From Bacteroidetes bacterium GWE2_42_24 (GTDB lineage: Bacteria; Bacteroidota; Bacteroidia; Bacteroidales; TTA-H9), in the NCBI GenBank assembly GCA_001768515.1, contig MEOA01000004.1:40914-104913 (forward strand): 64,000 nt of DNA. The letters run 5' to 3'. Under the pieces are notes generated by a model. The model was not told where the DNA came from, did not search any database, and saw nothing but the letters and a program-made list of their open reading frames with translations. Shown in pieces: positions 1 to 64,000 of the stretch (position 1 is the stretch's first letter; each line of letters opens with the position of its first letter). A program made the translations under genes and the position numbers.

Positions 1-72
1 TTTAATGTATGCTTTCACGGTGTGAGGCGAATAATGCCGTTCGGCAGTCAGATATGCAAGAAAATCATCCAT
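1..72 (-). CDS. Tyrosine site-specific recombinase XerC/XerD, N-terminal fragment
   Basis: Reading leftward from an ATG at 72, the first 24 codons give MDDFLAYLTAERHYSPHTVK and then AYIK, the typical start of the SAM-like N-terminal domain of Xer recombinases. The window ends before the catalytic domain, so the R-H-R-Y residues cannot be checked. Xer proteins resolve chromosome dimers at dif. Bacteroidota often place xerC directly after rpsU, as here. XerC versus XerD cannot be decided from this fragment. A terminator hairpin lies between rpsU and this gene, so it probably has its own start or depends on read-through. Confidence 0.85.
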   Translation of the reverse strand, partial: MDDFLAYLTAERHYSPHTVKAYIK

Positions 73-100
73 GATATTCGTTTTCTGAAGCGAATGTATA

Positions 101-132
101 AAAAAAGAGGCTTACCTTACCAGGTAAACCTC
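101..132 (-). terminator. Rho-independent terminator after rpsU
   Basis: On the minus strand GAGGTTTACC and GGTAAGCCTC pair around a short loop (one mismatch) and are followed by a run of Ts at 106-101. It lies 22 bases past the rpsU stop and upstream of the xer start. Confidence 0.75.
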
Positions 133-154
133 ATCAATTGTTCCGCCTCAAGAC

Positions 155-349
155 TTATGCTTCTTCAGCCTGCCTGAGTTGTTGTACGTAGATGGCTTTT
201 AGCCTCTGCTCGCGGTTTATAACCGATGGTTTGGTAAACTTTTGACGTGAACGTAATTCACGAACAACACCAGTTTTTTCGAATTTACGCTTAAGTTTTT
301 TTAACGCGCGATCGATGCTTTCGCCTTCTTTTACAGGAACAATAATCAT
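155..349 (-). CDS. rpsU: 30S ribosomal protein S21 (bS21)
   Basis: The 64-residue product begins MIIVPVKEGESIDRALKKLK and has the basic central region (KRKFEKTGVVRELRSRQKF) of bS21, at the usual family length. It binds the small ribosomal subunit near the anti-Shine-Dalgarno end of 16S rRNA. In Bacteroidota bS21 is linked to sequestration of the anti-SD. The gene has a TATCTTTG -7 box about 40 bases upstream and its own terminator, and is followed by a Xer recombinase gene, the common order in this phylum. Confidence 0.96.
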   Translation of the reverse strand: MIIVPVKEGESIDRALKKLKRKFEKTGVVRELRSRQKFTKPSVINREQRLKAIYVQQLRQAEEA

Positions 350-387
350 AACAATACCTCTTCCTTGTTAAATTAATAAATGTGCGG

Positions 388-395
388 CAAAGATA
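388..395 (-). promoter_or_regulatory. -7 box of the rpsU promoter
   Basis: The minus strand reads TATCTTTG, a perfect match to the Bacteroidota TAnnTTTG -7 consensus, 38 bases upstream of the rpsU ATG. No well-spaced TTG -33 box is visible. Confidence 0.65.
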
Positions 396-2240
396 TAAAA
401 TTCTTTCATTCAAATGATAATTCACAGAGATCTATCGAAGTTTTGGTCAGATTTATAATCTTTTATCCCTTGATTCATCACCGCATTGCATCAAATTCCA
501 AGAATGTAATTCGCTGATGCATAAATCGGACTCCATCGGAATCTGTTCAAAAAGTATAGCTTTAACCGGACTTACGACCATGATTTATGAATGATTCTTT
601 AAAATTCTACAGACTATTTCACTACGTGAAGCCAAAGTTATATCCGAATATTCTCTTTATGTTATGGCCATTATTGGAGCGTTAGTTGTTGACACTACAA
701 TTTCTTTTGCAGTTACCCTTCGATCACCCATTTGATCACCTAGAACAACTCCATGAACTACCTATGTATATAACTCTGTTTCCGTTATTACACGTATGGA
801 GTAGCACCAAATAATCAGTAACGGTTCTTCCATACTCACTGATAAGACAAAAATGGCAGAAAATTGCCCATCACTAAAATTGTGCCAAAAAAATCAAACA
901 GTCACCATTTCTTCATATATAAGATACTCAAACGTTACTACAGCCATAGGCAATACATAAGAAAAAGATATCTTTGGCCTATCTTTGGCCTATCTTTGGG
1001 ACGACTAAGAGACAAATCAGAGTTACAAACAATTAACATTCAACTGCTTAAAAAAATGCATTAAGTGACTTTATTCACGTAATAAAAAATTAAAAAAGTT
1101 GAAATATTTTTAAAAATGGGTAGAAAAGAAGGGTAAACACAATTCTAAATATTGGAATTTGGTTTTGTTCTTGGAAATCAGAAAAAAATGCACATCTCCT
1201 GCAGGCCCCCGTGAAGGTGTGGGTATTGGTTCGGGCTGGATGGTCAATGCGATTAATTTGGACAGGTTTCTTTGCCACAAGGCACTTATCGGTGGTAATA
1301 GATGGTTATGCAGCAGTCTATATTATACAGTTACTGCCGGCAGCGGCATGAAATGACATATTTTTATTTGCCTCATAAATAACACACTATCTTCCGCACA
1401 GGATTAATCACGATCGCACTGCCTGCCGATTATACTTTAAGAATCATGACAATTCATATCCTGGCCATTTAAATTTCTTCATGCAATTTCATGCAGACCA
1501 TTTTTAACCAGCTCCCTCCAAACTGATGGTTAACGCCAATATCATCACTTCTTATCTAGATTACCAGCGATTAACAATAGTACGACAGGTGGTTAAAAGA
1601 AGAATTTGAGAAGAAAAGAGTTGTAAAAGACATAATACCCGTTTCCTTTTCTGGTTTTTCAGTCTTTAGCGATGATAATGATAAAAACACTATATAATGA
1701 TTCATCCTATATCTACGGTAGTTCCTGTTTAAATCTACCATGAAACTCACCAGAGGGTAACCTTTTTTACAACCCAGGTTTTAACCGGACAGTTTAGGCA
1801 GGGTTAAGAATAATCTATGGCATGACTACTGGATCTGATCTGGAACATTCCCAACGTATTAATGAATTTTCGAAGACAAGAAATCTACATCAGATAAATC
1901 CCGGCAACAATATGATGAGCGCTATGAAATACAACCAACACTCGGGATATCAGGCAAACGTTACTAAGTAATGAAACTTCTTAAACCGAATATTAAAGCA
2001 CCACTTTCATTCTATCCCCAATTATCTGAAATTATTTCACCAAAAATTGAAATATTGAGTATTAAAAATCAAAAAGCCAGAATATTTGTCCACAAAGTGC
2101 ATGTAGTCACATATAATTTTAAAAAAAAGTAAAATTTCTTTATGGTAAAAAAAAATATAACATTTTATTTTCCACATGCTTACGTTTGATAATATCTTAG
2201 GAAATAAGTTTCATTGAAGAAAAAAGTAAAAAAACCATCT
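396..2240. other. Long AT-rich region with no supportable gene
   Basis: About 1.8 kb between rpsU and the next gene. The open frames of 60-66 codons (864-1064 +, 1090-1278 -, 1159-1356 +) lack recognisable motifs, and none has a convincing start region. A GC-richer patch at about 1195-1356 and a short minus-strand frame at about 657-770 (including GDRRVTAKEIVVS) look like possible relics of decayed genes. The only clear structure is the 11-bp tandem repeat at 969-1000. The last 100 bases are very AT-rich. Confidence 0.5.
969..1000 (+). repeat. Tandem 11-bp repeat, unit TATCTTTGGCC
   Basis: Nearly three uninterrupted copies of TATCTTTGGCC (the last ends GGG). Each unit contains TATCTTTG, a match to the Bacteroidota -7 promoter consensus. 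A sister array with unit TAACTTTGGCC lies at 31265-31284. The unit length is not a multiple of three, so coding repetition is unlikely. Confidence 0.8.
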
Positions 2241-2280
2241 GGGGGGGGGTTACCTTTTGTAAAAAACTGACATTAATATA
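2241..2280 (+). promoter_or_regulatory. Two-box promoter-like element (copy A) upstream of the T9SS protein gene
   Basis: Nine Gs followed by TTACC (2250-2254), then a 13-base spacer, then TGACATTAATATA (2268-2280). The same two boxes with the same 13-base spacing lie immediately upstream of the ECF sigma gene (8969-9007, minus strand), with three spacer mismatches. The layout resembles an ECF promoter with a GTTACC-type -35 and a -10 inside TGACATTA. The start codon of the downstream gene is 111 bases further on. It is inferred to be a target of the neighbouring sigma factor. Confidence 0.6.
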
Positions 2281-2391
2281 TACTTGCTAACAAAAATCGG
2301 GCAGAGGTAACCATAACCTATCTTTTTCGTTAGTAGAGGTAATTATGTTAAAATTTGTCGAGATCGATACTAAACTTTAAACTTGTTCACT

Positions 2392-3576
2392 ATGAGATTT
2401 CTAAGTTACTCATTAATCACATTACTTTCAGCAGTACTTCTTTCTGCAACAGGGTTTTCCCAAAATACCATTGAGGGCTATCTGTTGTATCATAACGATC
2501 CGAATAAACCAATTCCTGGCTCAGAGGTTACTTTAACTTCATTAAATGGTGGATCGAATTATATAGCAAACACAGATAATATCGGGAAGTACGTCTTCAC
2601 CAATGTTCCGGACGGAACTTATCAGCTTACAGCTTCAACAACCATTTCAGCAGGTGGCGTAACATTGGGCGATTCGTATCTTATTCTTTTACACTTATTA
2701 GGATTTAATACATTATCACCAATTCAACAAATAGCTGCAGATGTAACAGGAAATGGACAGATTGGATGGGATGACTACACAACCATTATCTCAGGCTGGT
2801 TCCTCAATGGAAATCCATTCCCTGTTGGCGAATGGGCCTTTGATACCGAAATTATTACAACGGGCCTTAAGGATAACACAAACCTTGGCGGCACTTCAGC
2901 AGGAGATGTTAACGGAGGCTATATCCCCAACTTGACTAAAGGAAATGAGCTGTATGTTGCAGTTGAAAATGATATCGACAAAACAAGTACATCGATTCAA
3001 AGTCTATCCGTTATAGGAAATCTTACGACAACAGGCTTCGGCGTTGTTTTTGACCTATCACCCAAGACCCAAATCACAAATATCACTTCTGCATTGGATG
3101 GTTTTGATTATATAGTAGCCCACGATCAGTTAAGGGTTACATGGATTAATAAAACAGGAAAATTAGTCACATTGAATGAATCCGAACCTTTATTCACTAT
3201 TCAGGGCAAAAATCTAGAATTGGCTCCTTCCATCGAGAGTCATTTCATCGATTCAGAAGGTAACATTATTCCTAACATAACATTAAAAGCATCCTCACCA
3301 GTTACAACAGATAAAGACCTTTCGATAAGAAGGCTCTATCAGTCAGGATCAGAAATTATTATCGAGTGTTACACTTATAATGAGCAAAATATCAATGTAA
3401 TCATAAGTGACATGAGTGGAAGAACAATTTCATCTGTCAGCACTAAAACAATCGCTGGACTTACTCAGATCAAGATGTCGACGCAAACGATTCCATCTGG
3501 TATCTATACTTGTAATATCGCTTCAGACGTAGCGACGAAAAATACAGTATCAAAAAAATTCTTTATAAATAATTAA
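2392..3576 (+). CDS. Secreted protein with carboxypeptidase-regulatory-like, dockerin-like and T9SS sorting domains
   Basis: The ATG at 2392 is chosen because it starts a clean signal peptide (MRFLSYSLITLLSAVLLSAT, then GFSQ). A TTG nine bases upstream is less likely. After it come a CnaB/carboxypeptidase-regulatory-like beta domain (about 25-85, IEGYLLYHND through VPDGTYQL), a dockerin-like segment with one good calcium loop (DVTGNGQIGWDD, from D117), a cohesin-like or unassigned beta region, and a C-terminal domain (VIISDMSGRTISSV ... IPSGIYTCNI ... KKFFIN) that fits T9SS type A sorting. Expected to be exported and surface-attached through PorU. It carries the two-box element upstream and a terminator downstream, so it is probably a single-gene unit. 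Ligand unknown. Confidence 0.8.
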   Translation: MRFLSYSLITLLSAVLLSATGFSQNTIEGYLLYHNDPNKPIPGSEVTLTSLNGGSNYIANTDNIGKYVFTNVPDGTYQLTASTTISAGGVTLGDSYLILLHLLGFNTLSPIQQIAADVTGNGQIGWDDYTTIISGWFLNGNPFPVGEWAFDTEIITTGLKDNTNLGGTSAGDVNGGYIPNLTKGNELYVAVENDIDKTSTSIQSLSVIGNLTTTGFGVVFDLSPKTQITNITSALDGFDYIVAHDQLRVTWINKTGKLVTLNESEPLFTIQGKNLELAPSIESHFIDSEGNIIPNITLKASSPVTTDKDLSIRRLYQSGSEIIIECYTYNEQNINVIISDMSGRTISSVSTKTIAGLTQIKMSTQTIPSGIYTCNIASDVATKNTVSKKFFINN

Positions 3577-3596
3577 TCGAAATCTAAGCAAGATTA

Positions 3597-3626
3597 GGCG
3601 GTTTCATAAATGAAACCGCCTTTTTT
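3597..3626 (+). terminator. Rho-independent terminator
   Basis: GGCGGTTTCA pairs perfectly with TGAAACCGCC around a 4-base loop, followed by TTTTTT. It ends the T9SS-protein transcript and separates it from the CHAT gene. Confidence 0.92.
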
Positions 3627-3660
3627 AATTACAGTATGTTTTTTTAACAAGTTAAAAATC

Positions 3661-3668
3661 TAATTTTG
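3661..3668 (+). promoter_or_regulatory. Candidate -7 box for the CHAT gene
   Basis: TAATTTTG matches the TAnnTTTG consensus, 61 bases before the CHAT ATG. No good -33 box is seen. If real, the CHAT gene uses the housekeeping sigma rather than the two-box element. Confidence 0.45.
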
Positions 3669-3729
3669 CAATATTATCAGCACTTTTCGGTGCAGATAGC
3701 TATCATATAAAAATCATTACCTCGATTTA

Positions 3730-6700
3730 ATGAGAAGGCTTTTGCATAAAACGCATACGATTAGAATGGTTCTTGTTGTTTTTGGTTTAATGTTAGCCTC
3801 CACCTGCTTTATCTTTGCATCTCAAAAAATAAATTCAGCATTTGATTGGGAGAATCAAACTCAGAAATTTGAAAAATCTGGTGATATTAAGTCAGCAAAA
3901 AAAATCTATGAAGATGCCTGTGAGTACTTTTTAAAAAACAAACTTTATAAAGAGTATGTCAGGTGCATTACGGGATTGGCAACATTTGAGAAGAATAATC
4001 GCGAATATGCGATCTCTCTTCAAATGATCAGAACAGCCGACAGCTTATATTTCAGGTACAAATTAGACGCTCCTCTGCTACTGGGTGAAATCAACCACCT
4101 TCATGGAACCCTGATGATTATTTTTGGAAATAATCTTTCAGCAGTTAAGCTATTGGAAAGTGCGATTCAGGAGAAAAGAAAATCGCTCAGTGAATTGGAC
4201 ACCATTTTGTCTGTTACATACAATAACCTGGGTATGGCCAACTCAAATCTCGAACAGTTTTCTAATGCTATTAAATACATAAATCTGGCGATAAATTCGC
4301 TTGAACATCAACAAAATAACAAACTTAATTTACTGGCAAAATTTCACGAGAATCTGGGAATCACATTTGCAAGGATGGGGGATTTTTCAAAAGCAAGGGA
4401 TTATATGTTCCGATCGTTATCTGAGAAATTGAAACTTTCGACCAGCAAGAATGATTATGCAAATCTGGCCTCATCATATGTAAATTTAGGCCAAATTGAA
4501 ACCACACTGGGAAATCTTGATTCAGCTTTCCATTATTTAAATTATGCTGAAAATTTGTTGACTAAAACCTCAAATCCTGAATCATCGGATCTTGATATCG
4601 TTTACAATCATAAAGGGAACATATATAGCTTGCAGGGTGATTATGAGAAAGCCCTTGTGTATTACAACAAATCCCTCATAATGCTAAGACGTAAATCACC
4701 AGGGCACAGCCGGATAAAGGAAATTGAAATGAACATAGGTCACATTTATTATGTCAAACAGGATTACGCTAAATCGGTTGAATATTTCCTGTCATCACTT
4801 GATCATACCACTATTTCTGCATCGCAGTTAAAAACTTACAGAAATCTGGGCAAAAGCATGGAAGCTCTTGGCAGATTAGATGAGGCCAAGGACTTTCTGA
4901 CAATGGCAATTCGGCTTAGTGAACAGCGCTATGGTAAAGAAAATTTCGAGGTTGCGCTAAGTCATCTCCATTATGGGAATCTGTTAAAATCGATGAATCT
5001 TCTTGCTGAATCGCACAAACACTATAGCACTGCTCTTCAAATTAATAAAAAACTTTTCGGAACAAAAAACCGCGATGTAGCAGACTGTTATCTTAGATTA
5101 GCAGAATTGGAATTGCAGCGCAAAAACTATCATGCCTGTCTGCAGAATTATCAAAATGCACTCATTGCGCTGGTTGAGGACTTTAACGATGCTAACCCCA
5201 GCACCAATCCGAATACCAATATTCAATCGCCAGATTATTACCTGATGAATGTATTCGCCGGCAAGGGCGAGGCTTTTTTCGAATTATACCGAAAAGATAA
5301 ACAGTTAAAAGACCTCTATTTGAGCTTTAATAACTATAAACTTTACGCCTCGGTAGTAAATCAAATCAGAAGCAAGCTAAGTTCAGACGAAAGCAATCTG
5401 GTCATTAGTAGCCGGCTACGTGAGTTGTTAGGCGGAGCTCTCAGAACTACAACAGAATTATATAAAGTAACCGATGATTCTTACTATTTATCTGAAGCAT
5501 TTATGTTCGCAGAAAAAGGTAAATCGGCCATTTTGCTTGCAGAGGTCAATGACCGCGAAGAGATGCTCGGAAACCCAATACCAGCTTCCATGGCCGCCGA
5601 ATCAAAACAACTGAGGAATAATATCGCTGGTTATAATAAGCTTATCCATGAAGAATTAAAGTCAACTGCCCCAAATCTGAATAAAATTGACCTATGGCGA
5701 GAGAAAGTGTTTGCCCTCGAAAAAGATCAGGAGGAATTAGCCAAACGAATCAAAACCATTAACCCGGATTACTTAAAATATCGCTTTGGAGATAAAATCC
5801 CCACACCCAAAGAACTTCAACAATTACTCCATAACGAAACAATTTTGGAATACACCCTCACCAATGAGGCAATATATACCTTTGTTGTCAATCCTGATAC
5901 ATTTGTCCTCAACATCACTCCGGTTGATAGTAAATTTAAAGAACTCGTGGCGAGTTATATTGATAATATCCGACATGGACTTCTTGCAGATGCCCAGTTA
6001 AGCTTCAATTCATTTATAGACCAATCGCATCAGCTATACAATATTCTGATCAAGCCGAACTACGAATACCTGATGTCTGAACGGTTGATGATTGTACCCG
6101 ATGGAATTCTTGGTTATATCCCTTTCGAAACCCTGATTAAGCAGTTGCCAGAATACTCTACGCCTGATTACCAGCACCTCAATTATTTAATTAAGGATCG
6201 ATCTATCCGTTATAGTTACCTGGCCTCATTACCTTTTATTGAATGGCCGGCTCGAAAAAAGCCAGATAAAACTTTTGTAGGCTTCGCTCCTTTATACGTT
6301 CAAACTGAACCCAGGAATAATGATAATTTGGAATTCAGGCCTGTCTTAAATGATATACCAGGGATTAGAGTTGAAGTGCAGAAAATTGCTGAAGGAATTT
6401 CAGGCAGTGATCTCTTCCTTAATGAAAATGCCACTGAAGCTACCTTTAAAAAGATTTCAGGCGAGTACGAAATTCTCCATCTTGCTTTACACACTCTTGT
6501 CGATAATGATAACCCAATGTTCAGCAAGATGATCTTCTCTAATTCTCCAGATAGTACTGAAGATCAATTATTAAACACCTACGAAATCTATAATCTCGAC
6601 CTTTCAGCCCGGCTTGCTGTCCTTAGTAGCTGTAATACCGGTAGTGGCCGTTTAGTCAGTGGGGAAGGGGTTATGAGCCTTGCCAGAGGATTTCTATATG

Positions 6701-7029
6701 CCGGGGTACCTTCGGTTGTCATGACCTTATGGGAAGCAGAAGACGACGTGGCTACAGGGATGATGCCATCATTTTATGAAAATCTCAAACAAGGCCAGGA
6801 AATTGATCAGGCACTTCACAATGCTAAACTTGATTATCTGGCCTCCGCTGACCGACTACGTTCTCATCCATACTTCTGGTCCTCATATGTCATGATTGGC
6901 GCCAACGAACCCATAACAAATCTAAAAGAGAAAGGAATTCCGGTATGGTTAATCACCATTGGGATTTTTACTCTATTATCCGTCATTGGATACTTGACTT
7001 CCAAGAAGATAACACAAAACAAGAAGTAA
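3730..7029 (+). CDS. Membrane-anchored TPR-CHAT caspase-like protease
   Basis: 1099 residues. An N-terminal hydrophobic segment (about 12-30) acts as signal peptide or anchor. Residues about 35-500 are tandem TPR repeats (e.g. TYNNLGMANSNLEQFSNAIK, YANLASSYVNLGQIETTLGN). About 550-690 is helical linker. The CHAT domain fills about 700-1060 with a His-Cys dyad: H921 in ILHLALHT and C968 in LAVLSSCNTG, then GEGVMSLARGFLYAGVPSVV. A transmembrane helix near 1070-1089 is followed by the basic tail KKITQNKK. The bulk is therefore probably periplasmic and tethered to the inner membrane. CHAT proteases cleave protein partners sensed through TPRs; in type III-E CRISPR the TPR-CHAT protease acts on a sigma-factor inhibitor. 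Its neighbours here are an ECF sigma gene and an anti-sigma-like TPR protein, which may be the target. The substrate is unproven. Confidence 0.88.
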   Translation: MRRLLHKTHTIRMVLVVFGLMLASTCFIFASQKINSAFDWENQTQKFEKSGDIKSAKKIYEDACEYFLKNKLYKEYVRCITGLATFEKNNREYAISLQMIRTADSLYFRYKLDAPLLLGEINHLHGTLMIIFGNNLSAVKLLESAIQEKRKSLSELDTILSVTYNNLGMANSNLEQFSNAIKYINLAINSLEHQQNNKLNLLAKFHENLGITFARMGDFSKARDYMFRSLSEKLKLSTSKNDYANLASSYVNLGQIETTLGNLDSAFHYLNYAENLLTKTSNPESSDLDIVYNHKGNIYSLQGDYEKALVYYNKSLIMLRRKSPGHSRIKEIEMNIGHIYYVKQDYAKSVEYFLSSLDHTTISASQLKTYRNLGKSMEALGRLDEAKDFLTMAIRLSEQRYGKENFEVALSHLHYGNLLKSMNLLAESHKHYSTALQINKKLFGTKNRDVADCYLRLAELELQRKNYHACLQNYQNALIALVEDFNDANPSTNPNTNIQSPDYYLMNVFAGKGEAFFELYRKDKQLKDLYLSFNNYKLYASVVNQIRSKLSSDESNLVISSRLRELLGGALRTTTELYKVTDDSYYLSEAFMFAEKGKSAILLAEVNDREEMLGNPIPASMAAESKQLRNNIAGYNKLIHEELKSTAPNLNKIDLWREKVFALEKDQEELAKRIKTINPDYLKYRFGDKIPTPKELQQLLHNETILEYTLTNEAIYTFVVNPDTFVLNITPVDSKFKELVASYIDNIRHGLLADAQLSFNSFIDQSHQLYNILIKPNYEYLMSERLMIVPDGILGYIPFETLIKQLPEYSTPDYQHLNYLIKDRSIRYSYLASLPFIEWPARKKPDKTFVGFAPLYVQTEPRNNDNLEFRPVLNDIPGIRVEVQKIAEGISGSDLFLNENATEATFKKISGEYEILHLALHTLVDNDNPMFSKMIFSNSPDSTEDQLLNTYEIYNLDLSARLAVLSSCNTGSGRLVSGEGVMSLARGFLYAGVPSVVMTLWEAEDDVATGMMPSFYENLKQGQEIDQALHNAKLDYLASADRLRSHPYFWSSYVMIGANEPITNLKEKGIPVWLITIGIFTLLSVIGYLTSKKITQNKK

Positions 7030-7576
7030 CCTCTCTCACTTATTCTAGTTAGGGATATATTGATTAGACTTTATTAAGCGAAGCAAAATGACTATGATTG
7101 ATGCTCCAGTATTATATACTATCAACCGTGAGAAACATAAGGTGGCCCTGTCTTGTATCCTTTCATTATCAATCAGATATGCCTAAAAGCTTTGCTTCAT
7201 TTATACTCAAAAGCTTAATACCTCGGTAAAAATATATCTGACGGACAGAGAATGCATCTTTCAGGAAAATCATTTCCATGAAAATTTCCCCCTACACAAG
7301 ACAAAAATTTATGGAAGGATGGAGGGGCTTTACAACAAGGATTACATAATCTTAAACGCCTTCAAAAAACATCCGTAATTTACGGCAATTCTTAAATAAT
7401 ACCTTTTTCAGAACAATTATTACGAAAAATCATGGGTTTAAAGCATCTTTGAATTAGCAACATAATCAACGTTTATAGAGATCCGTTTTGCAGCCAATTT
7501 ACCCCAAAATTGTAATACAACACCTACCTTACTGATGCCATATATGCTTCATAATACTTCCCAAAGGACAAAATAC
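7030..7576. other. Intergenic region between convergent CHAT and anti-sigma genes
   Basis: About 550 bases with stops in all frames and no recognised gene, repeat or promoter. It is AT-rich like the region left of the locus. Confidence 0.4.
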
Positions 7577-7615
7577 TAGCCCCCCTCCAGAACATAATCA
7601 TCTGAAGGGGGGCTA
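7577..7615 (-). terminator. Hairpin terminator of the sigma/anti-sigma operon
   Basis: A 15-base stem with one mismatch (C6-rich arm against G6-rich arm) around a 9-base loop, 31 bases past the anti-sigma-like stop. On the minus strand it is followed by GTATTTTG, a weak T tract, so terminator function is likely but not certain. Confidence 0.6.
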
Positions 7616-7646
7616 TGTAATTGCAGGAAACAAAAACGTTTTATGG

Positions 7647-8387
7647 TTAATCTAATTGGTTCAGAAGGTCAACAGCTTTATCATTAAAGTAACTCTGAGA
7701 ACCAGAGATAGTTTTAAGTGTACTCTTGGCCATTGGGAGATTGTCAGTTTTAATATAGCATAGAGCCAGATACCAGCCAGCCTGATCAGTGAAGAGATTA
7801 GATTGGTCCGCTGTAACTGCCTTTAAGTGTTCGATAGCTTTAGGGAAGTCATTAAGTTCCATCATTGAAATGGCAAGATAGAACCTTGCTGCCATATTAT
7901 CAGTCTGAGAAGCTAACAGGCGGGCTGAGTTTACATAATCACGCTTGCCGTAATAGTGCATGGCTGTAACGAAATCCGAGGTACCGGCTGTTTCGGCAGA
8001 ACGTTGCATTAAAAACGGTTCAGCTGGTTCATAATATTTCCCGTAGAGCTCCTTCCCCTGAGGGTGACCTCTAAAAAAAATCAATGAAAGGCCAATCAGA
8101 GTTATTACCAAGGCGGCAGCAACAGGTATTCTGGGCCATTTGGCAAAGGAAGAAAAGTGTTTACCAGTTGCCATACTGCTATCCCTTTCATGAATCTCTG
8201 AGAGTTTCCTGCGCAACTGTAGTGACTGCCAATCGTTCAACGGGGTATCAAGGGTGTCGGCCAGCATGACTTTTTGCTTCAAATCAGAATTCTCGATTAT
8301 CCGCTCATTAAGTTTTTTCATATCATCCTGATTTAGTGCACCTTCTATATAGCCATTGAGCAAATGCTCATCTGTTTGATTAATCAT
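7647..8387 (-). CDS. Anti-sigma-like single-pass membrane protein with C-terminal TPR region
   Basis: The start at 8387 (MINQTDEHLLNGYIEG) gives 246 residues and overlaps the sigma gene stop by 8 bases. An earlier in-frame start at 8411 would overlap more. The N-terminal ~85 residues are acidic and helical (LLNGYIEGALNQDDMKKLNE), like the cytoplasmic part of Bacteroidota anti-sigma factors, but with no zinc H-C-C motif. One transmembrane helix lies at about 87-105 (PVAAALVITLIGLSLIFF). The C-terminal half, about 130-246, is TPR-like (FYLAISMMELNDFPKAIEHL) and should be periplasmic. Co-transcription and overlap with the sigma gene suggest it restrains that factor. The periplasmic TPR half would be reachable by the CHAT protease. 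No direct family match is claimed. Confidence 0.75.
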   Translation of the reverse strand: MINQTDEHLLNGYIEGALNQDDMKKLNERIIENSDLKQKVMLADTLDTPLNDWQSLQLRRKLSEIHERDSSMATGKHFSSFAKWPRIPVAAALVITLIGLSLIFFRGHPQGKELYGKYYEPAEPFLMQRSAETAGTSDFVTAMHYYGKRDYVNSARLLASQTDNMAARFYLAISMMELNDFPKAIEHLKAVTADQSNLFTDQAGWYLALCYIKTDNLPMAKSTLKTISGSQSYFNDKAVDLLNQLD

Positions 8388-8961
8388 AGAATATATCTTT
8401 ATATCCAGCATCAGCTATTACTCGTTTAATCAGTTTCTGTTTACATTCATATTTCTTTTTCTTTACAAAACTTTCAGTTACCCCCATTATTTCTGCAATT
8501 TCTCTTACCGAAACATCTTCAATGTATAATCTCAGCAGTGTTTGGCAGCCTGCGCTCAAATGGATAAAATGACGCTGAATAAAATTCGACTTTTCGTTTT
8601 CATGATAAGAATCCAGAAACCCGGTATCCAGATCTGCAATATCTTCATATTCATGCATTTCACTTCCAATAATTGCATTCCGACGTTTATCTGCCAACCT
8701 TTGATGTACCCACAATACCTTTACGACCGATTGGAGATAAGTCCCAAATAAACAGTCTAATTCAAGCGGACTCTTTCTAACCCGCTGTAAAATAACCACT
8801 ACAGCTTCCTGAAATATATCGAATGCATCCTCTTTGCCACCACCACGGGATTTTACAAACTTGAGAGCAACAGGAAAAAAAGAACTATAAATAAAATCAA
8901 GCACACGTGTGTCGTTACTTACGATTCCTTCCAAAATCTGCTTTGTAGAAAACTTCGTCAC
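8380..8961 (-). CDS. ECF-type RNA polymerase sigma factor
   Basis: 193 residues with a sigma region 2 (FIYSSFFPVALKFVKSRGGG, EDAFDIFQEAVVVILQRVRK) and a sigma region 4 helix-turn-helix (CQTLLRLYIEDVSVREIAEI then MGVTESFVKKKKYECKQKL). It should direct RNA polymerase to a small promoter set. The start is GTG at 8961, with a TAG stop three codons upstream, so it cannot extend. It sits only 7 bases after the -10-like box of the two-box element, so the message would be leaderless or nearly so. The same element precedes the T9SS-protein gene, suggesting autoregulation. It forms an operon with the anti-sigma-like gene. Confidence 0.9.
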   Translation of the reverse strand: MTKFSTKQILEGIVSNDTRVLDFIYSSFFPVALKFVKSRGGGKEDAFDIFQEAVVVILQRVRKSPLELDCLFGTYLQSVVKVLWVHQRLADKRRNAIIGSEMHEYEDIADLDTGFLDSYHENEKSNFIQRHFIHLSAGCQTLLRLYIEDVSVREIAEIMGVTESFVKKKKYECKQKLIKRVIADAGYKDIFYD

Positions 8962-8968
8962 ATCACAC

Positions 8969-9007
8969 TATATTAATGTCATTTTTTACCAAAAGGTAAC
9001 CCCCCCC
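8969..9007 (-). promoter_or_regulatory. Two-box promoter-like element (copy B) upstream of the ECF sigma gene
   Basis: Read on the minus strand: eight Gs (9007-9000), TTACC (8999-8995), 13 bases, TGACATTAATATA (8981-8969). The boxes and spacing are identical to 2241-2280. The sigma-factor GTG follows at 8961. The preserved spacing with a slightly diverged spacer is what a -35/-10 pair would show. Confidence 0.6.
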
Positions 9008-9497
9008 GAAGCGATTTTTTTAAAAAAACTTTTCAACAACCTTGTTAACAACTCATGAAAGCTCCCCTTTGTTCTTATAATAGCAATTATATCAAATAGT
9101 TATTCAATTATCTAAGGAATTACAAAGATATAAAAAAAAACAAACGATCAAAAAAAATAGGTGACATCACGCACCTTTAAAAGTAAGCTTTGCAAAGATT
9201 ATTGTCAATGATTACGATTACAATTAATAATACGTGGGGACAACTAACGTATCACCCCCCCCTCCCTTACTCTTCCGACAGTTTAAACCCATTGGCACAA
9301 CCATTTAATCTTGAAATCGGTAGTTTTGGCTACACCCCTTTTCTATGGTAAGATTAATTTCCTTTCGTTATCTATGGTCTAGCCCTTCATAAATCTGGCG
9401 GTATCGTAGATGAGTACTTCTCACCAGAGACATTATACTAATTACATTTGTCATAGGCAATGAAATGCTTCAGAAAAAAGAACTCATTAAAAATTTG
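9008..9497. other. Divergent intergenic region, no gene seen
   Basis: About 490 AT-rich bases between the sigma operon and namZ. It holds a C8 tract at about 9257-9264 without the TTACC box, and nothing else that could be supported. Confidence 0.4.
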
Positions 9498-9505
9498 TAG
9501 GTTTG
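9498..9505 (+). promoter_or_regulatory. -7 box directly before namZ
   Basis: TAGGTTTG matches TAnnTTTG and ends only 4 bases before the ATG at 9510, which predicts a start of transcription at or next to the start codon (leaderless message). pabB shows the same arrangement. Confidence 0.5.
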
Positions 9506-9509
9506 TCGC

Positions 9510-10736
9510 ATGATAATAAAGTCGCTTTCGATAATCGTTCTTTGGATTCTGGGTTTAACATCATGTTCGTCGCAGAATCAAAATCATCAGGTAAATGTTT
9601 TACCCAATGTATCAAAGACATCGGTCACTGCCCAGATCGTAACAGGGGCAGAACATACGGCAGATTACACTGGTCTTCTTGCAAACAAGAGGGTTGGGTT
9701 GGTTGTTAACCAAACATCAGTAATCGGCAAACAGCATCTGATCGATACACTTCTTAAGCTTGGCATTCGTATAGAAGCTATTTTCGCCCCCGAGCATGGT
9801 TTTAGAGGAAATAACCCGGATGGAGACATAATTAGAGATAACAGGGATTTAAAAACAGGTATAGAAGTCTGGTCACTATATGGGAAAACGAAGAAGCCAA
9901 CACCAGAGCAACTTGACAGAGTTGACATCATCGTATATGACATTCAGGATGTTGGCGTAAGGTTTTACACCTTTATATCAACATTACATTATGTAATGGA
10001 AGCCTGTGCTGAAGCAGGGAAACCCCTGATTGTTTTTGATCGGCCAAATCCAAATAGTGGTTATATCGACGGCCCGGTTCTCGACACTTCCTTCCGTTCT
10101 TTTGTTGGAATGCATCCTATACCGGTTGTCTATGGGCTTACACCAGGTGAACTGGCTGAAATGATCAATGGGGAAGGCTGGCTGAGAAATTCAAGAAAAT
10201 GCAACCTGAAAATAATTCCGCTTTCAGGATACAGTCATGGGGACAAGATATCCTTGCTAATACCACCGTCTCCAAATCTCCCTAATGATTTAGCCATCAA
10301 TCTTTATCCTTCACTTTGCTGGTTTGAAGCAACACCGGTAAGCATAGGCCGTGGCACGCCATGGCCGTTTCAGGTTATTGGGTTTCCGGATGAAACATGC
10401 GGACAGTTCTGCTTTGAGCCACAGCCGATTAAAAATGCCTCAATTAGCCCTCCTCAGAAAGGAAAAAAATGTTTTGGAGATGACTTGCGGAATACGTTCT
10501 ATAGAAACCAGATCGATTTAGACATTTTCATACAATATTACCATCATTTGAAGAATAAAACCAAGTTCTTCGAGCGTCCTGATTTCTTCGACAAATTGGC
10601 CGGGACTGATCAATTACGATTTGATATTGAAAGCGAAAAGACAGAAGCTGAAATTCGCGACGGATGGCAAAAGCAGCTAACGGAATATAAAACACTAAGG
10701 CAGCGATATCTTCTATATCCGGATCACTCCAAATAA
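9510..10736 (+). CDS. namZ: Exo-beta-N-acetylmuramidase NamZ family (DUF1343, GH171) lipoprotein
   Basis: 408 residues with a lipoprotein signal (MIIKSLSIIVLWILGLTSC). The body is the DUF1343 family: GLLANKRVGLVVNQTS, the APEHGFRG motif (E95-H96), YDIQDVGVRFYTFISTLHY, FDRPNP, and SIGRGTPWPFQVIG. Family members (B. subtilis YbbC/NamZ) release MurNAc from the non-reducing ends of peptidoglycan fragments. Here it should act in the periplasm or on the outer-membrane inner face. It is followed after 14 bases by an SSS transporter, a common Bacteroidota pairing that suggests uptake of released products. NagZ, its usual partner enzyme, lies at 50631 in this window. Confidence 0.9.
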   Translation: MIIKSLSIIVLWILGLTSCSSQNQNHQVNVLPNVSKTSVTAQIVTGAEHTADYTGLLANKRVGLVVNQTSVIGKQHLIDTLLKLGIRIEAIFAPEHGFRGNNPDGDIIRDNRDLKTGIEVWSLYGKTKKPTPEQLDRVDIIVYDIQDVGVRFYTFISTLHYVMEACAEAGKPLIVFDRPNPNSGYIDGPVLDTSFRSFVGMHPIPVVYGLTPGELAEMINGEGWLRNSRKCNLKIIPLSGYSHGDKISLLIPPSPNLPNDLAINLYPSLCWFEATPVSIGRGTPWPFQVIGFPDETCGQFCFEPQPIKNASISPPQKGKKCFGDDLRNTFYRNQIDLDIFIQYYHHLKNKTKFFERPDFFDKLAGTDQLRFDIESEKTEAEIRDGWQKQLTEYKTLRQRYLLYPDHSK

Positions 10737-10750
10737 CCCAAACCTTACTC

Positions 10751-12241
10751 ATGAACCCTCTGATTGTGTTGATTTCGGCTGTCGGCTATTTTGCCTTATT
10801 ATTACTTATAGCACGTTTTACATCAAAAAATTCAAATAACTCAACCTTTTTTACTGGTAATCGTCAATCACCATGGTTTGTCGTGGCATTCGGGATGATT
10901 GGTGCCAGCCTTTCAGGTGTAACACTTATTTCAATACCTGGAGAGGTTGGAAACAGTGGGTTTGAGTATTTCCAACTGGTGCTGGGTTATCTGTTAGGTT
11001 ATGCAGTAATCGCTTTTATTCTGATGCCCTTATACTACAAATTAAACCTTGTTTCAATATACTCTTATCTCGGACAACGTTTTGGAAAACCAGCCTATAA
11101 AACAGGAGCAATCTTCTTCCTGATAAGCCAGACGATTGGGGCTTCCTTCAGGCTTTTCTTAGCCGCCATAGTTTTGCAAATTACTTTCTTTGCACATTAT
11201 GGAATACCCTTCTCAATTACAGTTGCTGTTACAATAATTTTGATCTGGCTATACACCCACAAAGGAGGAATAAAGACAATAGTATGGACCGACACACTTC
11301 AAACCTTCTTCATGTTACTCGCTGTCATACTCACGATTATAATCATCTTACGGGATCTCCATCCTGAATCAGGTTCTGTGCTCACCACCCTTCAGGAAAG
11401 CCATCTGACCAGGATATTCAACTGGGATTGGCGTTCGCCCAATCATTTTGTAAAACAATTCCTCTCGGGAGCCTTTATTGCTATTGTAATGACAGGACTG
11501 GATCAGAATATGATGCAAAAAAATCTCACCTGTCGCAATCTTCGCGATGCTCAGAAAAACATGATGACCTTTTCACTTATACTACTCCCTGTAAATTTAA
11601 TATTTCTGACCATGGGAGCCTTGATGTATCTCTATGTCCAGCAAGCCGGACTTACATTTACAGATACGCATGGTTTCATGTTCGATGTTATCAATCAAAA
11701 TTATATTCATACTGATGCCCTTTACCCATTACTGTCAATGAATTATCTTGGGACAATCGCATCTGTAGTCTTTATTATCGGAGTTATAGCAGCAGCATAC
11801 TCGAGTGCTGATTCCGCAATGGCGGCATTGACAACCTCCTTCTGCATTGATATTCTGAACTTCCGCGATTTCGACAATATCAAGAAACAACGCATTCGTT
11901 TTTGGGTGCATGTAGCGGTATCTGTTGTGGTTTTTTTAACCATATTGCTATTTAGGGCATTTAACAATACCAGCGTTATTAATGCTGTTTTTACGATGGC
12001 GGGATATACCTACGGCCCTTTATTGGGATTATACAGCTTTGGTCTTTTTACAAGGCTAAAGCCTGCGAAGAACATAATTCCGCTAATTGCCCTCATCTCC
12101 CCTGCCCTGACATGGTACATTGGTAAAAATTCGGAGACCTGGTTTAATGGTTATAAATTTGGGTTCGAGTTGCTACTGGTAAATGGTGCATTGACTTTTA
12201 TAGGATTATTACTGATTTCCAGACGGTCGAAAAAATCATAG
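10751..12241 (+). CDS. Sodium:solute symporter (SSS family)
   Basis: 496 residues with about 13 hydrophobic helices and family signatures GASLSGVTLISIPGEVG near residue 55, GGIKTIVWTDTLQTFF and AAYSSADSAMAALTTSFCID. It imports a small solute with sodium at the inner membrane. It lies 14 bases after namZ and is probably co-transcribed, so MurNAc or another cell-wall sugar or peptide is a reasonable substrate guess. The sequence alone does not give the substrate. It converges with pabA, with only 26 bases between stops. Confidence 0.9.
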   Translation: MNPLIVLISAVGYFALLLLIARFTSKNSNNSTFFTGNRQSPWFVVAFGMIGASLSGVTLISIPGEVGNSGFEYFQLVLGYLLGYAVIAFILMPLYYKLNLVSIYSYLGQRFGKPAYKTGAIFFLISQTIGASFRLFLAAIVLQITFFAHYGIPFSITVAVTIILIWLYTHKGGIKTIVWTDTLQTFFMLLAVILTIIIILRDLHPESGSVLTTLQESHLTRIFNWDWRSPNHFVKQFLSGAFIAIVMTGLDQNMMQKNLTCRNLRDAQKNMMTFSLILLPVNLIFLTMGALMYLYVQQAGLTFTDTHGFMFDVINQNYIHTDALYPLLSMNYLGTIASVVFIIGVIAAAYSSADSAMAALTTSFCIDILNFRDFDNIKKQRIRFWVHVAVSVVVFLTILLFRAFNNTSVINAVFTMAGYTYGPLLGLYSFGLFTRLKPAKNIIPLIALISPALTWYIGKNSETWFNGYKFGFELLLVNGALTFIGLLLISRRSKKS

Positions 12242-12267
12242 AATCCCATACGGCAGATAGGTGGAAA

Positions 12268-12837
12268 TTACATATTCAGCCAGTTTTGCACTATCTGTGC
12301 ACCATAAGGTGTCATAATTGATTCAGGATGAAACTGAACGCCATAAACAGGCAGATGTTGATGTTGAAGGGCCATTATAGTTCCATTTTTGGTTATCGCT
12401 GTAACCTGCATCCCAGAACCATAATCATTGGGATCAACTACCCATGAATGATAGCGACCGACATCAAACCTACCGGGAATCGACCTGAAAACTGGTGAAA
12501 TAATGGATGTTAGTTTCACTTCTGAGACCTCCCCGTGACAAATTGTTTTGGCTTTTCGAAGTTTGCCTCCAAAATAGCATGCTATAGCCTGATGTCCAAG
12601 GCATACACCCAAAACTGAAAGATGACCTACTGCCTTTCCAATAGTTTGAAGAAGCAAAGGCGTCTCATGTGGTAATCCGGGCCCGGGAGAGATCATCAGC
12701 TTATCAAAATCTCTGATATCGTAATTGATCAATTGTTCGGCCTTTAAAACAGTACAACTACACTTTCCCCATTCCCTGATAATTTGCAAAAGGTTAAAGG
12801 TAAAAGAGTCGTGATTATCGAGTAGCAGCAATTTCAC
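12268..12837 (-). CDS. pabA: Aminodeoxychorismate/anthranilate synthase glutamine amidotransferase subunit
   Basis: A GTG start at 12837 (VKLLLLDNHDSFTFNLLQII) gives 189 residues, the normal PabA/TrpG length. The longer frame to 13029 adds unrelated sequence. Class I amidotransferase signatures are present: ISPGPGLPHE, the nucleophile in GVCLGHQAIA, and the His-Glu pair in VQFHPES. It supplies ammonia to PabB. Its gene is divergent from pabB and pabC, with a TATATTTG -7 box 15 bases upstream. PabA is favoured over TrpG because pabB/pabC are adjacent and no trp gene is near. A shared amphibolic subunit remains possible. Confidence 0.9.
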   Translation of the reverse strand: MKLLLLDNHDSFTFNLLQIIREWGKCSCTVLKAEQLINYDIRDFDKLMISPGPGLPHETPLLLQTIGKAVGHLSVLGVCLGHQAIACYFGGKLRKAKTICHGEVSEVKLTSIISPVFRSIPGRFDVGRYHSWVVDPNDYGSGMQVTAITKNGTIMALQHQHLPVYGVQFHPESIMTPYGAQIVQNWLNM

Positions 12838-12852
12838 AGTCAGAAATTTCAG

Positions 12853-12860
12853 CAAATATA
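12853..12860 (-). promoter_or_regulatory. -7 box of pabA
   Basis: The minus strand reads TATATTTG, matching TAnnTTTG, 15 bases before the GTG start. It supports the short start of pabA. Confidence 0.5.
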
Positions 12861-12938
12861 CGATATCTATGGATCTTCTAATTTCCCTACCATCGATAAG
12901 GTAATGTAACAGGCCACCACAACAGTATAGATAATTCA

Positions 12939-12946
12939 TAGCTTTG
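12939..12946 (+). promoter_or_regulatory. -7 box directly before pabB
   Basis: TAGCTTTG ends 4 bases before the pabB ATG, predicting a leaderless message, exactly as at namZ. Confidence 0.5.
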
Positions 12947-12950
12947 CAAC

Positions 12951-13949
12951 ATGAACAAATGGCTGAATCGGGAACAAAGTCTCCTGGCACGAAATGCGAT
13001 GAACAAATATGGGGCGGGAAGAACCCCATTTGTATTTCTGATAGATTTTTTATCTGAAAAACCCATAGTTATTCCTATAGCTGAATGTGCAGCCCACCGG
13101 CTGTTTTTCATTTTTCCGGAAAGTCAGGTCCTGCCCGGGAAGCAAGAGCCTTTGCCCGAGTTTGGAAAATTTCACTTCAAGCCAATTAGTGAGCGAACTT
13201 ATAAACGCGCCTTTAAAGCTGTCAAAGCAGATATGGAATCAGGCAACACTTATCTGGCAAATCTCACCTTCTCTACCAGAGTATTAACCAACTTATCACC
13301 AGAAGTTCTGCTTGGTCATGTAAGTTCCAGGTATCAGGTACAATTTGAAGATTTATTTTTCTGCTTTAGCCCAGAGACCTTTATTACCATCAAGGATGGG
13401 CTGATTCGGTCCTGCCCGATGAAAGGGACCATCGATGCGGATATCCCGAATGCAGAAGCCCTGCTTAGATCTAATCCAAAAGAAAAAGCAGAACATAACA
13501 CTATTACTGATTTGATCAGAAACGACCTAAATATTATCGCCAGTGGCGTTCATGTTAGCAGACCCAGATATATAGAGGAGGTTAATACCAGTGGGAGGAA
13601 ATTGCTTCAAATGAGTTCCGAAATTTCAGGTTATCTGCCGAAAGGCTGGCACTCCGAATTAGGAAACATCATCTACAAGATGCTGCCGGCTGGCTCAATC
13701 AGTGGTGCTCCTAAAGAGAAAACAGTTGAAATTATCCTTCAGACTGAACAGCATCGCCGGGGCTATTACACAGGCATTTTTGGAGTGTACGATGGAAATC
13801 AGGTTGACAGCTGTGTCTTAATCAGGTTTCTGGAACAAAATCCAAAAGGGTTCTTCCACTATAAAAGTGGTGGAGGTATAACCATAAATAGTAAGATGGA
13901 GGATGAATACAATGAATTAATTCAGAAAATTTATGTCCCTTTGGTTTGA
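12951..13949 (+). CDS. pabB: Aminodeoxychorismate synthase component I
   Basis: 332 residues of the chorismate-binding fold. Signatures: FKAVKADMESGNTYLANLTF, CPMKGTIDADIPNA (the lysine of PMKGT is the PabB hallmark, anthranilate synthases having PIAGT), EHNTITDLIRNDL, LPAGSISGAPKEKT and YYTGIFGVY. It converts chorismate plus ammonia to 4-amino-4-deoxychorismate. The N-terminal subdomain is short, as usual for Bacteroidota PabB. The 3' end overlaps pabC by 17 bases. An ATG at 12999 is a possible alternative start if the message truly starts near 12951. Confidence 0.93.
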   Translation: MNKWLNREQSLLARNAMNKYGAGRTPFVFLIDFLSEKPIVIPIAECAAHRLFFIFPESQVLPGKQEPLPEFGKFHFKPISERTYKRAFKAVKADMESGNTYLANLTFSTRVLTNLSPEVLLGHVSSRYQVQFEDLFFCFSPETFITIKDGLIRSCPMKGTIDADIPNAEALLRSNPKEKAEHNTITDLIRNDLNIIASGVHVSRPRYIEEVNTSGRKLLQMSSEISGYLPKGWHSELGNIIYKMLPAGSISGAPKEKTVEIILQTEQHRRGYYTGIFGVYDGNQVDSCVLIRFLEQNPKGFFHYKSGGGITINSKMEDEYNELIQKIYVPLV

Positions 13950-14532
13950 AACAATCAGAATTGATTCCGGAATGCCACAAAACATAAAATGGCACCAATC
14001 CAGAATGAATTCAACCTTATCCCGACATAACTTAATCGCTGAGTTTGATCTTAAGGAGTATCTGGAGTCCTTAGAATTTGACAGCGGGATAATCCAACGC
14101 TGCAGGATTGACTATAACCAGCGCATTGCCGGCGATTTGATTTTACCTTACGCACCCCTACCTCTCGGCTCGCTGCGAATCGTTGAAGCAGACGCCATAA
14201 ACTATACTTACAAAAATGTCGACAGAAGAGCTCTGGATAACCTTCGTCATAAAAGGAAATCAAGCGACGATGTACTAATTGCCATTAACAAAAGGATCGC
14301 TGATATAAGTTACGCCAACATAGTATTTCAGCGTGGTAATCATTTTATATCCCCAGCAACACCACTTTTGCGGGGAACTCAATTAAGCCTGTTGGTTGAA
14401 AGAGGACAGGTTCAATTGCAGGAGATTTTCATTCCTGATTTAAAATATTTTGATGGCTGGATACCCGTGAATGCGCTTCTGGGTTTCTGTCCCGAGAACT
14501 TGCGCCCTATAAATTCGATCAGTTTTACATAG
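13933..14532 (+). CDS. pabC: Aminodeoxychorismate lyase-like class IV aminotransferase
   Basis: 199 residues related to fold-type IV PLP enzymes, seen in MPQNIKWHQSRMNSTLSRHN, the internal YKNVDRRALDNLRHKRKSSD with its lysine, and the C-terminal SPATPLLRGT. It should release pyruvate from aminodeoxychorismate to give p-aminobenzoate for folate. It is shorter than typical PabC (about 270), as often found for the compact Bacteroidota version. It overlaps pabB in a different frame, so the two are translationally coupled. Confidence 0.8.
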   Translation: MSLWFETIRIDSGMPQNIKWHQSRMNSTLSRHNLIAEFDLKEYLESLEFDSGIIQRCRIDYNQRIAGDLILPYAPLPLGSLRIVEADAINYTYKNVDRRALDNLRHKRKSSDDVLIAINKRIADISYANIVFQRGNHFISPATPLLRGTQLSLLVERGQVQLQEIFIPDLKYFDGWIPVNALLGFCPENLRPINSISFT

Positions 14533-14542
14533 CAAGAATTAT

Positions 14543-14550
14543 TAACTTTG
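14543..14550 (+). promoter_or_regulatory. Candidate -7 box of ridA
   Basis: TAACTTTG matches TAnnTTTG, 28 bases before the ridA ATG. Confidence 0.5.
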
Positions 14551-14578
14551 TAAAAGCAAAAAATCAAAGAACCACCTT

Positions 14579-14956
14579 ATGAAGAAGATTATTCACACAC
14601 CCAATGCTCCAAAGGCAGTCGGCCCCTATAGTCAGGCGGTTGAAGCTAACAGAATGTTATTTGTTTCCGGACAGATTCCAATTGATCCTGCAATTGGAAA
14701 GGTTATCGAAGGAGGAATCAGGGAACAGACCCTTCAGGTAATGAAAAACATAGACGCCATATTAGCAGAAGCAGGGCTTGAGTTTAAAAATGTTGTAAAA
14801 TGCACATGCCTGCTCAGCGATATGGAAAATTTTGCAGCTATGAACGAAGTATATGGATCTTTCTTTCAGGAAAACCCACCCGCAAGGGCTGCATTTGGTG
14901 TTGTAAAGCTTCCTTTGGGCGCACTCGTTGAGATTGAGTGTATAGCAGCCCGTTAA
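14579..14956 (+). CDS. ridA: RidA family 2-iminobutanoate/2-iminopropanoate deaminase
   Basis: 125 residues of standard length with the family core KAVGPYSQAV, VSGQIPIDP, the conserved arginine R103 in PPARAAFG, and the end ALVEIECIAAR. RidA hydrolyses reactive enamine/imine products of PLP enzymes in the cytoplasm. It has its own -7 box and is followed by a strong hairpin terminator. It sits next to pabC, itself a PLP enzyme, but is probably a separate unit. Confidence 0.95.
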   Translation: MKKIIHTPNAPKAVGPYSQAVEANRMLFVSGQIPIDPAIGKVIEGGIREQTLQVMKNIDAILAEAGLEFKNVVKCTCLLSDMENFAAMNEVYGSFFQENPPARAAFGVVKLPLGALVEIECIAAR

Positions 14957-14979
14957 CTACTCATTACAGCTTAAAATTG

Positions 14980-15009
14980 AAAGCGGCTGTCCTCCCGGGC
15001 AGCCGCTTT
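14980..15009. terminator. Bidirectional terminator between ridA and the OmpP1-like gene
   Basis: A 10-base perfect stem AAAGCGGCTG / CAGCCGCTTT around a 10-base GC-rich loop, between two convergent genes. T-rich sequence follows on the plus strand (TTTACTTCTT). Confidence 0.75.
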
Positions 15010-15034
15010 ACTTCTTATAAAAGTTAAACCAAAA

Positions 15035-16486
15035 CTAAAATTTAAACCCGAATGTTAGTAAAAAGCTATTCGAGCTTATATCATTTACTGACTTTGTAAC
15101 AGCATAATCAGTTGTATTCGTGATTGTGTATGGATAATAATCTTGCGTTTGTTGACTATGAACCCATGCAAAGTCGATAAAGTAATACATATCTCTGAAC
15201 CCGACACCGGCTGAATAGGAAATCCGGGATCCATCATTAATATCATGATCATATGGGCTATCAGCATAACCAAAACCTCCACGGAAACTAAAAACTCCAT
15301 AGCGGTATTCACCACCAATTCTGATGATATTTTGCGATTTATATGAGTAGTTTATAGCCTCATTCACATCCATGTAATCAGCCGTAGGTCTGAAGCGGGC
15401 ATTTCCGTAATCTACAAATTGATAGTCAGCGCTAATAGATCCTACATTTCCAAAAAGAAAAGCAACGCTTCCTATCAGCTTCGATGGGGTCGTAAGCTCA
15501 TATTTATAATTTCCTATCCTTGAAGAAACGTGCTTATCGGAGATTTCCTTATCAAAGTAGGAGTCAATTGTACTGCTCCATGTATCATTCATATTGGTAT
15601 AGAAAGTAGGAGTATGGTAAGCCACACCTACACGAATCCAGTTAGCCGGCCTTGCAATCACACCTAATTTAACATTTATACCGGTTCCTGAAGTTTCAAG
15701 CTCTTCTTTCAACGTGAAGGATTTAAAATACTCATTTTGTTGTTCTACATCTGTTTCGGTAAAGGTTGAGCTTTCGTAATAATTAAAGTATGGGATACCC
15801 AATGTCAAGCCAACATAGATCTTGTCGTTATAATTTGCACCAGCCGACAGAACAATCTCGTTCATAAAGCCCTCAGTAGAAACGCTCTTCATCTGTTCAA
15901 TTCCACCATGGGGCATATCATTATGGTACAGTCCATCCGTTGAATCATAATAAATCAGATCGGCGCGGTAAGCGAGATCTTCAGGGTAATCGGCATAGAT
16001 ACCATTTGTATTTGCATACTCCACATAGGATGTCAACAGCGATGAATTAGTATTTAACCCACTGAAAATCATTCTATTATTATAATTAGCAAGCCGATTG
16101 ACGCCAAAACCAAACTGTACATTCCGCCAACCTGGTTGCTCAAGCCGGTTGGGGATATCACCTGTCAGTATGACACCTGCCGATGCTATGTTAAAGTTAT
16201 ACTTCTCATCCTCACCCATCTTACCGAAAAAGGAGGATTGCGTTTTCCCCTGATACAGAGAAGGGGTGAACACGGCTTCTGAGGTTTTATATACGGCTAT
16301 TCCGGCAGGGTTCACGCTAAGAGTTGAAAAATCTCCGCCAAGTGCACCAAAGGCACCTCCCATAGCAGCAAACCTGGCGGTTCCGGTATAATCAACTGTT
16401 GAATAGCGTAGGGCGTCTGCAGCATTTTGTGCCAGACCTGCCATCGATATCAGGATGGCAATCATCAAAAGATTAATACGTTTCAT
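15035..16486 (-). CDS. OmpP1/FadL-like outer-membrane barrel protein
   Basis: 483 residues with a signal peptide (MKRINLLMIAILISMAGLAQ) followed by the family start RYSTVDYTGTARFAAMGGAF, GALGGDFSTLSVNPAGIAVY and alternating amphipathic strands to a terminal aromatic (SFLLTFGFKF). FadL-type barrels carry hydrophobic or aromatic compounds across the outer membrane. The ligand cannot be told. It follows the lipoprotein gene by 30 bases on the same strand, which suggests one operon. Confidence 0.82.
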   Translation of the reverse strand: MKRINLLMIAILISMAGLAQNAADALRYSTVDYTGTARFAAMGGAFGALGGDFSTLSVNPAGIAVYKTSEAVFTPSLYQGKTQSSFFGKMGEDEKYNFNIASAGVILTGDIPNRLEQPGWRNVQFGFGVNRLANYNNRMIFSGLNTNSSLLTSYVEYANTNGIYADYPEDLAYRADLIYYDSTDGLYHNDMPHGGIEQMKSVSTEGFMNEIVLSAGANYNDKIYVGLTLGIPYFNYYESSTFTETDVEQQNEYFKSFTLKEELETSGTGINVKLGVIARPANWIRVGVAYHTPTFYTNMNDTWSSTIDSYFDKEISDKHVSSRIGNYKYELTTPSKLIGSVAFLFGNVGSISADYQFVDYGNARFRPTADYMDVNEAINYSYKSQNIIRIGGEYRYGVFSFRGGFGYADSPYDHDINDGSRISYSAGVGFRDMYYFIDFAWVHSQQTQDYYPYTITNTTDYAVTKSVNDISSNSFLLTFGFKF

Positions 16487-16516
16487 AGGTTAGAATATTA
16501 ACTTTTATAAGGTAAA

Positions 16517-18133
16517 TTATTTACGGCGACCACCGCCACTTCCTCCACTATTTCCACCAGATGAGGCAGGTGAAGAAGAAGACCGCGAAGGAGAACTAAA
16601 ACTACCTGACGACGAGGGGCTGGTCGACCTTGAAGGTGTGCTGTATGACCCGGTTCTTGTTGGAGCAGAATACTGTGGGGTACGTGCCGGAGAAGCACTG
16701 CTTCGCGAAGGGCTTACCCTTGATGGTGTAGATGATGTTGGCGGTGTATACCCACCCCTCTCTGTGCTGGTCGAAGTACTTCTCTGTGTCCGGTCATTTG
16801 ACCTGCCTGTCGGAACAGAGTACTCATCAGATGAACGCGTTCTGCTTGTGGTTGGCTCAGTGTAAACGCGGGTTGTAGATGTAGAAGCAGCCTGACGATC
16901 TTTGCTCTGCGTACGGCTGTATCTGCTGTAATTATAATCCTGACCACCCCTCCCCTGCGGATTTGCATAGCGCTTTTGCGCATTATTCGTACGATTTACG
17001 TCGGCTGGACGATTGACGTCATTTGAACGCCTTGTACGGCTTAGATTTTCATCCACTTTTTCAGTCGAATTTGTTCTCGATCCTCCAACGGCAGGGACTA
17101 CCTGTTCCTTATTTACTGCATTTGTCTGCGAGGCTGAAGTTCTCCGCTGTTCAAGCGTTGAGGCTGTTGTCACAGGCGTAGTAGGTTCTGTATTGGGCTT
17201 AACAACATTCCCTTTAGATGCTTCAGTTCTTCTATGCGCAAGGTTACTTGTTGACGTTGTTGTGGAATTCGCTGTTGGATTGTCACCTGGTCTGATTCCA
17301 GTTCCTGCCTGTCCTCCTGATGCAGCAGTCCGGACTCCTGATAAGGAACCATCCTTAACACCGGGACGATTGCCGATTGAAGAGACAGCACCATCCGGAC
17401 TTCCACGGTGCCCCCGGGGTTCACGGAAATGATTATCATTCCAATTTGATCCTCCCCAATTACCACCGTGACCACCATTCCAGTAGCCATCCCAGTATCC
17501 ATTCTGATACCCCCACCAATAATTACTGCCACCCCAGCCGTAACCATAGCTATACCATGGTGAATACCATGGCGAATACCAGGATGAATAGCCGGGATAA
17601 TACCCGTTATACCATGAATTTCCCCAGCCCCAGTTAAGACTCATCCCAAATGAGGGGCCAAAAAAGATACTTGAGTACCACGGATCCCCTGTGTACCAAT
17701 AATAATCAGTATAATAATCATCATAATAACCTACAGTCACGATGGGACGATGGAATCGTCGGATCCGGGAACTGTAGTCATACTCATTTTCAACATACTC
17801 GTCTTCCGAATAGGTGTAATCCGAAACCATTGGACGATCGGCTGAATCATCAATGTACTCGGGGTTTTCCGTATTCAGATAATCTTTCTGTTGCCGGGCA
17901 AAGTCCCTGTTGTCAGGAATCTGATCTTCCGGAACAACTTCAGCAGACTCAACATTTCGTTGACGTCGGGTTTCAGATGCAATGGTTTTTGGCCTCTCAT
18001 CACTTTCTGCTTTCACACCAGTCTGCCCGGGGACATAGTACACATCATCGTAAGGGTTTGACGCCATGTATGCCGAAGAACAGGAGGTAAGCACCAGCAA
18101 ACCAAGAATCGGGATTAACAATTTTGTTTTCAT
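16517..18133 (-). CDS. Low-complexity Tyr/Trp/Gly- and Ser/Arg/Thr-rich lipoprotein
   Basis: ATG at 18133 is preferred over an upstream TTG because it has GGAGG 8 bases ahead and opens a lipoprotein signal ([18 protein letters not shown]). The mature part has an acidic stretch (about 20-120), a Tyr/Trp/Gly/Ser segment (about 130-230, with [15 protein letters not shown] repeats) and a long Ser/Thr/Arg/Pro tail ending in [13 protein letters not shown]. Low-complexity proteins of this sort occur next to OmpP1-like barrels in this phylum and are of unknown function. The biased composition gives many open frames on the other strand, which are not genes. A surface or periplasmic scaffold role is only a guess. 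Confidence 0.75.
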
Positions 18134-18258
18134 AATACAGTCCTCCAATTTAATTTTTACCTCTGGCGCCGATCACAAACTGTCCAATTTTTGCAGAAAG
18201 AATTTGAAACCTCTTTCTCGTCAGGAAACCCAAGCCAACGGGTATCGTTCAATTTTGT

Positions 18259-18266
18259 TACCTTTG
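18259..18266 (+). promoter_or_regulatory. -7 box of proS
   Basis: TACCTTTG matches TAnnTTTG, 72 bases before the proS ATG. Confidence 0.5.
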
Positions 18267-18338
18267 CCAGTCATTTTGCGGTGGTTCAATGAACACCGCG
18301 ACACCTTAAATACACCAAATTTCATACCACAAAGCGCT

Positions 18339-19811
18339 ATGGCCAAAAATTTTTCATCCCGCGAAGAAAATTATTCACAATGGTACAATGACTTGGTTAT
18401 CAAAGCTGATTTAGCAGAGAATTCAGCGGTCAGAGGTTGTATGGTTATTAAGCCCTATGGTTATGCCATCTGGGAGAAGATGCAACAGGCTCTTGATACT
18501 ATGTTTAAGGATACCGGACATGTCAATGCATACTTCCCGTTGTTCATCCCGAAGTCGTTCTTCAGCAAAGAAGCCAGCCATGTTGAAGGGTTTGCCAAGG
18601 AATGCGCTGTGGTGACTCATTACCGCCTAAAAAACGACCCCAACGGGAAAGGGATCATTGTAGATCCTGACGCGAAACTTGAAGAAGAACTCATCGTTCG
18701 TCCTACTTCCGAAACAATTATCTGGGACACTTACCGTAACTGGATTCAATCATATCGCGATCTGCCTATTCTGGTGAACCAATGGGCAAATGTAGTTCGC
18801 TGGGAGATGCGTACACGACTGTTTCTCCGTACAGCAGAATTTCTCTGGCAGGAAGGACATACCGCCCATGCTACTTCTGAAGAGGCTTTAGCTGAAGCCA
18901 GGCAAATGCTTGATGTCTACACCAACTTTGCTGAGAACTGGATGGCAGTCCCTGTTTTGAAAGGCGTTAAATCACCAAATGAAAGATTTGCAGGTGCCAT
19001 AGAAACCTTTTGCATTGAAGCCATGATGCAAGACGGTAAAGCCTTGCAGGCCGGAACCTCTCACTTCCTTGGCCAAAATTTTGCGAAAGCTTTTGATGTC
19101 AAATTTCTGAGTAAAGAAAACCAGCTTGACTACGTTTGGGCAACCTCCTGGGGAGTATCAACCCGTTTAATGGGTGCACTTGTCATGTCACATTCCGACG
19201 ATAACGGCCTGGTTCTCCCACCAAAACTCGCACCCATTCAGGTAGTCATCATCCCGATTTACAGAAAAGCAGAACAACTCGGGCCTATCAGCGAAAAGGT
19301 GGATGTTTTAACTAAAGCGTTAAAGGCTAAAGGTATTAGTGTGAAATACGACTCGCGAGACTCCTACACTCCCGGCTGGAAATTTAACGAGTATGAATTT
19401 AAAGGTGTCCCTGTCAGAGTTGCCATTGGGCCACGGGATATTGAAAACGGAACTGCTGAAGTGGCTCGTCGTGACAATCTGACCAAGGAAATCGTACCCA
19501 TTGATAGCCTGGCTGATTATATCGCTAACCTGCTGGATGAAATTCAGGTTAACCTTTTTGAAAGAGCCAGATCTATGAGAAATTCCTTCACCAAGAAGGC
19601 TGATACCTGGGAAGAATTTGTCGCAAAACTCGATGAAGGAGGTTTTATCCAGGCACATTGGGATGGCACTTCTGAAACTGAGCAGAAGATCAAGGATATG
19701 ACGAAGGCCACCATCAGATTGATACCTCTGGAACCCGAACCCGAAGAAGGCAGATGCATTCTGACCGGAAACCCTTCCCCACACCGCGTCCTGTTTGCCA
19801 GGGCATACTAG
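18339..19811 (+). CDS. proS: Prolyl-tRNA synthetase, archaeal/eukaryotic type
   Basis: The frame is open from 18066, but the enzyme starts at [20 protein letters not shown] (18339), giving 490 residues. Class II signatures: [30 protein letters not shown] (motif 2 region), [37 protein letters not shown] (proline site) and [20 protein letters not shown] (motif 3). An anticodon-binding domain follows (VVIIPIYRK through [17 protein letters not shown]), then the zinc-like C-terminal domain. It charges tRNA-Pro. It lacks the bacterial editing insertion. A terminator follows. Confidence 0.97.
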
Positions 19812-19824
19812 AAATCATTGTGTG

Positions 19825-19858
19825 CGGCGCTGTACTTAATCGGGTACAGCGCCGTTTT
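19825..19858 (+). terminator. Rho-independent terminator of proS
   Basis: Perfect 11-base stem CGGCGCTGTAC / GTACAGCGCCG with an 8-base loop, followed by TTTTAC. It lies between proS and the glycosyltransferase start. Confidence 0.88.
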
Positions 19859-19883
19859 ACTTTATCACAATCCAGAAATCCGA

Positions 19884-20999
19884 ATGAAACATGTATCAAT
19901 AGCTGTAACCAATGACCTGATATCTGATCAACGGGTTGACAAAGTCTGTAATACACTCACGAAATTAGGTTTTTATGTTTCTCTCACTGGCCGTAAGCTG
20001 ACCTCGAGCCCCACTCTCGATTCACGTCCCTATCATTGCCATAGAATGTGGCTGGTTAACGTGAAAGGCCCCTTCTTTTATGCTGAGTTTAACATCAGAT
20101 TGTTTATCAGACTACTATTCACCAAATATGATCTTCTGATAGCCAATGATCTCGACACATTACCTGCCTGTCGACTCGTAAGCATATTGAAACGAATCCC
20201 GATCGTATACGACTCACATGAATTCTACACCGAAACCCCGGAGTTGATAAGCCGCCCCATGATCAGGGCCGTCTGGCTGCGGATTGAAAAAATGATTTTC
20301 CCCCATTTGAAATGGGTATTTACTGTTAACGAAAGCATTGCACTGGCCTATGAAAAAAGATACGGAGTTAAGGTCAGAATCGTAAAAAACATGCCTCGCT
20401 TCAGACCACCTGCCGACCCAATAACTCACCGTGAAATCGGACTTCCCTCAGAGCTTCCCATTGTGCTCTTGCAGGGGGCTGGAATTAACATAGAGCGTGG
20501 TGCTGAGGAATTGGTCTCTGCCATGCAGTATATTGATTGCGCTCAACTTCTGATTATTGGTAATGGCGATGTCATCGAAAAGCTTAAAAGCATGAGAGAG
20601 GAAATGAGATTACAATCCAAGGTAACCATCTTTCCCAGAACTCCCTACGAGCGGCTTAGGCAAATAACGGCCACTGCAATCATAGGAATCACGATTGATA
20701 AAGACACCAATCCAAATTATCGCTTCAGCCTGCCAAATAAACTGTTCGATTATATTCAGGCAGGGACTCCCGTTTTGGCAAGCAGGCTGCCGGAAGTCGA
20801 AAAAGTTGTCGCAGAATACAATGTAGGTGGGTTTATTGAATCCCATGACCCAAAGCATATTGCCGACCGTATTACAGCAATGATCAACGACAAAGCACAA
20901 CTGGCGATCTGGAAAAATAACTGCTTGATAGCTGCTGAAACGCTAAACTGGGAAGCTCAGGAACTGGAACTAATTAAAGTGTATGAACAATTCATCTAA
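19884..20999 (+). CDS. GT4-type glycosyltransferase
   Basis: ATG at 19884 (MKHVSIAVTNDLISDQRVDK) avoids the terminator that the longer frame would read through; 371 residues. GT-B features: an N-terminal Rossmann half with LIANDLDTLPACRLV and IVYDSHEFYTETPEL, and a C-terminal nucleotide-sugar half with VLLQGAGINIERGAEELVSA, LIIGNGDVIEKL and LPNKLFDYIQAGTPVLASRL. It adds a sugar from an activated donor to an unknown acceptor, probably for a surface glycan. It overlaps the next glycosyltransferase by 17 bases, so the two are coupled. Confidence 0.9.
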   Translation: MKHVSIAVTNDLISDQRVDKVCNTLTKLGFYVSLTGRKLTSSPTLDSRPYHCHRMWLVNVKGPFFYAEFNIRLFIRLLFTKYDLLIANDLDTLPACRLVSILKRIPIVYDSHEFYTETPELISRPMIRAVWLRIEKMIFPHLKWVFTVNESIALAYEKRYGVKVRIVKNMPRFRPPADPITHREIGLPSELPIVLLQGAGINIERGAEELVSAMQYIDCAQLLIIGNGDVIEKLKSMREEMRLQSKVTIFPRTPYERLRQITATAIIGITIDKDTNPNYRFSLPNKLFDYIQAGTPVLASRLPEVEKVVAEYNVGGFIESHDPKHIADRITAMINDKAQLAIWKNNCLIAAETLNWEAQELELIKVYEQFI

Positions 21000-22128
21000 G
21001 ATCAGACTTCACGTCATTTCATTCGATGTACCCTATCCCGCGAACTATGGCGGTGTGATTGATGTGTATCACAAAATCAGACTACTACACCAACATGGCG
21101 TTCAGGTTATCCTTCATTGTTTTGAATATGGACGAGGACAACAACCGCATTTAGAACAGTTTTGCGAAAAAGTATTTTACTATCCAAGAAGGATTGGTGC
21201 TACTTCTAATTTCTCCCTTCTTCCTTATATTGTTACAAGCAGACGTCATGATGAGCTACTTAAAAACCTGTTGACCGATAATGCACCAATTCTCTTCGAA
21301 GGACTTCACACCTGTGGCCTGCTGGGAAACAAATTGTTAAAAAACAGAGTAAAGATTTATCGGGAAAGCAATATCGAGCACCAGTATTACCAACACCTGG
21401 CCAAAGCAGAAAAAAAATTGATAAAGAAAGTATTCTTTCTGATTGAAGCAGCCAAATTACGTTTCTTTCAGAGAGTTTTGACCCATGCTGACCTCACCCT
21501 CGTTGTTGCTGAAGATGATCAACAATACTTACGCAAATATCTGCCCGATGAAAAGGTAATCTTCCTCCCCAGTTTTCATGGCAATGATTCGGTTTCATGT
21601 CCGACCGGAATTGGAAATTACGCACTCTTCCAGGGAAAACTTTCTGTTCCTGAAAACAAACAAGCCGCTGAATACCTGATCAAGGAAGTATTTTCTGAAT
21701 CAACAATCCCTTTTATCGTTGCAGGGATGGATCCGGATGATAGCCTGAACAAACTGATAGCCCGCCATCAAAATATTACACTACTTGCCAATCCGGATCA
21801 AAAAACTATGGAGACCATAACGGCCGGGGCTCAGGTAAACATCATGGTTACTTTTCAACCAACAGGACTTAAACTGAAACTGATCAACACCCTATATACC
21901 GGACGCCACTGCCTTGTAAACAGCAAGATGCTTGCAGGAACAGGATTGGATTCATTATGTACTATTGCTAATACTACGACCTTGCTTAAGTCGGAACTTG
22001 AGAAATTAATGAAAACGCCTTTTACCGTTGAAGACCGGAAGAAAAGAGAGATAATTCTCCATCGCTTCAATAATGAGGAAAAAGCCCATGAATTAATTGG
22101 ATATTTAACCAACACTACAACCGGATAA
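20983..22128 (+). CDS. Glycosyltransferase, GT-B fold
   Basis: 381 residues. The N-terminus ISFDVPYPANYGGVIDVYHK is the donor-proximal glycine loop of GT4-like enzymes. IYRESNIEHQYYQHL and VVAEDDQQYLRKYLP mark the linker region. The C-terminal half (NYALFQGKLSVPENKQAAEY, LKLINTLYTGRHCLVNSKML) is divergent. It overlaps the preceding glycosyltransferase, and xpt follows after 12 bases. Acceptor and donor are unknown; a joint role with its neighbour in one glycan or glycolipid is likely. Confidence 0.82.
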   Translation: MNNSSKIRLHVISFDVPYPANYGGVIDVYHKIRLLHQHGVQVILHCFEYGRGQQPHLEQFCEKVFYYPRRIGATSNFSLLPYIVTSRRHDELLKNLLTDNAPILFEGLHTCGLLGNKLLKNRVKIYRESNIEHQYYQHLAKAEKKLIKKVFFLIEAAKLRFFQRVLTHADLTLVVAEDDQQYLRKYLPDEKVIFLPSFHGNDSVSCPTGIGNYALFQGKLSVPENKQAAEYLIKEVFSESTIPFIVAGMDPDDSLNKLIARHQNITLLANPDQKTMETITAGAQVNIMVTFQPTGLKLKLINTLYTGRHCLVNSKMLAGTGLDSLCTIANTTTLLKSELEKLMKTPFTVEDRKKREIILHRFNNEEKAHELIGYLTNTTTG

Positions 22129-22140
22129 CTGATACTTTAT

Positions 22141-22710
22141 ATGGATATACTAAGGCAAAGAATTTTAGAGGAGGGTAGATGCCTTGATGGTGGAATTCTT
22201 AAAGTTGACAGCTTCGTCAATCATCAACTCGATCCTCAGTTGGTCATGCAAATCGGAGAAGAATTTGAGCGACGATTCGCGCATTTAAACATCAACAAGA
22301 TCATTACCGTAGAGGCCAGTGGTATAGCACCCGCCCTCATGACCGGTTATCGAATGAAGCTGCCTGTAGTCTTTGCGAAAAAAAAACAACCCTCTACCAT
22401 GGTGGCCGGTTTTTACCAGACGGAAGTGACTTCGTTTACGAAACACCGGTCTTATCCGATGATTATCAGTAAAGAATACCTTAAATCCGAAGAAAACATA
22501 CTCTTCATTGACGATTTTCTGGCTCACGGTAATGCAGCCAGAGGAATCATCGACATCTGCCGGCAAGCCGGTGCTACAATTGCCGGGATGGGTTTTATGG
22601 TAGAGAAAAGCTTCCAGCAGGGCGGCTATTGGCTGCGCCAAAGGGGTTATCTGGTAGAATCGCTGGCCATCATTGACTCACTGGAAGGCAACCGGATTAC
22701 CCTTCGCTAA
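22141..22710 (+). CDS. xpt: Xanthine phosphoribosyltransferase
   Basis: 189 residues, the family length. The PRPP-binding motif is NILFIDDFLAHGNAARG, and other family blocks are ILKVDSFVNHQLDPQLV, KIITVEASGIAPALMTGYRM and FAKKKQPSTM. It salvages xanthine to XMP in the cytoplasm. No purine riboswitch is visible in the 12-base gap upstream, and the gene appears to be in the glycosyltransferase operon. Its 3' end overlaps the convergent ftsE gene by 14 bases. Confidence 0.95.
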   Translation: MDILRQRILEEGRCLDGGILKVDSFVNHQLDPQLVMQIGEEFERRFAHLNINKIITVEASGIAPALMTGYRMKLPVVFAKKKQPSTMVAGFYQTEVTSFTKHRSYPMIISKEYLKSEENILFIDDFLAHGNAARGIIDICRQAGATIAGMGFMVEKSFQQGGYWLRQRGYLVESLAIIDSLEGNRITLR

Positions 22711-23425
22711 CCGGCCAGGCCGCCGACGATTCATCAGCACCACCTTCGTAAGACTCAATCGGATCGTCGTAAACAACCCCATCCTCAATCCGGAATACAC
22801 GGGAAGGAAACCGTTTGATCAGGTTATAGTTGTGAGTGGCCATGAGTACAGAACGCCCCGTCAGACTTATATCACGAAGCAGGTACATGATGCCGGCAGA
22901 GGTTTCCGGATCAAGGTTTCCGGTCGGCTCATCAGCCAAAATAATTTCAGGGTTGTTAACCAAAGCCCTGGCAATGGCTACACGTTGTTGTTCTCCCCCT
23001 GAAAGTTGGTGCGGCATTTTATGCCCTTTGGTAGATAGCCCTACACTTTGAAGCACCTCATCACACCGTGCCTGCATCTTTACTTTATCGTCCCAACCAG
23101 TTGATTTCATAACAAACAGCAGATTCTCATCTACTGTGCGGTCGGTCAGCAGTTGAAAATCCTGAAAAACAATCCCAAGCTTGCGCCGGAGCATCGGAAC
23201 TTCGCGCTTTTTAAGCTCAACAAGGCTATAACCAGCCACAAATGCCAATCCTTCATTCACAGGCAACTCAGCATACATCGTCTTCATCAGGCTGCTTTTA
23301 CCTGAACCGGTCTTTCCTATCAGATAAACAAACTCTCCATTGCTGATCGAAATAGACACATTTTTGAGTACCAACGATTCGCGTTGGAATATATCTACAT
23401 TCTCGAATTGAATTAAAGGTGCCAT
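22697..23425 (-). CDS. ftsE: FtsE-type cell-division ABC transporter ATPase
   Basis: 242 residues of a single ABC domain: Walker A GKTGSGKSSL, Q-loop GIVFQDFQLLTDRTV, signature LSGGEQQRVAIARALVNNPE, Walker B IILADEPTGNLD, and H-loop MATHNYNLIKRF. The arrangement DEPTGNLDPETS and the FQDFQLL Q-loop fit FtsE/LolD-class ATPases. FtsE with FtsX controls peptidoglycan hydrolases at the septum. No ftsX lies beside it, which is usual in Bacteroidota. A well-formed TTG-N20-TATCTTTG promoter precedes it. Confidence 0.87.
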   Translation of the reverse strand: MAPLIQFENVDIFQRESLVLKNVSISISNGEFVYLIGKTGSGKSSLMKTMYAELPVNEGLAFVAGYSLVELKKREVPMLRRKLGIVFQDFQLLTDRTVDENLLFVMKSTGWDDKVKMQARCDEVLQSVGLSTKGHKMPHQLSGGEQQRVAIARALVNNPEIILADEPTGNLDPETSAGIMYLLRDISLTGRSVLMATHNYNLIKRFPSRVFRIEDGVVYDDPIESYEGGADESSAAWPVSEG

Positions 23426-23476
23426 AAAATATGTAATGTGAGATACAAATTATAAGTGATGCCCGACTTATCATTG

Positions 23477-23507
23477 CAAAGATAGTTTTACTTCCGCTAC
23501 TGTTCAA
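23477..23507 (-). promoter_or_regulatory. ftsE promoter, -33 and -7 boxes
   Basis: On the minus strand TTG (23507-23505) is 20 bases from TATCTTTG (23484-23477), both matching the Bacteroidota primary promoter. The ftsE ATG is about 50 bases downstream. Confidence 0.7.
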
Positions 23508-23537
23508 GTCCTTCATTCTGAAAACCACGATAAAACT

Positions 23538-23567
23538 AAAATGAGCTGCCTGATGGCAGCTCATTTT
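23538..23567 (-). terminator. Terminator of the rnf operon
   Basis: A 13-base perfect stem AAAATGAGCTGCC / GGCAGCTCATTTT with a 4-base loop, 26 bases past the rnfA stop and followed by T-rich sequence on the minus strand. Confidence 0.85.
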
Positions 23568-23592
23568 AATTCACTTAATGATGTCAACGATA

Positions 23593-24168
23593 CTATTTTA
23601 CCATACCGGAGAAACCCATAAAAGCCAGCGAGAGAAGTCCGGCAATCAACAGCGACATTGGAAAACCTTTCATCCCTTTCGGGTAGCCTACCATCTCCAT
23701 ATGTTCACGAATACCGGCCATTAAAACCATGGCAAGTGTAAAACCAACAGCCGTAGCCGCGGCATACACCACACTCATAATCAAATTATAATCCTTCTGA
23801 ACAGCGAGCAATGCTATCCCCAGAACTGCACAATTGGTTGTTATGAGGGGGAGATAGATACCCAGTGCCTGATACAGAGAAGGTGCCGTTTTCTTCAGGA
23901 TGATCTCAACAACCTGAACTAAAGAAGCTATCACAAATATGAAACTGATCGTTTGCATGAATTCTATATCCAAGGGTATCAGGATATAGGCATTTACAAG
24001 GAAAGTAACCAGGTTCGCCAGCGACATTACAAACACCACGGCAGCACCCATTCCGGCTGCTGTCTCAACCTTGTTCGAAACCCCTAAAAAAGGACAAATT
24101 CCTAGAAACTGCGCCAGTACAACATTGTTGACAAGCAGGGCTATAATAATTATGCTTATGAATTCCAT
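23593..24168 (-). CDS. rnfA: Rnf complex membrane subunit A
   Basis: 191 residues with six hydrophobic helices. Family markers are LLVNNVVLAQFLGICPFLGV (with the conserved cysteine of the membrane iron-sulfur site), IYLPLITTNCAVLGIALL and MAGIREHMEMVG. RnfA and RnfE form the inverted-topology pair at the core of the Na+/H+-translocating ferredoxin:NAD oxidoreductase. It is the last gene of the rnfBCDGEA order, 11 bases after rnfE. Confidence 0.95.
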   Translation of the reverse strand: MEFISIIIIALLVNNVVLAQFLGICPFLGVSNKVETAAGMGAAVVFVMSLANLVTFLVNAYILIPLDIEFMQTISFIFVIASLVQVVEIILKKTAPSLYQALGIYLPLITTNCAVLGIALLAVQKDYNLIMSVVYAAATAVGFTLAMVLMAGIREHMEMVGYPKGMKGFPMSLLIAGLLSLAFMGFSGMVK

Positions 24169-24179
24169 TTTTCGGTGGT

Positions 24180-24776
24180 TTAAAGGTTATACTTAGCTTT
24201 TAGCCTGTTCACGACAGCAATCATGTAACCATAGGTTATAAAAGCACCCGGGGGTAAAATGAAGATGAGAATGGTCTTGGCATTTTCGCTTACAAGACTA
24301 ATATCAAAGACAGAGCCATTGCCCAACAGTTCCCTCACACTTGCAAGGAGGGTGATGGCTAAAGTAAATCCTAATCCCATTCCCAGCCCGTCAAGCAATG
24401 CAGGGAACACTTTATTCTTTTGGGCAAATGCTTCTGCACGTCCCAGGATGATACAGTTCACCACGATCAGCGGAATAAAAATACCCAAAGTCTTATATAA
24501 ATCCGGCGTAAAGGCTTTCATCACAAGGTCAACGATGGTTACAAAAGTTGCGATAACCACGATAAAAGCTGCTATGCGCACTTTATCGGGTATGAAATTC
24601 TTAAGCATCGCGATGAGTACATTCGAGAAAACGAGAACAAAAGTTGTAGCAGCACCCATCCCCAGTCCATTCATCGCGGCAGTAGTCACCGCTAAGGTTG
24701 GACAGGTTCCAAGTACCAGCACAAAAGTTGGATTCTCTTTGATAAGTCCATTGGTAAAAAACTTCAAATTACTCAT
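24180..24776 (-). CDS. rnfE: Rnf complex membrane subunit E
   Basis: 198 residues with six helices. NPTFVLVLGTCPTLAVTTAA carries the conserved cysteine paired with that of RnfA, and IFIPLIVVNCIILGRAEAFA is the second half of the repeat. It overlaps rnfG by 4 bases (ATGA), which indicates translational coupling. It is a core inner-membrane subunit of the ion-pumping complex. Confidence 0.95.
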   Translation of the reverse strand: MSNLKFFTNGLIKENPTFVLVLGTCPTLAVTTAAMNGLGMGAATTFVLVFSNVLIAMLKNFIPDKVRIAAFIVVIATFVTIVDLVMKAFTPDLYKTLGIFIPLIVVNCIILGRAEAFAQKNKVFPALLDGLGMGLGFTLAITLLASVRELLGNGSVFDISLVSENAKTILIFILPPGAFITYGYMIAVVNRLKAKYNL

Positions 24777-25384
24777 TGATTTACTCCTTTCAGTGAATCA
24801 GCAGCACTCGTATTTGAACTGCCATCTGTTAATTGTGCTTTCCATAGATCGTATGCTTTTTGAACTGCATCGCAATAAGCCCGCGATGAAATGGTTGCAG
24901 CCGTAATGGCATCTACATCACCACCATCCTTTTTGACAAGCAATTTAAATGCTCCCGGGTTTTTGCCAACAAATTGATTCTTAAATTTGTCTTCTTTCAT
25001 TTTGGCTCCCAGCCCTGGCGTTTCTTTCTGGTCTAAAACACTAATGTTATGGATTGTACCATCTGGCATGAAACCAACCATCAGGGAGAAGCGGCCGCTG
25101 AAACCCTTTTCCGTAAAAGTTTTAATGGCGGTACCCACCGGCTGGTCGGCCTGTGATCCCGTGTAAAGCGTTAATCCATCAGTGGTCTTCGAGGAGGCTG
25201 TCGGGTCATTGTCAAACTTTGGCAACACCTCAGTGATGGCAGAAACCTCTTTTGCTTTGCTTGCCTGTTCAATCGGCCCTTTGGTCAAATTATATACCAT
25301 CCCAAGTGCTGCCGATGCCGCCAGCGAGATAAGAGCCAGCGACAGAATCATATTCTTCAGATTGGATTCAATTTTCTTTCCCAT
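24773..25384 (-). CDS. rnfG: Rnf complex subunit G (covalent FMN)
   Basis: ATG at 25384 (MGKKIESNLKNMILSLALIS) is preferred to a TTG at 25399; 203 residues. There is one N-terminal transmembrane helix and a periplasmic FMN-binding domain. The flavin attachment segment reads DAITAATISSRAY; the attached threonine should be the last T of TAAT (residue 164), where the common motif is S/TGAT. TPGLGAKMKEDKFKNQF is typical of the domain. It passes electrons between RnfD/RnfE-A and the peripheral subunits. Confidence 0.93.
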   Translation of the reverse strand: MGKKIESNLKNMILSLALISLAASAALGMVYNLTKGPIEQASKAKEVSAITEVLPKFDNDPTASSKTTDGLTLYTGSQADQPVGTAIKTFTEKGFSGRFSLMVGFMPDGTIHNISVLDQKETPGLGAKMKEDKFKNQFVGKNPGAFKLLVKKDGGDVDAITAATISSRAYCDAVQKAYDLWKAQLTDGSSNTSAADSLKGVNQ

Positions 25385-25395
25385 ATTCTGTAATA

Positions 25396-26379
25396 TCAAA
25401 CGCCGAAACGACGTGGTTTAAATGCTTTATTCAACAGAGGAACAACCGCATTCATGATCAAAATTGCAAACGACACCCCTTCCGGATATACGCCAAAAAC
25501 ACGGATCAGAATCGTAATAATTCCACATCCTGCCCCGAATACCAGCATGCCGGCAGGCGTCATCGGTGAGGTCACCATATCAGTTGCCATATAAAGGGCT
25601 CCAAGCATCAAACCTCCCGTAACCAGATGAAAGAACGGATTAACGTAAACATCAGGATTGGCCAGATTTAATAGTGCAGCAAATACAAATGCAGATCCGA
25701 TGAATGCAATGGGTGTATGCCAGGTTATTATTCTCTTGTACAGCAGGTAAAGGCCACCAATGATAAGTGCCAACGCGGAAACTTCGCCTACAGATCCGCC
25801 CATGTTACCCAACAGCAGGTTAACATAGTCCGGAACCTGCTGCATCAAATCAGCCATTGCATCACCTTTTTTCAAACCCTCTTTTACAATACCGAGGGGT
25901 GTTGGTCCAGTTACTACATCGGTGAGGGAAGTACTGAAACTCTGCGGCAAGGGCCAACTGGTCATATCGACCGGGAAAGAAATCAGTAAAAACACACGCC
26001 CGACCAATGCCGGATTGAAGGGATTCTTACCCAGCCCGCCAAACGACATCTTCGCGATACCTATCGAAACAAGAGCTCCTATGACCATCATCCAGATGGG
26101 CAGGTTTGAAGGGACGTTAAACGCGAGCAGCAACCCGGTCAGCATCGCTGAACCATCACTAATGGTAGGCTCATTCCCGAGAATATACTTCTGAATCAGA
26201 AATTCGAAAAGAGCACAACTGACAATGGCAGTAAGCGTAAGAATAATTGCAGAAAGCCCGAAGAAATAAAACGAAACCAGCATGGCCGGAATCAACGAAA
26301 TTATAACGCCAAACATGATTTTCCGGACCGACTGATCCGCATGGACGTGCGGAGATCCTGAAACGGTGAGCAAATTCAT
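25396..26379 (-). CDS. rnfD: Rnf complex membrane subunit D
   Basis: 327 residues with about nine or ten helices. The NqrB/RnfD family is seen in SPHVHADQSVRKIMFGVIIS, the SDGSAMLTGLLLAFNVPSN segment, and KKGDAMADL / VTGPTPLGIV. The threonine of TGPTPLG is at the usual position of the second covalent FMN. It is an inner-membrane subunit in the ion path, placed between rnfC (36 bases upstream) and rnfG (11 bases downstream). Confidence 0.95.
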   Translation of the reverse strand: MNLLTVSGSPHVHADQSVRKIMFGVIISLIPAMLVSFYFFGLSAIILTLTAIVSCALFEFLIQKYILGNEPTISDGSAMLTGLLLAFNVPSNLPIWMMVIGALVSIGIAKMSFGGLGKNPFNPALVGRVFLLISFPVDMTSWPLPQSFSTSLTDVVTGPTPLGIVKEGLKKGDAMADLMQQVPDYVNLLLGNMGGSVGEVSALALIIGGLYLLYKRIITWHTPIAFIGSAFVFAALLNLANPDVYVNPFFHLVTGGLMLGALYMATDMVTSPMTPAGMLVFGAGCGIITILIRVFGVYPEGVSFAILIMNAVVPLLNKAFKPRRFGV

Positions 26380-26415
26380 ACCGTATTGATTTATTGTGTT
26401 TCTATTCTTAACTAA

Positions 26416-27747
26416 CTATTTAGCGGCTCTGGCACGTATTAGCTTTGCCACTGCTGCTTTTCCAACCCTGATATGATCAAGCAGATGACGTCCACTCGGG
26501 CAGGTATAATGACAGGAACCACATTCAATGCAATCGAGAATGCGATCTTTCTCTGCCAACTCATAGAAAGCACGTTCTGATTCGGTGGCCAGTTGGAAGG
26601 GCTCAAGACCCATCGGACAAACCGTTGTGCATCGCGAACACCTGATACAGCTCTGCTCAGCCATTCGTTTCGATTCTGAGGCCGGCATAACCAGTATGCC
26701 GGAGGTACCCTTTACTACCGGAACATCAAGATTTGTTAACGCTTTCCCCATCATCGGACCTCCTCCAATGACCTTCAGGCCATCTTCAGCACTAAACCCT
26801 GAATGCACTAAAAGAGCAGAAACCAAAGTGCCAATACGAACCATAAAATTGCCAGGTGTGGGAATGCTCTTCCCCGTGACAGTCACAACCCTTTCAAACA
26901 GTGGCTTATTCTTCTGTACAGCTTCATAAACAGCAAAGGCAGTCCCTACATTATTCACAACACATCCCACTTCTATCGGCAATTTGCCCGACGGTACTTC
27001 CCGGTTAACCAACGCTTTAATCAACTGCTTTTCTCCACCCTGCGGATATTTTACTTTCAGCGGATGAACTTCGATCCCGGGCCATGAAGAGGCAAGTTTT
27101 GAGAGATGACCTATGGCATCAGGTTTGTTATTCTCAATCCCAATAAATGCTTTTGTCACACCCAGCCCCTTCATCAGGATGCTGATACCCACCATCAGCT
27201 CCTCACCATGCTCCATCATCAGACGGTGGTCGGAGGTAAGGTAAGGCTCGCATTCAACACCATTGATAATCAAAAATTCAGGCTTTTTTCCCGCGGGAAC
27301 CATCAGCTTAACATGTGACGGGAACGTAGCACCTCCCAGTCCTACAATCCCAAAACTCTTCAGCCTGCCAACAATCTCTTCAGGAGAAAGCGCGCACTCC
27401 TTATTTAATGCTTCGGTACGGTCAATTGACTCTTCCCATTCATCGCCTTCAACATCGATAAAGATAGCCGGTGACCGATAACCGCCGGCTCCGGGGTAAT
27501 CCTCTACCTTCACAACTGTGCCCGAAACAGAAGAATGGATATTCGATGAGATAAAGCCCTCCCCCTGTGCAATCATTTGTCCGACTTTAACCACATCTCC
27601 CTTCTTAACAACAGGCTTCGACGGGGCTCCCAAACTCTGACTCAGGGGAATATAAACCTTTTGCGGAATCGGGAAAACTTCAATTGGTTTTCCGGCCGAC
27701 AGTTTATTCTCTTCGGGGTGTACACCACCAATTTTAAATGTTTTCAA
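26416..27747 (-). CDS. rnfC: Rnf complex peripheral subunit C (NADH/FMN, 2x[4Fe-4S])
   Basis: 443 residues. The glycine-rich nucleotide site GIVGLGGATFPSHVKLMVP and INGVECEPYLTSDHRLMMEH are the NuoF-like FMN/NADH core. Two [4Fe-4S] motifs, CIRCSRCTTVCPMG and CIECGSCHYTCPSG, lie near the C-terminus. The start is TTG at 27747 (product begins MKTFKIGGVHPEENK). A stop lies 12 bases upstream in frame, and AAGGAG sits about 7 bases ahead, so this rare start is well supported. It is the NADH-facing subunit of the complex. Confidence 0.94.
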   Translation of the reverse strand: MKTFKIGGVHPEENKLSAGKPIEVFPIPQKVYIPLSQSLGAPSKPVVKKGDVVKVGQMIAQGEGFISSNIHSSVSGTVVKVEDYPGAGGYRSPAIFIDVEGDEWEESIDRTEALNKECALSPEEIVGRLKSFGIVGLGGATFPSHVKLMVPAGKKPEFLIINGVECEPYLTSDHRLMMEHGEELMVGISILMKGLGVTKAFIGIENNKPDAIGHLSKLASSWPGIEVHPLKVKYPQGGEKQLIKALVNREVPSGKLPIEVGCVVNNVGTAFAVYEAVQKNKPLFERVVTVTGKSIPTPGNFMVRIGTLVSALLVHSGFSAEDGLKVIGGGPMMGKALTNLDVPVVKGTSGILVMPASESKRMAEQSCIRCSRCTTVCPMGLEPFQLATESERAFYELAEKDRILDCIECGSCHYTCPSGRHLLDHIRVGKAAVAKLIRARAAK

Positions 27748-27801
27748 GAGAAACTCCTTCTATAATGTTAAACATTAGTTTTCAAAACAGAGTCCAAATT
27801 A

Positions 27802-28665
27802 TCAGGTGGTAGTATCTGATTGCTCAGATGTGGCAACTGGTTCTTTCCGCGTAGGGAAATTCAACTCGTGTATGGCTCCGGTCGGACACTCCGCCACACA
27901 TTTCCTGCATAATTTACACTTCTCAAAATCAATATACGCCAGATTATTAGCCAGCGTTATCGCATCAAACGGGCACACCTTAACGCACTTACCACACCCG
28001 ATACAGGCTACTTCACAATTCTTTTTAGCAATTGCTCCCTTTTCGGTATTTATGCAACTCACGAAAACCCGTCGATCCTTTTTCCCTTTATAGCGAAGTT
28101 CTATAACTCCTCTGGGGCAAGCCTTTACACAGGCACCACATGCCACACACTTATCGTTAACCACCGGTAAACCGGTTTCGCTATCAATGTGAAGCGCATC
28201 AAAATGACAACTTACGACACAGTCGCCTAAACCAAGACAACCGTCAGGGCAGCCGCTTTCACCCGAAAACAGGCTATGGGCAAATGAACAACGCGAAGCA
28301 CTGTCGAAGACTACTTTAGCAGGGGCATGCGCTTTACTGCCATTGCATCTTACCACCGCAATTTTGGGCTCAGTGGCCTCAACAGTCAAACCCATTGCCT
28401 GACCAACGTTACCCATCACAACAGCACCTCCAACAGGGCAAGCCAGTCCTTCCAGACTTTCAGCTTTCACAATGGCTTCCGCGAAATTCCGGCAGCCAGC
28501 GAAACCACAACCTCCACAGTTTGCTCCCGGAAGGATATCTGCAACGATGTCGATTCGTGGATCTTCAATAACCTTAAACTTTTGGGCAACAAAATACAGG
28601 ATTACCGCCGACGCAATACCAAGTCCGGCAAGCGTAATCATCGAGTAGATAATAATCTCGTTCAC
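27802..28665 (-). CDS. rnfB: Rnf complex ferredoxin-oxidising subunit B
   Basis: 287 residues with a GTG start. There is an N-terminal membrane helix (IIYSMITLAGLGIASAVILY) and the Fe4 domain GANCGGCGFAGCRNFAEAI with a distal cysteine (GLACPVGG). Several 4Fe-4S ferredoxin motifs follow (CVACGACVKACPRG, CIGCGKCVKVCPFD, CKLCRKCVAECPTG). It accepts electrons from reduced ferredoxin. It is the first gene of the operon with a TACATTTG box 55 bases upstream. Confidence 0.95.
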   Translation of the reverse strand: MNEIIIYSMITLAGLGIASAVILYFVAQKFKVIEDPRIDIVADILPGANCGGCGFAGCRNFAEAIVKAESLEGLACPVGGAVVMGNVGQAMGLTVEATEPKIAVVRCNGSKAHAPAKVVFDSASRCSFAHSLFSGESGCPDGCLGLGDCVVSCHFDALHIDSETGLPVVNDKCVACGACVKACPRGVIELRYKGKKDRRVFVSCINTEKGAIAKKNCEVACIGCGKCVKVCPFDAITLANNLAYIDFEKCKLCRKCVAECPTGAIHELNFPTRKEPVATSEQSDTTT

Positions 28666-28719
28666 AGTTGATAAATTTTTGGTGAACTATTCTGGTGAAA
28701 TCGATTTTCTAAAGCTTCA

Positions 28720-28727
28720 CAAATGTA
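28720..28727 (-). promoter_or_regulatory. -7 box of the rnf operon
   Basis: The minus strand reads TACATTTG (TAnnTTTG). It lies in a 335-base gap between rseC and rnfB that otherwise holds only AT-rich sequence and a possible weak hairpin near 28930-28965. Confidence 0.5.
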
Positions 28728-29000
28728 AAAACAAATTTGATAATGAACGATTCTGCTCAAATTTCTTTATACCCAATCAGCGTCTCAACTGATTGTTATA
28801 TTCACGAAATAAGTATATTAAAAATCGAAAAAATATTTCTACAATTATTTACCTCCCGCTTTTTCGCAAAACCATCCCTGCCGCTATACGAATTCTAAAT
28901 TTTCAGAACTCCCAGCTTATAATTCTGATAGCCGGGTCTTTTCAAAGGAGTCCTTCACCCGGTTAACCCTTTTTGAATATAACTATTGTAGTTTCCTATC

Positions 29001-29414
29001 TTATACCAGGGTGATTGAGAAACGCCCGGCGAGCCTATCCCTCAACAAATATAAAATAAAGAAGTAAGGTGCCAGACCAACCAGCGCCAACAAACCTGCC
29101 AACTCCTGATTACCGGTAATATTCCAGACTACAAGCAAGATGGTCATTAATACCGCGAAAGGAGCCAGATATGCCCAAAGCACAGCCCTGAGACCCGCAG
29201 TTCGTGATATCTTCACCTCAACCAAATCGCCCACCGCGTAACTCCTTCCGGGGACAGGCTTCAATTCCACCTCTTTATCCTTCTGCTCAGAAAGACCACA
29301 GCCCCCTTTCTCATGACAGCTGCTACAAGCAGAAACCGTATGAATGACCACGATGAGCTTCTCAGCATCAATGTAGCGAATAGTTCCGGCGTGTTTGATG
29401 ACATTTTCCTGCAT
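29001..29414 (-). CDS. rseC: RseC/MucC-type SoxR-reducing system protein
   Basis: 137 residues with an N-terminal cysteine cluster (SACSSCHEKGGCG) and two transmembrane helices (about 78-97 and 103-122). RseC family proteins usually accompany Rnf complexes, and in E. coli help keep SoxR reduced. Here it is upstream of rnfB on the same strand with its own TATCTTTG box. No SoxR gene is in the window. Confidence 0.88.
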   Translation of the reverse strand: MQENVIKHAGTIRYIDAEKLIVVIHTVSACSSCHEKGGCGLSEQKDKEVELKPVPGRSYAVGDLVEVKISRTAGLRAVLWAYLAPFAVLMTILLVVWNITGNQELAGLLALVGLAPYFFILYLLRDRLAGRFSITLV

Positions 29415-29431
29415 ACCAACTCATTTTTTGA

Positions 29432-29439
29432 CAAAGATA
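29432..29439 (-). promoter_or_regulatory. -7 box of rseC
   Basis: The minus strand reads TATCTTTG, 17 bases before the rseC ATG. Confidence 0.55.
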
Positions 29440-29537
29440 CAAATCAAAAAACGTTTCCCTGTTTTTTGATTTTCATGTTAAAGTGAGCAAAACAAAGTTA
29501 TCGTTGTTGTATATGCAAATCAATTAAACATGTTGCC

Positions 29538-30044
29538 ATGGATAATAATAAAGCCACACACATTCTGAAAGAAGCCATTCTGCTCGAGCGACGCGGCAAG
29601 GCCTTCTACACCAATGCTGCAGCGTCAACACAACACGACGCTGCCCGGAAAATATTCACCCTGATGGCCGAGGAAGAAGACGAACATATTAAGTACCTCA
29701 GCACCCAGTTTGCCCACTTTGCAAAAACTGAAGAGTTTCTGAAGCCCATTGCTCCAACACAAAACGATACTGAAATGGTGGCAATGAAGGTGCTGACCGA
29801 AGAATTCAAAAAGCAGGTAAATGCTGCCAGCTATGAGGCTGCTGCCATTGCTGCCGCCATGGATTTTGAGCTTCGGGCCGTTAAAGTTTACGCTGATAGG
29901 GCTATTGAAACGGACAACCCAAAAGAAAAGGAATTGTACCAAATTCTGGCTGATTGGGAAAGAGGTCATCACGAATTACTCGAAAATCTCAACAACGAAC
30001 TGAAAGAAAAGATTTGGAACGACAACCAGTTCTGGCCTTTTTAA
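29538..30044 (+). CDS. Ferritin-like / rubrerythrin-type diiron protein
   Basis: 168 residues forming a four-helix bundle. Diiron ligands appear in AILLERRGKAFYTNAA, AEEEDEHIKYL (E-x-x-H), AAAIAAAMDFELRAVKVYAD and WERGHHELLENL. There is no rubredoxin domain. Such proteins typically handle peroxide or iron in anaerobes. It is cytoplasmic and monocistronic with its own terminator. The precise substrate is unknown. Confidence 0.88.
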   Translation: MDNNKATHILKEAILLERRGKAFYTNAAASTQHDAARKIFTLMAEEEDEHIKYLSTQFAHFAKTEEFLKPIAPTQNDTEMVAMKVLTEEFKKQVNAASYEAAAIAAAMDFELRAVKVYADRAIETDNPKEKELYQILADWERGHHELLENLNNELKEKIWNDNQFWPF

Positions 30045-30050
30045 ACACAA

Positions 30051-30075
30051 AAACCGGGAATCTTCCCGGTTTTTT
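30051..30075. terminator. Terminator between the ferritin-like and HAD genes
   Basis: AAACCGGGAA / TTCCCGGTTT with a 2-base loop, flanked by T6 on the plus strand and T-rich sequence on the minus strand. It serves convergent genes. Confidence 0.88.
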
Positions 30076-30095
30076 ACTTTTCAGACATCCGATCA

Positions 30096-30566
30096 TCAAT
30101 TTCTCAACAATGCAATCAGTCGTGATGGTATCCTGATCAGATCGATGGCATCAAGTATATCCGTAACAACAACATCGGCGGCAAACAAAGCACTGACAGC
30201 CGCCCCTTCAGGTCCTATTACTGCAACACCCAGCGCTGCTTTTTGAAGCATCAGCCTGTCGTTGCGCCCATTCCCTATCACCATACAATTACAAGGCCCC
30301 AGCGATTCAACATAGGCCGCTTTTTGCACATCAAGTTTCTCCCCCTCCAGAATCAGAATCCTGCAGTCAATTCCTCCAAGCACATCAGGCACTGTTTCAG
30401 TATTATCAGCAGTTACAACATGTACCTCGAGATGTAAGGCCAGACGATTAAGCTCTTCAGCCACACCGGCCAGCAATGTACCATCAAGACCCAATGAGCC
30501 GTTGAAGTCGAAAATAAGATGATTTAATTCCAGAGATTTAAAACCTGGGATATCTATTTGAATCAT
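30096..30566 (-). CDS. HAD-family hydrolase (soluble P-type-ATPase-like phosphatase)
   Basis: ATG at 30566 (MIQIDIPGFKSLELNHLIFD) gives 156 residues; a TTG at 30599 is less likely. HAD motif I is DFNGSL, with N where most phosphatases have D, as in the P-type ATPase-like branch. Motif II is VVTADN, and motifs III/IV are VIGNGRNDRLML with the acidic pair in the VVTDILDAIDLI region. It lacks a cap domain. It probably dephosphorylates a small molecule in the cytoplasm, substrate unknown. Confidence 0.85.
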   Translation of the reverse strand: MIQIDIPGFKSLELNHLIFDFNGSLGLDGTLLAGVAEELNRLALHLEVHVVTADNTETVPDVLGGIDCRILILEGEKLDVQKAAYVESLGPCNCMVIGNGRNDRLMLQKAALGVAVIGPEGAAVSALFAADVVVTDILDAIDLIRIPSRLIALLRN

Positions 30567-30985
30567 AACGTTACCGTATCTGCTTGCTGTTTCAAACAAC
30601 AGCCAGTAAAAAAAGTTGTCAGCGCCACGAAGTTATTAATATGTTTGATCTGATTTCAATAAGCGTTACCTCACATGGTCAAGCCTCAAGCAACCTGATT
30701 TATCAATTATGAATGAAAAACAATCTTTGACATTGATTATCTATATTATAACAAAGATAACCTTCGAAGATGCGTTACCCAAAAAAAAACACCTTCTGTA
30801 ATAAAGCCACGCCCTTCACATATCCCGAACACACATACTCCGGATAACCTCATCCTGCATTCCGCCGGTTAACCTCCATTTGTCACGTGAAAAGCATAAA
30901 ATATGAGGAATATGATGGAAAGAGGAGTATAAGGCGTACCAAAGTTTAACCGCATTCGATATTGCTTCGTTTCTCGTTCGAAAAA

Positions 30986-31028
30986 TTACGAAGGGGCTTC
31001 GAAGCCGCTTCGAAGGCGCAACGAAGGC
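30986..31028. repeat. CGAAGG-type repeats with a 12-bp palindrome
   Basis: Four closely spaced variants of ACGAAGG/TTCGAAGC, including the perfect palindrome GGCTTCGAAGCC at 30995-31006. Confidence 0.6.
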
Positions 31029-31137
31029 ACACCAACTATGACCACTGTTAATCAACAACCTGGCGTTATACATTCAGACCCTATTTTAGAGGGCTTTTAA
31101 AGCAATTCTGATAGGTAGTGGATAGTTGTTTAAACCC

Positions 31138-31185
31138 AAAGTCAATGTTAAAGTCAATGTCAATGTTAAAGTCAAAGCCAAAGCC
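31138..31185 (+). repeat. Direct repeats AAAGTCAATGTT / AAAGCC
   Basis: AAAGTCAATGTT, AAAGTCAATG, TCAATGTT, AAAGTC and two AAAGCC units follow each other without gaps. Confidence 0.75.
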
Positions 31186-31257
31186 TTCCCCCCAAACATC
31201 CCGCTAACTTACTGTAAACCCGCTAAAAAGATAAGCAAAAAAAGGCTCCGTTCCCTC

Positions 31258-31284
31258 TATGGCCTAACTTTGGCCTAACTTTGG
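31258..31284 (+). repeat. Tandem 11-bp repeat, unit TAACTTTGGCC
   Basis: A truncated TATGGCC, then TAACTTTGGCC and TAACTTTGG. It differs from the array at 969-1000 by one base per unit (A for T). Each unit again contains a TAnnTTTG match. Confidence 0.75.
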
Positions 31285-31838
31285 TCTCTCTTTTACTTGA
31301 TTATCAGCCTGTTCCAATTGTAACGCCTGATTACTTAATCTTTTTTGAACGAATATTGAACGAAAATACATCACAATTGCAATTTGTCCGAATTCATTGA
31401 ACGAATTACGAACGGAAATGTCAACAGGAAAGGCTGAAGAAAAAATGGTGAAACTGATGATTCCATTTATTATATATTGTATTACAATTATTTAACAACG
31501 TCAAACCATACTGATAGCATTTCATGACAGCAAATGGTTCGTGAATAAATTTCAGAAATCAATGAACAGTTTGAACAGTTTTCAGACTTTGGCATGTGTA
31601 TTGTAAAGACCCGAGGCCAAAATTCTGAAACCAAAGTCTTACATTGAATGTATTGTGCAAATGCCGGAAATAATGCTGAAGCCAAGCTACAGACAAACCA
31701 CTGCCGGACAGCTTTCACATAGTTGGACAACGAACTGTTCATGTATTGGTTAACAATAAACAGTTCGGAAGATCATGAGTAAAAAAATCACGAAAACATC
31801 ACTATTTGAGATAAGGCACGAAGGGACTACCGGCAATC

Positions 31839-32336
31839 TTAGCGGGTCAGGCGGGTAATCAACTCATGATGTTGTGGAAACAGCGTCAATAGCTTCTCAC
31901 GGTCAGCCAGTTCAAAGTCGTCATCATCATAACCCGGCGACAAGGTACACCCGCATAGGGCAAATTCGCTGCCAATTTCTGGTTCAACTGCAAACCAGAC
32001 ATGATGAGGAGTCAGAAACTGAAACACAGCCCCTCCTTCAGGATCATTTCCCAGTCGCTTGATACTAAGAGCCCCTGAGGCATCAATAAGATAGATTTTT
32101 AAGACACCACCCTGATAGTGATGCCACATCTCATCTGTTTCAAGACGATGAAAGGCTGAAAAATCACCTTCCTCCAGTAAATAATAAATCGAAGAAAAGA
32201 GTCTTCGATAACCCTGATGGCGCTGTCCGGGAAAGTGAGGAAGAAAGAGAGGGGAGTCCGAAAACCCGGGGGAAAAACTCCCCCCTTCCGGATGAGGAGA
32301 CATCTTCAGGTGTTTGATCCAGGCGGCGGAGTTCAT
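31839..32336 (-). CDS. DUF985 cupin protein
   Basis: ATG at 32336 (MNSAAWIKHLKMSPHPEGGS) gives 165 residues. The DUF985/Cupin_5 family is recognised by the HPEGG motif, the barrel strands SSIYYLLEEGDFSAFHRLET, DEMWHHYQGG, and ALCGCTLSPGYDDDDFELAD. It is a cytoplasmic single-domain cupin. The biochemical role of the family is unsettled. It stands alone at the edge of the repeat-rich island. Confidence 0.88.
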   Translation of the reverse strand: MNSAAWIKHLKMSPHPEGGSFSPGFSDSPLFLPHFPGQRHQGYRRLFSSIYYLLEEGDFSAFHRLETDEMWHHYQGGVLKIYLIDASGALSIKRLGNDPEGGAVFQFLTPHHVWFAVEPEIGSEFALCGCTLSPGYDDDDFELADREKLLTLFPQHHELITRLTR

Positions 32337-32412
32337 GGTTGAGTTCAATAACACGAAAACATCACAATCAGGATTATCAGATAGGGTTTTTAATCAAAAG
32401 AATGATTACCGG

Positions 32413-33111
32413 TTACTTTTCAAGCGTCGGGTTGGCCTTTTTCACATTTGACAGCGTTAATCCCAGATCGTTAAACATCCAGATAAACCGTACTGAGATC
32501 GTGTTGTTATACTGTTCCCGGGTGCGGAGATATACCCCGTCGACATTATAGAAATCACGTGTTCTGATTTTTGCCAGCGAATAACTGTAACGCACATTCA
32601 GCAGCAAACTCTTATAGATTCTAAGCCGAACATCGGCAAGTAATGAGTAATCAGAGGTTTTATATGGACCATCTTTAACAGTGGTTGATGTTATCTCTAC
32701 GCCATGTTCCTTTTCGGTTACACCGACAAGGCGGGCGTATGAAAAACCGACGCCGACGGTGATACGGTCTCTGTCGTTATAGTGTACCAGAAGTGGTATT
32801 TCAACGTAATTTAACCTGAGGTCATACGATCCGGTAAGTCTGTTACCCAAAGAATCGGACAACAGGTACTGATCGCCCTGATAAGACCCCTTCATGGTAA
32901 AGAGGGTCTCCATACTCAGTCCCCAGTTATTATCGATAGGGACGAATACACCGGCGCCAATATTGGCACCAATACGATCAAATCCATAAACCTCATCACC
33001 ATCAACCTGCGTCAGGTTAAACCCACCAATTACCATACCCTTAAACACCTGTGCCTTAGCACCGATAGTTATAAGAAGCGCAACAACCGTTAAAAGTAAT
33101 ATTCGTTTCAT
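32413..33111 (-). CDS. Outer-membrane beta-barrel (PorT-like) protein
   Basis: 232 residues from the ATG at 33111 (another ATG lies two codons upstream). The signal peptide MKRILLLTVVALLITIGAKA is followed by AQVFKGMVIGGFNLTQVDGD and eight or so amphipathic strands, the family pattern of Bacteroidota outer_membrane_beta-barrel_2/PorT-like proteins. The end (IRFIWMFNDLGLTL) is somewhat extended past the last strand. Function unknown. It precedes tex convergently in a short gap but reads on the same strand. Confidence 0.75.
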   Translation of the reverse strand: MKRILLLTVVALLITIGAKAQVFKGMVIGGFNLTQVDGDEVYGFDRIGANIGAGVFVPIDNNWGLSMETLFTMKGSYQGDQYLLSDSLGNRLTGSYDLRLNYVEIPLLVHYNDRDRITVGVGFSYARLVGVTEKEHGVEITSTTVKDGPYKTSDYSLLADVRLRIYKSLLLNVRYSYSLAKIRTRDFYNVDGVYLRTREQYNNTISVRFIWMFNDLGLTLSNVKKANPTLEK

Positions 33112-33144
33112 GTACATTGATTTTTCCAGATTGTTAACGAGAAC

Positions 33145-33164
33145 GCCGGCAGCTTATTGCCGGC
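33145..33164 (-). terminator. Stem-loop after tex
   Basis: GCCGGCA / TGCCGGC with a 6-base loop, 11 bases past the tex stop on the minus strand. The T tract is poor, so terminator function is uncertain. Confidence 0.4.
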
Positions 33165-33174
33165 TACTTTCTTG

Positions 33175-35310
33175 TCATCCATTCTTTTTCATCGATAAAT
33201 TTATCCTTTTACGGGCAACGTCGACCTCAAGAACCCTCACCATAACTTTCTGGTTGAGCGTTACCACCTCATTAGGGTTGCTAACATACCTGTCGGCCAA
33301 CTGGCTCACGTGAACCAGCCCGTCCTGATGTACCCCAATGTCGACAAAAGCTCCGAAATTGGTAATATTAGTGATGATTCCCGGGAGTTCCATCCCCACA
33401 ATCAGATCACCCATAGTGTGGACATTGCGGTCGAATTCGAAGACCTCGAACTGGCTGCGGGGATCACGACCTGGCTTGGAGAGTTCAGACATGATATCCT
33501 TTAAGGTCGGGAGGCCTGTCTTTTCAGTCACGAATTCCTCAAGTTTCAGTTGTTTTCGCAGCATCTCGGAATTCATCAGTTCAGCAACCGTTGTATTCAA
33601 CTTCCCTGCCATTGCGTCAACTACACTATAGCTTTCGGGATGCACTGCCGAAGTATCCAGAGGATTGACTGCAGTTGGTATCCTCAGGAAACCGGCGGCC
33701 TGTTCAAAAGCCTTCTCACCCAATCGGGGTACTTTAAGAAGTTCATCCCGCGATTGGAAGCTCCCCTTCTTTGAGCGGTAATCGAAGATATTCTTAGCCA
33801 GTGAAGGACCAATCCCGGATACGTATGCAAGCAATTCCTTACTTGCTGTATTCAGGTCAACCCCTACCAGATTCACACAATTCACCACAACATCTTCGAG
33901 GCTTTTCTGAAGCGCATTTTGATCAACATCATGCTGGTACTGACCCACACCAATCGATTTGGGATCAATCTTTACAAGTTCAGCCAGCGGATCAATCAAC
34001 CTTCGTCCGATTGACACGGCACCACGTACAGTAACATCATAGTCGGGGAACTCATCACGCGCAACCGCTGAAGCCGAATAGACCGAAGCACCAGCCTCAT
34101 TCACCATCACAGCCAGCATATCTCCATCAAAGGGAATGTGACGGATGAAAGCTTCAGTCTCGCGACCGGCGGTTCCGTTGCCAACAGCAATAGCGCTAAT
34201 CTTGTATGCATTCACCAGACTTTTGATCTTGTGGCTGCTCTCCTTTACTTTATTCTCAGGTGGGTGTGGATAAATTGTTTCGTTATGAAGCAACTTCCCG
34301 TTGCAATCAAGGCACACTAACTTGCAACCCGTACGAAACCCCGGATCAAGTGCCAGTACGTTTCTTCCCTGTAGAGGGGCTGCCATCAGCAACTGCCTTA
34401 AGTTTTCCGCGAAGACCCTGATAGCCTCAGCATCAGCTTTCTCTTTGAGTAATTGCCGAATTTCAGTCTCAAGCGAAGGCTGCATCAGGCGCTTATAACT
34501 GTCGAAGGCTGCCGACCTGACCTGAACGGCCGATGGGGTTTCGTTTCTGACAAAAAAACGCTCAAGCAATTCGACTGCCTCGATGGCTGAAGGTTCAATA
34601 ACCAACTTCAGGAAACCTTCGTCTTCGCCACGAAACATAGCCAGCAGGCGGTGTGAAGGAGCCTTCATGGCTTTCTCTTCCGAATCGAAGTATATCCTGT
34701 ACTTTTCTCCTTCTGCTTCTTTGCCCTTTGCCACCTTTGACCGCATGATCCCCGACCGTTGAAACAGCGAACGGAGACGCTGACGGGCATACGCGTCTTC
34801 ACTGATCCACTCGGCCATGATATCGCGTGCACCTGTAAGGGCAGCTTCCACATCGCCAACACCTTTTTCGTCCGAAATATACTTCCGGCTTATCAATTCA
34901 GGCTCCACATCATGGTGCTGACTCATAAGTTGTTTGGCCAAAGGCTCAAGCCCTTTCTCACGCGCGATGGTAGCGCGGGTTCTTCTTTTCGGTTTGTAGG
35001 GAAGATACAGGTCTTCGAGTACAGCCATGGTAGCAGCCTCCTCTATCAACTGACGTAGTTCACCGGTCAGTTTCCCCTGTCCGGTGATGCTGTTCAGCAC
35101 GGTCTCCCGACGTTTTTCCAGTTCCTCAAGTTGATGAAGACGGTCACGAATGGCCATGATGGCCACCTCATCCATGCTTCCGGTCATCTCTTTCCGATAG
35201 CGGGCAATAAAAGGAATGGTAGCGCCATCAGCCAGCAATTTGATCACGTTGGCTGTCAGATCCGCATCAAGAGACAACTCATAGGCAATTGTACGGGCAA
35301 AATCGATCAT
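33175..35310 (-). CDS. tex: Tex family S1 RNA-binding transcription accessory protein
   Basis: ATG at 35310 (MIDFARTIAYELSLDADLTA) gives 711 residues, close to other Tex proteins; the frame extends upstream but past the -7 box. Domains: N-terminal HtH-like region with ATIPFIARYRKEMTG, the YqgF-like central domain (LALDPGFRTGCKLVCLD, AVGNGTAGRETEAFI), tandem helix-hairpin-helix (NTASKELLAYVSGIGPSLAK), and a C-terminal S1 domain (GIITNITNFGAFVDIGVHQD). Tex binds nucleic acid and the transcription machinery. A TACCTTTG box lies about 92 bases upstream. Confidence 0.96.
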   Translation of the reverse strand: MIDFARTIAYELSLDADLTANVIKLLADGATIPFIARYRKEMTGSMDEVAIMAIRDRLHQLEELEKRRETVLNSITGQGKLTGELRQLIEEAATMAVLEDLYLPYKPKRRTRATIAREKGLEPLAKQLMSQHHDVEPELISRKYISDEKGVGDVEAALTGARDIMAEWISEDAYARQRLRSLFQRSGIMRSKVAKGKEAEGEKYRIYFDSEEKAMKAPSHRLLAMFRGEDEGFLKLVIEPSAIEAVELLERFFVRNETPSAVQVRSAAFDSYKRLMQPSLETEIRQLLKEKADAEAIRVFAENLRQLLMAAPLQGRNVLALDPGFRTGCKLVCLDCNGKLLHNETIYPHPPENKVKESSHKIKSLVNAYKISAIAVGNGTAGRETEAFIRHIPFDGDMLAVMVNEAGASVYSASAVARDEFPDYDVTVRGAVSIGRRLIDPLAELVKIDPKSIGVGQYQHDVDQNALQKSLEDVVVNCVNLVGVDLNTASKELLAYVSGIGPSLAKNIFDYRSKKGSFQSRDELLKVPRLGEKAFEQAAGFLRIPTAVNPLDTSAVHPESYSVVDAMAGKLNTTVAELMNSEMLRKQLKLEEFVTEKTGLPTLKDIMSELSKPGRDPRSQFEVFEFDRNVHTMGDLIVGMELPGIITNITNFGAFVDIGVHQDGLVHVSQLADRYVSNPNEVVTLNQKVMVRVLEVDVARKRINLSMKKNG

Positions 35311-35401
35311 AGTAATTATGTTGACGGCTGACCTATACCAGAAGTTGCCTCTATCAGAAAACCAGCAAAAGGAAACCTGTTGGTCAGACCGATTCGATTG
35401 A

Positions 35402-35409
35402 CAAAGGTA
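35402..35409 (-). promoter_or_regulatory. -7 box of tex
   Basis: The minus strand reads TACCTTTG, supporting the internal ATG start at 35310 because the longer frame would begin near or upstream of this box. Confidence 0.5.
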
Positions 35410-35655
35410 ATGATTTGGAGGGTTGAAAAGCATCGCCATTCCCGGGCAACCGTTATCCGCACACTTTCCGCCAGAAACCGGAAACGATTTGATGGTCTTT
35501 CAAAAATCCACCTTTCAAATTATTACCCAGTGAAAATTGTCAGCATATGACTCAAATTCGATAGTTTAGCTATCAGAATTCAACAGCTAAACGCTGCGCC
35601 ATAACAACTGAACATTAGGCAGCATCCTCTTCGCGGCGAATCAAATTCTATCGGC

Positions 35656-37854
35656 TCATTCCTCAACTATCATGGCCCATTCGCCACGAATTTCTACCTT
35701 TCCGATCACTGCTGCCTGTTTCACTCCGGCAGCTTGTAGAGAACTCAACAGCTTAGCGGATTCAGCTTCAGGAACGGCGATCAGTAGACCTCCTGATGTT
35801 TGTGCATCAGCCAACAGGTAACGTTGGGCGGTGGTGACATCTTCAGAAAAGCGGGTAACAGTTGAAACATGATTCAGGTTATCTTTTGTACCACCGGGAA
35901 TGATTCCAGCCTGAGCCAACTGAAGAGCCCCTGTAAGAAAAGGGACACTACACGCGTTGATGACAAAGCTCATATTTGCACCATCAGCCATCTCACGCAA
36001 ATGACCAAGAAGCCCGAAGCCTGTAATATCGGTACAGGCATTCACAGTAAAACGGATCATTGTTTCTGCGGCTACCTTATTTAAACAGGCCATTGTATCA
36101 GAGGCCTCTCTGGCAGAGTCGGCACTGGCAACTCCCTGCTTTATGGCTGTGCTGATGATACCCGTACCCAGAGGCTTGGTGAGGATAAGCAGATCGCCCT
36201 GTTTGGCGCCCTTGTTTGTCAGTATTTTATCAGGATGAACCACACCAGTTACAGCCAGTCCGAATTTAGGTTCGGTATCATCAACAGTATGGCCGCCCAC
36301 AATAGGGATTCCTGCTTCGGCAGCTTTATCAGAAGCGCCATGCAGGATGGCTTCGAGCACAGACATAGGCAACCGGTTTGAGGGGAAGGCAGCGATGTTC
36401 AGGGCAAACAACGGACGAGCACCCATGGCATACACGTCACTTAGTGCATTGGCGGCAGCGATAGCCCCGAATTGATATGGATCATCAACGATAGGGGTAA
36501 AAAAATCGAGCGTCTCTACCAGAGCTGTTTCATCGTTCAGCCGATAGACAGCAGCATCATCAGAGGTCTCAGGCCCCACCAGCAGATTGGCACAAGGGAT
36601 CACCGGAACATTCTTCAGCACCTCTTCAAGAAGTTGCGGCCGTAGCTTACAGGCACATCCCATCCCGTGGGTAAAATGGGTGAGCCTGATGGTTTGCAAC
36701 CCATCACTTTCCGGTTCTTGTTTCCCGGCACGCAAGCGCCCAACTGCACCCGATACCATTTCAACAGCCTGATCAACTTCTGTATCTGAAAGAAACCTTC
36801 CAGTAGAGAACCTGACCGTTCCCATGGCCCATTCTTCAGGGAGCTTCATGGCCGAAAGCACCCGGCTCATCTCAACCTCGCCTGAATGACACGCAGCTCC
36901 GGCTGATGCGGCCATGTTTGTAAGTTCCGAAAGAAGTGTGTTGGCTTCAACGTTGCGAAAACTAAGGCTTAACGTGTTAGGAAGGCGCCAATCGGGATGG
37001 CCATTGAGTTTCACTTCCTCAACCGAAGCAGCAATACCTTCATTCAGCCTGTCGCGCAACTGTTTCATGTACTTCATATTCTTGTTCAGGTCACGACCGG
37101 CAATCTCACATGCCTTCCCGAGACCCACGATCTCAAGCACATTTTCCGTACCGGCTCTTAGATTTCTTTCGTGGTCAGCACCATGAATCAATTTTTCCAA
37201 CGTGACACCACGTCGTATGTAGAGCACCCCTATCCCTTTGGGGGAATATAATTTATGCCCTGCCACCGAAAGTAGATCTACCTGCATACTCCTCACTCTC
37301 ACGGGTATTTTACCCACACTCTGTGCAGCATCGCAGTGCAACAGGATACCCCGTTCACGGGCAAGCCTGCCAATTTCTTCAATAGGTTGAATTGAACCCG
37401 TTTCATTATTGGCATGCATCACGCTGATGAGGATGGTATCGGGACGGATGGCCTGCTCAATTTCAGCAACATTCACAATGCCATACGGGTCAACGCCTAC
37501 GCATGTGATCTCGAATCCCTGCTTTTCCAGAAAGCTGCAAACTTCAGTCACGGCAGGATGTTCAATTGAAGTGGTAATAATGTGCTTCCCACGATGCTGA
37601 AGGTTAAAGGCAACCCCCTTAATAGCCATATTGTTAGATTCGGAACCACCACTGGTAAACACCACCTCATCAGCATCACATCCGAGCAACACTCCCACCT
37701 GACCACGCGCTGTTTCGACCGCCATTCTGGCCTTCACACCAAAAGCATGACTGCTGGATGGATTCCCAAAGACCGATTCGAGATAAGGGCGCATTGCATC
37801 GGCCACTTCAGGGTCAATGGGGGTGGTGGCATTATAATCAAGGTAAATACTCAT
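35656..37854 (-). CDS. selD: Fusion of cysteine desulfurase (NifS-like) and selenide, water dikinase (SelD)
   Basis: 732 residues in one uninterrupted frame. Residues 1-385 form a class V PLP desulfurase: MSIYLDYNATTPIDPEVADA start, PLP lysine in SVAGHKLYSPKG, catalytic C322 in GAACHSG. Residues about 392-732 are SelD: THGMGCACK with catalytic cysteine C400 and K403, GPETSDDAAVYRL, LSDVYAMGARPLFALNIAAF, GGHTVDD and DAQTSGG. The desulfurase half may deliver selenium from selenocysteine or cysteine directly to the SelD half, which makes selenophosphate from selenide and ATP. The SelD nucleophile is Cys, not selenocysteine. No selA, selB, selU or tRNA-Sec is in the window. Similar NifS-SelD fusions are known in other bacteria, so the architecture is uncommon but not unique. 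Confidence 0.94.
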   Translation of the reverse strand: MSIYLDYNATTPIDPEVADAMRPYLESVFGNPSSSHAFGVKARMAVETARGQVGVLLGCDADEVVFTSGGSESNNMAIKGVAFNLQHRGKHIITTSIEHPAVTEVCSFLEKQGFEITCVGVDPYGIVNVAEIEQAIRPDTILISVMHANNETGSIQPIEEIGRLARERGILLHCDAAQSVGKIPVRVRSMQVDLLSVAGHKLYSPKGIGVLYIRRGVTLEKLIHGADHERNLRAGTENVLEIVGLGKACEIAGRDLNKNMKYMKQLRDRLNEGIAASVEEVKLNGHPDWRLPNTLSLSFRNVEANTLLSELTNMAASAGAACHSGEVEMSRVLSAMKLPEEWAMGTVRFSTGRFLSDTEVDQAVEMVSGAVGRLRAGKQEPESDGLQTIRLTHFTHGMGCACKLRPQLLEEVLKNVPVIPCANLLVGPETSDDAAVYRLNDETALVETLDFFTPIVDDPYQFGAIAAANALSDVYAMGARPLFALNIAAFPSNRLPMSVLEAILHGASDKAAEAGIPIVGGHTVDDTEPKFGLAVTGVVHPDKILTNKGAKQGDLLILTKPLGTGIISTAIKQGVASADSAREASDTMACLNKVAAETMIRFTVNACTDITGFGLLGHLREMADGANMSFVINACSVPFLTGALQLAQAGIIPGGTKDNLNHVSTVTRFSEDVTTAQRYLLADAQTSGGLLIAVPEAESAKLLSSLQAAGVKQAAVIGKVEIRGEWAMIVEE

Positions 37855-38130
37855 AAAGGGAAGGATTTCTTTGTTCTTGCTACACTCTGTTGTGAATTTT
37901 AAATGGCTCAGGTATCAGGTTTTGATTCGCAAAAACGTACAGATTAATTTAAGCCGGCATGAAGTTTACAATGCCATAGATCGTGACAGTGCGGACAAAT
38001 ATTCTCAGCAGCATGGATGATTCCTTTTCACAATTTGTAAAATCACTTGCAAAGATGCAAAAACATCAGGCTGCCTCAAAGATTTTCAAAGCAAAATGTA
38101 ACAGGAACGAACTAAAAGAGAGAAGATGTT

Positions 38131-40341
38131 TTACCGGCCTATCAAAAGTTTTCCGGTTTTTACCATACCATTAAATTCCAACCGATAAAAATAAGCGCCA
38201 GGTGATAGGGTTGCTGTAATGATGCTGACTTCTTTATCTCCCTTTTTTAAGGCATCCTGAACACACATTACCTGCCGTCCCTGAATATCAGAAAGGGTAA
38301 GGGCGACTGTTGCAGGCGAAGGAGTATCCAACCTGAAAGTAACAAAATCAGTTGCAGGATTCGGAAATACAGTAACCCCGTTTTGACACCTCTGATCCCC
38401 AATACCAAAGGGGCCATCGGGACCATAAACTTTCAGAAAATGTCCAAGTTGCCCGCCGAGTAAAGCAGAGCCATCTTCAGTTATTACCATTGAACAGATG
38501 GTCTGCGGGAAACAGAATTCGTCGGTCCTCCAGGTATGTCCCCAATCAGTGGTAAGCTGGATCCGGTAATAATCGTAATTAAAATAATCATACGAAAAAA
38601 CCCTGGCCATTCCCTTTTCATTCAGATCAATGGATTCGAATCCTGTGACACCCGGGATTGTATCGGTAATTGCCCATGATTCTCCATAATCGTGCGAGAA
38701 ATAGAGTTTATCGTAAACGGAACCTTGCCAGGCGTTAACTTGCAACATCAAAAGGATATCACCTTTGGCGTTAGCTTTGGCCAAAACAATCTTGTAACCC
38801 CAATAAAGATCTTCTGTCCCCATCAATTTCCAGGACACTCCCCGATCAATAGACATCCATGTATAAATCTGATAATGCCCCACGCTATCAAAAGTAAAAT
38901 CCCCGCATATATATAGCAATGAATCAACAGAAATGGGCAGTAGTTTTCCCTTTGCAAAAGGGAGTGGTTGCCTGGTCCAACTCAAGCCGTTATTTTCTGA
39001 GTAAGAAAATGAACTGTCGGATAGCGTTAAGAAGATAGCACCTGGTGAAACAACACGAAAATCGAAATCGGAATTCCATTTTAACTTTACGCGGTTAGTC
39101 TGCCATGAAAAGCCACCATCCAAAGTAAAGTGAGTTGCCACTGAATCATATAATGAATATCCATAAACGCTACAACCATAAAGAGAGTCAGCAAATTCTG
39201 CAAAGGAAGGAGATCGCGGGCAAGGCAGTTGAATCCAGGTCTTTCCTTCATCATACGATTTCTCAAGTTTATAACCCTTAGCGCCTGAATTATATCTGAT
39301 CATTTTTTTGTCACCTAAATAATTCAAGTATACATAACAATCATAGCTGGCGGGCCAATAAGGCGACCAGGATTTACCATCATCGGTTGACTTGCTAATT
39401 CGGCCAAAATATCCAACGATGTAAGCGTCCCCTTTCTTTACATAACTCAGGCCGTTGATAATACCTAAATTCGGGATGTTGTAAGGAGTCCAGGTAACGC
39501 CACCATCATCGGTCTGTAGTATGAGTTTCCGGACAGTAGTATCGGAATATGAACACAGCTTGTTGAAGGAGATAAGTCCCCGCTGTTCATTGCAAAACTC
39601 CATGGCTGTAGGGTATTGAGCGCCCTGGTAAACAGTATCAAATGTAGCTCCTCCATCATTGGTCAACAACACGTACCCGTAAGGTGCGGGAAATAATTCA
39701 CGAATCCCAATCATCAACTTATTATCGCTTAATGCTGTTATGATGATACTGCCGTTTTCGGCCGAAAAATCCCTGATCAGGTTCCATGTACAGCAACTGT
39801 CAACAGTTTTATATACTGCCTTACTATCGCTAAAATATCCAACACCTGCACTCGTAAACCGCATGCTACAGTTATTTCCAACGGGAGATAGCTGCCAATC
39901 GGACAGTTGCCATGTATGTCCACCATCAACTGTTTCACCAAATTTGCCCCCACTGCTTGCCGTAAACCAGCCATAACCCCGCTGATGGTCAACGAATCTG
40001 AAGGTATTGACAGAATACTGCTGATTCGTGTAAATCTTCTCCCACGCTCTTCCGTCAGCTGAAGAAAACAGGCTTCCATTCGTGGCATAATACATTCCAT
40101 CAATATATTGCAGATTATAAAAGCCAACTTCTCCGCCGGTCATGATTACCTCCCATTGTTCACCGGCATCCTCTGTGTAAAGGATAGTTCCATAACTACC
40201 GGTAATGACACCATGCAGACTGTCGGCAAAAACAATGTCGTTCAGATTGACACCAAGCGGTTTTGGATTTAACCAGACGACCTGACCACATAACGACAAA
40301 ATCACCATGAATAAACTGGTTGTAAGTAATACATTTTTCAT
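38131..40341 (-). CDS. T9SS-exported protein with BNR/Ycf48-like beta-propeller repeats
   Basis: 736 residues. Signal peptide MKNVLLTTSLFMVILSLCGQ. Repeated WxxS.DGG.SW/TW units (TEDAGEQWEVI, TVDGGHTWQL, TNDGGATFDTV, STDDGKSWSPY) indicate a sortilin/Ycf48-like propeller spread over about 50-640. The C-terminal ~85 residues (VTVFPNPATDFVTFRLD, LSDIQGRQVM, LSPGAYFYRLEFNGMVKTGK) are a T9SS type A sorting domain. It should be secreted and surface-bound. It is flanked by gene-free gaps and appears monocistronic. The ligand is unknown. Confidence 0.88.
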   Translation of the reverse strand: MKNVLLTTSLFMVILSLCGQVVWLNPKPLGVNLNDIVFADSLHGVITGSYGTILYTEDAGEQWEVIMTGGEVGFYNLQYIDGMYYATNGSLFSSADGRAWEKIYTNQQYSVNTFRFVDHQRGYGWFTASSGGKFGETVDGGHTWQLSDWQLSPVGNNCSMRFTSAGVGYFSDSKAVYKTVDSCCTWNLIRDFSAENGSIIITALSDNKLMIGIRELFPAPYGYVLLTNDGGATFDTVYQGAQYPTAMEFCNEQRGLISFNKLCSYSDTTVRKLILQTDDGGVTWTPYNIPNLGIINGLSYVKKGDAYIVGYFGRISKSTDDGKSWSPYWPASYDCYVYLNYLGDKKMIRYNSGAKGYKLEKSYDEGKTWIQLPCPRSPSFAEFADSLYGCSVYGYSLYDSVATHFTLDGGFSWQTNRVKLKWNSDFDFRVVSPGAIFLTLSDSSFSYSENNGLSWTRQPLPFAKGKLLPISVDSLLYICGDFTFDSVGHYQIYTWMSIDRGVSWKLMGTEDLYWGYKIVLAKANAKGDILLMLQVNAWQGSVYDKLYFSHDYGESWAITDTIPGVTGFESIDLNEKGMARVFSYDYFNYDYYRIQLTTDWGHTWRTDEFCFPQTICSMVITEDGSALLGGQLGHFLKVYGPDGPFGIGDQRCQNGVTVFPNPATDFVTFRLDTPSPATVALTLSDIQGRQVMCVQDALKKGDKEVSIITATLSPGAYFYRLEFNGMVKTGKLLIGR

Positions 40342-40908
40342 AACTCGATAGATTTTACAGGCACATTGGATATTGGCTCTATAAATATACTGAGAAATAC
40401 AGGCTAATACTCATTACGAAATTATATGGCTGTTCAGCATAACCTTGATATACAGACGTAGAACAAAAAGGCAAGGTTGCTTATCACTAATCAATCTCTC
40501 AAAAAAAAACCATAAGCTCAGTGCTGAGAACCACAACATATTCTTCCGATACTAACGCTGTAAAACCATAGAAATCAATAAAAGCCCTAAAATACAACCA
40601 ATCATTGCCCGAAAACGGATGAGGATTGAAAGGAGCACGTTAACACGACCTATATCATCAGCATTAATTCGGAAACAAAATATGTAGCAATGCCTGTAAT
40701 AAATGATTATGCCGGGGTTCTACAAAAGTGACTTACTGAGCTCATTTCAAACGAGAAGTTGATCAATCGACACGCGGGAAAGGTTCATTAAAAACTGCCA
40801 AAATAAGCATACCTCAATACCGGAAAAGGAAATCTGAGGGCGAGTAGCATCTACCCGGCACCTGCTTCATGAAAACATTACGATTGTTAAGAACCAAACA
40901 CTTCAGGA
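40342..40908. other. Intergenic region, nothing supportable
   Basis: About 570 bases between two minus-strand genes. No open frame with a plausible start, tRNA-like fold or strong hairpin was seen. Confidence 0.4.
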
Positions 40909-42777
40909 CTATGAAAGCATTTCAGCTTCCACCTCATCCTCATTTCTTAAGTTCTCGATGATAAACACCTGCCTTTCGGGGGTATTCTTCCCCATGTAAA
41001 ACGACAGTGTTTCGGCGACCGAGTGATCCTTCCTCAGGATAACGGGATCGAGGCGCATGGTAGCACCAATGAAATTTGAAAATTCATCTGGCGAGATTTC
41101 TCCTAAACCTTTAAACCGGGTAATCTCAGGATTACGACCGATGGCTGCTATAGCCCTGATCCGTTCCTCTGTCGAATAACAGTAAATTGTTTTCTGCTTA
41201 TTACGTACCCTGAACAGAGGGGTCTGGAGAATGTAAAGGTGTCCGGCACGAACCAGATCAGGATAAAATTGCAGGAAAAAGGTGAGTAGCAAAAGCCGGA
41301 TGTGCATACCGTCAACATCGGCATCGGTGGCCACCACAACATTGTTGTAACGTAATCCTTCGAGGCCTTCTTCCAGATTTAAAGCCGATTGAAGCAGGTT
41401 GAACTCTTCGTTCTCATAAACCACCTTCTTGCTCATCCCATAACTGTTGAGCGGTTTGCCTTTCAGACTGAAAACAGCCTGTGTATTCACATCGCGTGCC
41501 TTCGTGATAGAACCGCTGGCAGAATCACCTTCTGTGATAAACAATGTGGCATCAAGCTTTCTTTCATGGTTTGAGTTATAGTGTACGCGGCAGTCGCGCA
41601 ATTTCTTGTTGTGAAGGCTCACCTTCTTGATGCTGTCGCGGGCAGCTTTCTTGATCCCTGCCATCTCCTTACGCTCCTTCTCACTCTGGAGGATTTTGCG
41701 CTGCATTATTTCAGCAGTTTCGGGATTCATGTGAAGGTAGTTGTCGAGGTGTTTTTTCACCAAGTCACCGATGAACCGGTTCACAGTTTGCCCCCCCTCT
41801 TCCATATAATTTGAACCAAGTTTGGTCTTGGTCTGGGATTCGAAAACAGGTTCCTGTATTTTAATACTGAGAGCTGCCACTAACCCCGTCCTGATATCAC
41901 TTGTGTCGTAATCTTTTTTGTAAAACTCGCGGATAGTTTTCACAAAGGCCTCTCTGAAAGCCTGCTGATGGGTCCCTCCCTGGGTAGTGTGCTGCCCGTT
42001 GACAAACGAGTAGTACTCCTCACCATAGTGGGCGGCGCCATGGGTAAAAGCACATTCAAAGTCCTCCTCGCGGATGTGGACGATGGGATAAAGTTGTTCA
42101 TCGTCCATGTTCACGTTCAATAAGTCGAGCAAACCATTTTTGGCGAGGTATTTCTGACCATTAAAATTTAACGTAAGCCCCGTATTCAGAAAGGCATAAT
42201 TCCAGATCAGTTTCTCTACATATTCACGAATGAAGTGATATCCCTGAAAGATGGTTTCATCGGGAATAAAGTTAACGATGGTGCCACTTGGCAGCGAACA
42301 GAGTTCTTCAGGAGCATCCAGAACAAGTTCCCCCCTGCGGTATTCCAATACCTTGGTCATACCATCACGGATACTTTGAATCCTGAACCATGACGCCAGG
42401 GCGTTCACGGCTTTAAGTCCTACACCATTCAGCCCCACCGACTTCTTAAAAGCCTTGGAATCATACTTAGCACCGGTATTAATCTTAGAAACGCAGTCGA
42501 TTACCTTTGACAGTGGGATTCCACGACCAAAATCGCGCACGGTGACCCGGCCCTCCTGCACTGTAATGTCGATCTGACGACCATTACCCATTACAAATTC
42601 ATCAATGGAGTTGTCGGTAACCTCCTTAATCAGCACATAAATGCCATCGTCCTGAGAGGAACCATCGCCCAGCTTTCCAATATACATACCGGGACGCAGA
42701 CGAATATGCTCTTTCCAGTCGAGCGACCGGATACTGTCATCATCATAACTAACTACAACGGGAGAAATTTCAGACAT
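40909..42777 (-). CDS. parE: DNA topoisomerase IV subunit B
   Basis: 622 residues of the GyrB/ParE family. GHKL ATPase motifs: [33 protein letters not shown]. The TOPRIM segment has [29 protein letters not shown]. The length and the charged [11 protein letters not shown] variant, with the SLKGKPLN segment, fit the Bacteroidota ParE group. With ParC it decatenates chromosomes. parC is not upstream; it may lie elsewhere. A TACCTTTG box is 24 bases before the ATG. Confidence 0.93.
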
Positions 42778-42800
42778 AGTGAATTGAGGGAATTACAAAG

Positions 42801-42808
42801 CAAAGGTA
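42801..42808 (-). promoter_or_regulatory. -7 box of parE
   Basis: The minus strand reads TACCTTTG (TAnnTTTG), 23 bases upstream of the ATG. Confidence 0.55.
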
Positions 42809-43109
42809 GTAAAAGTGGGGGAATGTCGACTCCACTCAATTTTCCGTAACACAAGGAATTCAATGCGAAACCTGATATACCCAAACAAAACGCTCACCAG
42901 TTATCCTATTGGGAAATAGTAAGGGAGCGCAGACCAGATAGAAAATAGCAACTACTGCCCGAAAGAGGCACACTTTCACTAAAAAAGTTGCCGGACACAC
43001 AGCCAAAGAAACTTATCCATTCAAAAAAACTCATTACATATCTTCATCCATGTTGCATAATTGCATAAATAAATATATATCTTTATCAGAAATTTTTAAA
43101 ATCAACCTT

Positions 43110-43757
43110 ATGAAATCGAAAAAACACTTTATCAGCAGTTTGCAGCACTATTTGTTTTTGGCCATTTTTGTCTGTTTTGCCATTTCCTGCTCAAAGGATG
43201 ACGACGAAACGAATACTCCTGTTCCAATCCCGATGGGCGATGTGTTCGCTTTCGTTGATCTTAATCATCAGTGGATATACGATGTAACAGTATCTCAACA
43301 AGGGCAATCGAAAAGTGCTGTTGACACCTTCGCAATCATTGAAAAAATGAACGATACAGTCTTCATGGTTGAGGAAAAGCTTAACTGGGTCACCAAGAGC
43401 GGAACCATCTCATACTGGATGAAGAATGAGGGCCGATTTGCTGAATGCTACAATCCTAATGGTGATTACCCGCTCCTTTATCTGAAATCTGATTCAAAAG
43501 TCGGCGACATGTTCTATTACATCATTGCCGGCGACACTACCTTCACACATCGTATTGTATCGCTCGACAAAACAGTGACAACTCCGCTTAATACATACAA
43601 ATGTGCCGAAATTGAGCAACTCATGCCGGGTGACAAAAACTATAAACGCACCATTTACATCAACAAGACATATGGCCTTGTAAGGTTTGATCTGACATGG
43701 AAACCCTATGGCACATTAATGACTCAGGTAACTCAGCTAAAAAAAGTAAATTTCTAG
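43110..43757 (+). CDS. Lipoprotein with surface-export-like signal
   Basis: ATG at 43110 (MKSKKHFISSLQHYLFLAIF) yields 215 residues; the frame is open from 43050. A type II signal peptide ends VCFAISC and the mature N-terminus is CSKDDDE, which resembles the acidic lipoprotein export signal of Bacteroidota surface lipoproteins. The rest is a beta-rich domain (FAFVDLNHQWIYDVTVSQ, VGDMFYYIIAGDTTFTHRIV) that was not recognised. It is followed by a TPR lipoprotein gene with its own promoter. Confidence 0.75.
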   Translation: MKSKKHFISSLQHYLFLAIFVCFAISCSKDDDETNTPVPIPMGDVFAFVDLNHQWIYDVTVSQQGQSKSAVDTFAIIEKMNDTVFMVEEKLNWVTKSGTISYWMKNEGRFAECYNPNGDYPLLYLKSDSKVGDMFYYIIAGDTTFTHRIVSLDKTVTTPLNTYKCAEIEQLMPGDKNYKRTIYINKTYGLVRFDLTWKPYGTLMTQVTQLKKVNF

Positions 43758-43826
43758 AGGGGCCTGCTGTCCCTATTCTTCCCTCCAAAGCAAAAGAATG
43801 CGTTTCTGCAACGCATTGTTGAGTTA

Positions 43827-43856
43827 TTGCGTCTGTCCAAATACTCCCTACCTTTG
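43827..43856 (+). promoter_or_regulatory. Promoter of the TPR lipoprotein gene, -33 and -7 boxes
   Basis: TTG (43827-43829), 19 bases, TACCTTTG (43849-43856): one of the best matches to the Bacteroidota primary promoter in the window. The ATG follows 18 bases later. Confidence 0.7.
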
Positions 43857-43874
43857 CAAACTCATTAAACCTGA

Positions 43875-44897
43875 ATGACGATGATAAATCGCAATTTCTT
43901 AGCCCTATGTCTGGTGATAACCATGTTCAGTGGCATCTGGTCAGCCTGTCAGAACCGGCAAAAGCATATCCTGACAGCCAATGACACCATTGCTCCAGAA
44001 TTGAGTGTCCTGAATCAGAAGATCATGAATGACCCCAACAATCCAAAGAACTATATCGAACGCTCGAAATGGTTTACCGACCATAACCGACCAGATTCTG
44101 CATTGCTGGATGTACGTAAGGCCATTGGTCTCGATTCATTGAATCCGACTGGTTATATAGCCTTATCCGAGGTATATCAGTTCACGGGAAAATTTCCCGA
44201 AGCAGAAAGAGCATTACTGAAAGCCAGAGCAATAGCACCCGATGACAATGAAGCCATCGTAGCTCATGCACGCTTTTACCTTGTTTTCAAAAACTATGAC
44301 GCGGCTTTCAAACTGGCGGATGAAGCCATTAAGAAAACCCCTCTTAATCCGAAGGCCTACTTCGTGGCAGGAATCGCATATCTTGAAAGAGGCGACACCC
44401 TAAGTGGCATTAAAAACCTGATGAATGCAACGGCGCAGGACAATCAGTTTTTCGATGCCTGGGTAAGGCTTGCCTTGATCTATCAGAACAAGCAAGATCA
44501 ACTGGCCGAAGGATATTTCAAAAACGCACTGAGAATTCATCCCAAAAGCAAGGCAGCCTGGTATCTTATTGGATATTTTTATCAGGAAAGAGGCGACTAC
44601 GCCAAAGCCGTTGCAGCCTATGACTCCGTTTTAAGGATTGATTCACACTTCCGAGATGCTATCTACAACAAAGGATACATAGCAATGGTTGTCGATGAAG
44701 ATTACGATCGGGCTATCGATTTTTTCAGCCAATCACTTCAGGTCTCGCCCGGCTGGACAAATGCCCTCTATAACCGTGGATATGCAAATGAGCTGAAAGG
44801 TGAGATTGAAGAAGCACGTGAGGATTACCAAAATGTTTTGAAACTTGACCCCCAAAATGAAATGGCCATTCGGGCAATGGATCGAACGGATCGATAA
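43875..44897 (+). CDS. TPR-repeat lipoprotein
   Basis: 340 residues. A signal peptide ends in WSAC, so lipidation is probable. The body is about eight TPR units (LDVRKAIGLDSLNPTGYIAL, AERALLKARAIAPDDNEAIV, YFKNALRIHPKSKAAWYLIG, FSQSLQVSPGWTNALYNRGY). It likely acts as an envelope scaffold; the partner is unknown. An ATG at 43881 is an alternative start. A strong promoter precedes it and a long perfect hairpin follows. Confidence 0.85.
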   Translation: MTMINRNFLALCLVITMFSGIWSACQNRQKHILTANDTIAPELSVLNQKIMNDPNNPKNYIERSKWFTDHNRPDSALLDVRKAIGLDSLNPTGYIALSEVYQFTGKFPEAERALLKARAIAPDDNEAIVAHARFYLVFKNYDAAFKLADEAIKKTPLNPKAYFVAGIAYLERGDTLSGIKNLMNATAQDNQFFDAWVRLALIYQNKQDQLAEGYFKNALRIHPKSKAAWYLIGYFYQERGDYAKAVAAYDSVLRIDSHFRDAIYNKGYIAMVVDEDYDRAIDFFSQSLQVSPGWTNALYNRGYANELKGEIEEAREDYQNVLKLDPQNEMAIRAMDRTDR

Positions 44898-44908
44898 TGT
44901 CATGTATA

Positions 44909-44958
44909 ATTATATAACTAAAAAACCAGCTTCAGAGCTGGTTTTTTAGTTATATAAT
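44909..44958. terminator. Bidirectional terminator, 22-bp perfect stem
   Basis: Two arms of 22 bases (44909-44930 and 44937-44958) are exact reverse complements around a 6-base loop. The inner part is CCAGC/GCTGG flanked by A6/T6, so it works on both strands between the convergent TPR and Hpt genes. Confidence 0.93.
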
Positions 44959-45001
44959 CTTTAATCTTAAGCGCCTCAGTTGAGAGAAAACCGAACCGGG
45001 T

Positions 45002-45343
45002 TTAAACATATTGCACTCTCAAATCCTTCAACTCTTCAAGTAATGACCCTGCTGCCGCTTTCAAATCAAGAAAGATTTCCTCGGCCCCGTCTATAACCTC
45101 TTCTTTCCCCTTCATCTCCAATTGACGTGCCAGATGATGAGTTGTATCGTCATAAAAATTGGCTACGACACCTTTCAGACTATGACTGCATTTATTTAGT
45201 CCATCAAAATTACGCTCATCGATGGCTTTTTTGATAGCGGCCATCCGATCAGCATACTCGGCAATGAAAATATCAATGATTTCTACCACAACCTCTTTAT
45301 CGAAGTTATCATATGTCATACTGAATGTTTCTCTGTCAATCAT
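45002..45343 (-). CDS. Hpt-domain phosphotransfer protein
   Basis: 113 residues, nearly all one Hpt four-helix domain. The phosphorylatable histidine lies in KCSHSLKGVVANF. Helices such as VVEIIDIFIAEYADRMAAIK and LARQLEMKGKEEVI surround it. It should shuttle phosphate between a hybrid kinase and a response regulator in the cytoplasm. No kinase is adjacent; a REC-PAS-HisKA kinase starts 17 kb away but no link is shown. Confidence 0.88.
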   Translation of the reverse strand: MIDRETFSMTYDNFDKEVVVEIIDIFIAEYADRMAAIKKAIDERNFDGLNKCSHSLKGVVANFYDDTTHHLARQLEMKGKEEVIDGAEEIFLDLKAAAGSLLEELKDLRVQYV

Positions 45344-45472
45344 CTTGTCTCAGTATTAAATGTCTATAATTAAAACCTTTTCAGAATTATCTTTCTGGTT
45401 TATTAAAATATCGATCTGAACATGACAACCCGTCAACTCAAACGGAAGGCGAATTATAAATCTCAAAATTAG

Positions 45473-45694
45473 TCAATTTTTAATACGCATATCTAAAGCA
45501 TCATCTTTTTTCAATTTTTCGAGTTGTTTTTGCTCAATTTCCTTTTTGAGATCATTGATGGCGCAGGAATTACAAGATGATCCGCATCCATTGCACGGAT
45601 CTTCATCCTTATTCGAAATATTCCTCAGAATCCTGACGCCTACCCAGATGAAGGCTCCACCGACAATAATAATAACGACTATTTCCTGAAACAT
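45473..45694 (-). CDS. FeoB-associated-type Cys-rich membrane protein
   Basis: 73 residues from the ATG at 45694 (MFQEIVVIIIVGGAFIWVGV), whose first base overlaps the M50 stop codon. One N-terminal transmembrane helix is followed by CNGCGSSCNSC and a charged coiled tail. This matches the small Cys-rich proteins often annotated as FeoB-associated. No feoB is nearby. A metal or Fe-S role at the inner membrane is plausible. Confidence 0.8.
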   Translation of the reverse strand: MFQEIVVIIIVGGAFIWVGVRILRNISNKDEDPCNGCGSSCNSCAINDLKKEIEQKQLEKLKKDDALDMRIKN

Positions 45695-46368
45695 CAAAAC
45701 AAACCATTTAATGAAGGAAAAAACCTAAGGATTGCATCTACTGTCGCCAGTAATGCTATTGCAACAAATACCAAAGCAAATAGTTGAGCAGGTATCCCGG
45801 TGATTTTCGATAGCAAAGATGCATCACCGGCTTTTTTGGATGTTCTGAAAGAAATTACTGTCAGGTCAATGGCAGACATGACTGAATCAGCCAGCAACAA
45901 CACCATCAGCACAATCGCAAAAAATTGCTGCCATTCTATTCCTGCCTTTGAGAGCACCAATCCACATCCGGTAATAAACATAGCAAGCCAAAGCATGCCA
46001 AATCCATTTCTGACATAGAGAACGAGATTAATCAGAGCCATGGCCATCAACATTACAATGAGCCAACGCCCCATTGAAGCATGAACCAGCAGGCATGAAA
46101 ACCAGGCAAAGGCCGAAGCAAAGAGGTATCCAGTGAATCCAACAACAAATGAAGCAATCTTTCCACTGTTCACTGTATGCGTCGTGCCGCTCAGATCAGC
46201 AAATAACTCAACCCTGACCACCTTCCCGCTCATTAATATTGCCGCCAGCGCATGTCCGCTCTCATGTACCAGCGTGTTTAACACCCTGAATGCACGCCCG
46301 ACATATGGTATCCTCATGATAACCAACGAGACGACCAACGAGCCATATAAAAACCAAACATCGTTCAT
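45694..46368 (-). CDS. M50B-like membrane zinc protease
   Basis: 224 residues with about six transmembrane helices. The HExxH zinc motif is in LVHESGHALAAIL near residue 35. The second-site motif common in other M50 enzymes (NxxPxxxLDG) is not visible, as in the M50B subgroup. It may cleave within the membrane; the substrate is unknown. It is translationally coupled to the Cys-rich membrane protein through a TGATG overlap. Confidence 0.82.
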   Translation of the reverse strand: MNDVWFLYGSLVVSLVIMRIPYVGRAFRVLNTLVHESGHALAAILMSGKVVRVELFADLSGTTHTVNSGKIASFVVGFTGYLFASAFAWFSCLLVHASMGRWLIVMLMAMALINLVLYVRNGFGMLWLAMFITGCGLVLSKAGIEWQQFFAIVLMVLLLADSVMSAIDLTVISFRTSKKAGDASLLSKITGIPAQLFALVFVAIALLATVDAILRFFPSLNGLF

Positions 46369-46447
46369 GGCTTATAATTCCGATAAATCGGCAAAGATAA
46401 CGCTGCTTTAACCATTTCTTTCTACCTTTAATCACAAAATTACCAGC

Positions 46448-49400
46448 ATGCCGCTTCTCGTTTACAAATCGTCTGCAGGATCAGGTAAGACATTTACCCT
46501 TGTTAAGGAGTACCTGAAAATTGTACTTGAAAATCCGTTGAGCTACCGCCAGGTGCTGGCAATTACTTTCACAAATAAGGCCACTGCCGAGATGAAGGGA
46601 AGAATTACCCAAACATTGGCTGGTCTGGCCAATGACTCGTCAGATGTCCGCTCCATGCTTAAGGCATTAAAGAATGATCCGGAATTCAATATAAGCCCCG
46701 AATTGATACCCGTAAGAGCTGCCCGGGTACTCCAACTTATCCTGCATGGTTACAGCGAATTCTCCGTCTGCACTATTGATAGTTTCATGCATAGGGTAGT
46801 GAGGGCTTTTGCTTTCGACCTCCACCTGCCGGTAAATTTTGAAGTTGAGATTGATACAGATTCTTTAATTGACCGAACCGTTGGAGAATTGCTAAACATG
46901 GTAGGTTCTGATCAGGGGATAACATCATTACTCACAGGGTTCGTTAAAACACTGGTAGATGATGAAAAAGGGTGGGATATTTCCACGGGTATTAAATCAA
47001 TTGCCAAAACACTCTTCGATGAAAGAGAACGGACAGGAGCAGAGCCACTCAGGAGTCTTTCTCCCGCCGACTTCCTCAGAATACATATGGCCTTGCAGCA
47101 GCATACTTCGCAGTTTGAACAGAAACTAAAGGGCTTTGGGCGCGACTTTGTAGACCTTTTGCGAGACAACGGCATTGAGATGACTGATACGGCCAGAGGC
47201 AACGCAGGATTCTATAACTACATGGAACGGCTGGCTAATGGAGATTTCTCTAAATTAAGCCCAAACCGTCATGTGCAATCTGCGTTGGAAGATGAGAAAT
47301 GGGAATCAGCAAAATGTTCCCCCTCCATTCGCGCAGCACTATACACTTTAAGCGCAAGCATCTCGCATAAGCTAAATACAACGATCGGTTTTATTGAGAC
47401 AAATCAACAACATTACTTCACTCTGAAGGCAGTCGCAGGAAATTTCTTCCCTATGGCAACTCTTTCATTGCTGGATATACTCTTGATTCAGGTTGCCCGC
47501 AACCGAAACCTGGTTCACCTGAGTGAATTTAACCGGCGAATCGCCACAGTTGTGCTTAATGAGCCAGTTCCATTTGTTTATGCCCGTTTAGGAGAAAAAT
47601 ACCGCCACTTCCTCATCGACGAGTTTCAGGATACTTCAATTATACAATGGCAAAATATCCTGCCGCTGGTTCACAACACCCTCTCCTCACCTGCAGAAGG
47701 CCACAATCCGATGGCTATGATTGTGGGCGATAGTAAACAATCAATTTACCGTTGGCGAAATGGAGAGACTGCACAATTCCAGCAGCTGCCACTGATCTAT
47801 TCACGTCCGCAAACAACCTGGTTTATTGAAGCAGAACAAACCCTTATCCGTAATTATAAACCAAAAGACCTCGGATTGAATTTCAGATCTACACCTGAAA
47901 TCATAGATTTTAATTGCCTTCTGTTCAAACATGCCGGAGCCTTGCTCTCCTCAGGACTGAAGGAGACATACAATAACGTAGAACAGACACCAGGCGGTTC
48001 CAGAAAAAATGGCCGTGTTGAAATAGTCTTCAATAATGGTAAAGGAGAAGAAGGAAAAGGCAAATCATGGGATATTACCATGGTAAAAGCTTCGATTGAG
48101 AAATCGCGGGCAGAAGGATTCAGCTTCGCGCAGATAGCTGTTTTGTGTCGTGGAAATGATGACTGCGCCTCCGTGGCCCGTGAATTACTTTCAGAGGGCA
48201 TCCCTGTTGTTTCTTCAGAATCGCTGCTTCTCTCCTCATCACCCAGAGTATCGGCACTTGTTACGGCTATGAGGATGTTACACCAACCTGAAAACCATGT
48301 TTACAAAGCATCTTTGGAGCTACTGATGCAGTTGATCCGCAAAACTGATAAGCTTTCACTAAACAATGAATCCGATCCGGTTAATGAACCCAATGCCGAT
48401 CACCTCCTCTCCCTGCCATTTTACGACCTAGCCGAAACCCTCGTCCGAAGACTTGGACTCAACAACCAGCACGACTTGTACCTTCAGTTCTTTCTTGATG
48501 CCGTGCAGGAGTTCAGCCGTAAAGATCACCGGGGATTAACAGGCTTCCTTGAGTGGTGGGACGGCCAACGTTCCAGACGTTCGGTTGACCTGCCTGATGG
48601 TGCTGATGCCGTGCAGGTGATGACCATTCACAAAGCAAAAGGTTTGGCTTTCGATGTGGTTATTCTCCCCTTCATAAGCAACAGGGTAAGGCCGGGAAGG
48701 TCGTTCGACTGGATTTTTGATATATCTGTAGGAGAAAGTATTTTGCCTGCAGCCCGTGTTAAGATGGAAACCAAATCACTTGAGACCTCTTTCGCAGACC
48801 AATACAATGAAGAGATGGACAAGACAAGACTTGACACAATCAACCTGCTATATGTCGCATTTACGCGTGCTATTTCAAGATTGTATATTTTTTCGGCTGA
48901 ACCTCCGGCTGAATCAGATTCTCCCGGACCTTCCTATATGCTGCGCACAATGCTAAACGCTGCATGGCCAGAATCAGGACAAATGAACACCTTCATTTAT
49001 GGTGCCGAAGCCATTGAAGATTCCGTTAGAAAATTCAGCACCCCTGACACGTTCAACGAATCATTCTGCGGGGTTAGCTTCGACTGGCATGAACAGATCA
49101 CCGTAGGACGCCCGGCTTCCGTCAAATCAGCCATGGCTGATATCTCAGGATCATTGGAGTTTGGAATACTTGTTCATAACATCCTGTCGAATATTATCAC
49201 CCCGCACGACATCCCTGAACAGGTAAAAAAGGCCATCATTCATGGAAAGCTCAATCAGGATATGGCTCTCCGGATCGAAAGACGAATCACGGAAATCGTA
49301 AACCAACCTGACATTGCTCCCTTCTTCAATTATCAGGGAGAGGTGAAGACAGAGGCTCCAATCCTGCTCGCCAACGGCAACCTGTTACGTCCTGACCGCG

Positions 49401-49576
49401 TCATGATAAACAGAGACGAAGCTCTTGTAATCGATTTTAAGACCGGAAAAACCAGTCCAGTTCATGAAGAACAAATCATAAACTACGCATCAGCTTTATC
49501 TGAATTGGGTTACAAAACTGTAAAAGGCTGGCTACTCTATCTTTCGGATCCTCCACATGTAAAAGTCGTTGTATGA
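46448..49576 (+). CDS. AddA/RecB-like UvrD helicase with C-terminal PD-(D/E)XK nuclease
   Basis: 1042 residues. Walker A is SSAGSGKT (8-15), motif Ia ITFTNKATAEMKGRI, Walker B LIDEFQDTS (D391-E392), GDSKQSIYRWR, and the superfamily 1 motif VMTIHKAKGLAFDVVILPF with YVAFTRA. The C-terminal nuclease has VIDFKTGK (D996, K998). It should unwind and resect double-strand breaks for recombination. It is AddA-like by architecture. An AddB partner is not adjacent. In Bacteroidota the annotation is often just UvrD-helicase domain protein. Confidence 0.9.
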   Translation: MPLLVYKSSAGSGKTFTLVKEYLKIVLENPLSYRQVLAITFTNKATAEMKGRITQTLAGLANDSSDVRSMLKALKNDPEFNISPELIPVRAARVLQLILHGYSEFSVCTIDSFMHRVVRAFAFDLHLPVNFEVEIDTDSLIDRTVGELLNMVGSDQGITSLLTGFVKTLVDDEKGWDISTGIKSIAKTLFDERERTGAEPLRSLSPADFLRIHMALQQHTSQFEQKLKGFGRDFVDLLRDNGIEMTDTARGNAGFYNYMERLANGDFSKLSPNRHVQSALEDEKWESAKCSPSIRAALYTLSASISHKLNTTIGFIETNQQHYFTLKAVAGNFFPMATLSLLDILLIQVARNRNLVHLSEFNRRIATVVLNEPVPFVYARLGEKYRHFLIDEFQDTSIIQWQNILPLVHNTLSSPAEGHNPMAMIVGDSKQSIYRWRNGETAQFQQLPLIYSRPQTTWFIEAEQTLIRNYKPKDLGLNFRSTPEIIDFNCLLFKHAGALLSSGLKETYNNVEQTPGGSRKNGRVEIVFNNGKGEEGKGKSWDITMVKASIEKSRAEGFSFAQIAVLCRGNDDCASVARELLSEGIPVVSSESLLLSSSPRVSALVTAMRMLHQPENHVYKASLELLMQLIRKTDKLSLNNESDPVNEPNADHLLSLPFYDLAETLVRRLGLNNQHDLYLQFFLDAVQEFSRKDHRGLTGFLEWWDGQRSRRSVDLPDGADAVQVMTIHKAKGLAFDVVILPFISNRVRPGRSFDWIFDISVGESILPAARVKMETKSLETSFADQYNEEMDKTRLDTINLLYVAFTRAISRLYIFSAEPPAESDSPGPSYMLRTMLNAAWPESGQMNTFIYGAEAIEDSVRKFSTPDTFNESFCGVSFDWHEQITVGRPASVKSAMADISGSLEFGILVHNILSNIITPHDIPEQVKKAIIHGKLNQDMALRIERRITEIVNQPDIAPFFNYQGEVKTEAPILLANGNLLRPDRVMINRDEALVIDFKTGKTSPVHEEQIINYASALSELGYKTVKGWLLYLSDPPHVKVVV

Positions 49577-49612
49577 ATTAGTTACCAAACAGACCTTTAA
49601 ACAACTGAAATT

Positions 49613-50662
49613 ATGACTCATGTAATCAAGGCAAACCATCGGGGTAGCATCATCGGGTTATTCATTTCACTCATCCTGCTCATTGGCTGCCAACAACACC
49701 CAATCAATCAAGCCTTAGTACAACAGAACTTCCATCAGTTTGCTTTTGGCCTGCCAGCAGAACAACATCTTGCAAAGCTCCCCGGGATAGGTCACTCAGT
49801 CAAGAAAATCGGCTGTTATGCCGAATATACAACATGGGTATTTACAAGAAACTCAGGCATCAGGACAGGAAGTGATTTTACAATCCTTTCTTCTCAGGCT
49901 GTCAGAGTTATCAGAACCCCCGAAAGCGTCATCGGAACGGCTACCATTTTAAGCTATTCGACCAACAAAGTACTTGCTGTTACATGTGCCCACGTGGTCG
50001 ATTTTCCCGATACAGTCTACACTTACCATGAAGCCGATATTACAGGCGAACCATTGATATACACTGCGTCCATTAAAAAGAGCCAGATAAACTATGTGAA
50101 GGAAGTCCCGGTAGCAGGAGGCCTCAAAATACTCGCGATTGATAAACAGGCTGACCTCGTTCTATTGGGGGGAACTTTATCTCAGGGGCTTGTAAAACCA
50201 CCAGCCTTACCAATAAGAATTGGCGATAGCAGAGAAATTACGGAAGGAAACCGGGCCTGGGTTTTTGGCTTTCCAATAGGATACATGATGATGACTGAGG
50301 CGCTTGTAAACGGACTAAACGTCGACAGACGAGGCTCCTTCATGCTTGATGCTGTTTTTAATCCTGGATTTAGCGGAGGCTTAACCCTTACGTTCAACGT
50401 TTCCCGCCAACAATTTGAAGTATCCGGCTTTGGCCGATCGGCACCTTCCTCTACTCAATTAATACTTACCCCTGCCGGAATACCCGGTATCGACAAATAT
50501 GCCCCTATGGAGCCATACACCGATAAAGTTTTTGTCCAGCAACGTTCAGAACTTGCATATGGCCTTACCTTTGTAACCCCTTCGGAAGCCTTGCTCAAAC
50601 TGATTAATGAAAATAAAGATAAACTAATTAATGAGGGATATGATCTTAACTTTCTGGAATAA
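49613..50662 (+). CDS. Trypsin-like serine protease domain lipoprotein
   Basis: 349 residues. A lipoprotein-type signal (GLFISLILLIGC) is followed by a domain with chymotrypsin-fold triad candidates: H127 in AVTCAHVVD, D181 in DKQADLVLLGG and S254 in NPGFSGG. The spacing and the TCAHVV/GFSGG blocks fit S1 peptidases. No PDZ domain is seen. It should sit in the periplasm or outer membrane. Its 3' end overlaps the nagZ start by 32 bases, so the two are translated together. The family name is not recognised beyond the fold. Confidence 0.7.
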   Translation: MTHVIKANHRGSIIGLFISLILLIGCQQHPINQALVQQNFHQFAFGLPAEQHLAKLPGIGHSVKKIGCYAEYTTWVFTRNSGIRTGSDFTILSSQAVRVIRTPESVIGTATILSYSTNKVLAVTCAHVVDFPDTVYTYHEADITGEPLIYTASIKKSQINYVKEVPVAGGLKILAIDKQADLVLLGGTLSQGLVKPPALPIRIGDSREITEGNRAWVFGFPIGYMMMTEALVNGLNVDRRGSFMLDAVFNPGFSGGLTLTFNVSRQQFEVSGFGRSAPSSTQLILTPAGIPGIDKYAPMEPYTDKVFVQQRSELAYGLTFVTPSEALLKLINENKDKLINEGYDLNFLE

Positions 50663-51806
50663 AAACCGCTTTAAAAAACGCGCGGGTCGTCTTGCCATTA
50701 CAATGCTGTTGCTAATACCTGTTTGTCTAGCAGGTTCCCAGGCGTGTACCGACGATAATGAATCAAAACCACCTGATCTGAGACATCAGATTGCCCGCAT
50801 GCTTATGGTTGGTGTGAGAGGAACAGGACCTGAACTTAATGAAGAGATGACTCATTTGGTAACCACATTAGGAGTGGGTGGTATAATTCTCTATGAATAC
50901 GATGCTGTGGCACATTCCAGACCAAGAAACATCAGTTCAAGGGAACAGGTGACTAAGTTGGTTACCAACCTGAGGCAGGCATCTGTCACACCTTTACTCG
51001 TCGGAATCGATCAGGAAGGAGGAAGGGTCAACAGGCTTAAACCCGTATATGGTTATCCTCCCACTGTCACTGCTCAGTATCTGGGGACACTAGACAATCC
51101 CGACACGACTGCCTTCTACGCTTCCCGCATCGCAGAAATGGTTAGTTTAACCGGCATTAACCTCAACTTTGCTCCTGTAGTTGACTTGAATACCAATCCT
51201 GAATGCCCTGTGATCGGACAACTCGGAAGAAGTTTCTCTGCTGATCCCGATGTAGTAACCAAAATCGCTGCGATTTTTTATGAAAAACAGCAACAGGCTG
51301 ATATACTAACTACTTACAAACACTTCCCCGGACATGGAAGCGCAGCCGGAGATTCACATGCCGGCTTTACCGACATAACAGAAACTTGGCAACCTATTGA
51401 ACTTAAACCATACAGTCGCTTGATCCAATCCGGCAAATGCGATCTGATCATGACAGCTCACGTATACAATGCACATCTCGATTCTGTTTATCCTGCTACC
51501 CTGTCAAAATATGTCATTCAACACATTCTGCGCGACTCCTTAAAGTTCAACGGGGTAATCGTCTCTGATGACATGATGATGGGCGCCATTACCCAAAGCT
51601 GGGATCTCGAAACAGCCATTTTTAAAGCCATTGATGCAGGGGTAGATATTCTGATATTCTCAAACAATGTTACAGAATACAATCCTCAAATTGCATTGCA
51701 GGCCATTGACCTGATTGAAAAAATGGTTAAGGACGGTAGGATTTCCCCAACCCGTATCGCACTTTCTTACGATAGAATTGCTAAATTGCACCGCCGATTG
51801 AATTAA
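50631..51806 (+). CDS. nagZ: Beta-N-acetylhexosaminidase, GH3 (NagZ-like)
   Basis: 391 residues from ATG 50631 (another ATG at 50640 is possible). There is an N-terminal hydrophobic signal, possibly lipidated at CTDDNE. The GH3 domain has VGIDQEGGRVNRL, the KHFPGHGSAAGDSHAG loop that carries the general acid/base His-Asp of NagZ, and the nucleophile D313 in VSDDMMMGA. It removes terminal GlcNAc from muropeptide fragments, and would work with NamZ at 9510. The signal indicates export, unlike cytoplasmic E. coli NagZ. It overlaps the upstream protease gene. Confidence 0.92.
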   Translation: MRDMILTFWNKNRFKKRAGRLAITMLLLIPVCLAGSQACTDDNESKPPDLRHQIARMLMVGVRGTGPELNEEMTHLVTTLGVGGIILYEYDAVAHSRPRNISSREQVTKLVTNLRQASVTPLLVGIDQEGGRVNRLKPVYGYPPTVTAQYLGTLDNPDTTAFYASRIAEMVSLTGINLNFAPVVDLNTNPECPVIGQLGRSFSADPDVVTKIAAIFYEKQQQADILTTYKHFPGHGSAAGDSHAGFTDITETWQPIELKPYSRLIQSGKCDLIMTAHVYNAHLDSVYPATLSKYVIQHILRDSLKFNGVIVSDDMMMGAITQSWDLETAIFKAIDAGVDILIFSNNVTEYNPQIALQAIDLIEKMVKDGRISPTRIALSYDRIAKLHRRLN

Positions 51807-51823
51807 CTAACCCGATTTGAATT

Positions 51824-52537
51824 ATGAAGCGATCAGAAGTAAAAGGTGTAATGGTCCATCTGAAGGTGAAGGATCTGTCAGTTTCAGGACAATTTTTCCG
51901 AAGCATTGGTATGGAAACTGTAGATGGCCCCGTTCCGGGTGATCTCTACCTCACCGATGGAACATTCATGCTTTCGTTGTCAACATCCGATGACATCTCT
52001 GTCGGGGTGGTCTATCTCTGCGACAATCCTCAGGAATTAGCAGTTGCATATCAGGGACTCTCAGTATTACACCCCGGAAAAGGACCCGATAGAATGAGTT
52101 CCCGTGATGCTTCCGGTACTTACCTGACACTGTTGGCCTGTCCCAACTTCGCACCAAAACCATTGAAAGGCACTGCCATTGGCCTTTGCGGTAATTTCTT
52201 CGAACTTAGCCTTGAAACTGAACGATTCGATGAAACAGTGACCTTCTGGGAAAAAGCAGGCTATCAGGTAATCTACGGTAAACGAGAAGAGAAAAACTGG
52301 GTGACTCTCTCAGATGAATGGATTAAAGTTGGGGTGTACAGACAAGGAACTGTCGACCATCCTTTCAGAACCCCCGCGCTCACATACTTTGAAAAGGACA
52401 TGAAAGACAGGATTAAACTCGTCAAAGAACTTGGTGTCCCAATATCTTACGAACTGGAATCACCATGTAAGACTGGAATCACCGATGCCGTGCTGGAATC
52501 GCCGGCCGGTTACCACATGTTCCTTTTTACTGCCTGA
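51824..52537 (+). CDS. VOC (glyoxalase/bleomycin-resistance fold) protein
   Basis: 237 residues with two VOC-type modules: VMVHLKVKDLSVSGQFFRSI with YLTDGTFMLSLS, and NFFELSLETERFDETVTFWE with KAGYQVIYGKREEKNWVTLS. Likely metal ligands are not obvious as a full H-E-H-E set. It is cytoplasmic, 17 bases after nagZ and possibly in its operon. The substrate is unknown. Confidence 0.8.
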   Translation: MKRSEVKGVMVHLKVKDLSVSGQFFRSIGMETVDGPVPGDLYLTDGTFMLSLSTSDDISVGVVYLCDNPQELAVAYQGLSVLHPGKGPDRMSSRDASGTYLTLLACPNFAPKPLKGTAIGLCGNFFELSLETERFDETVTFWEKAGYQVIYGKREEKNWVTLSDEWIKVGVYRQGTVDHPFRTPALTYFEKDMKDRIKLVKELGVPISYELESPCKTGITDAVLESPAGYHMFLFTA

Positions 52538-52553
52538 TCATTGACATTATTAC

Positions 52554-52595
52554 AATCAAAAAGGCGGACTGAATCATCAATCCGCCTTTTTGATT
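52554..52595. terminator. Bidirectional terminator between the VOC gene and recA
   Basis: A 15-base perfect stem AATCAAAAAGGCGGA / TCCGCCTTTTTGATT with a 12-base loop, between convergent genes. Confidence 0.92.
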
Positions 52596-52607
52596 ACAGA
52601 GAAAACG

Positions 52608-53624
52608 CTATTTCAAATTCCCCCTGATTTGAGCTTCAATTTCATCACTGAGATCAGGATTATCAGTAAGAAGCTGTTTTACTGCTTCACGACCCTGACC
52701 AAGTTTTGTTTCACCGTAGCTGAACCAGGATCCACTTTTCTTGATGATATTCATCTCAACCCCAAGATCGACAATCTCGCCGGAGAGTGAAATGCCTTCA
52801 CCATAGACGATATCGAACTCAGCCTGGCGGAATGGCGGGGCTACTTTGTTCTTCACCACCTTCACCTTAACCCGATTCCCCGTAACTGCATCTCCATCCT
52901 TAATCTGGCTTGATCTCCTGATGTCAAGACGCACGGAAGCATAAAACTTAAGTGCATTACCACCGGTTGTGGTTTCAGGATTACCAAACATAACACCAAT
53001 CTTTTCGCGTAATTGATTGATGAAGATCAAACATGATTTTGTGCGGCTGATATTGGCTGTGAGTTTACGAAGTGCCTGCGACATAAGTCTGGCTTGCAAA
53101 CCAACTTTGGCGTCACCCATCTCACCTTCAATTTCACTTTTAGGTGTCAGGGCGGCAACGGAGTCAATAACAAGCAAATCAATGGCTCCAGATCTGATCA
53201 GGCTATCGGCAATTTCAAGGGCTTGTTCTCCATAGTCGGGCTGCGATACAAACAGGTTCTCAATGTCAACACCCAGCTTGGCTGCATAATACCTGTCGAA
53301 GGCATGTTCAGCATCAATAAAGGCGGCTATGCCACCCTGTTTCTGAGCCTGAGCAATTGCATGGAGAGCCAGAGTCGTCTTTCCCGATGATTCAGGGCCA
53401 TAAATCTCTATGATCCGCCCCTTAGGCAAACCTCCAACACCAAGCGCGGCGTCAAGAGCAATACTTCCGGTTGGTATCACGGCTACCGCCTCGGCAACCT
53501 GCTCTCCCAGCCTCATAATACTGCCTTTGCCATAGCTCTTTTCAATTGTTCCGATGGTTGCCTCCAGCGCTTTTAGTTTTTGAAGTCTCTCGTTGTTGGG
53601 TACTGGCTCAACTTTCTCTTTCAT
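52608..53624 (-). CDS. recA: Recombinase RecA
   Basis: 338 residues. Walker [25 protein letters not shown], the [15 protein letters not shown]alker B, the L1 loop around [20 protein letters not shown] and L2 around [27 protein letters not shown] are all present. It forms the strand-exchange filament on ssDNA and triggers the SOS-type response. No LexA box was identified. The -7 box TATCTTTG is 55 bases upstream. The gene is monocistronic with strong terminators on both sides. Confidence 0.98.
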
Positions 53625-53678
53625 AATATTCTAATTTTAAATATAAAAATGACGTATAAAATGGCATATGGAAGTTTC

Positions 53679-53686
53679 CAAAGATA
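53679..53686 (-). promoter_or_regulatory. -7 box of recA
   Basis: The minus strand reads TATCTTTG (TAnnTTTG), 55 bases before the recA ATG. Confidence 0.55.
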
Positions 53687-53720
53687 ATCAAACCCATTTA
53701 ATTTACCCCCATGTAAGGGA

Positions 53721-53750
53721 TAAAAAAAGCACCGATGATTAGTCGGTGCT
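53721..53750 (-). terminator. Terminator of the DUF4114 lipoprotein gene
   Basis: AGCACCGA / TCGGTGCT stem with a 7-base loop, followed on the minus strand by a run of Ts. It lies 46 bases past the stop of the lipoprotein gene. Confidence 0.85.
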
Positions 53751-53795
53751 CAATCTTCGGCATCTCTCCGAAATGGAAAATATCCTTTCCTGAAC

Positions 53796-55772
53796 TTACA
53801 ACTGATTTAATATAGCTGTATTCACTGCAGTTGGTGGATCAACAATTATCTTGAAAATACAGTCGTTGAAATCCTTGTCACCTCCGGATGTTGTCAGAAT
53901 ATCTTCAAAAGTTAGGATGATAGCATCACAACCTGCATCGTAGAACAACAACGATTGCTGAGTCCCGGCTGTCTGGTTAAAAGCTTTATCGGTATAGTGC
54001 GTATAATAACCTTCAGAGAGTCCCGTCGGATAAGCAGGAGAAATCCCTTGCCAGCCATCAGCAATCAGGAAAGCACCTATGGACGTTCCTGCCGGATAAT
54101 TACCTAAAAGCTGAATAAAGTTACCTGGCAGAAGACTTCCTCCAAAACCCTGTTTCGAGGCATTGGGGTATACCAGCATTTTGGTTGCCACAAAGTCGAG
54201 GATGCTTGATGGTGGCGTTGCATTGTCATAATTATATACTCCAAGTGAATTTCTCCAGTTAGCACCCTCATCAATGAAGGTGACATAAACCGTAGCGGGA
54301 GCAGTAAGTACAAGATTACGATTAGGATTGGCAAAGAACTCGGGATGAGCATTCAAGGCATTTTGATTTTCAGGAAGAGCAGTGCTGATATGTGACAGCA
54401 AATCAGGGCACAGGGGATCAAGGTTGGGCTCAAGGCATTCAGGGAGTCCCTGGTTGTCATAATCACAAATAACACTATAATCACCCGGCGCTCCTTTCTT
54501 TAATATCTTGAGTCCTTCGCGACCATTGGCTATAAAAATGTAGCCATCGGCAGCTGTAATATAGTTGGCTGATGCACCGTACCAATAAACACCAAGTATC
54601 TCCAGCTCTTCCTGCCCCGGAACTATCCGGCAGAGATACATGCCACCCGACCCGTTAGCAACATATACATAATCATCATCGAGTGCAACTCCATTTGTAA
54701 TCGACTCATCCGACATATTGGACGGTGAAAGGGAGTGCACCAATGCGCCCGTGTTCAGGTCAAATGCTTTCAGACCATTGTGGCCCATAGAAACCCAAAC
54801 AGTATTATCCTTTACAAAAATTCCTGACTTTCCATTCTCAGGCTGAATACTTCCGATAGGAAAAGTATTCAGGAGCGTATGAACAGGACCAACTTCATAA
54901 ACAAGAATTTCAGCATTATCACCACTCTTAAGTACCACGTGTTTGCTTCCCGGGTCATTCCCAGATGCAGCTGCATACTTGGCATTTGTAAACTCATGGA
55001 CAGTATCGATGGCCAGGTTATTATTTACATTCAGGGCGAAAACACCCCCGGCAGTACGACCTGCTGTAGCATAAAGCCAATCGGCTGACCGTACCAAACC
55101 ATTGACCGATTTACCCGGAGGGGTCTTTGTACGGATAAGCGATGCGGTTGCAGGAATATCCTCATTCACGAGGTTAAGCTGAAACACAGCTCCTCCTACG
55201 CCATAGTCTGTAGCACCAAGCCATAACCGTCGTTGTGAACCTGTTGTCTCATAATCGAGAAACATAGTATTAAAATCAGCTCTCGAGGATGATGCGGATT
55301 TTAAAATTTCAGGAACACGGGGGTTGGTGATGTCAAACACATCAATCTGTCCCTCGTATAAGTCGGCTGACATGGCTGCACCATCGGGCTCATTATAGTG
55401 ATAGGTTACATAGGCTCTGTTACCGTTCACCGACACATGTGTAGCACTTAAAACCCTATTCCCACTTCGCACAGGAGATGCAACCTCGGCTACCAGATAG
55501 AAAAAATGATCAGGTCCTGTGGCTGGTGTCATAGGTGAATATTTAAATCCGCCGTTAATCATGGGAAAAAACGATTGATAAGCTGTATCAAATACCGGTG
55601 TATACATATAACGAACCCTTTCTGCTGTAATGGAGGCTCCGTCATTGTTTACATCCAGAACCAGTGATTCGCCATCTGAAGACTGTACCGGCGTTTCATC
55701 TTTCTGACAGGAAGTCAAAAACAGTACGGCCGGTACCAATAGTGAAAGCAATAAAAGTGAGAAACGGTTCAT
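53796..55772 (-). CDS. DUF4114 surface lipoprotein with propeller-like repeats
   Basis: ATG at 55772 (MNRFSLLLLSLLVPAVLFLT) gives 658 residues. The lipobox is LTSC and the mature start CQKDE matches the Q/S-K-D/E surface lipoprotein export signal. Residues about 110-430 look like LVIVD or propeller repeats (QIDVFDITNPRVPEIL, LKAFDLNTGALVHSL, YVYVANGSGGMYLCRI). The C-terminal 130 residues contain the DUF4114 block (GGDKDFNDCIFKIIV). Likely displayed on the cell surface. The function is unknown. Confidence 0.85.
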   Translation of the reverse strand: MNRFSLLLLSLLVPAVLFLTSCQKDETPVQSSDGESLVLDVNNDGASITAERVRYMYTPVFDTAYQSFFPMINGGFKYSPMTPATGPDHFFYLVAEVASPVRSGNRVLSATHVSVNGNRAYVTYHYNEPDGAAMSADLYEGQIDVFDITNPRVPEILKSASSSRADFNTMFLDYETTGSQRRLWLGATDYGVGGAVFQLNLVNEDIPATASLIRTKTPPGKSVNGLVRSADWLYATAGRTAGGVFALNVNNNLAIDTVHEFTNAKYAAASGNDPGSKHVVLKSGDNAEILVYEVGPVHTLLNTFPIGSIQPENGKSGIFVKDNTVWVSMGHNGLKAFDLNTGALVHSLSPSNMSDESITNGVALDDDYVYVANGSGGMYLCRIVPGQEELEILGVYWYGASANYITAADGYIFIANGREGLKILKKGAPGDYSVICDYDNQGLPECLEPNLDPLCPDLLSHISTALPENQNALNAHPEFFANPNRNLVLTAPATVYVTFIDEGANWRNSLGVYNYDNATPPSSILDFVATKMLVYPNASKQGFGGSLLPGNFIQLLGNYPAGTSIGAFLIADGWQGISPAYPTGLSEGYYTHYTDKAFNQTAGTQQSLLFYDAGCDAIILTFEDILTTSGGDKDFNDCIFKIIVDPPTAVNTAILNQL

Positions 55773-56026
55773 GAGATATAATATTAAATGATAATTCAAA
55801 ATAATTAAAATACGAATTCGTCATCTTTCCACAAAAATGACACCAAACCATATAAGAAAAACAATGCCTGCAATTACAATCTTGTTTTACAATGCATTAA
55901 CCTCCAAATAAAAAAATGAAATAACATCGAAATCGAGTTCTTCAAATTACAATATTCCAAAATACAGACAGCTCAGCTCTTTTTGAAAACAAAATCAATT
56001 CACACTAGAGCAATCAAGTGCAAGCG

Positions 56027-56479
56027 TTACCCGAGAATCTGCTTTGCGTGGTTCTTTGTATCTACCTTCTCAATCACATCGGTGATGATTCCCTGTTCAT
56101 CAATAAGAAAGGTATAGCGCATGATCCCCTCGTATTCCCTTCCATACATTTTTTTGGTACCCCAGGCACCATAGGCTTTGATGATCACTTTATCAGTATC
56201 TGCCAGCAGAGAAAAACGTAAACTGTATTTATCCGCAAAATTCTTCTGGGATTTCACACTATCAGCACTTACCCCTACGACCTTGTAACCTTTGGACAAC
56301 AGGGAATCGTAATTATCAGAAAGCGAACACGATTCTGCTGTACATCCTGGGGTATTCGCCTTTGGGTAGAAATAAACAACCAACTTGCTTCCCTTGTAAT
56401 CGCATAATGAAATGATATTTTCGTCCTGATCGATGCCGGAGAAATAAGGCGCCGGGTCACCTGGTTTTAAAACTGCCAT
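56027..56479 (-). CDS. bcp: Thioredoxin-dependent peroxiredoxin, Bcp/PrxQ family
   Basis: 150 residues with peroxidatic C46 in ANTPGCTAESC and resolving C51. Other family parts are KLVVYFYPKANTPG, VVGVSADSVKSQKNF and YTFLIDEQGII. It reduces peroxides in the cytoplasm with thioredoxin. Gap of 255 bases upstream of the DUF4114 gene; probably monocistronic. Confidence 0.95.
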   Translation of the reverse strand: MAVLKPGDPAPYFSGIDQDENIISLCDYKGSKLVVYFYPKANTPGCTAESCSLSDNYDSLLSKGYKVVGVSADSVKSQKNFADKYSLRFSLLADTDKVIIKAYGAWGTKKMYGREYEGIMRYTFLIDEQGIITDVIEKVDTKNHAKQILG

Positions 56480-56522
56480 TGAGAGTAGTATTTAAAGATT
56501 CGTTACCCCTATAAACAGCCGC

Positions 56523-56547
56523 GGCGGTCCTTGTGTTCAGGACCGCC
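56523..56547. other. GC-rich stem-loop between bcp and the PLP enzyme
   Basis: GGCGGTCCT / AGGACCGCC with a 7-base loop. There is no T tract on either side, so it may act as an mRNA end or processing structure rather than an intrinsic terminator. Confidence 0.5.
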
Positions 56548-56577
56548 AGCAGCATTAGAAAGAAAAAGTAAAACAAA

Positions 56578-57777
56578 TCAAATAATCTTTAATTCAGCCA
56601 GACAAAATTTAATCTTTTGCCAGGTGCGCTCAATGTCATGATCAAGACCCATTGAGAAACGGACAAGACCTGCCGAGAGCCCCATCTTTTGCTGTTCTTC
56701 TGCCGGAACCTCCGACGAGGTTGACTTTCCTGAGTTACTAAACAGCGTTTTGAAATAACCAAGACTGACTGCAAGGTAACCTACACCTTGCTTTTCCATC
56801 ATCTCCATGAATGCAGATGCGTTTTCAGCAGTCTTCATGTCGATGGCAATCATACCACCAAACCCGAAGTCGGGATTCATCATTTTTCTCAGTACCTGAT
56901 GACCCGGATGGTCAGGCATGCCGGGGTAAAGGAACGGGAGCTGGTTTTCGCGGAAGCGTTCAGCCAGATACATGGCATTCTGACTGTGCTTCTGCATCCG
57001 TATGTGAAGTGTGTGAAGGTTCTTAAGTATTGAAGAGGAACGGAGCGGATCAAGCACAGGCCCTATAAGCATAGCCGTACCATCGTTCACGTTTGAAAGC
57101 GCATTGATAAATTCAACAGGAGCACAAATGGCACCGCCTACACAATCATTTTTTCCATTGATAAACTTGGTCAGGCTGTAAACTACAATATGAGCGCCTA
57201 ATTGAGCAGGAGCTACCATCAGCGGCGTGAAGGTATTGTCGACCACCAGCTTTATACCATGATTGTTTGCGATGGAAGCCAATGCAGGAATATCACTGAT
57301 CTGGAGCAAAGGGTTGGTCATGGTCTCGGTATAGATCATTTTGGTATTCGGGCGTATGGCCGCGGTTACCTCGTCAAGATTCGTCGGATCAACAAACGTA
57401 ACCCCGATGTTGTATTTCGGCAACCAATTCTGCATAAAGGCAAATGTTCCTCCATAAATCGTCCGGCTGCTGACTATATGATCTCCAGCCTTACAAATCT
57501 GAAGAATTGTGCAGGTAATGGCACCCATCCCACTCCCGGTAACCCATGCACTCTCTGTACCCTCCATTGCCGCCAATGCGTCAGCAAGAAACTTGTTGCT
57601 GGGGTTCCAGTGTCTTGAATAAAGAAAACACCCCTCCGCCGTCCCTTCGAAGGTCTCGGTCATCGTTTTTGCTTGCATAAACGTGTAGGTGGCCGAATCA
57701 GTGATGCTTGGATTAACATCACCAAACTCTCCAAACTGGAGCAGATCGAAAACATTGCTAACGGCGTCGAATTTCAT
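56578..57777 (-). CDS. Trans-sulfuration PLP enzyme (Cys/Met metabolism family)
   Basis: 399 residues. Family blocks are TETFEGTAEGCFLYSRHWNP, AWVTGSGMGAITCTILQICK, the PLP lysine in YSLTKFINGKNDCVGG, and SLGYFKTLFSNSGKSTSSE. The enzyme group covers methionine gamma-lyase, cystathionine gamma-synthase and gamma-lyase. The position where methionine gamma-lyases have a cysteine (YGCTFAF) reads YGGTFAF here, so a methionine gamma-lyase assignment is unsure. The gene is divergent from an Lrp regulator, which suggests amino-acid-responsive control. Confidence 0.85.
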   Translation of the reverse strand: MKFDAVSNVFDLLQFGEFGDVNPSITDSATYTFMQAKTMTETFEGTAEGCFLYSRHWNPSNKFLADALAAMEGTESAWVTGSGMGAITCTILQICKAGDHIVSSRTIYGGTFAFMQNWLPKYNIGVTFVDPTNLDEVTAAIRPNTKMIYTETMTNPLLQISDIPALASIANNHGIKLVVDNTFTPLMVAPAQLGAHIVVYSLTKFINGKNDCVGGAICAPVEFINALSNVNDGTAMLIGPVLDPLRSSSILKNLHTLHIRMQKHSQNAMYLAERFRENQLPFLYPGMPDHPGHQVLRKMMNPDFGFGGMIAIDMKTAENASAFMEMMEKQGVGYLAVSLGYFKTLFSNSGKSTSSEVPAEEQQKMGLSAGLVRFSMGLDHDIERTWQKIKFCLAELKII

Positions 57778-57932
57778 ACAAAACTTTTTTTACCGAATGA
57801 ATGACTAAAAAAGAGCAGATCAGATTCCGCAATCGTGTGCACAAAAATATCAATCAGAAACGAATTAAACTTCATTTTAGATCAATCCGGATTAATATTA
57901 ACAAAATATTTAAAATCTGTTACCAAAATCAA

Positions 57933-57940
57933 TATTTTTG
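57933..57940 (+). promoter_or_regulatory. -7 box of the Lrp gene
   Basis: TATTTTTG matches TAnnTTTG, 29 bases before the ATG. The 190-base divergent region is very AT-rich, as expected for an Lrp-controlled pair. Confidence 0.5.
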
Positions 57941-57969
57941 TAATAAATCGTAATATAATTATAAAAATA

Positions 57970-58443
57970 ATGAACAACCACTTTCAACTTGATAGTCTCG
58001 ACCGCCGTATCCTAACCTTACTCGCTGCCAATGCCCGTACACCCTATCTTGAAGTAGCCCGTCTGTGTCATGTATCCGGAGCAGCGATCCATCAAAGAAT
58101 TCAACGGATGGAAGAGGCGGGTATCATACGCGGGTCGCAACTGCTTGTCCATGCCCGCGGGCTTGGATACATGACCTGCGCTTTCATCGGGATACAGATC
58201 AGCCTGTCGGCTACACGCACCCATGAAGAAGTGTTCCAAAGAATCATGCAGGTACCAGAAGTAGTTGAATGTCATCACATAACAGGCAAATACTCGCTCC
58301 TCATAAAGATATACAGCCGCGACAATGAACACCTCAAACAGATCATCGTAGGGAAAATACAATCGATACCGGAAATCACCTTTACAGAAACCTTTATTTC
58401 GCTTCAGGAGGGGTTTGAGCGACAGTTACCCGTTGAGCAATGA
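57970..58443 (+). CDS. Lrp/AsnC family transcriptional regulator
   Basis: ATG at 57970 (MNNHFQLDSLDRRILTLLAA) gives 157 residues; the longer frame from 57835 runs through the -7 box. A winged-helix DNA-binding domain (ARTPYLEVARLCHVSGAAIH with QRIQRMEEAGIIRGSQ) is followed by the RAM effector domain (TCAFIGIQISLSATRTHEEV, VVECHHITGKYSLLIKIYSR). It probably regulates the divergent PLP enzyme gene, as Lrp-type regulators often do for amino-acid catabolism. Confidence 0.93.
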   Translation: MNNHFQLDSLDRRILTLLAANARTPYLEVARLCHVSGAAIHQRIQRMEEAGIIRGSQLLVHARGLGYMTCAFIGIQISLSATRTHEEVFQRIMQVPEVVECHHITGKYSLLIKIYSRDNEHLKQIIVGKIQSIPEITFTETFISLQEGFERQLPVEQ

Positions 58444-58505
58444 AACTTTATTGCCCTCAAATTGTTACTTTCGCACACTGAAGTAACATTAAATAAATCC
58501 ACAAA

Positions 58506-59897
58506 ATGAATTACGATCTGATAGTGATAGGCAGTGGCCCCGGCGGATACGTGGCCGCCATCCGTGCTTCCCAGCTTGGGCTGAAGACTGCTGTGGTTGA
58601 ACGTGCCGAACTTGGAGGTATCTGCCTCAATTGGGGTTGCATCCCCACCAAAGCTCTCCTCAAGAGCGCCCAGGTATTCCAATATGCTTCTCATGCTGCC
58701 AACTATGGCATCAACATAGAAGGGACCATCAGTGCCGATTTCGATGGAATCGTGAAACGAAGCCGTGATGTGGCTGCCGGCATGAGCAATGGGATTCAAT
58801 ACCTGTTTAAGAAAAACAAAATTGACCACATCAAAGGCTTTGGTAAGATAAAACCGGGAAAAGTAGTCGAAGTAACCGATGAAAACGGTCAGGCCACCGA
58901 ATTCCAGGCATCAAACATCATCATCGCCACGGGCGCCCGCTCGCGTGAACTTCCTAACCTGAAGCAGGATGGCGAGAAAATAATCGGATACCGTCAGGCG
59001 ATGACCCTTCCCCATCAGCCTAAGTCGATGGTAGTGGTTGGATCAGGAGCTATTGGCTCAGAATTTGCACATTTCTATAATGCTATAGGCACCGATGTTA
59101 CCCTCGTTGAATTCTTGCCTAATGTGGTTCCGGTTGAGGACGAAGAAGTCTCAAAACAACTCGAACGTTCGTTCAAAAAAGCCGGCATCAAAGTGATGAC
59201 AAACGCCTCTGTTGAACATGTTGACACTACAGGCGACCTCTGCAAGGTGACCATCAAGACCAAAAAAGGGGAAGAGGTGGTTGAGGCTGAAATCGTCTTA
59301 TCTGCTGTTGGTGTAACCACCAACCTCGAAGGCCTCGGACTTGAAGACGTTGGCATTGCCCATGAGAAAGGGAAGATTACTGTTGATGACTACTACAATA
59401 CGAATGTTCCGGGTTATTATGCCATCGGCGACATCGTGCATGGCCCCGCGCTGGCACATGTTGCCTCACACGAAGGAATCATCTGTGTTGAAAAGATCAC
59501 GGGTCATCATCCCGAGCCACTCAATTATGGCAACATCCCCGGATGCACCTACACTTCACCCGAAATCGCTTCAGTTGGCATGACCGAGAAAGCTGCCCGT
59601 GAGGCAGGACGCGACATCAAGGTGGGTAAGTTCCCTTTCACCGCCTCAGGCAAGGCAAGTGCTGCCGGCGCCAAAGATGGATTTGTGAAGGTAATCGTTG
59701 ATGCCCAGTATGGTGAAATACTCGGTGCCCACATGATCGGCGAAAATGTAACAGAGATGATTGCCGAGATCGTAGCTGCCCGTAAGCTGGAGAGCACTGG
59801 TCGTGAAATTATCGATACTGTTCACCCACACCCAACGCTCTCTGAGGCTGTAATGGAAGCAATGGCTGCAGCTTATGGCGAAGTGATTCACATCTGA
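58506..59897 (+). CDS. lpd: Dihydrolipoyl dehydrogenase
   Basis: 463 residues. FAD site IGSGPGGYVAAIRASQLGL, redox disulfide C40/C45 in GGICLNWGCIPTKA, NAD site VVGSGAIGSEFAHFY, FAD ribityl region YYAIGDIVHGPALAHVASHE, and the C-terminal catalytic His-Glu in VHPHPTLSEAVMEA. It reoxidises lipoamide of 2-oxoacid dehydrogenase or glycine-cleavage complexes. No complex partner is adjacent. A UUCG-loop terminator follows. Confidence 0.97.
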   Translation: MNYDLIVIGSGPGGYVAAIRASQLGLKTAVVERAELGGICLNWGCIPTKALLKSAQVFQYASHAANYGINIEGTISADFDGIVKRSRDVAAGMSNGIQYLFKKNKIDHIKGFGKIKPGKVVEVTDENGQATEFQASNIIIATGARSRELPNLKQDGEKIIGYRQAMTLPHQPKSMVVVGSGAIGSEFAHFYNAIGTDVTLVEFLPNVVPVEDEEVSKQLERSFKKAGIKVMTNASVEHVDTTGDLCKVTIKTKKGEEVVEAEIVLSAVGVTTNLEGLGLEDVGIAHEKGKITVDDYYNTNVPGYYAIGDIVHGPALAHVASHEGIICVEKITGHHPEPLNYGNIPGCTYTSPEIASVGMTEKAAREAGRDIKVGKFPFTASGKASAAGAKDGFVKVIVDAQYGEILGAHMIGENVTEMIAEIVAARKLESTGREIIDTVHPHPTLSEAVMEAMAAAYGEVIHI

Positions 59898-59917
59898 CAA
59901 CCAACAAAACTTGATTG

Positions 59918-59940
59918 AAAGGAGCTTCGGCTCCTTTTTT
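59918..59940 (+). terminator. Rho-independent terminator of lpd
   Basis: AAAGGAGC, a TTCG tetraloop, GCTCCTTT and then Ts, 21 bases past the lpd stop. Confidence 0.92.
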
Positions 59941-60491
59941 AGTTTATAGACACAAAATTTAAAAGAACATTTTCATGAACGGTTCTTTTAGACCAGTTCA
60001 AACTGACCTGGTCAAACATAGTGAATGTTGAACTATACCTCTGATAGCCATCCATATATCGTTTTGTTTAAAGCCGGGAGCTGTGATTTTCCAAAACCTG
60101 TTTCATATTTTTAAGAAACCTGACCACACGTAAGCCTAATCGCAGTGCCATCGAAAACAACATAAATCAACAAGCTAAGATTGCTCTACACTTCCAGACT
60201 AATCCTTTAGCACTATGTCTGAAATAAAACAACAACTAGGCTATCGTCATGGCTGAAAGCTTGTCGCCAGCGACCGGGCTTAGATCCTGAACTTCGTCTT
60301 TGCTATAAAAAAGGGTGAACGCATACTATCGAACTGTTGTAACCCCGTTTGCAACCATATTTTTCAACCACATGTAACAAGGCTTGCCGTGCGGAACATC
60401 ACATGACACATATTTATATTCTTTTAACATAAATTTACGCGCCTATCCAGATAAAGACAGTATAAAATGAACTATAAAAATATTTTTATCA
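59941..60491. other. AT-rich gap with two adjacent small hairpins
   Basis: About 550 bases without a gene between lpd and the IS region. AAAAGAAC / GTTCTTTT (59961-59989) and GACCAG / CTGGTC (59991-60013) form neighbouring stem-loops of unknown role. The rest shows nothing supportable. Confidence 0.45.
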
Positions 60492-60499
60492 TACATTTG
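60492..60499 (+). promoter_or_regulatory. -7 box of the small membrane protein gene
   Basis: TACATTTG matches TAnnTTTG, 31 bases before the ATG at 60531. Confidence 0.45.
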
Positions 60500-60530
60500 T
60501 TAAAGAGTTTAAACCCAAAATTTTAAATGT

Positions 60531-60929
60531 ATGAAAACTATTAATTACTTCATTTCGCTACTGCTTACATTGGTTAACTTAATTGTTGTTATTAAACCTT
60601 TAATTAAAAAGAGTATGGAACCAGATACATATTTATATATGGTAAGTATTATACTTCCTTTATCAATCGTATCTCTTGTTGTTTTGTTTGTGGTAAACAT
60701 GAAGAAAAATGAAAACAAGGATAAAGAAATTGAAAATGTTATAATTCACATATTTGAATCTAATGAATTATTGTTGAATAGCTATCTAAGCAAATTTAAT
60801 CAAAGAAGGGAACATATTAATAAAGAGTGGGGTTTTGTAAAAAAGATTGACGCCTTGAAATCTAAATTTGATAATGATAGGGAGGCCGCTGAAAGAGAAA
60901 GAAGAGAAAATCCACCAGTATCACTATAA
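60531..60929 (+). CDS. Small two-helix membrane protein, possible IS passenger
   Basis: 132 residues, not recognised. Two hydrophobic helices (about 4-24 and 38-58) are followed by a charged helical tail (ENKDKEIENVIIHIFESNEL, DALKSKFDNDREAAERERRE). Codon use and base composition are AT-rich like the transposase 26 bases downstream and unlike lpd, so it may travel with the insertion element. It has a -7 box and a plain ATG. No function is inferred. Confidence 0.55.
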   Translation: MKTINYFISLLLTLVNLIVVIKPLIKKSMEPDTYLYMVSIILPLSIVSLVVLFVVNMKKNENKDKEIENVIIHIFESNELLLNSYLSKFNQRREHINKEWGFVKKIDALKSKFDNDREAAERERRENPPVSL

Positions 60930-60955
60930 TTACGTATAACATAAAACATATAGTT

Positions 60956-61921
60956 TTGAATATTAGTGTTTTAAATAACAGGTTTTCTACTCAACAGAGA
61001 TGTATCTCACATCTTGAGAAGCTAAGATGGGGGAAAAGGAAATTCGTATGCCCTCACTGTGGGAGCCTTAACTCAACGAAACGGGACAACTCCATTAAAC
61101 ATCATTGTAATGGCTGTAATAAGGATTATAGTGTTTTGTTTGGAACCATTTTTGAAAATACCAGATTGTCTCTCACAAAATGGTTTCAGATTATCTTTAT
61201 TATGTCTCAATCTAAAATGGGTGTGAGTGCTAAAGAAGTATCAAGACTGGTTGGAGTGAAATATCAAACGGCTTGGTATGCTTGTCATCGTGTTAGGTGT
61301 GCAATGATTGATAATGAACTCAGATTGGAAGGTATGGTAGAATTTGACGAAGCATATATTGGAGGGAAAAAACGAAAACTGAAGAAATCAGATGCCAATA
61401 AGGCTGTTTTGTCAACAATAACCAATAAAAGAGGAAGGGGAACGTCTAAGGTTCCAATAGTCGGTAGTGTTGAGAAGAAAGGTCGTGTATATGTGAAGAT
61501 AATTGAGAAGCTAACAGGCAGAAATCTTTTATTGATGCTCAAAAAGATTGTTAAAACTGACGAAAGTATTGTATTTACTGATGAATTTAAAAGTTACAAA
61601 AGTTTTGATAATGTTGTTGAGCATATTACCATAAACCATTCTGAGGGTTACGGTAAGGGAGTTAGAACGGTAAATACAATCGAAGGGTTTTGGTCTATCC
61701 TGAAGAATGGGATTAAAGGTAACTATAGAAGTCTCAGCAAAAAATATCTGCCGTTCTACCTTGTAGAATTTTCATTCAAGTATAATAACCGCTTTTTAGA
61801 ATCTGACCCGTTTACAACAATACTTTCAAATGCTGTAAAAGAGGACAAATGCTTCATCTATTATAAACCAAAGTGCGATACTAAGCACATCGTGTACGGG
61901 TCAGGCAGATGCAAACAATAG
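60956..61921 (+). CDS. IS1595-family transposase
   Basis: 321 residues. An N-terminal zinc-ribbon (FVCPHCGSLNSTKRDNSIKH, CNGCNKDYSVLFGTIFENT) is followed by the ISXO2-like DDE domain (MVEFDEAYIGGKKRKLKK, IVFTDEFKSYKSF, INHSEGYGKGVRTVNTIEGF, WSILKNGIKGNYRSLSKKYL). The start is TTG at 60956 with no better ATG. The frame is intact, so the element may be active. The low GC relative to flanking genes supports recent acquisition. Confidence 0.9.
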   Translation: MNISVLNNRFSTQQRCISHLEKLRWGKRKFVCPHCGSLNSTKRDNSIKHHCNGCNKDYSVLFGTIFENTRLSLTKWFQIIFIMSQSKMGVSAKEVSRLVGVKYQTAWYACHRVRCAMIDNELRLEGMVEFDEAYIGGKKRKLKKSDANKAVLSTITNKRGRGTSKVPIVGSVEKKGRVYVKIIEKLTGRNLLLMLKKIVKTDESIVFTDEFKSYKSFDNVVEHITINHSEGYGKGVRTVNTIEGFWSILKNGIKGNYRSLSKKYLPFYLVEFSFKYNNRFLESDPFTTILSNAVKEDKCFIYYKPKCDTKHIVYGSGRCKQ

Positions 61922-62165
61922 ACTGTTTTAATATGGATAGATACTTAAATTTATATACTTTTATGGTAAAAAAAACAAAAATAATATCAAGTGATTCAAA
62001 ATAAACCAGTTCATGTGGACACATGTACTAATAACAATTAGAACTAATTCGTAAAGATATTGTCAATAATGCACGGCTATTTTCATGAAAAACCTTTTGA
62101 AAGCTAACTAAAATCGATGAAATTCAATTTCTCATGTCAATAAACATTAACTATTAACTAAAGTT

Positions 62166-64000
62166 ATGAATTCTCTACCGAACCTACTTATTGTTGATGA
62201 TAATGATGCAAACCTTACTTTGCTAGAGAATATTTTGGGAAAGCTTCCGGCAAACCTGATAAAAGCGTCATCCGGATTTGAGGCATTGAATAAAAGCAAT
62301 GGACATGAAATAGCATTGGCATTACTGGATGTTCAAATGCCCGGGATGAACGGCTTTGAATTGGCAGTCAAAATTAACGAGAACAGAGGCAACAATATTG
62401 TTCCCATTATTTTTGTAACAGCAACCTATGCAAACGAATTAGATGTAACTCAGGGTTATGCCTCAGGAGCCGTGGATTATATCGTTAAACCGATTAATCC
62501 CCATTTTTTACTAAGTAAGGTCAATACGTTTCTTGATCTCTTCAATCACAAACAAACTATTGTAAGAGAATCTATACTACTCGAAAAAAATGCGGGGTAT
62601 TTAATAAGCCTCAATACTGCCCTTAAAGCCAGCGAGGAAAGATATAGAAGCTACATTGACAACGCTCCGGACGGCGTATTTATTACTGACGAAACCGGCC
62701 GATTTATTGAAGCCAATATAGCTGGATGCAGAATTACCGGTTTTTCAAAAGAGGAATTGCTGTCCATGTCATTTTCAGATTTGCTGCATGAAGAATCAAT
62801 GAATGGTGGTATTGAGCTTTTTAAAACACTAATTGAAACTGGTGTTGCAACAGCAGATTTATTATTAAGGCACAAGGGCGGAGCGAATCGTTGGGGTGCA
62901 ATAGAATCAGTAAAGTTATCTGAAACCAGATTCCTTGTTTTTACAAAAGACATTACTAAACGGAGATTGGCAGAAGACCTGCTTAAAGAGAGTGAAGCAA
63001 ATCTCGCGATGGCCCAGCAAATCGCTCACATTGGAAGCTGGCATTGGGATGTGAATATAAAACTGATACGATTGTCGAGAGAGATGTTCTCCATTTTTAA
63101 CATAAATGCTGAAGCTTTCGATGGAAAATCTGAGTCCTTGCTTAAATTGCTTCACCCTGATGATATTGAACCAACACTCAATTGCATAAATGAAAGTATA
63201 AGTGCTGGTGGTCTGTCACTTACTTTTGAATTCCGTATAATCCGCAAAGACCTTTCAACCCACTATTTATTGGGGAATGTCAGAATGGAATATAATGAAG
63301 GGGGTAAACTATCCAATATCTTTGGAATCGTGCAGGATATCAGCGAACGCAAACTGGCAGAGCAGTCACTGAAAATAAGCGAAGAAAAGTATCGGACAAT
63401 GCTGAATGCTTCTCCCGATGGCATTTTATTAATCGACTTGCAAGGAACCATCACCGAAGTTTCAGAAATCGGTTTCGAGATATTTGATGCAGATCAAAGA
63501 AATGACCTGGTAGGGAAGAATTTTCACCAGTTCATTCCTTCGGATGAAAGAAACGTTATAAAAGATATTTTTGACAAGACAGTGAGTGAAGGATTGGTTC
63601 AAAATGTAGAGCTGAAAATCAGAAAAAAAAGTCAATCAATATTTCAAGGTGAAATCAGTTCTACACTAATCCAGGCACCAGACGGTGAGCCCTTGTCGTT
63701 CATGATTATCATCCGCGATATCTCGCAACGTAAAAAGATACAGACGAAGCAAATCCATGCCGATAGAATGGCCAATTTGGGTGAAATGGCATCGGGCATC
63801 GCTCATGAAATTAATCAGCCATTAAATATCATTTCGATGGTGATGGATAAAATTTTATTTGAAGCCGATAAAACAAATACCATTAACATTGAATTCCTTA
63901 AGACAAAATCAGATAAGATATTCGACAACATCACGCGAATCAGGAACATTATAGATCATGTCAGGGCATTTTCAAGAAGCGATGGCAATTATGTTCTAAC
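62166..64000 (+). CDS. REC-PAS-PAS-PAS-HisKA sensor kinase, cut by the window end
   Basis: Open from ATG 62166 to the edge (611 codons), beginning MNSLPNLLIVDDNDANLTLL. An N-terminal receiver domain carries the phospho-acceptor D55 in LALLDVQMPGMNGF and the conserved K in DYIVKPINP. PAS domains follow at about 157-265, 276-395 and 405-522, with linkers such as DITKRRLAEDLLKESEANL. A HisKA domain has H547 in MASGIAHEINQPLNIIS. The ATPase domain is beyond the window. No membrane segment is seen, so it is probably cytoplasmic. The HEINQP variant is common in this kinase class. Confidence 0.9.
   Translation, partial: MNSLPNLLIVDDNDANLTLLENILGKLPANLIKASSGFEALNKSNGHEIALALLDVQMPGMNGFELAVKINENRGNNIVPIIFVTATYANELDVTQGYASGAVDYIVKPINPHFLLSKVNTFLDLFNHKQTIVRESILLEKNAGYLISLNTALKASEERYRSYIDNAPDGVFITDETGRFIEANIAGCRITGFSKEELLSMSFSDLLHEESMNGGIELFKTLIETGVATADLLLRHKGGANRWGAIESVKLSETRFLVFTKDITKRRLAEDLLKESEANLAMAQQIAHIGSWHWDVNIKLIRLSREMFSIFNINAEAFDGKSESLLKLLHPDDIEPTLNCINESISAGGLSLTFEFRIIRKDLSTHYLLGNVRMEYNEGGKLSNIFGIVQDISERKLAEQSLKISEEKYRTMLNASPDGILLIDLQGTITEVSEIGFEIFDADQRNDLVGKNFHQFIPSDERNVIKDIFDKTVSEGLVQNVELKIRKKSQSIFQGEISSTLIQAPDGEPLSFMIIIRDISQRKKIQTKQIHADRMANLGEMASGIAHEINQPLNIISMVMDKILFEADKTNTINIEFLKTKSDKIFDNITRIRNIIDHVRAFSRSDGNYVL

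Follow-up and report, generated by a model that had tools for sequence, protein, structure and literature searches.

Many bacteria possess caspase-like CHAT proteases and, to our knowledge, few of these have a known substrate beyond CRISPR systems and cell-death work. The locus described here lies in a window of 64,000 nucleotides (the whole stretch of DNA analysed) and raises the question of whether a TPR-CHAT protease may act on the predicted anti-sigma factor of a neighbouring ECF sigma factor.

Organization of the locus

All four ORFs of the locus described in the initial annotation were present, in two operons on opposite strands, each of them preceded by a promoter-like motif:

2247..2276, + strand, predicted ECF promoter of the surface protein-CHAT operon (0 mismatches)
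2383-3576, + strand, surface protein ORF of 397 aa (ATG start probably at 2392)
3730-7029, + strand, TPR-CHAT ORF of 1099 aa, with an N-terminal signal/membrane segment and a C-terminal membrane helix
7647-8411, - strand, predicted single-pass TPR anti-sigma factor (254 aa ORF; likely start 8387)
8380-8961, - strand, ECF-type sigma factor of 193 aa
8973..9002, - strand, predicted ECF promoter of the sigma-anti-sigma operon (0 mismatches)

The surface protein is exported and displays a CarboxypepD_reg-like domain (above the cut-off), a dockerin-like segment and a T9SS-like C-terminal tail just under the cut-off (23 vs. 27 bits). Among the 17 aligned members of its family, the window's member counted, the T9SS tail was matched in 16 and Dockerin_1 in 7 (E 0.01); this agreed with the earlier description of a dockerin-like/T9SS surface gene. 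The CRISPR-less character also held within the searches made. No match to the RAMP family was found in the window's genome (97% complete) in a search defined by PF03787, and no repeat array was detected in the 19 kb around the locus (L019) or in positions 1-25000 of the window. In PADLOC the four proteins gave only one generic TPR hit. These results bear on the possibility that the module is a Craspase-like antiviral system in which CHAT acts upon infection, as the resemblance of TPR-CHAT, ECF sigma factor and inhibitor to the Csx29, CASP-sigma and Csx30 described in PMC10028731 might suggest. Besides the missing RAMP match and array and the generic PADLOC hit, CHAT bears membrane and export signals and the predicted targets are surface and secreted proteins; we regard this explanation as highly improbable.

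The TPR-CHAT protein

A profile search placed the CHAT domain (PF12770, E 1.3e-58) at residues 766-1058, with TPRs N-terminal to it:

6025..6903, + strand, CHAT domain (residues 766-1058)
6490-6492, + strand, codon of catalytic H921
6631-6633, + strand, codon of catalytic C968
6934..7023, + strand, C-terminal predicted membrane helix and basic tail (residues 1069-1098)

Both residues of the dyad reported at the outset were present and invariant across an 18-sequence alignment (protein alignments took in a chosen subset of the proteins found), and the dyad was intact in every sigma-linked CHAT having a letter at those positions. CHAT domain and His-Cys dyad would assign the protein, by sequence, to the clan CD proteases. 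The membrane segments noted initially were recovered by hydropathy as hydrophobic stretches at both ends, and the predicted topology of the protein is an inner-membrane anchor with a periplasmic body.

In fold searches, the predicted protease structure matched separase and Csx29, and Foldseek also listed DdvA (E 8.6e-15) with low TM-scores (0.25/0.29); DdvA was absent from the 50 VIA rows listed for the same model. The link to DdvA, separase and Csx29 came from folds; the CHAT profile searched against the sequences of solved structures gave two weak hits only, 8rot among them (E 1.9). The P1 Arg of separase is described as read by D2151, with K670 as the Csx29 equivalent. Invariant D1005, 37 residues after C968, was considered as the Arg reader and rejected on comparison with D2151 and K670, which makes the case for cleavage by CHAT slightly weaker. 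Residues 41-43 past C968 are T, G and M in the alignment, and because none of them is acidic a separase-type Arg pocket is not evident in CHAT.

The sigma factor and its predicted membrane partner

The sigma protein matched TIGR02937 (E 3.9e-18) and Sigma70_r4_2, both above the cut-off, and gave no region 2 hit in the Pfam search; sigma-70 family membership, region 4 and size would class it as an ECF sigma factor. For its partner, homologue P0003 begins at ORF residue 9, which points to a start at 8387; with this start, the two genes share 8 bases. The model of the partner (mean pLDDT 78.7, pTM 0.53) consisted of four N-terminal helices, a membrane helix and a TPR domain:

8073..8123, - strand, membrane helix (residues 97-113)
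7980..8033, - strand, linker from membrane helix to TPR domain (residues 127-144; pLDDT <50 at 137-142)
8001-8003, - strand, codon of R137, the candidate cleavage Arg

Known anti-sigma models gave sub-threshold matches (NF052375 and NF010501) in two homologues, with E 2e-4, below the cut-off, for NF052375 in one of them. A phmmer search with the window's protein returned two hits only, with E above 0.5, and fold searches matched mainly the TPR half, no known anti-sigma domain being listed among the matches. A zinc-finger start (CxxC) considered in homologue L185 had no Pfam zinc-finger match and was discarded. The TPR partner is predicted to act as an anti-sigma factor. Hydropathy and the model place its TPR half and the CHAT body in one predicted compartment, in line with what had been anticipated.

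TPRs on both proteins, in the same predicted compartment, would also suit a control of the anti-sigma factor without cutting, TPR-TPR docking pulling or shielding the partner and proteolysis serving something else; DdvA, described as CHAT plus anti-sigma in one chain inactivated by a signal, also speaks for it. Docking alone would not demand the dyad found intact in all readable sigma-linked CHATs, and this alternative seems to us quite unlikely.

Conservation of the neighbourhood

CHAT and sigma/anti-sigma genes were often neighbours in relatives, contrary to the rare adjacency that would have refuted the initial proposal: a survey of 198 genomes from the order gave 112 CHAT matches, and 58 of these lay within 8 kb of the sigma or TPR gene, vs. 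about 0.9 expected. Cultured relatives in which CHAT, anti-sigma and sigma genes occur together include Prolixibacter denitrificans (L194) and Labilibaculum manganireducens (L188). The input comprised all 112 listed CHAT matches, 111 anti-sigma rows and 124 sigma rows; weak rows were omitted, except for some sigma rows kept where paired with an anti-sigma gene, so that sigma counts by rank are biased. Convergent, divergent and tandem arrangements occurred, and CHAT was sandwiched by the anti-sigma and sigma genes in 12 of 80 loci. Neither partner was present within 4 kb in 25 of the 80 close CHAT loci, nine of which have room on both sides. The surface gene stood immediately 5' of CHAT and codirectional in all 20 loci possessing it, and the neighbourhood was kept in loci without it too. 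MutS2- and carboxylase-like genes near CHAT, named by eye, were set aside as housekeeping neighbours.

A promoter-like motif common to both operons

The motif GGGTTACCTTTT-N13-ATTAA precedes both operons with zero mismatches, its copy in the sigma operon ending about 11 bases 5' of the sigma start codon. At no more than two mismatches the window contained 3 matches vs. 0.01 expected. The third, a weak copy at 1755 (2 mismatches), was rejected, there being no ORF of at least 90 aa ahead of the surface gene. Across the order the motif was concentrated in system-bearing genomes (one mismatch; 20 of 62 genomes with the anti-sigma gene vs. 14 of the 136 others); the weight matrix was trained on sigma-gene upstream regions only. 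It was also found upstream of genes for T9SS cargo and lipoprotein-like proteins: 21 sites led to 17 downstream ORFs (4 sites had none), 10 chosen ORFs being scanned, where the ORF taken was the longest inside 900 bases and not always the first after the site. The motif is predicted from sequence to be the ECF promoter of both operons. The ends of the annotated section (2241 and 9007) fall 5-6 bases outside two copies of the motif, which the initial annotation does not name.

With this motif in front of its operon, CHAT is marked as a sigma-factor target, and a role as output alone fits this as well: the sigma pair would sense the envelope otherwise, and CHAT would process surface/T9SS proteins, including the one encoded upstream. 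The motif standing before the surface protein-CHAT operon, the adjacency of the two genes in 20/20 loci and the exported nature of the remaining predicted targets are consistent with this. Against it speaks a neighbourhood kept in varied arrangements, with CHAT between anti-sigma and sigma genes in 12/80 loci, and even where the surface gene is missing; moreover, most of the remaining motif sites (61 of 82) are found at other places in the genomes, unlike CHAT, and a conserved Arg lies within a flexible linker of the partner. We consider the output role possible but on the whole doubtful.

The linker arginine

That Arg was nearly invariant in the anti-sigma-like family: of 132 linkers, 128 had Arg, 2 had Lys and 2 had neither (103 counted by script, the remainder by eye). 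R137, located in the low-confidence loop, is a candidate cleavage site. The linker Arg was not confined to CHAT-adjacent loci, being equally common without a CHAT gene within 4 kb (15/17), in a comparison that has no CHAT-free control since all 17 genomes carry CHAT elsewhere. It could instead be a structural residue. In locus L156, CHAT adjoins an anti-sigma-like gene whose linker has no basic residue; Craspases are described as cleaving at non-conserved sites.

Proposed mechanism

With the gene content, the conserved neighbourhood, the promoter-like motif, the dyad and the linker Arg observed, we favour, at a probability of about 0.55, a periplasmic CRISPR-free CHAT/anti-sigma/sigma switch, in which CHAT would cut the partner and free the sigma factor for surface and secreted genes. 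The membrane-anchored protease would cleave the linker that joins the TPR domain of the single-pass anti-sigma factor to its membrane helix, just outside the membrane and possibly at R137, and the membrane stub may be trimmed further by other proteases. The ECF sigma factor encoded beside CHAT, once released, would transcribe its own operon and the surface protein-CHAT operon (positive feedback), as well as genes for various exported proteins, in many cases T9SS cargo; the T9SS-tailed surface protein may serve as signal or ligand. In the earlier proposal that the protease frees the sigma factor, the neighbouring genes, the single predicted compartment and, within the searches made, the absence of CRISPR parts stood, and the cleavage and its signal are what we still infer. 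The motif common to both operons and the conserved Arg in a flexible linker lend that interpretation added support; both are new, as are the protease fold matches to separase and Csx29, with DdvA listed.

A more specific version of this switch, tentative and rather unlikely as it stands, is a two-compartment monitor of T9SS secretion: the T9SS-tailed, dockerin-bearing surface protein would cross the periplasm and, on stalled export, dock on the TPR sensor of CHAT, and the cut of the anti-sigma factor at R137 would lead the sigma factor to yield more cargo, sensor and protease. This would be a CRISPR-free and perhaps ancestral counterpart of Csx29-Csx30-sigma across Bacteroidota. The CHAT clade as a whole gains a specific candidate substrate, a candidate site and a target promoter. 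If true, the switch would give Bacteroidota a means of envelope signalling that uses a separase-like protease and is tied to type IX secretion, and would suggest an older pairing of protease and anti-sigma factor from which the Craspase switch of CRISPR systems was borrowed.

Comparison with known systems

In the RseA-DegS-RseP control of RpoE, a membrane anti-sigma factor is cut on the outer side of the membrane; the cut predicted here would be analogous, with a protease of another family. The type III-E Craspase is described as Csx29 (TPR-CHAT), Csx30 and CASP-sigma (PMC10028731, PMC9729208). The modelled TPR-CHAT fold resembles Csx29, whereas the window's genome has no RAMP-family (PF03787) match, and here both CHAT and the inhibitor are predicted to lie in the membrane, the inhibitor with a TPR outer half. 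In Myxococcus xanthus, DdvS-DdvA (PDB 8rot, 8rw5; PMC4374960) is presented as an ECF sigma factor with a transmembrane, CHAT-named anti-sigma factor. The pairing of ECF sigma factor, transmembrane anti-sigma factor and CHAT is likewise predicted here; unlike DdvA, where CHAT and anti-sigma share a chain, two genes are involved, with a separate TPR anti-sigma-like protein bearing the conserved linker Arg. A literature search retrieved no paper on the DdvA structure.

A literature search on CHAT with sigma, anti-sigma or transcription, conducted mainly at the level of search entries, retrieved no account of the present module. ECF54 sigma factors are reported with CHAT, subtilase and carboxypeptidase-domain neighbours, and the likeness extends to a CHAT gene beside the ECF sigma gene and a proposed proteolytic control (PMC8999054); the present locus differs in having a predicted anti-sigma factor. 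The DUF1822-type modules, described as immunity/cell-death systems, similarly link a caspase-like domain to genes for an ECF sigma factor and a TPR protein, with a proposed transcriptional output; compared by description only, they differ in that their TPR protein belongs to the DUF1822 family. In Porphyromonas, PorXY-SigP and PorA connect a surface protein that ends in a T9SS tail (CTD) with an ECF sigma factor and with T9SS genes (PMC7712824); a T9SS-tailed surface protein is tied to an ECF sigma factor here too, whereas a two-component system operates there and its described targets are the T9SS machinery, in contrast with the predicted cargo in the present case.

Gene content of the locus

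The four genes claimed for the locus in the initial annotation were all confirmed by ORF and profile analysis of the window:

2383-3576, + strand, exported surface protein (confirmed ORF)
3730-7029, + strand, TPR-CHAT protein, hereafter CHAT (confirmed ORF)
7647-8411, - strand, TPR protein, downstream of the sigma gene (confirmed ORF)
8380-8961, - strand, ECF-type sigma factor (confirmed ORF)

The likely start of the TPR protein, the predicted anti-sigma-like partner of the sigma factor, gives an 8-base overlap with the sigma gene. The assembly (4.3 Mb, 97% complete) holds a second CHAT gene elsewhere; the closest named relative among the matches listed was a Bacteroidales metagenome genome (L186). 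A gene for NamZ (exo-beta-N-acetylmuramidase) lies near the sigma gene (9510-10736), with homologues in 7/7 family loci.

The gene parts fit a protease/anti-sigma/sigma switch, in which CHAT would act as the sensor protease outside the membrane, the anti-sigma factor would span the membrane and the sigma factor would lie inside. The working would resemble that outlined for the Csx29-Csx30-sigma switch (PMC10028731), here without the RNA-guided part. In agreement with the initial annotation, which saw no CRISPR part, neither a RAMP-family protein in the genome nor a repeat array in the vicinity of the locus was detected. The module falls outside type III-E and also differs in kind from DdvA of Myxococcus xanthus, in which CHAT and anti-sigma factor form a single chain.

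Conservation of the neighbourhood

A near full-length CHAT homologue was present in 7 of the 9 genomes of the window's family (its own counted), and in 7/7 family loci it adjoined the sigma, TPR protein and surface genes; a contig end truncates the surface gene in two of these loci. The expected co-occurrence of CHAT and sigma genes in relatives was borne out across 198 genomes of the order, where up to three CHAT candidates were scored per genome: 58 of 112 CHAT matches were within 8 kb of a sigma or TPR gene, vs. about 0.9 under random placement, and 50 of these 58 had both genes within that distance. The arrangement was convergent in 46 cases, divergent in 7 and tandem in 5. CHAT was present in 59/62 genomes with the TPR protein vs. 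20/136 without it; in two of the three TPR-protein genomes counted as lacking CHAT (G037, locus L178; G156, locus L135), a CHAT that was weaker or partial lay close to the TPR gene.

Among the best 80 loci by CHAT-domain similarity in the matches listed from a second collection, 41 had both partners within 4 kb of CHAT, 8 sigma only, 6 the TPR protein only and 25 neither; linked loci were seen, among others, in genomes named Cytophagales, Saprospiraceae, Flavobacteriaceae and Aquimarina, and CHAT was placed between the TPR and sigma genes in 12 of the 80. The surface gene occurred in 20 of 41 first-clustered loci, in all 20 directly upstream of CHAT and codirectional with it, for convergent and divergent sigma operons alike. 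Beside CHAT loci without it (L102, L104, L105, L106 and L107) was a gene of ~730 aa resembling an ABC exporter with a peptidase domain; in 4/5 it had a partner gene. Rows of two to five CHAT genes or gene fragments were seen in three loci of other Bacteroidota (L243, L261 and L262).

Promoter-like motif

A weight matrix trained on sigma-gene upstream regions only gave the motif GGGTTACCTTTT, 13 bases, ATTAA, located 9-18 bases upstream of the called sigma start in 25/30 best cases. Scores >12 were obtained for 31/109 sigma genes (the training set), 17/121 CHAT-operon upstream regions and 5/761 other genes, three of the latter (L098, L101 and L091) being histidine kinase-like genes adjoining CHAT. 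Such kinase-like genes with the same promoter-like motif were seen beside CHAT in L091, L098, L101 and L107.

The two best matches in the window were the two operon starts, each with 0 mismatches (chance expectation, 0.01 matches at ≤2 mismatches). In the main rival explanation, CHAT would be an output of the sigma factor and no more; under the protease/anti-sigma/sigma switch, the sigma factor would feed back on both operons, and its output would go to secreted proteins. At 8961-9002 the sigma start codon follows the end of the motif at ~11 bases, a spacing similar to that in many relatives, and the sigma mRNA may therefore have little or no leader. A third, weaker copy (1755-1784, + strand, 2 mismatches) had no ORF ≥90 aa between it and 2383.

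Predicted regulon

Sites with ≤1 mismatch numbered 82 in the 198 genomes vs. 18 for the reversed motif. The TPR-protein genomes held 63 of the 82 (reversed, 7), spread over 20/62 genomes, and the remaining genomes held 19 (reversed, 11), spread over 14/136; at this stringency 42/62 TPR-protein genomes had no site. Only 21/82 sites were within 3 kb of typed sigma, TPR or CHAT matches, and therefore the remaining sites point to a predicted regulon. In the window's own genome there were 5 sites at ≤2 mismatches vs. 2 for the reversed motif, and the two local ones alone are convincing as candidate promoters.

At 21 sites 17 downstream ORFs were found, and 10 hand-picked ones were scanned. In 5/10 (one below cut-off) a T9SS sorting domain was detected; the five include a C25 (gingipain-family) peptidase from G110. 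Within the window's family the figure was 3/5 (one below cut-off), two of the three being separated from the site by ~760-800 bases that hold a shorter ORF. Since genomes hold 79 to at least 150 T9SS tails (five genomes), T9SS cargo looks enriched behind the motif in this hand-picked set. The stretches between motif and T9SS cargo genes were alike in G002 (L296, L299 and L300), with similar ORFs of ~150 aa.

The TPR protein and its linker

The predicted model of the anti-sigma-like protein (mean pLDDT 78.7, pTM 0.53) comprises:

2-78, four helices
97-113, membrane helix, followed by a short helix
from 145, TPR domain

Residues 57-59, 80-93 and 137-142 had pLDDT <50, and R137, the candidate cleavage site in the linker, is the first residue of the last segment. 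It was invariant in a 28-sequence alignment and in 30/30 of the first set, and its column was held by Arg in 77/89 sequences; in a larger set (n = 132, partly counted by eye) the linker contained an Arg in 128 proteins and a Lys in 2, and 2 proteins had neither residue. In 92/103 script-found cases the residue that followed was Ser, Gly, Ala or Thr. The linker Arg was equally common without CHAT within 4 kb (15/17, all 17 genomes having CHAT elsewhere), so R137 may be structural rather than a cleavage site; that Craspases accept varied sites also counts against it. A further point against R137 comes from separase, which reads a P1 Arg through D2151, the Csx29 counterpart of which is K670; by simple counting in the alignment, no acidic counterpart was evident 41-43 residues after C968 of CHAT. 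The proposed linker cleavage does not depend on R137.

In one homologue (L185:6461-7237) a Cys-rich, zinc-finger-like start, without match in a Pfam zinc-finger search, replaces the usual helices. Long anti-sigma-like proteins (376-504 aa) occurred in L147, L151 and L164; judged by eye, their N-terminal helical module is seemingly repeated several times before the membrane helix.
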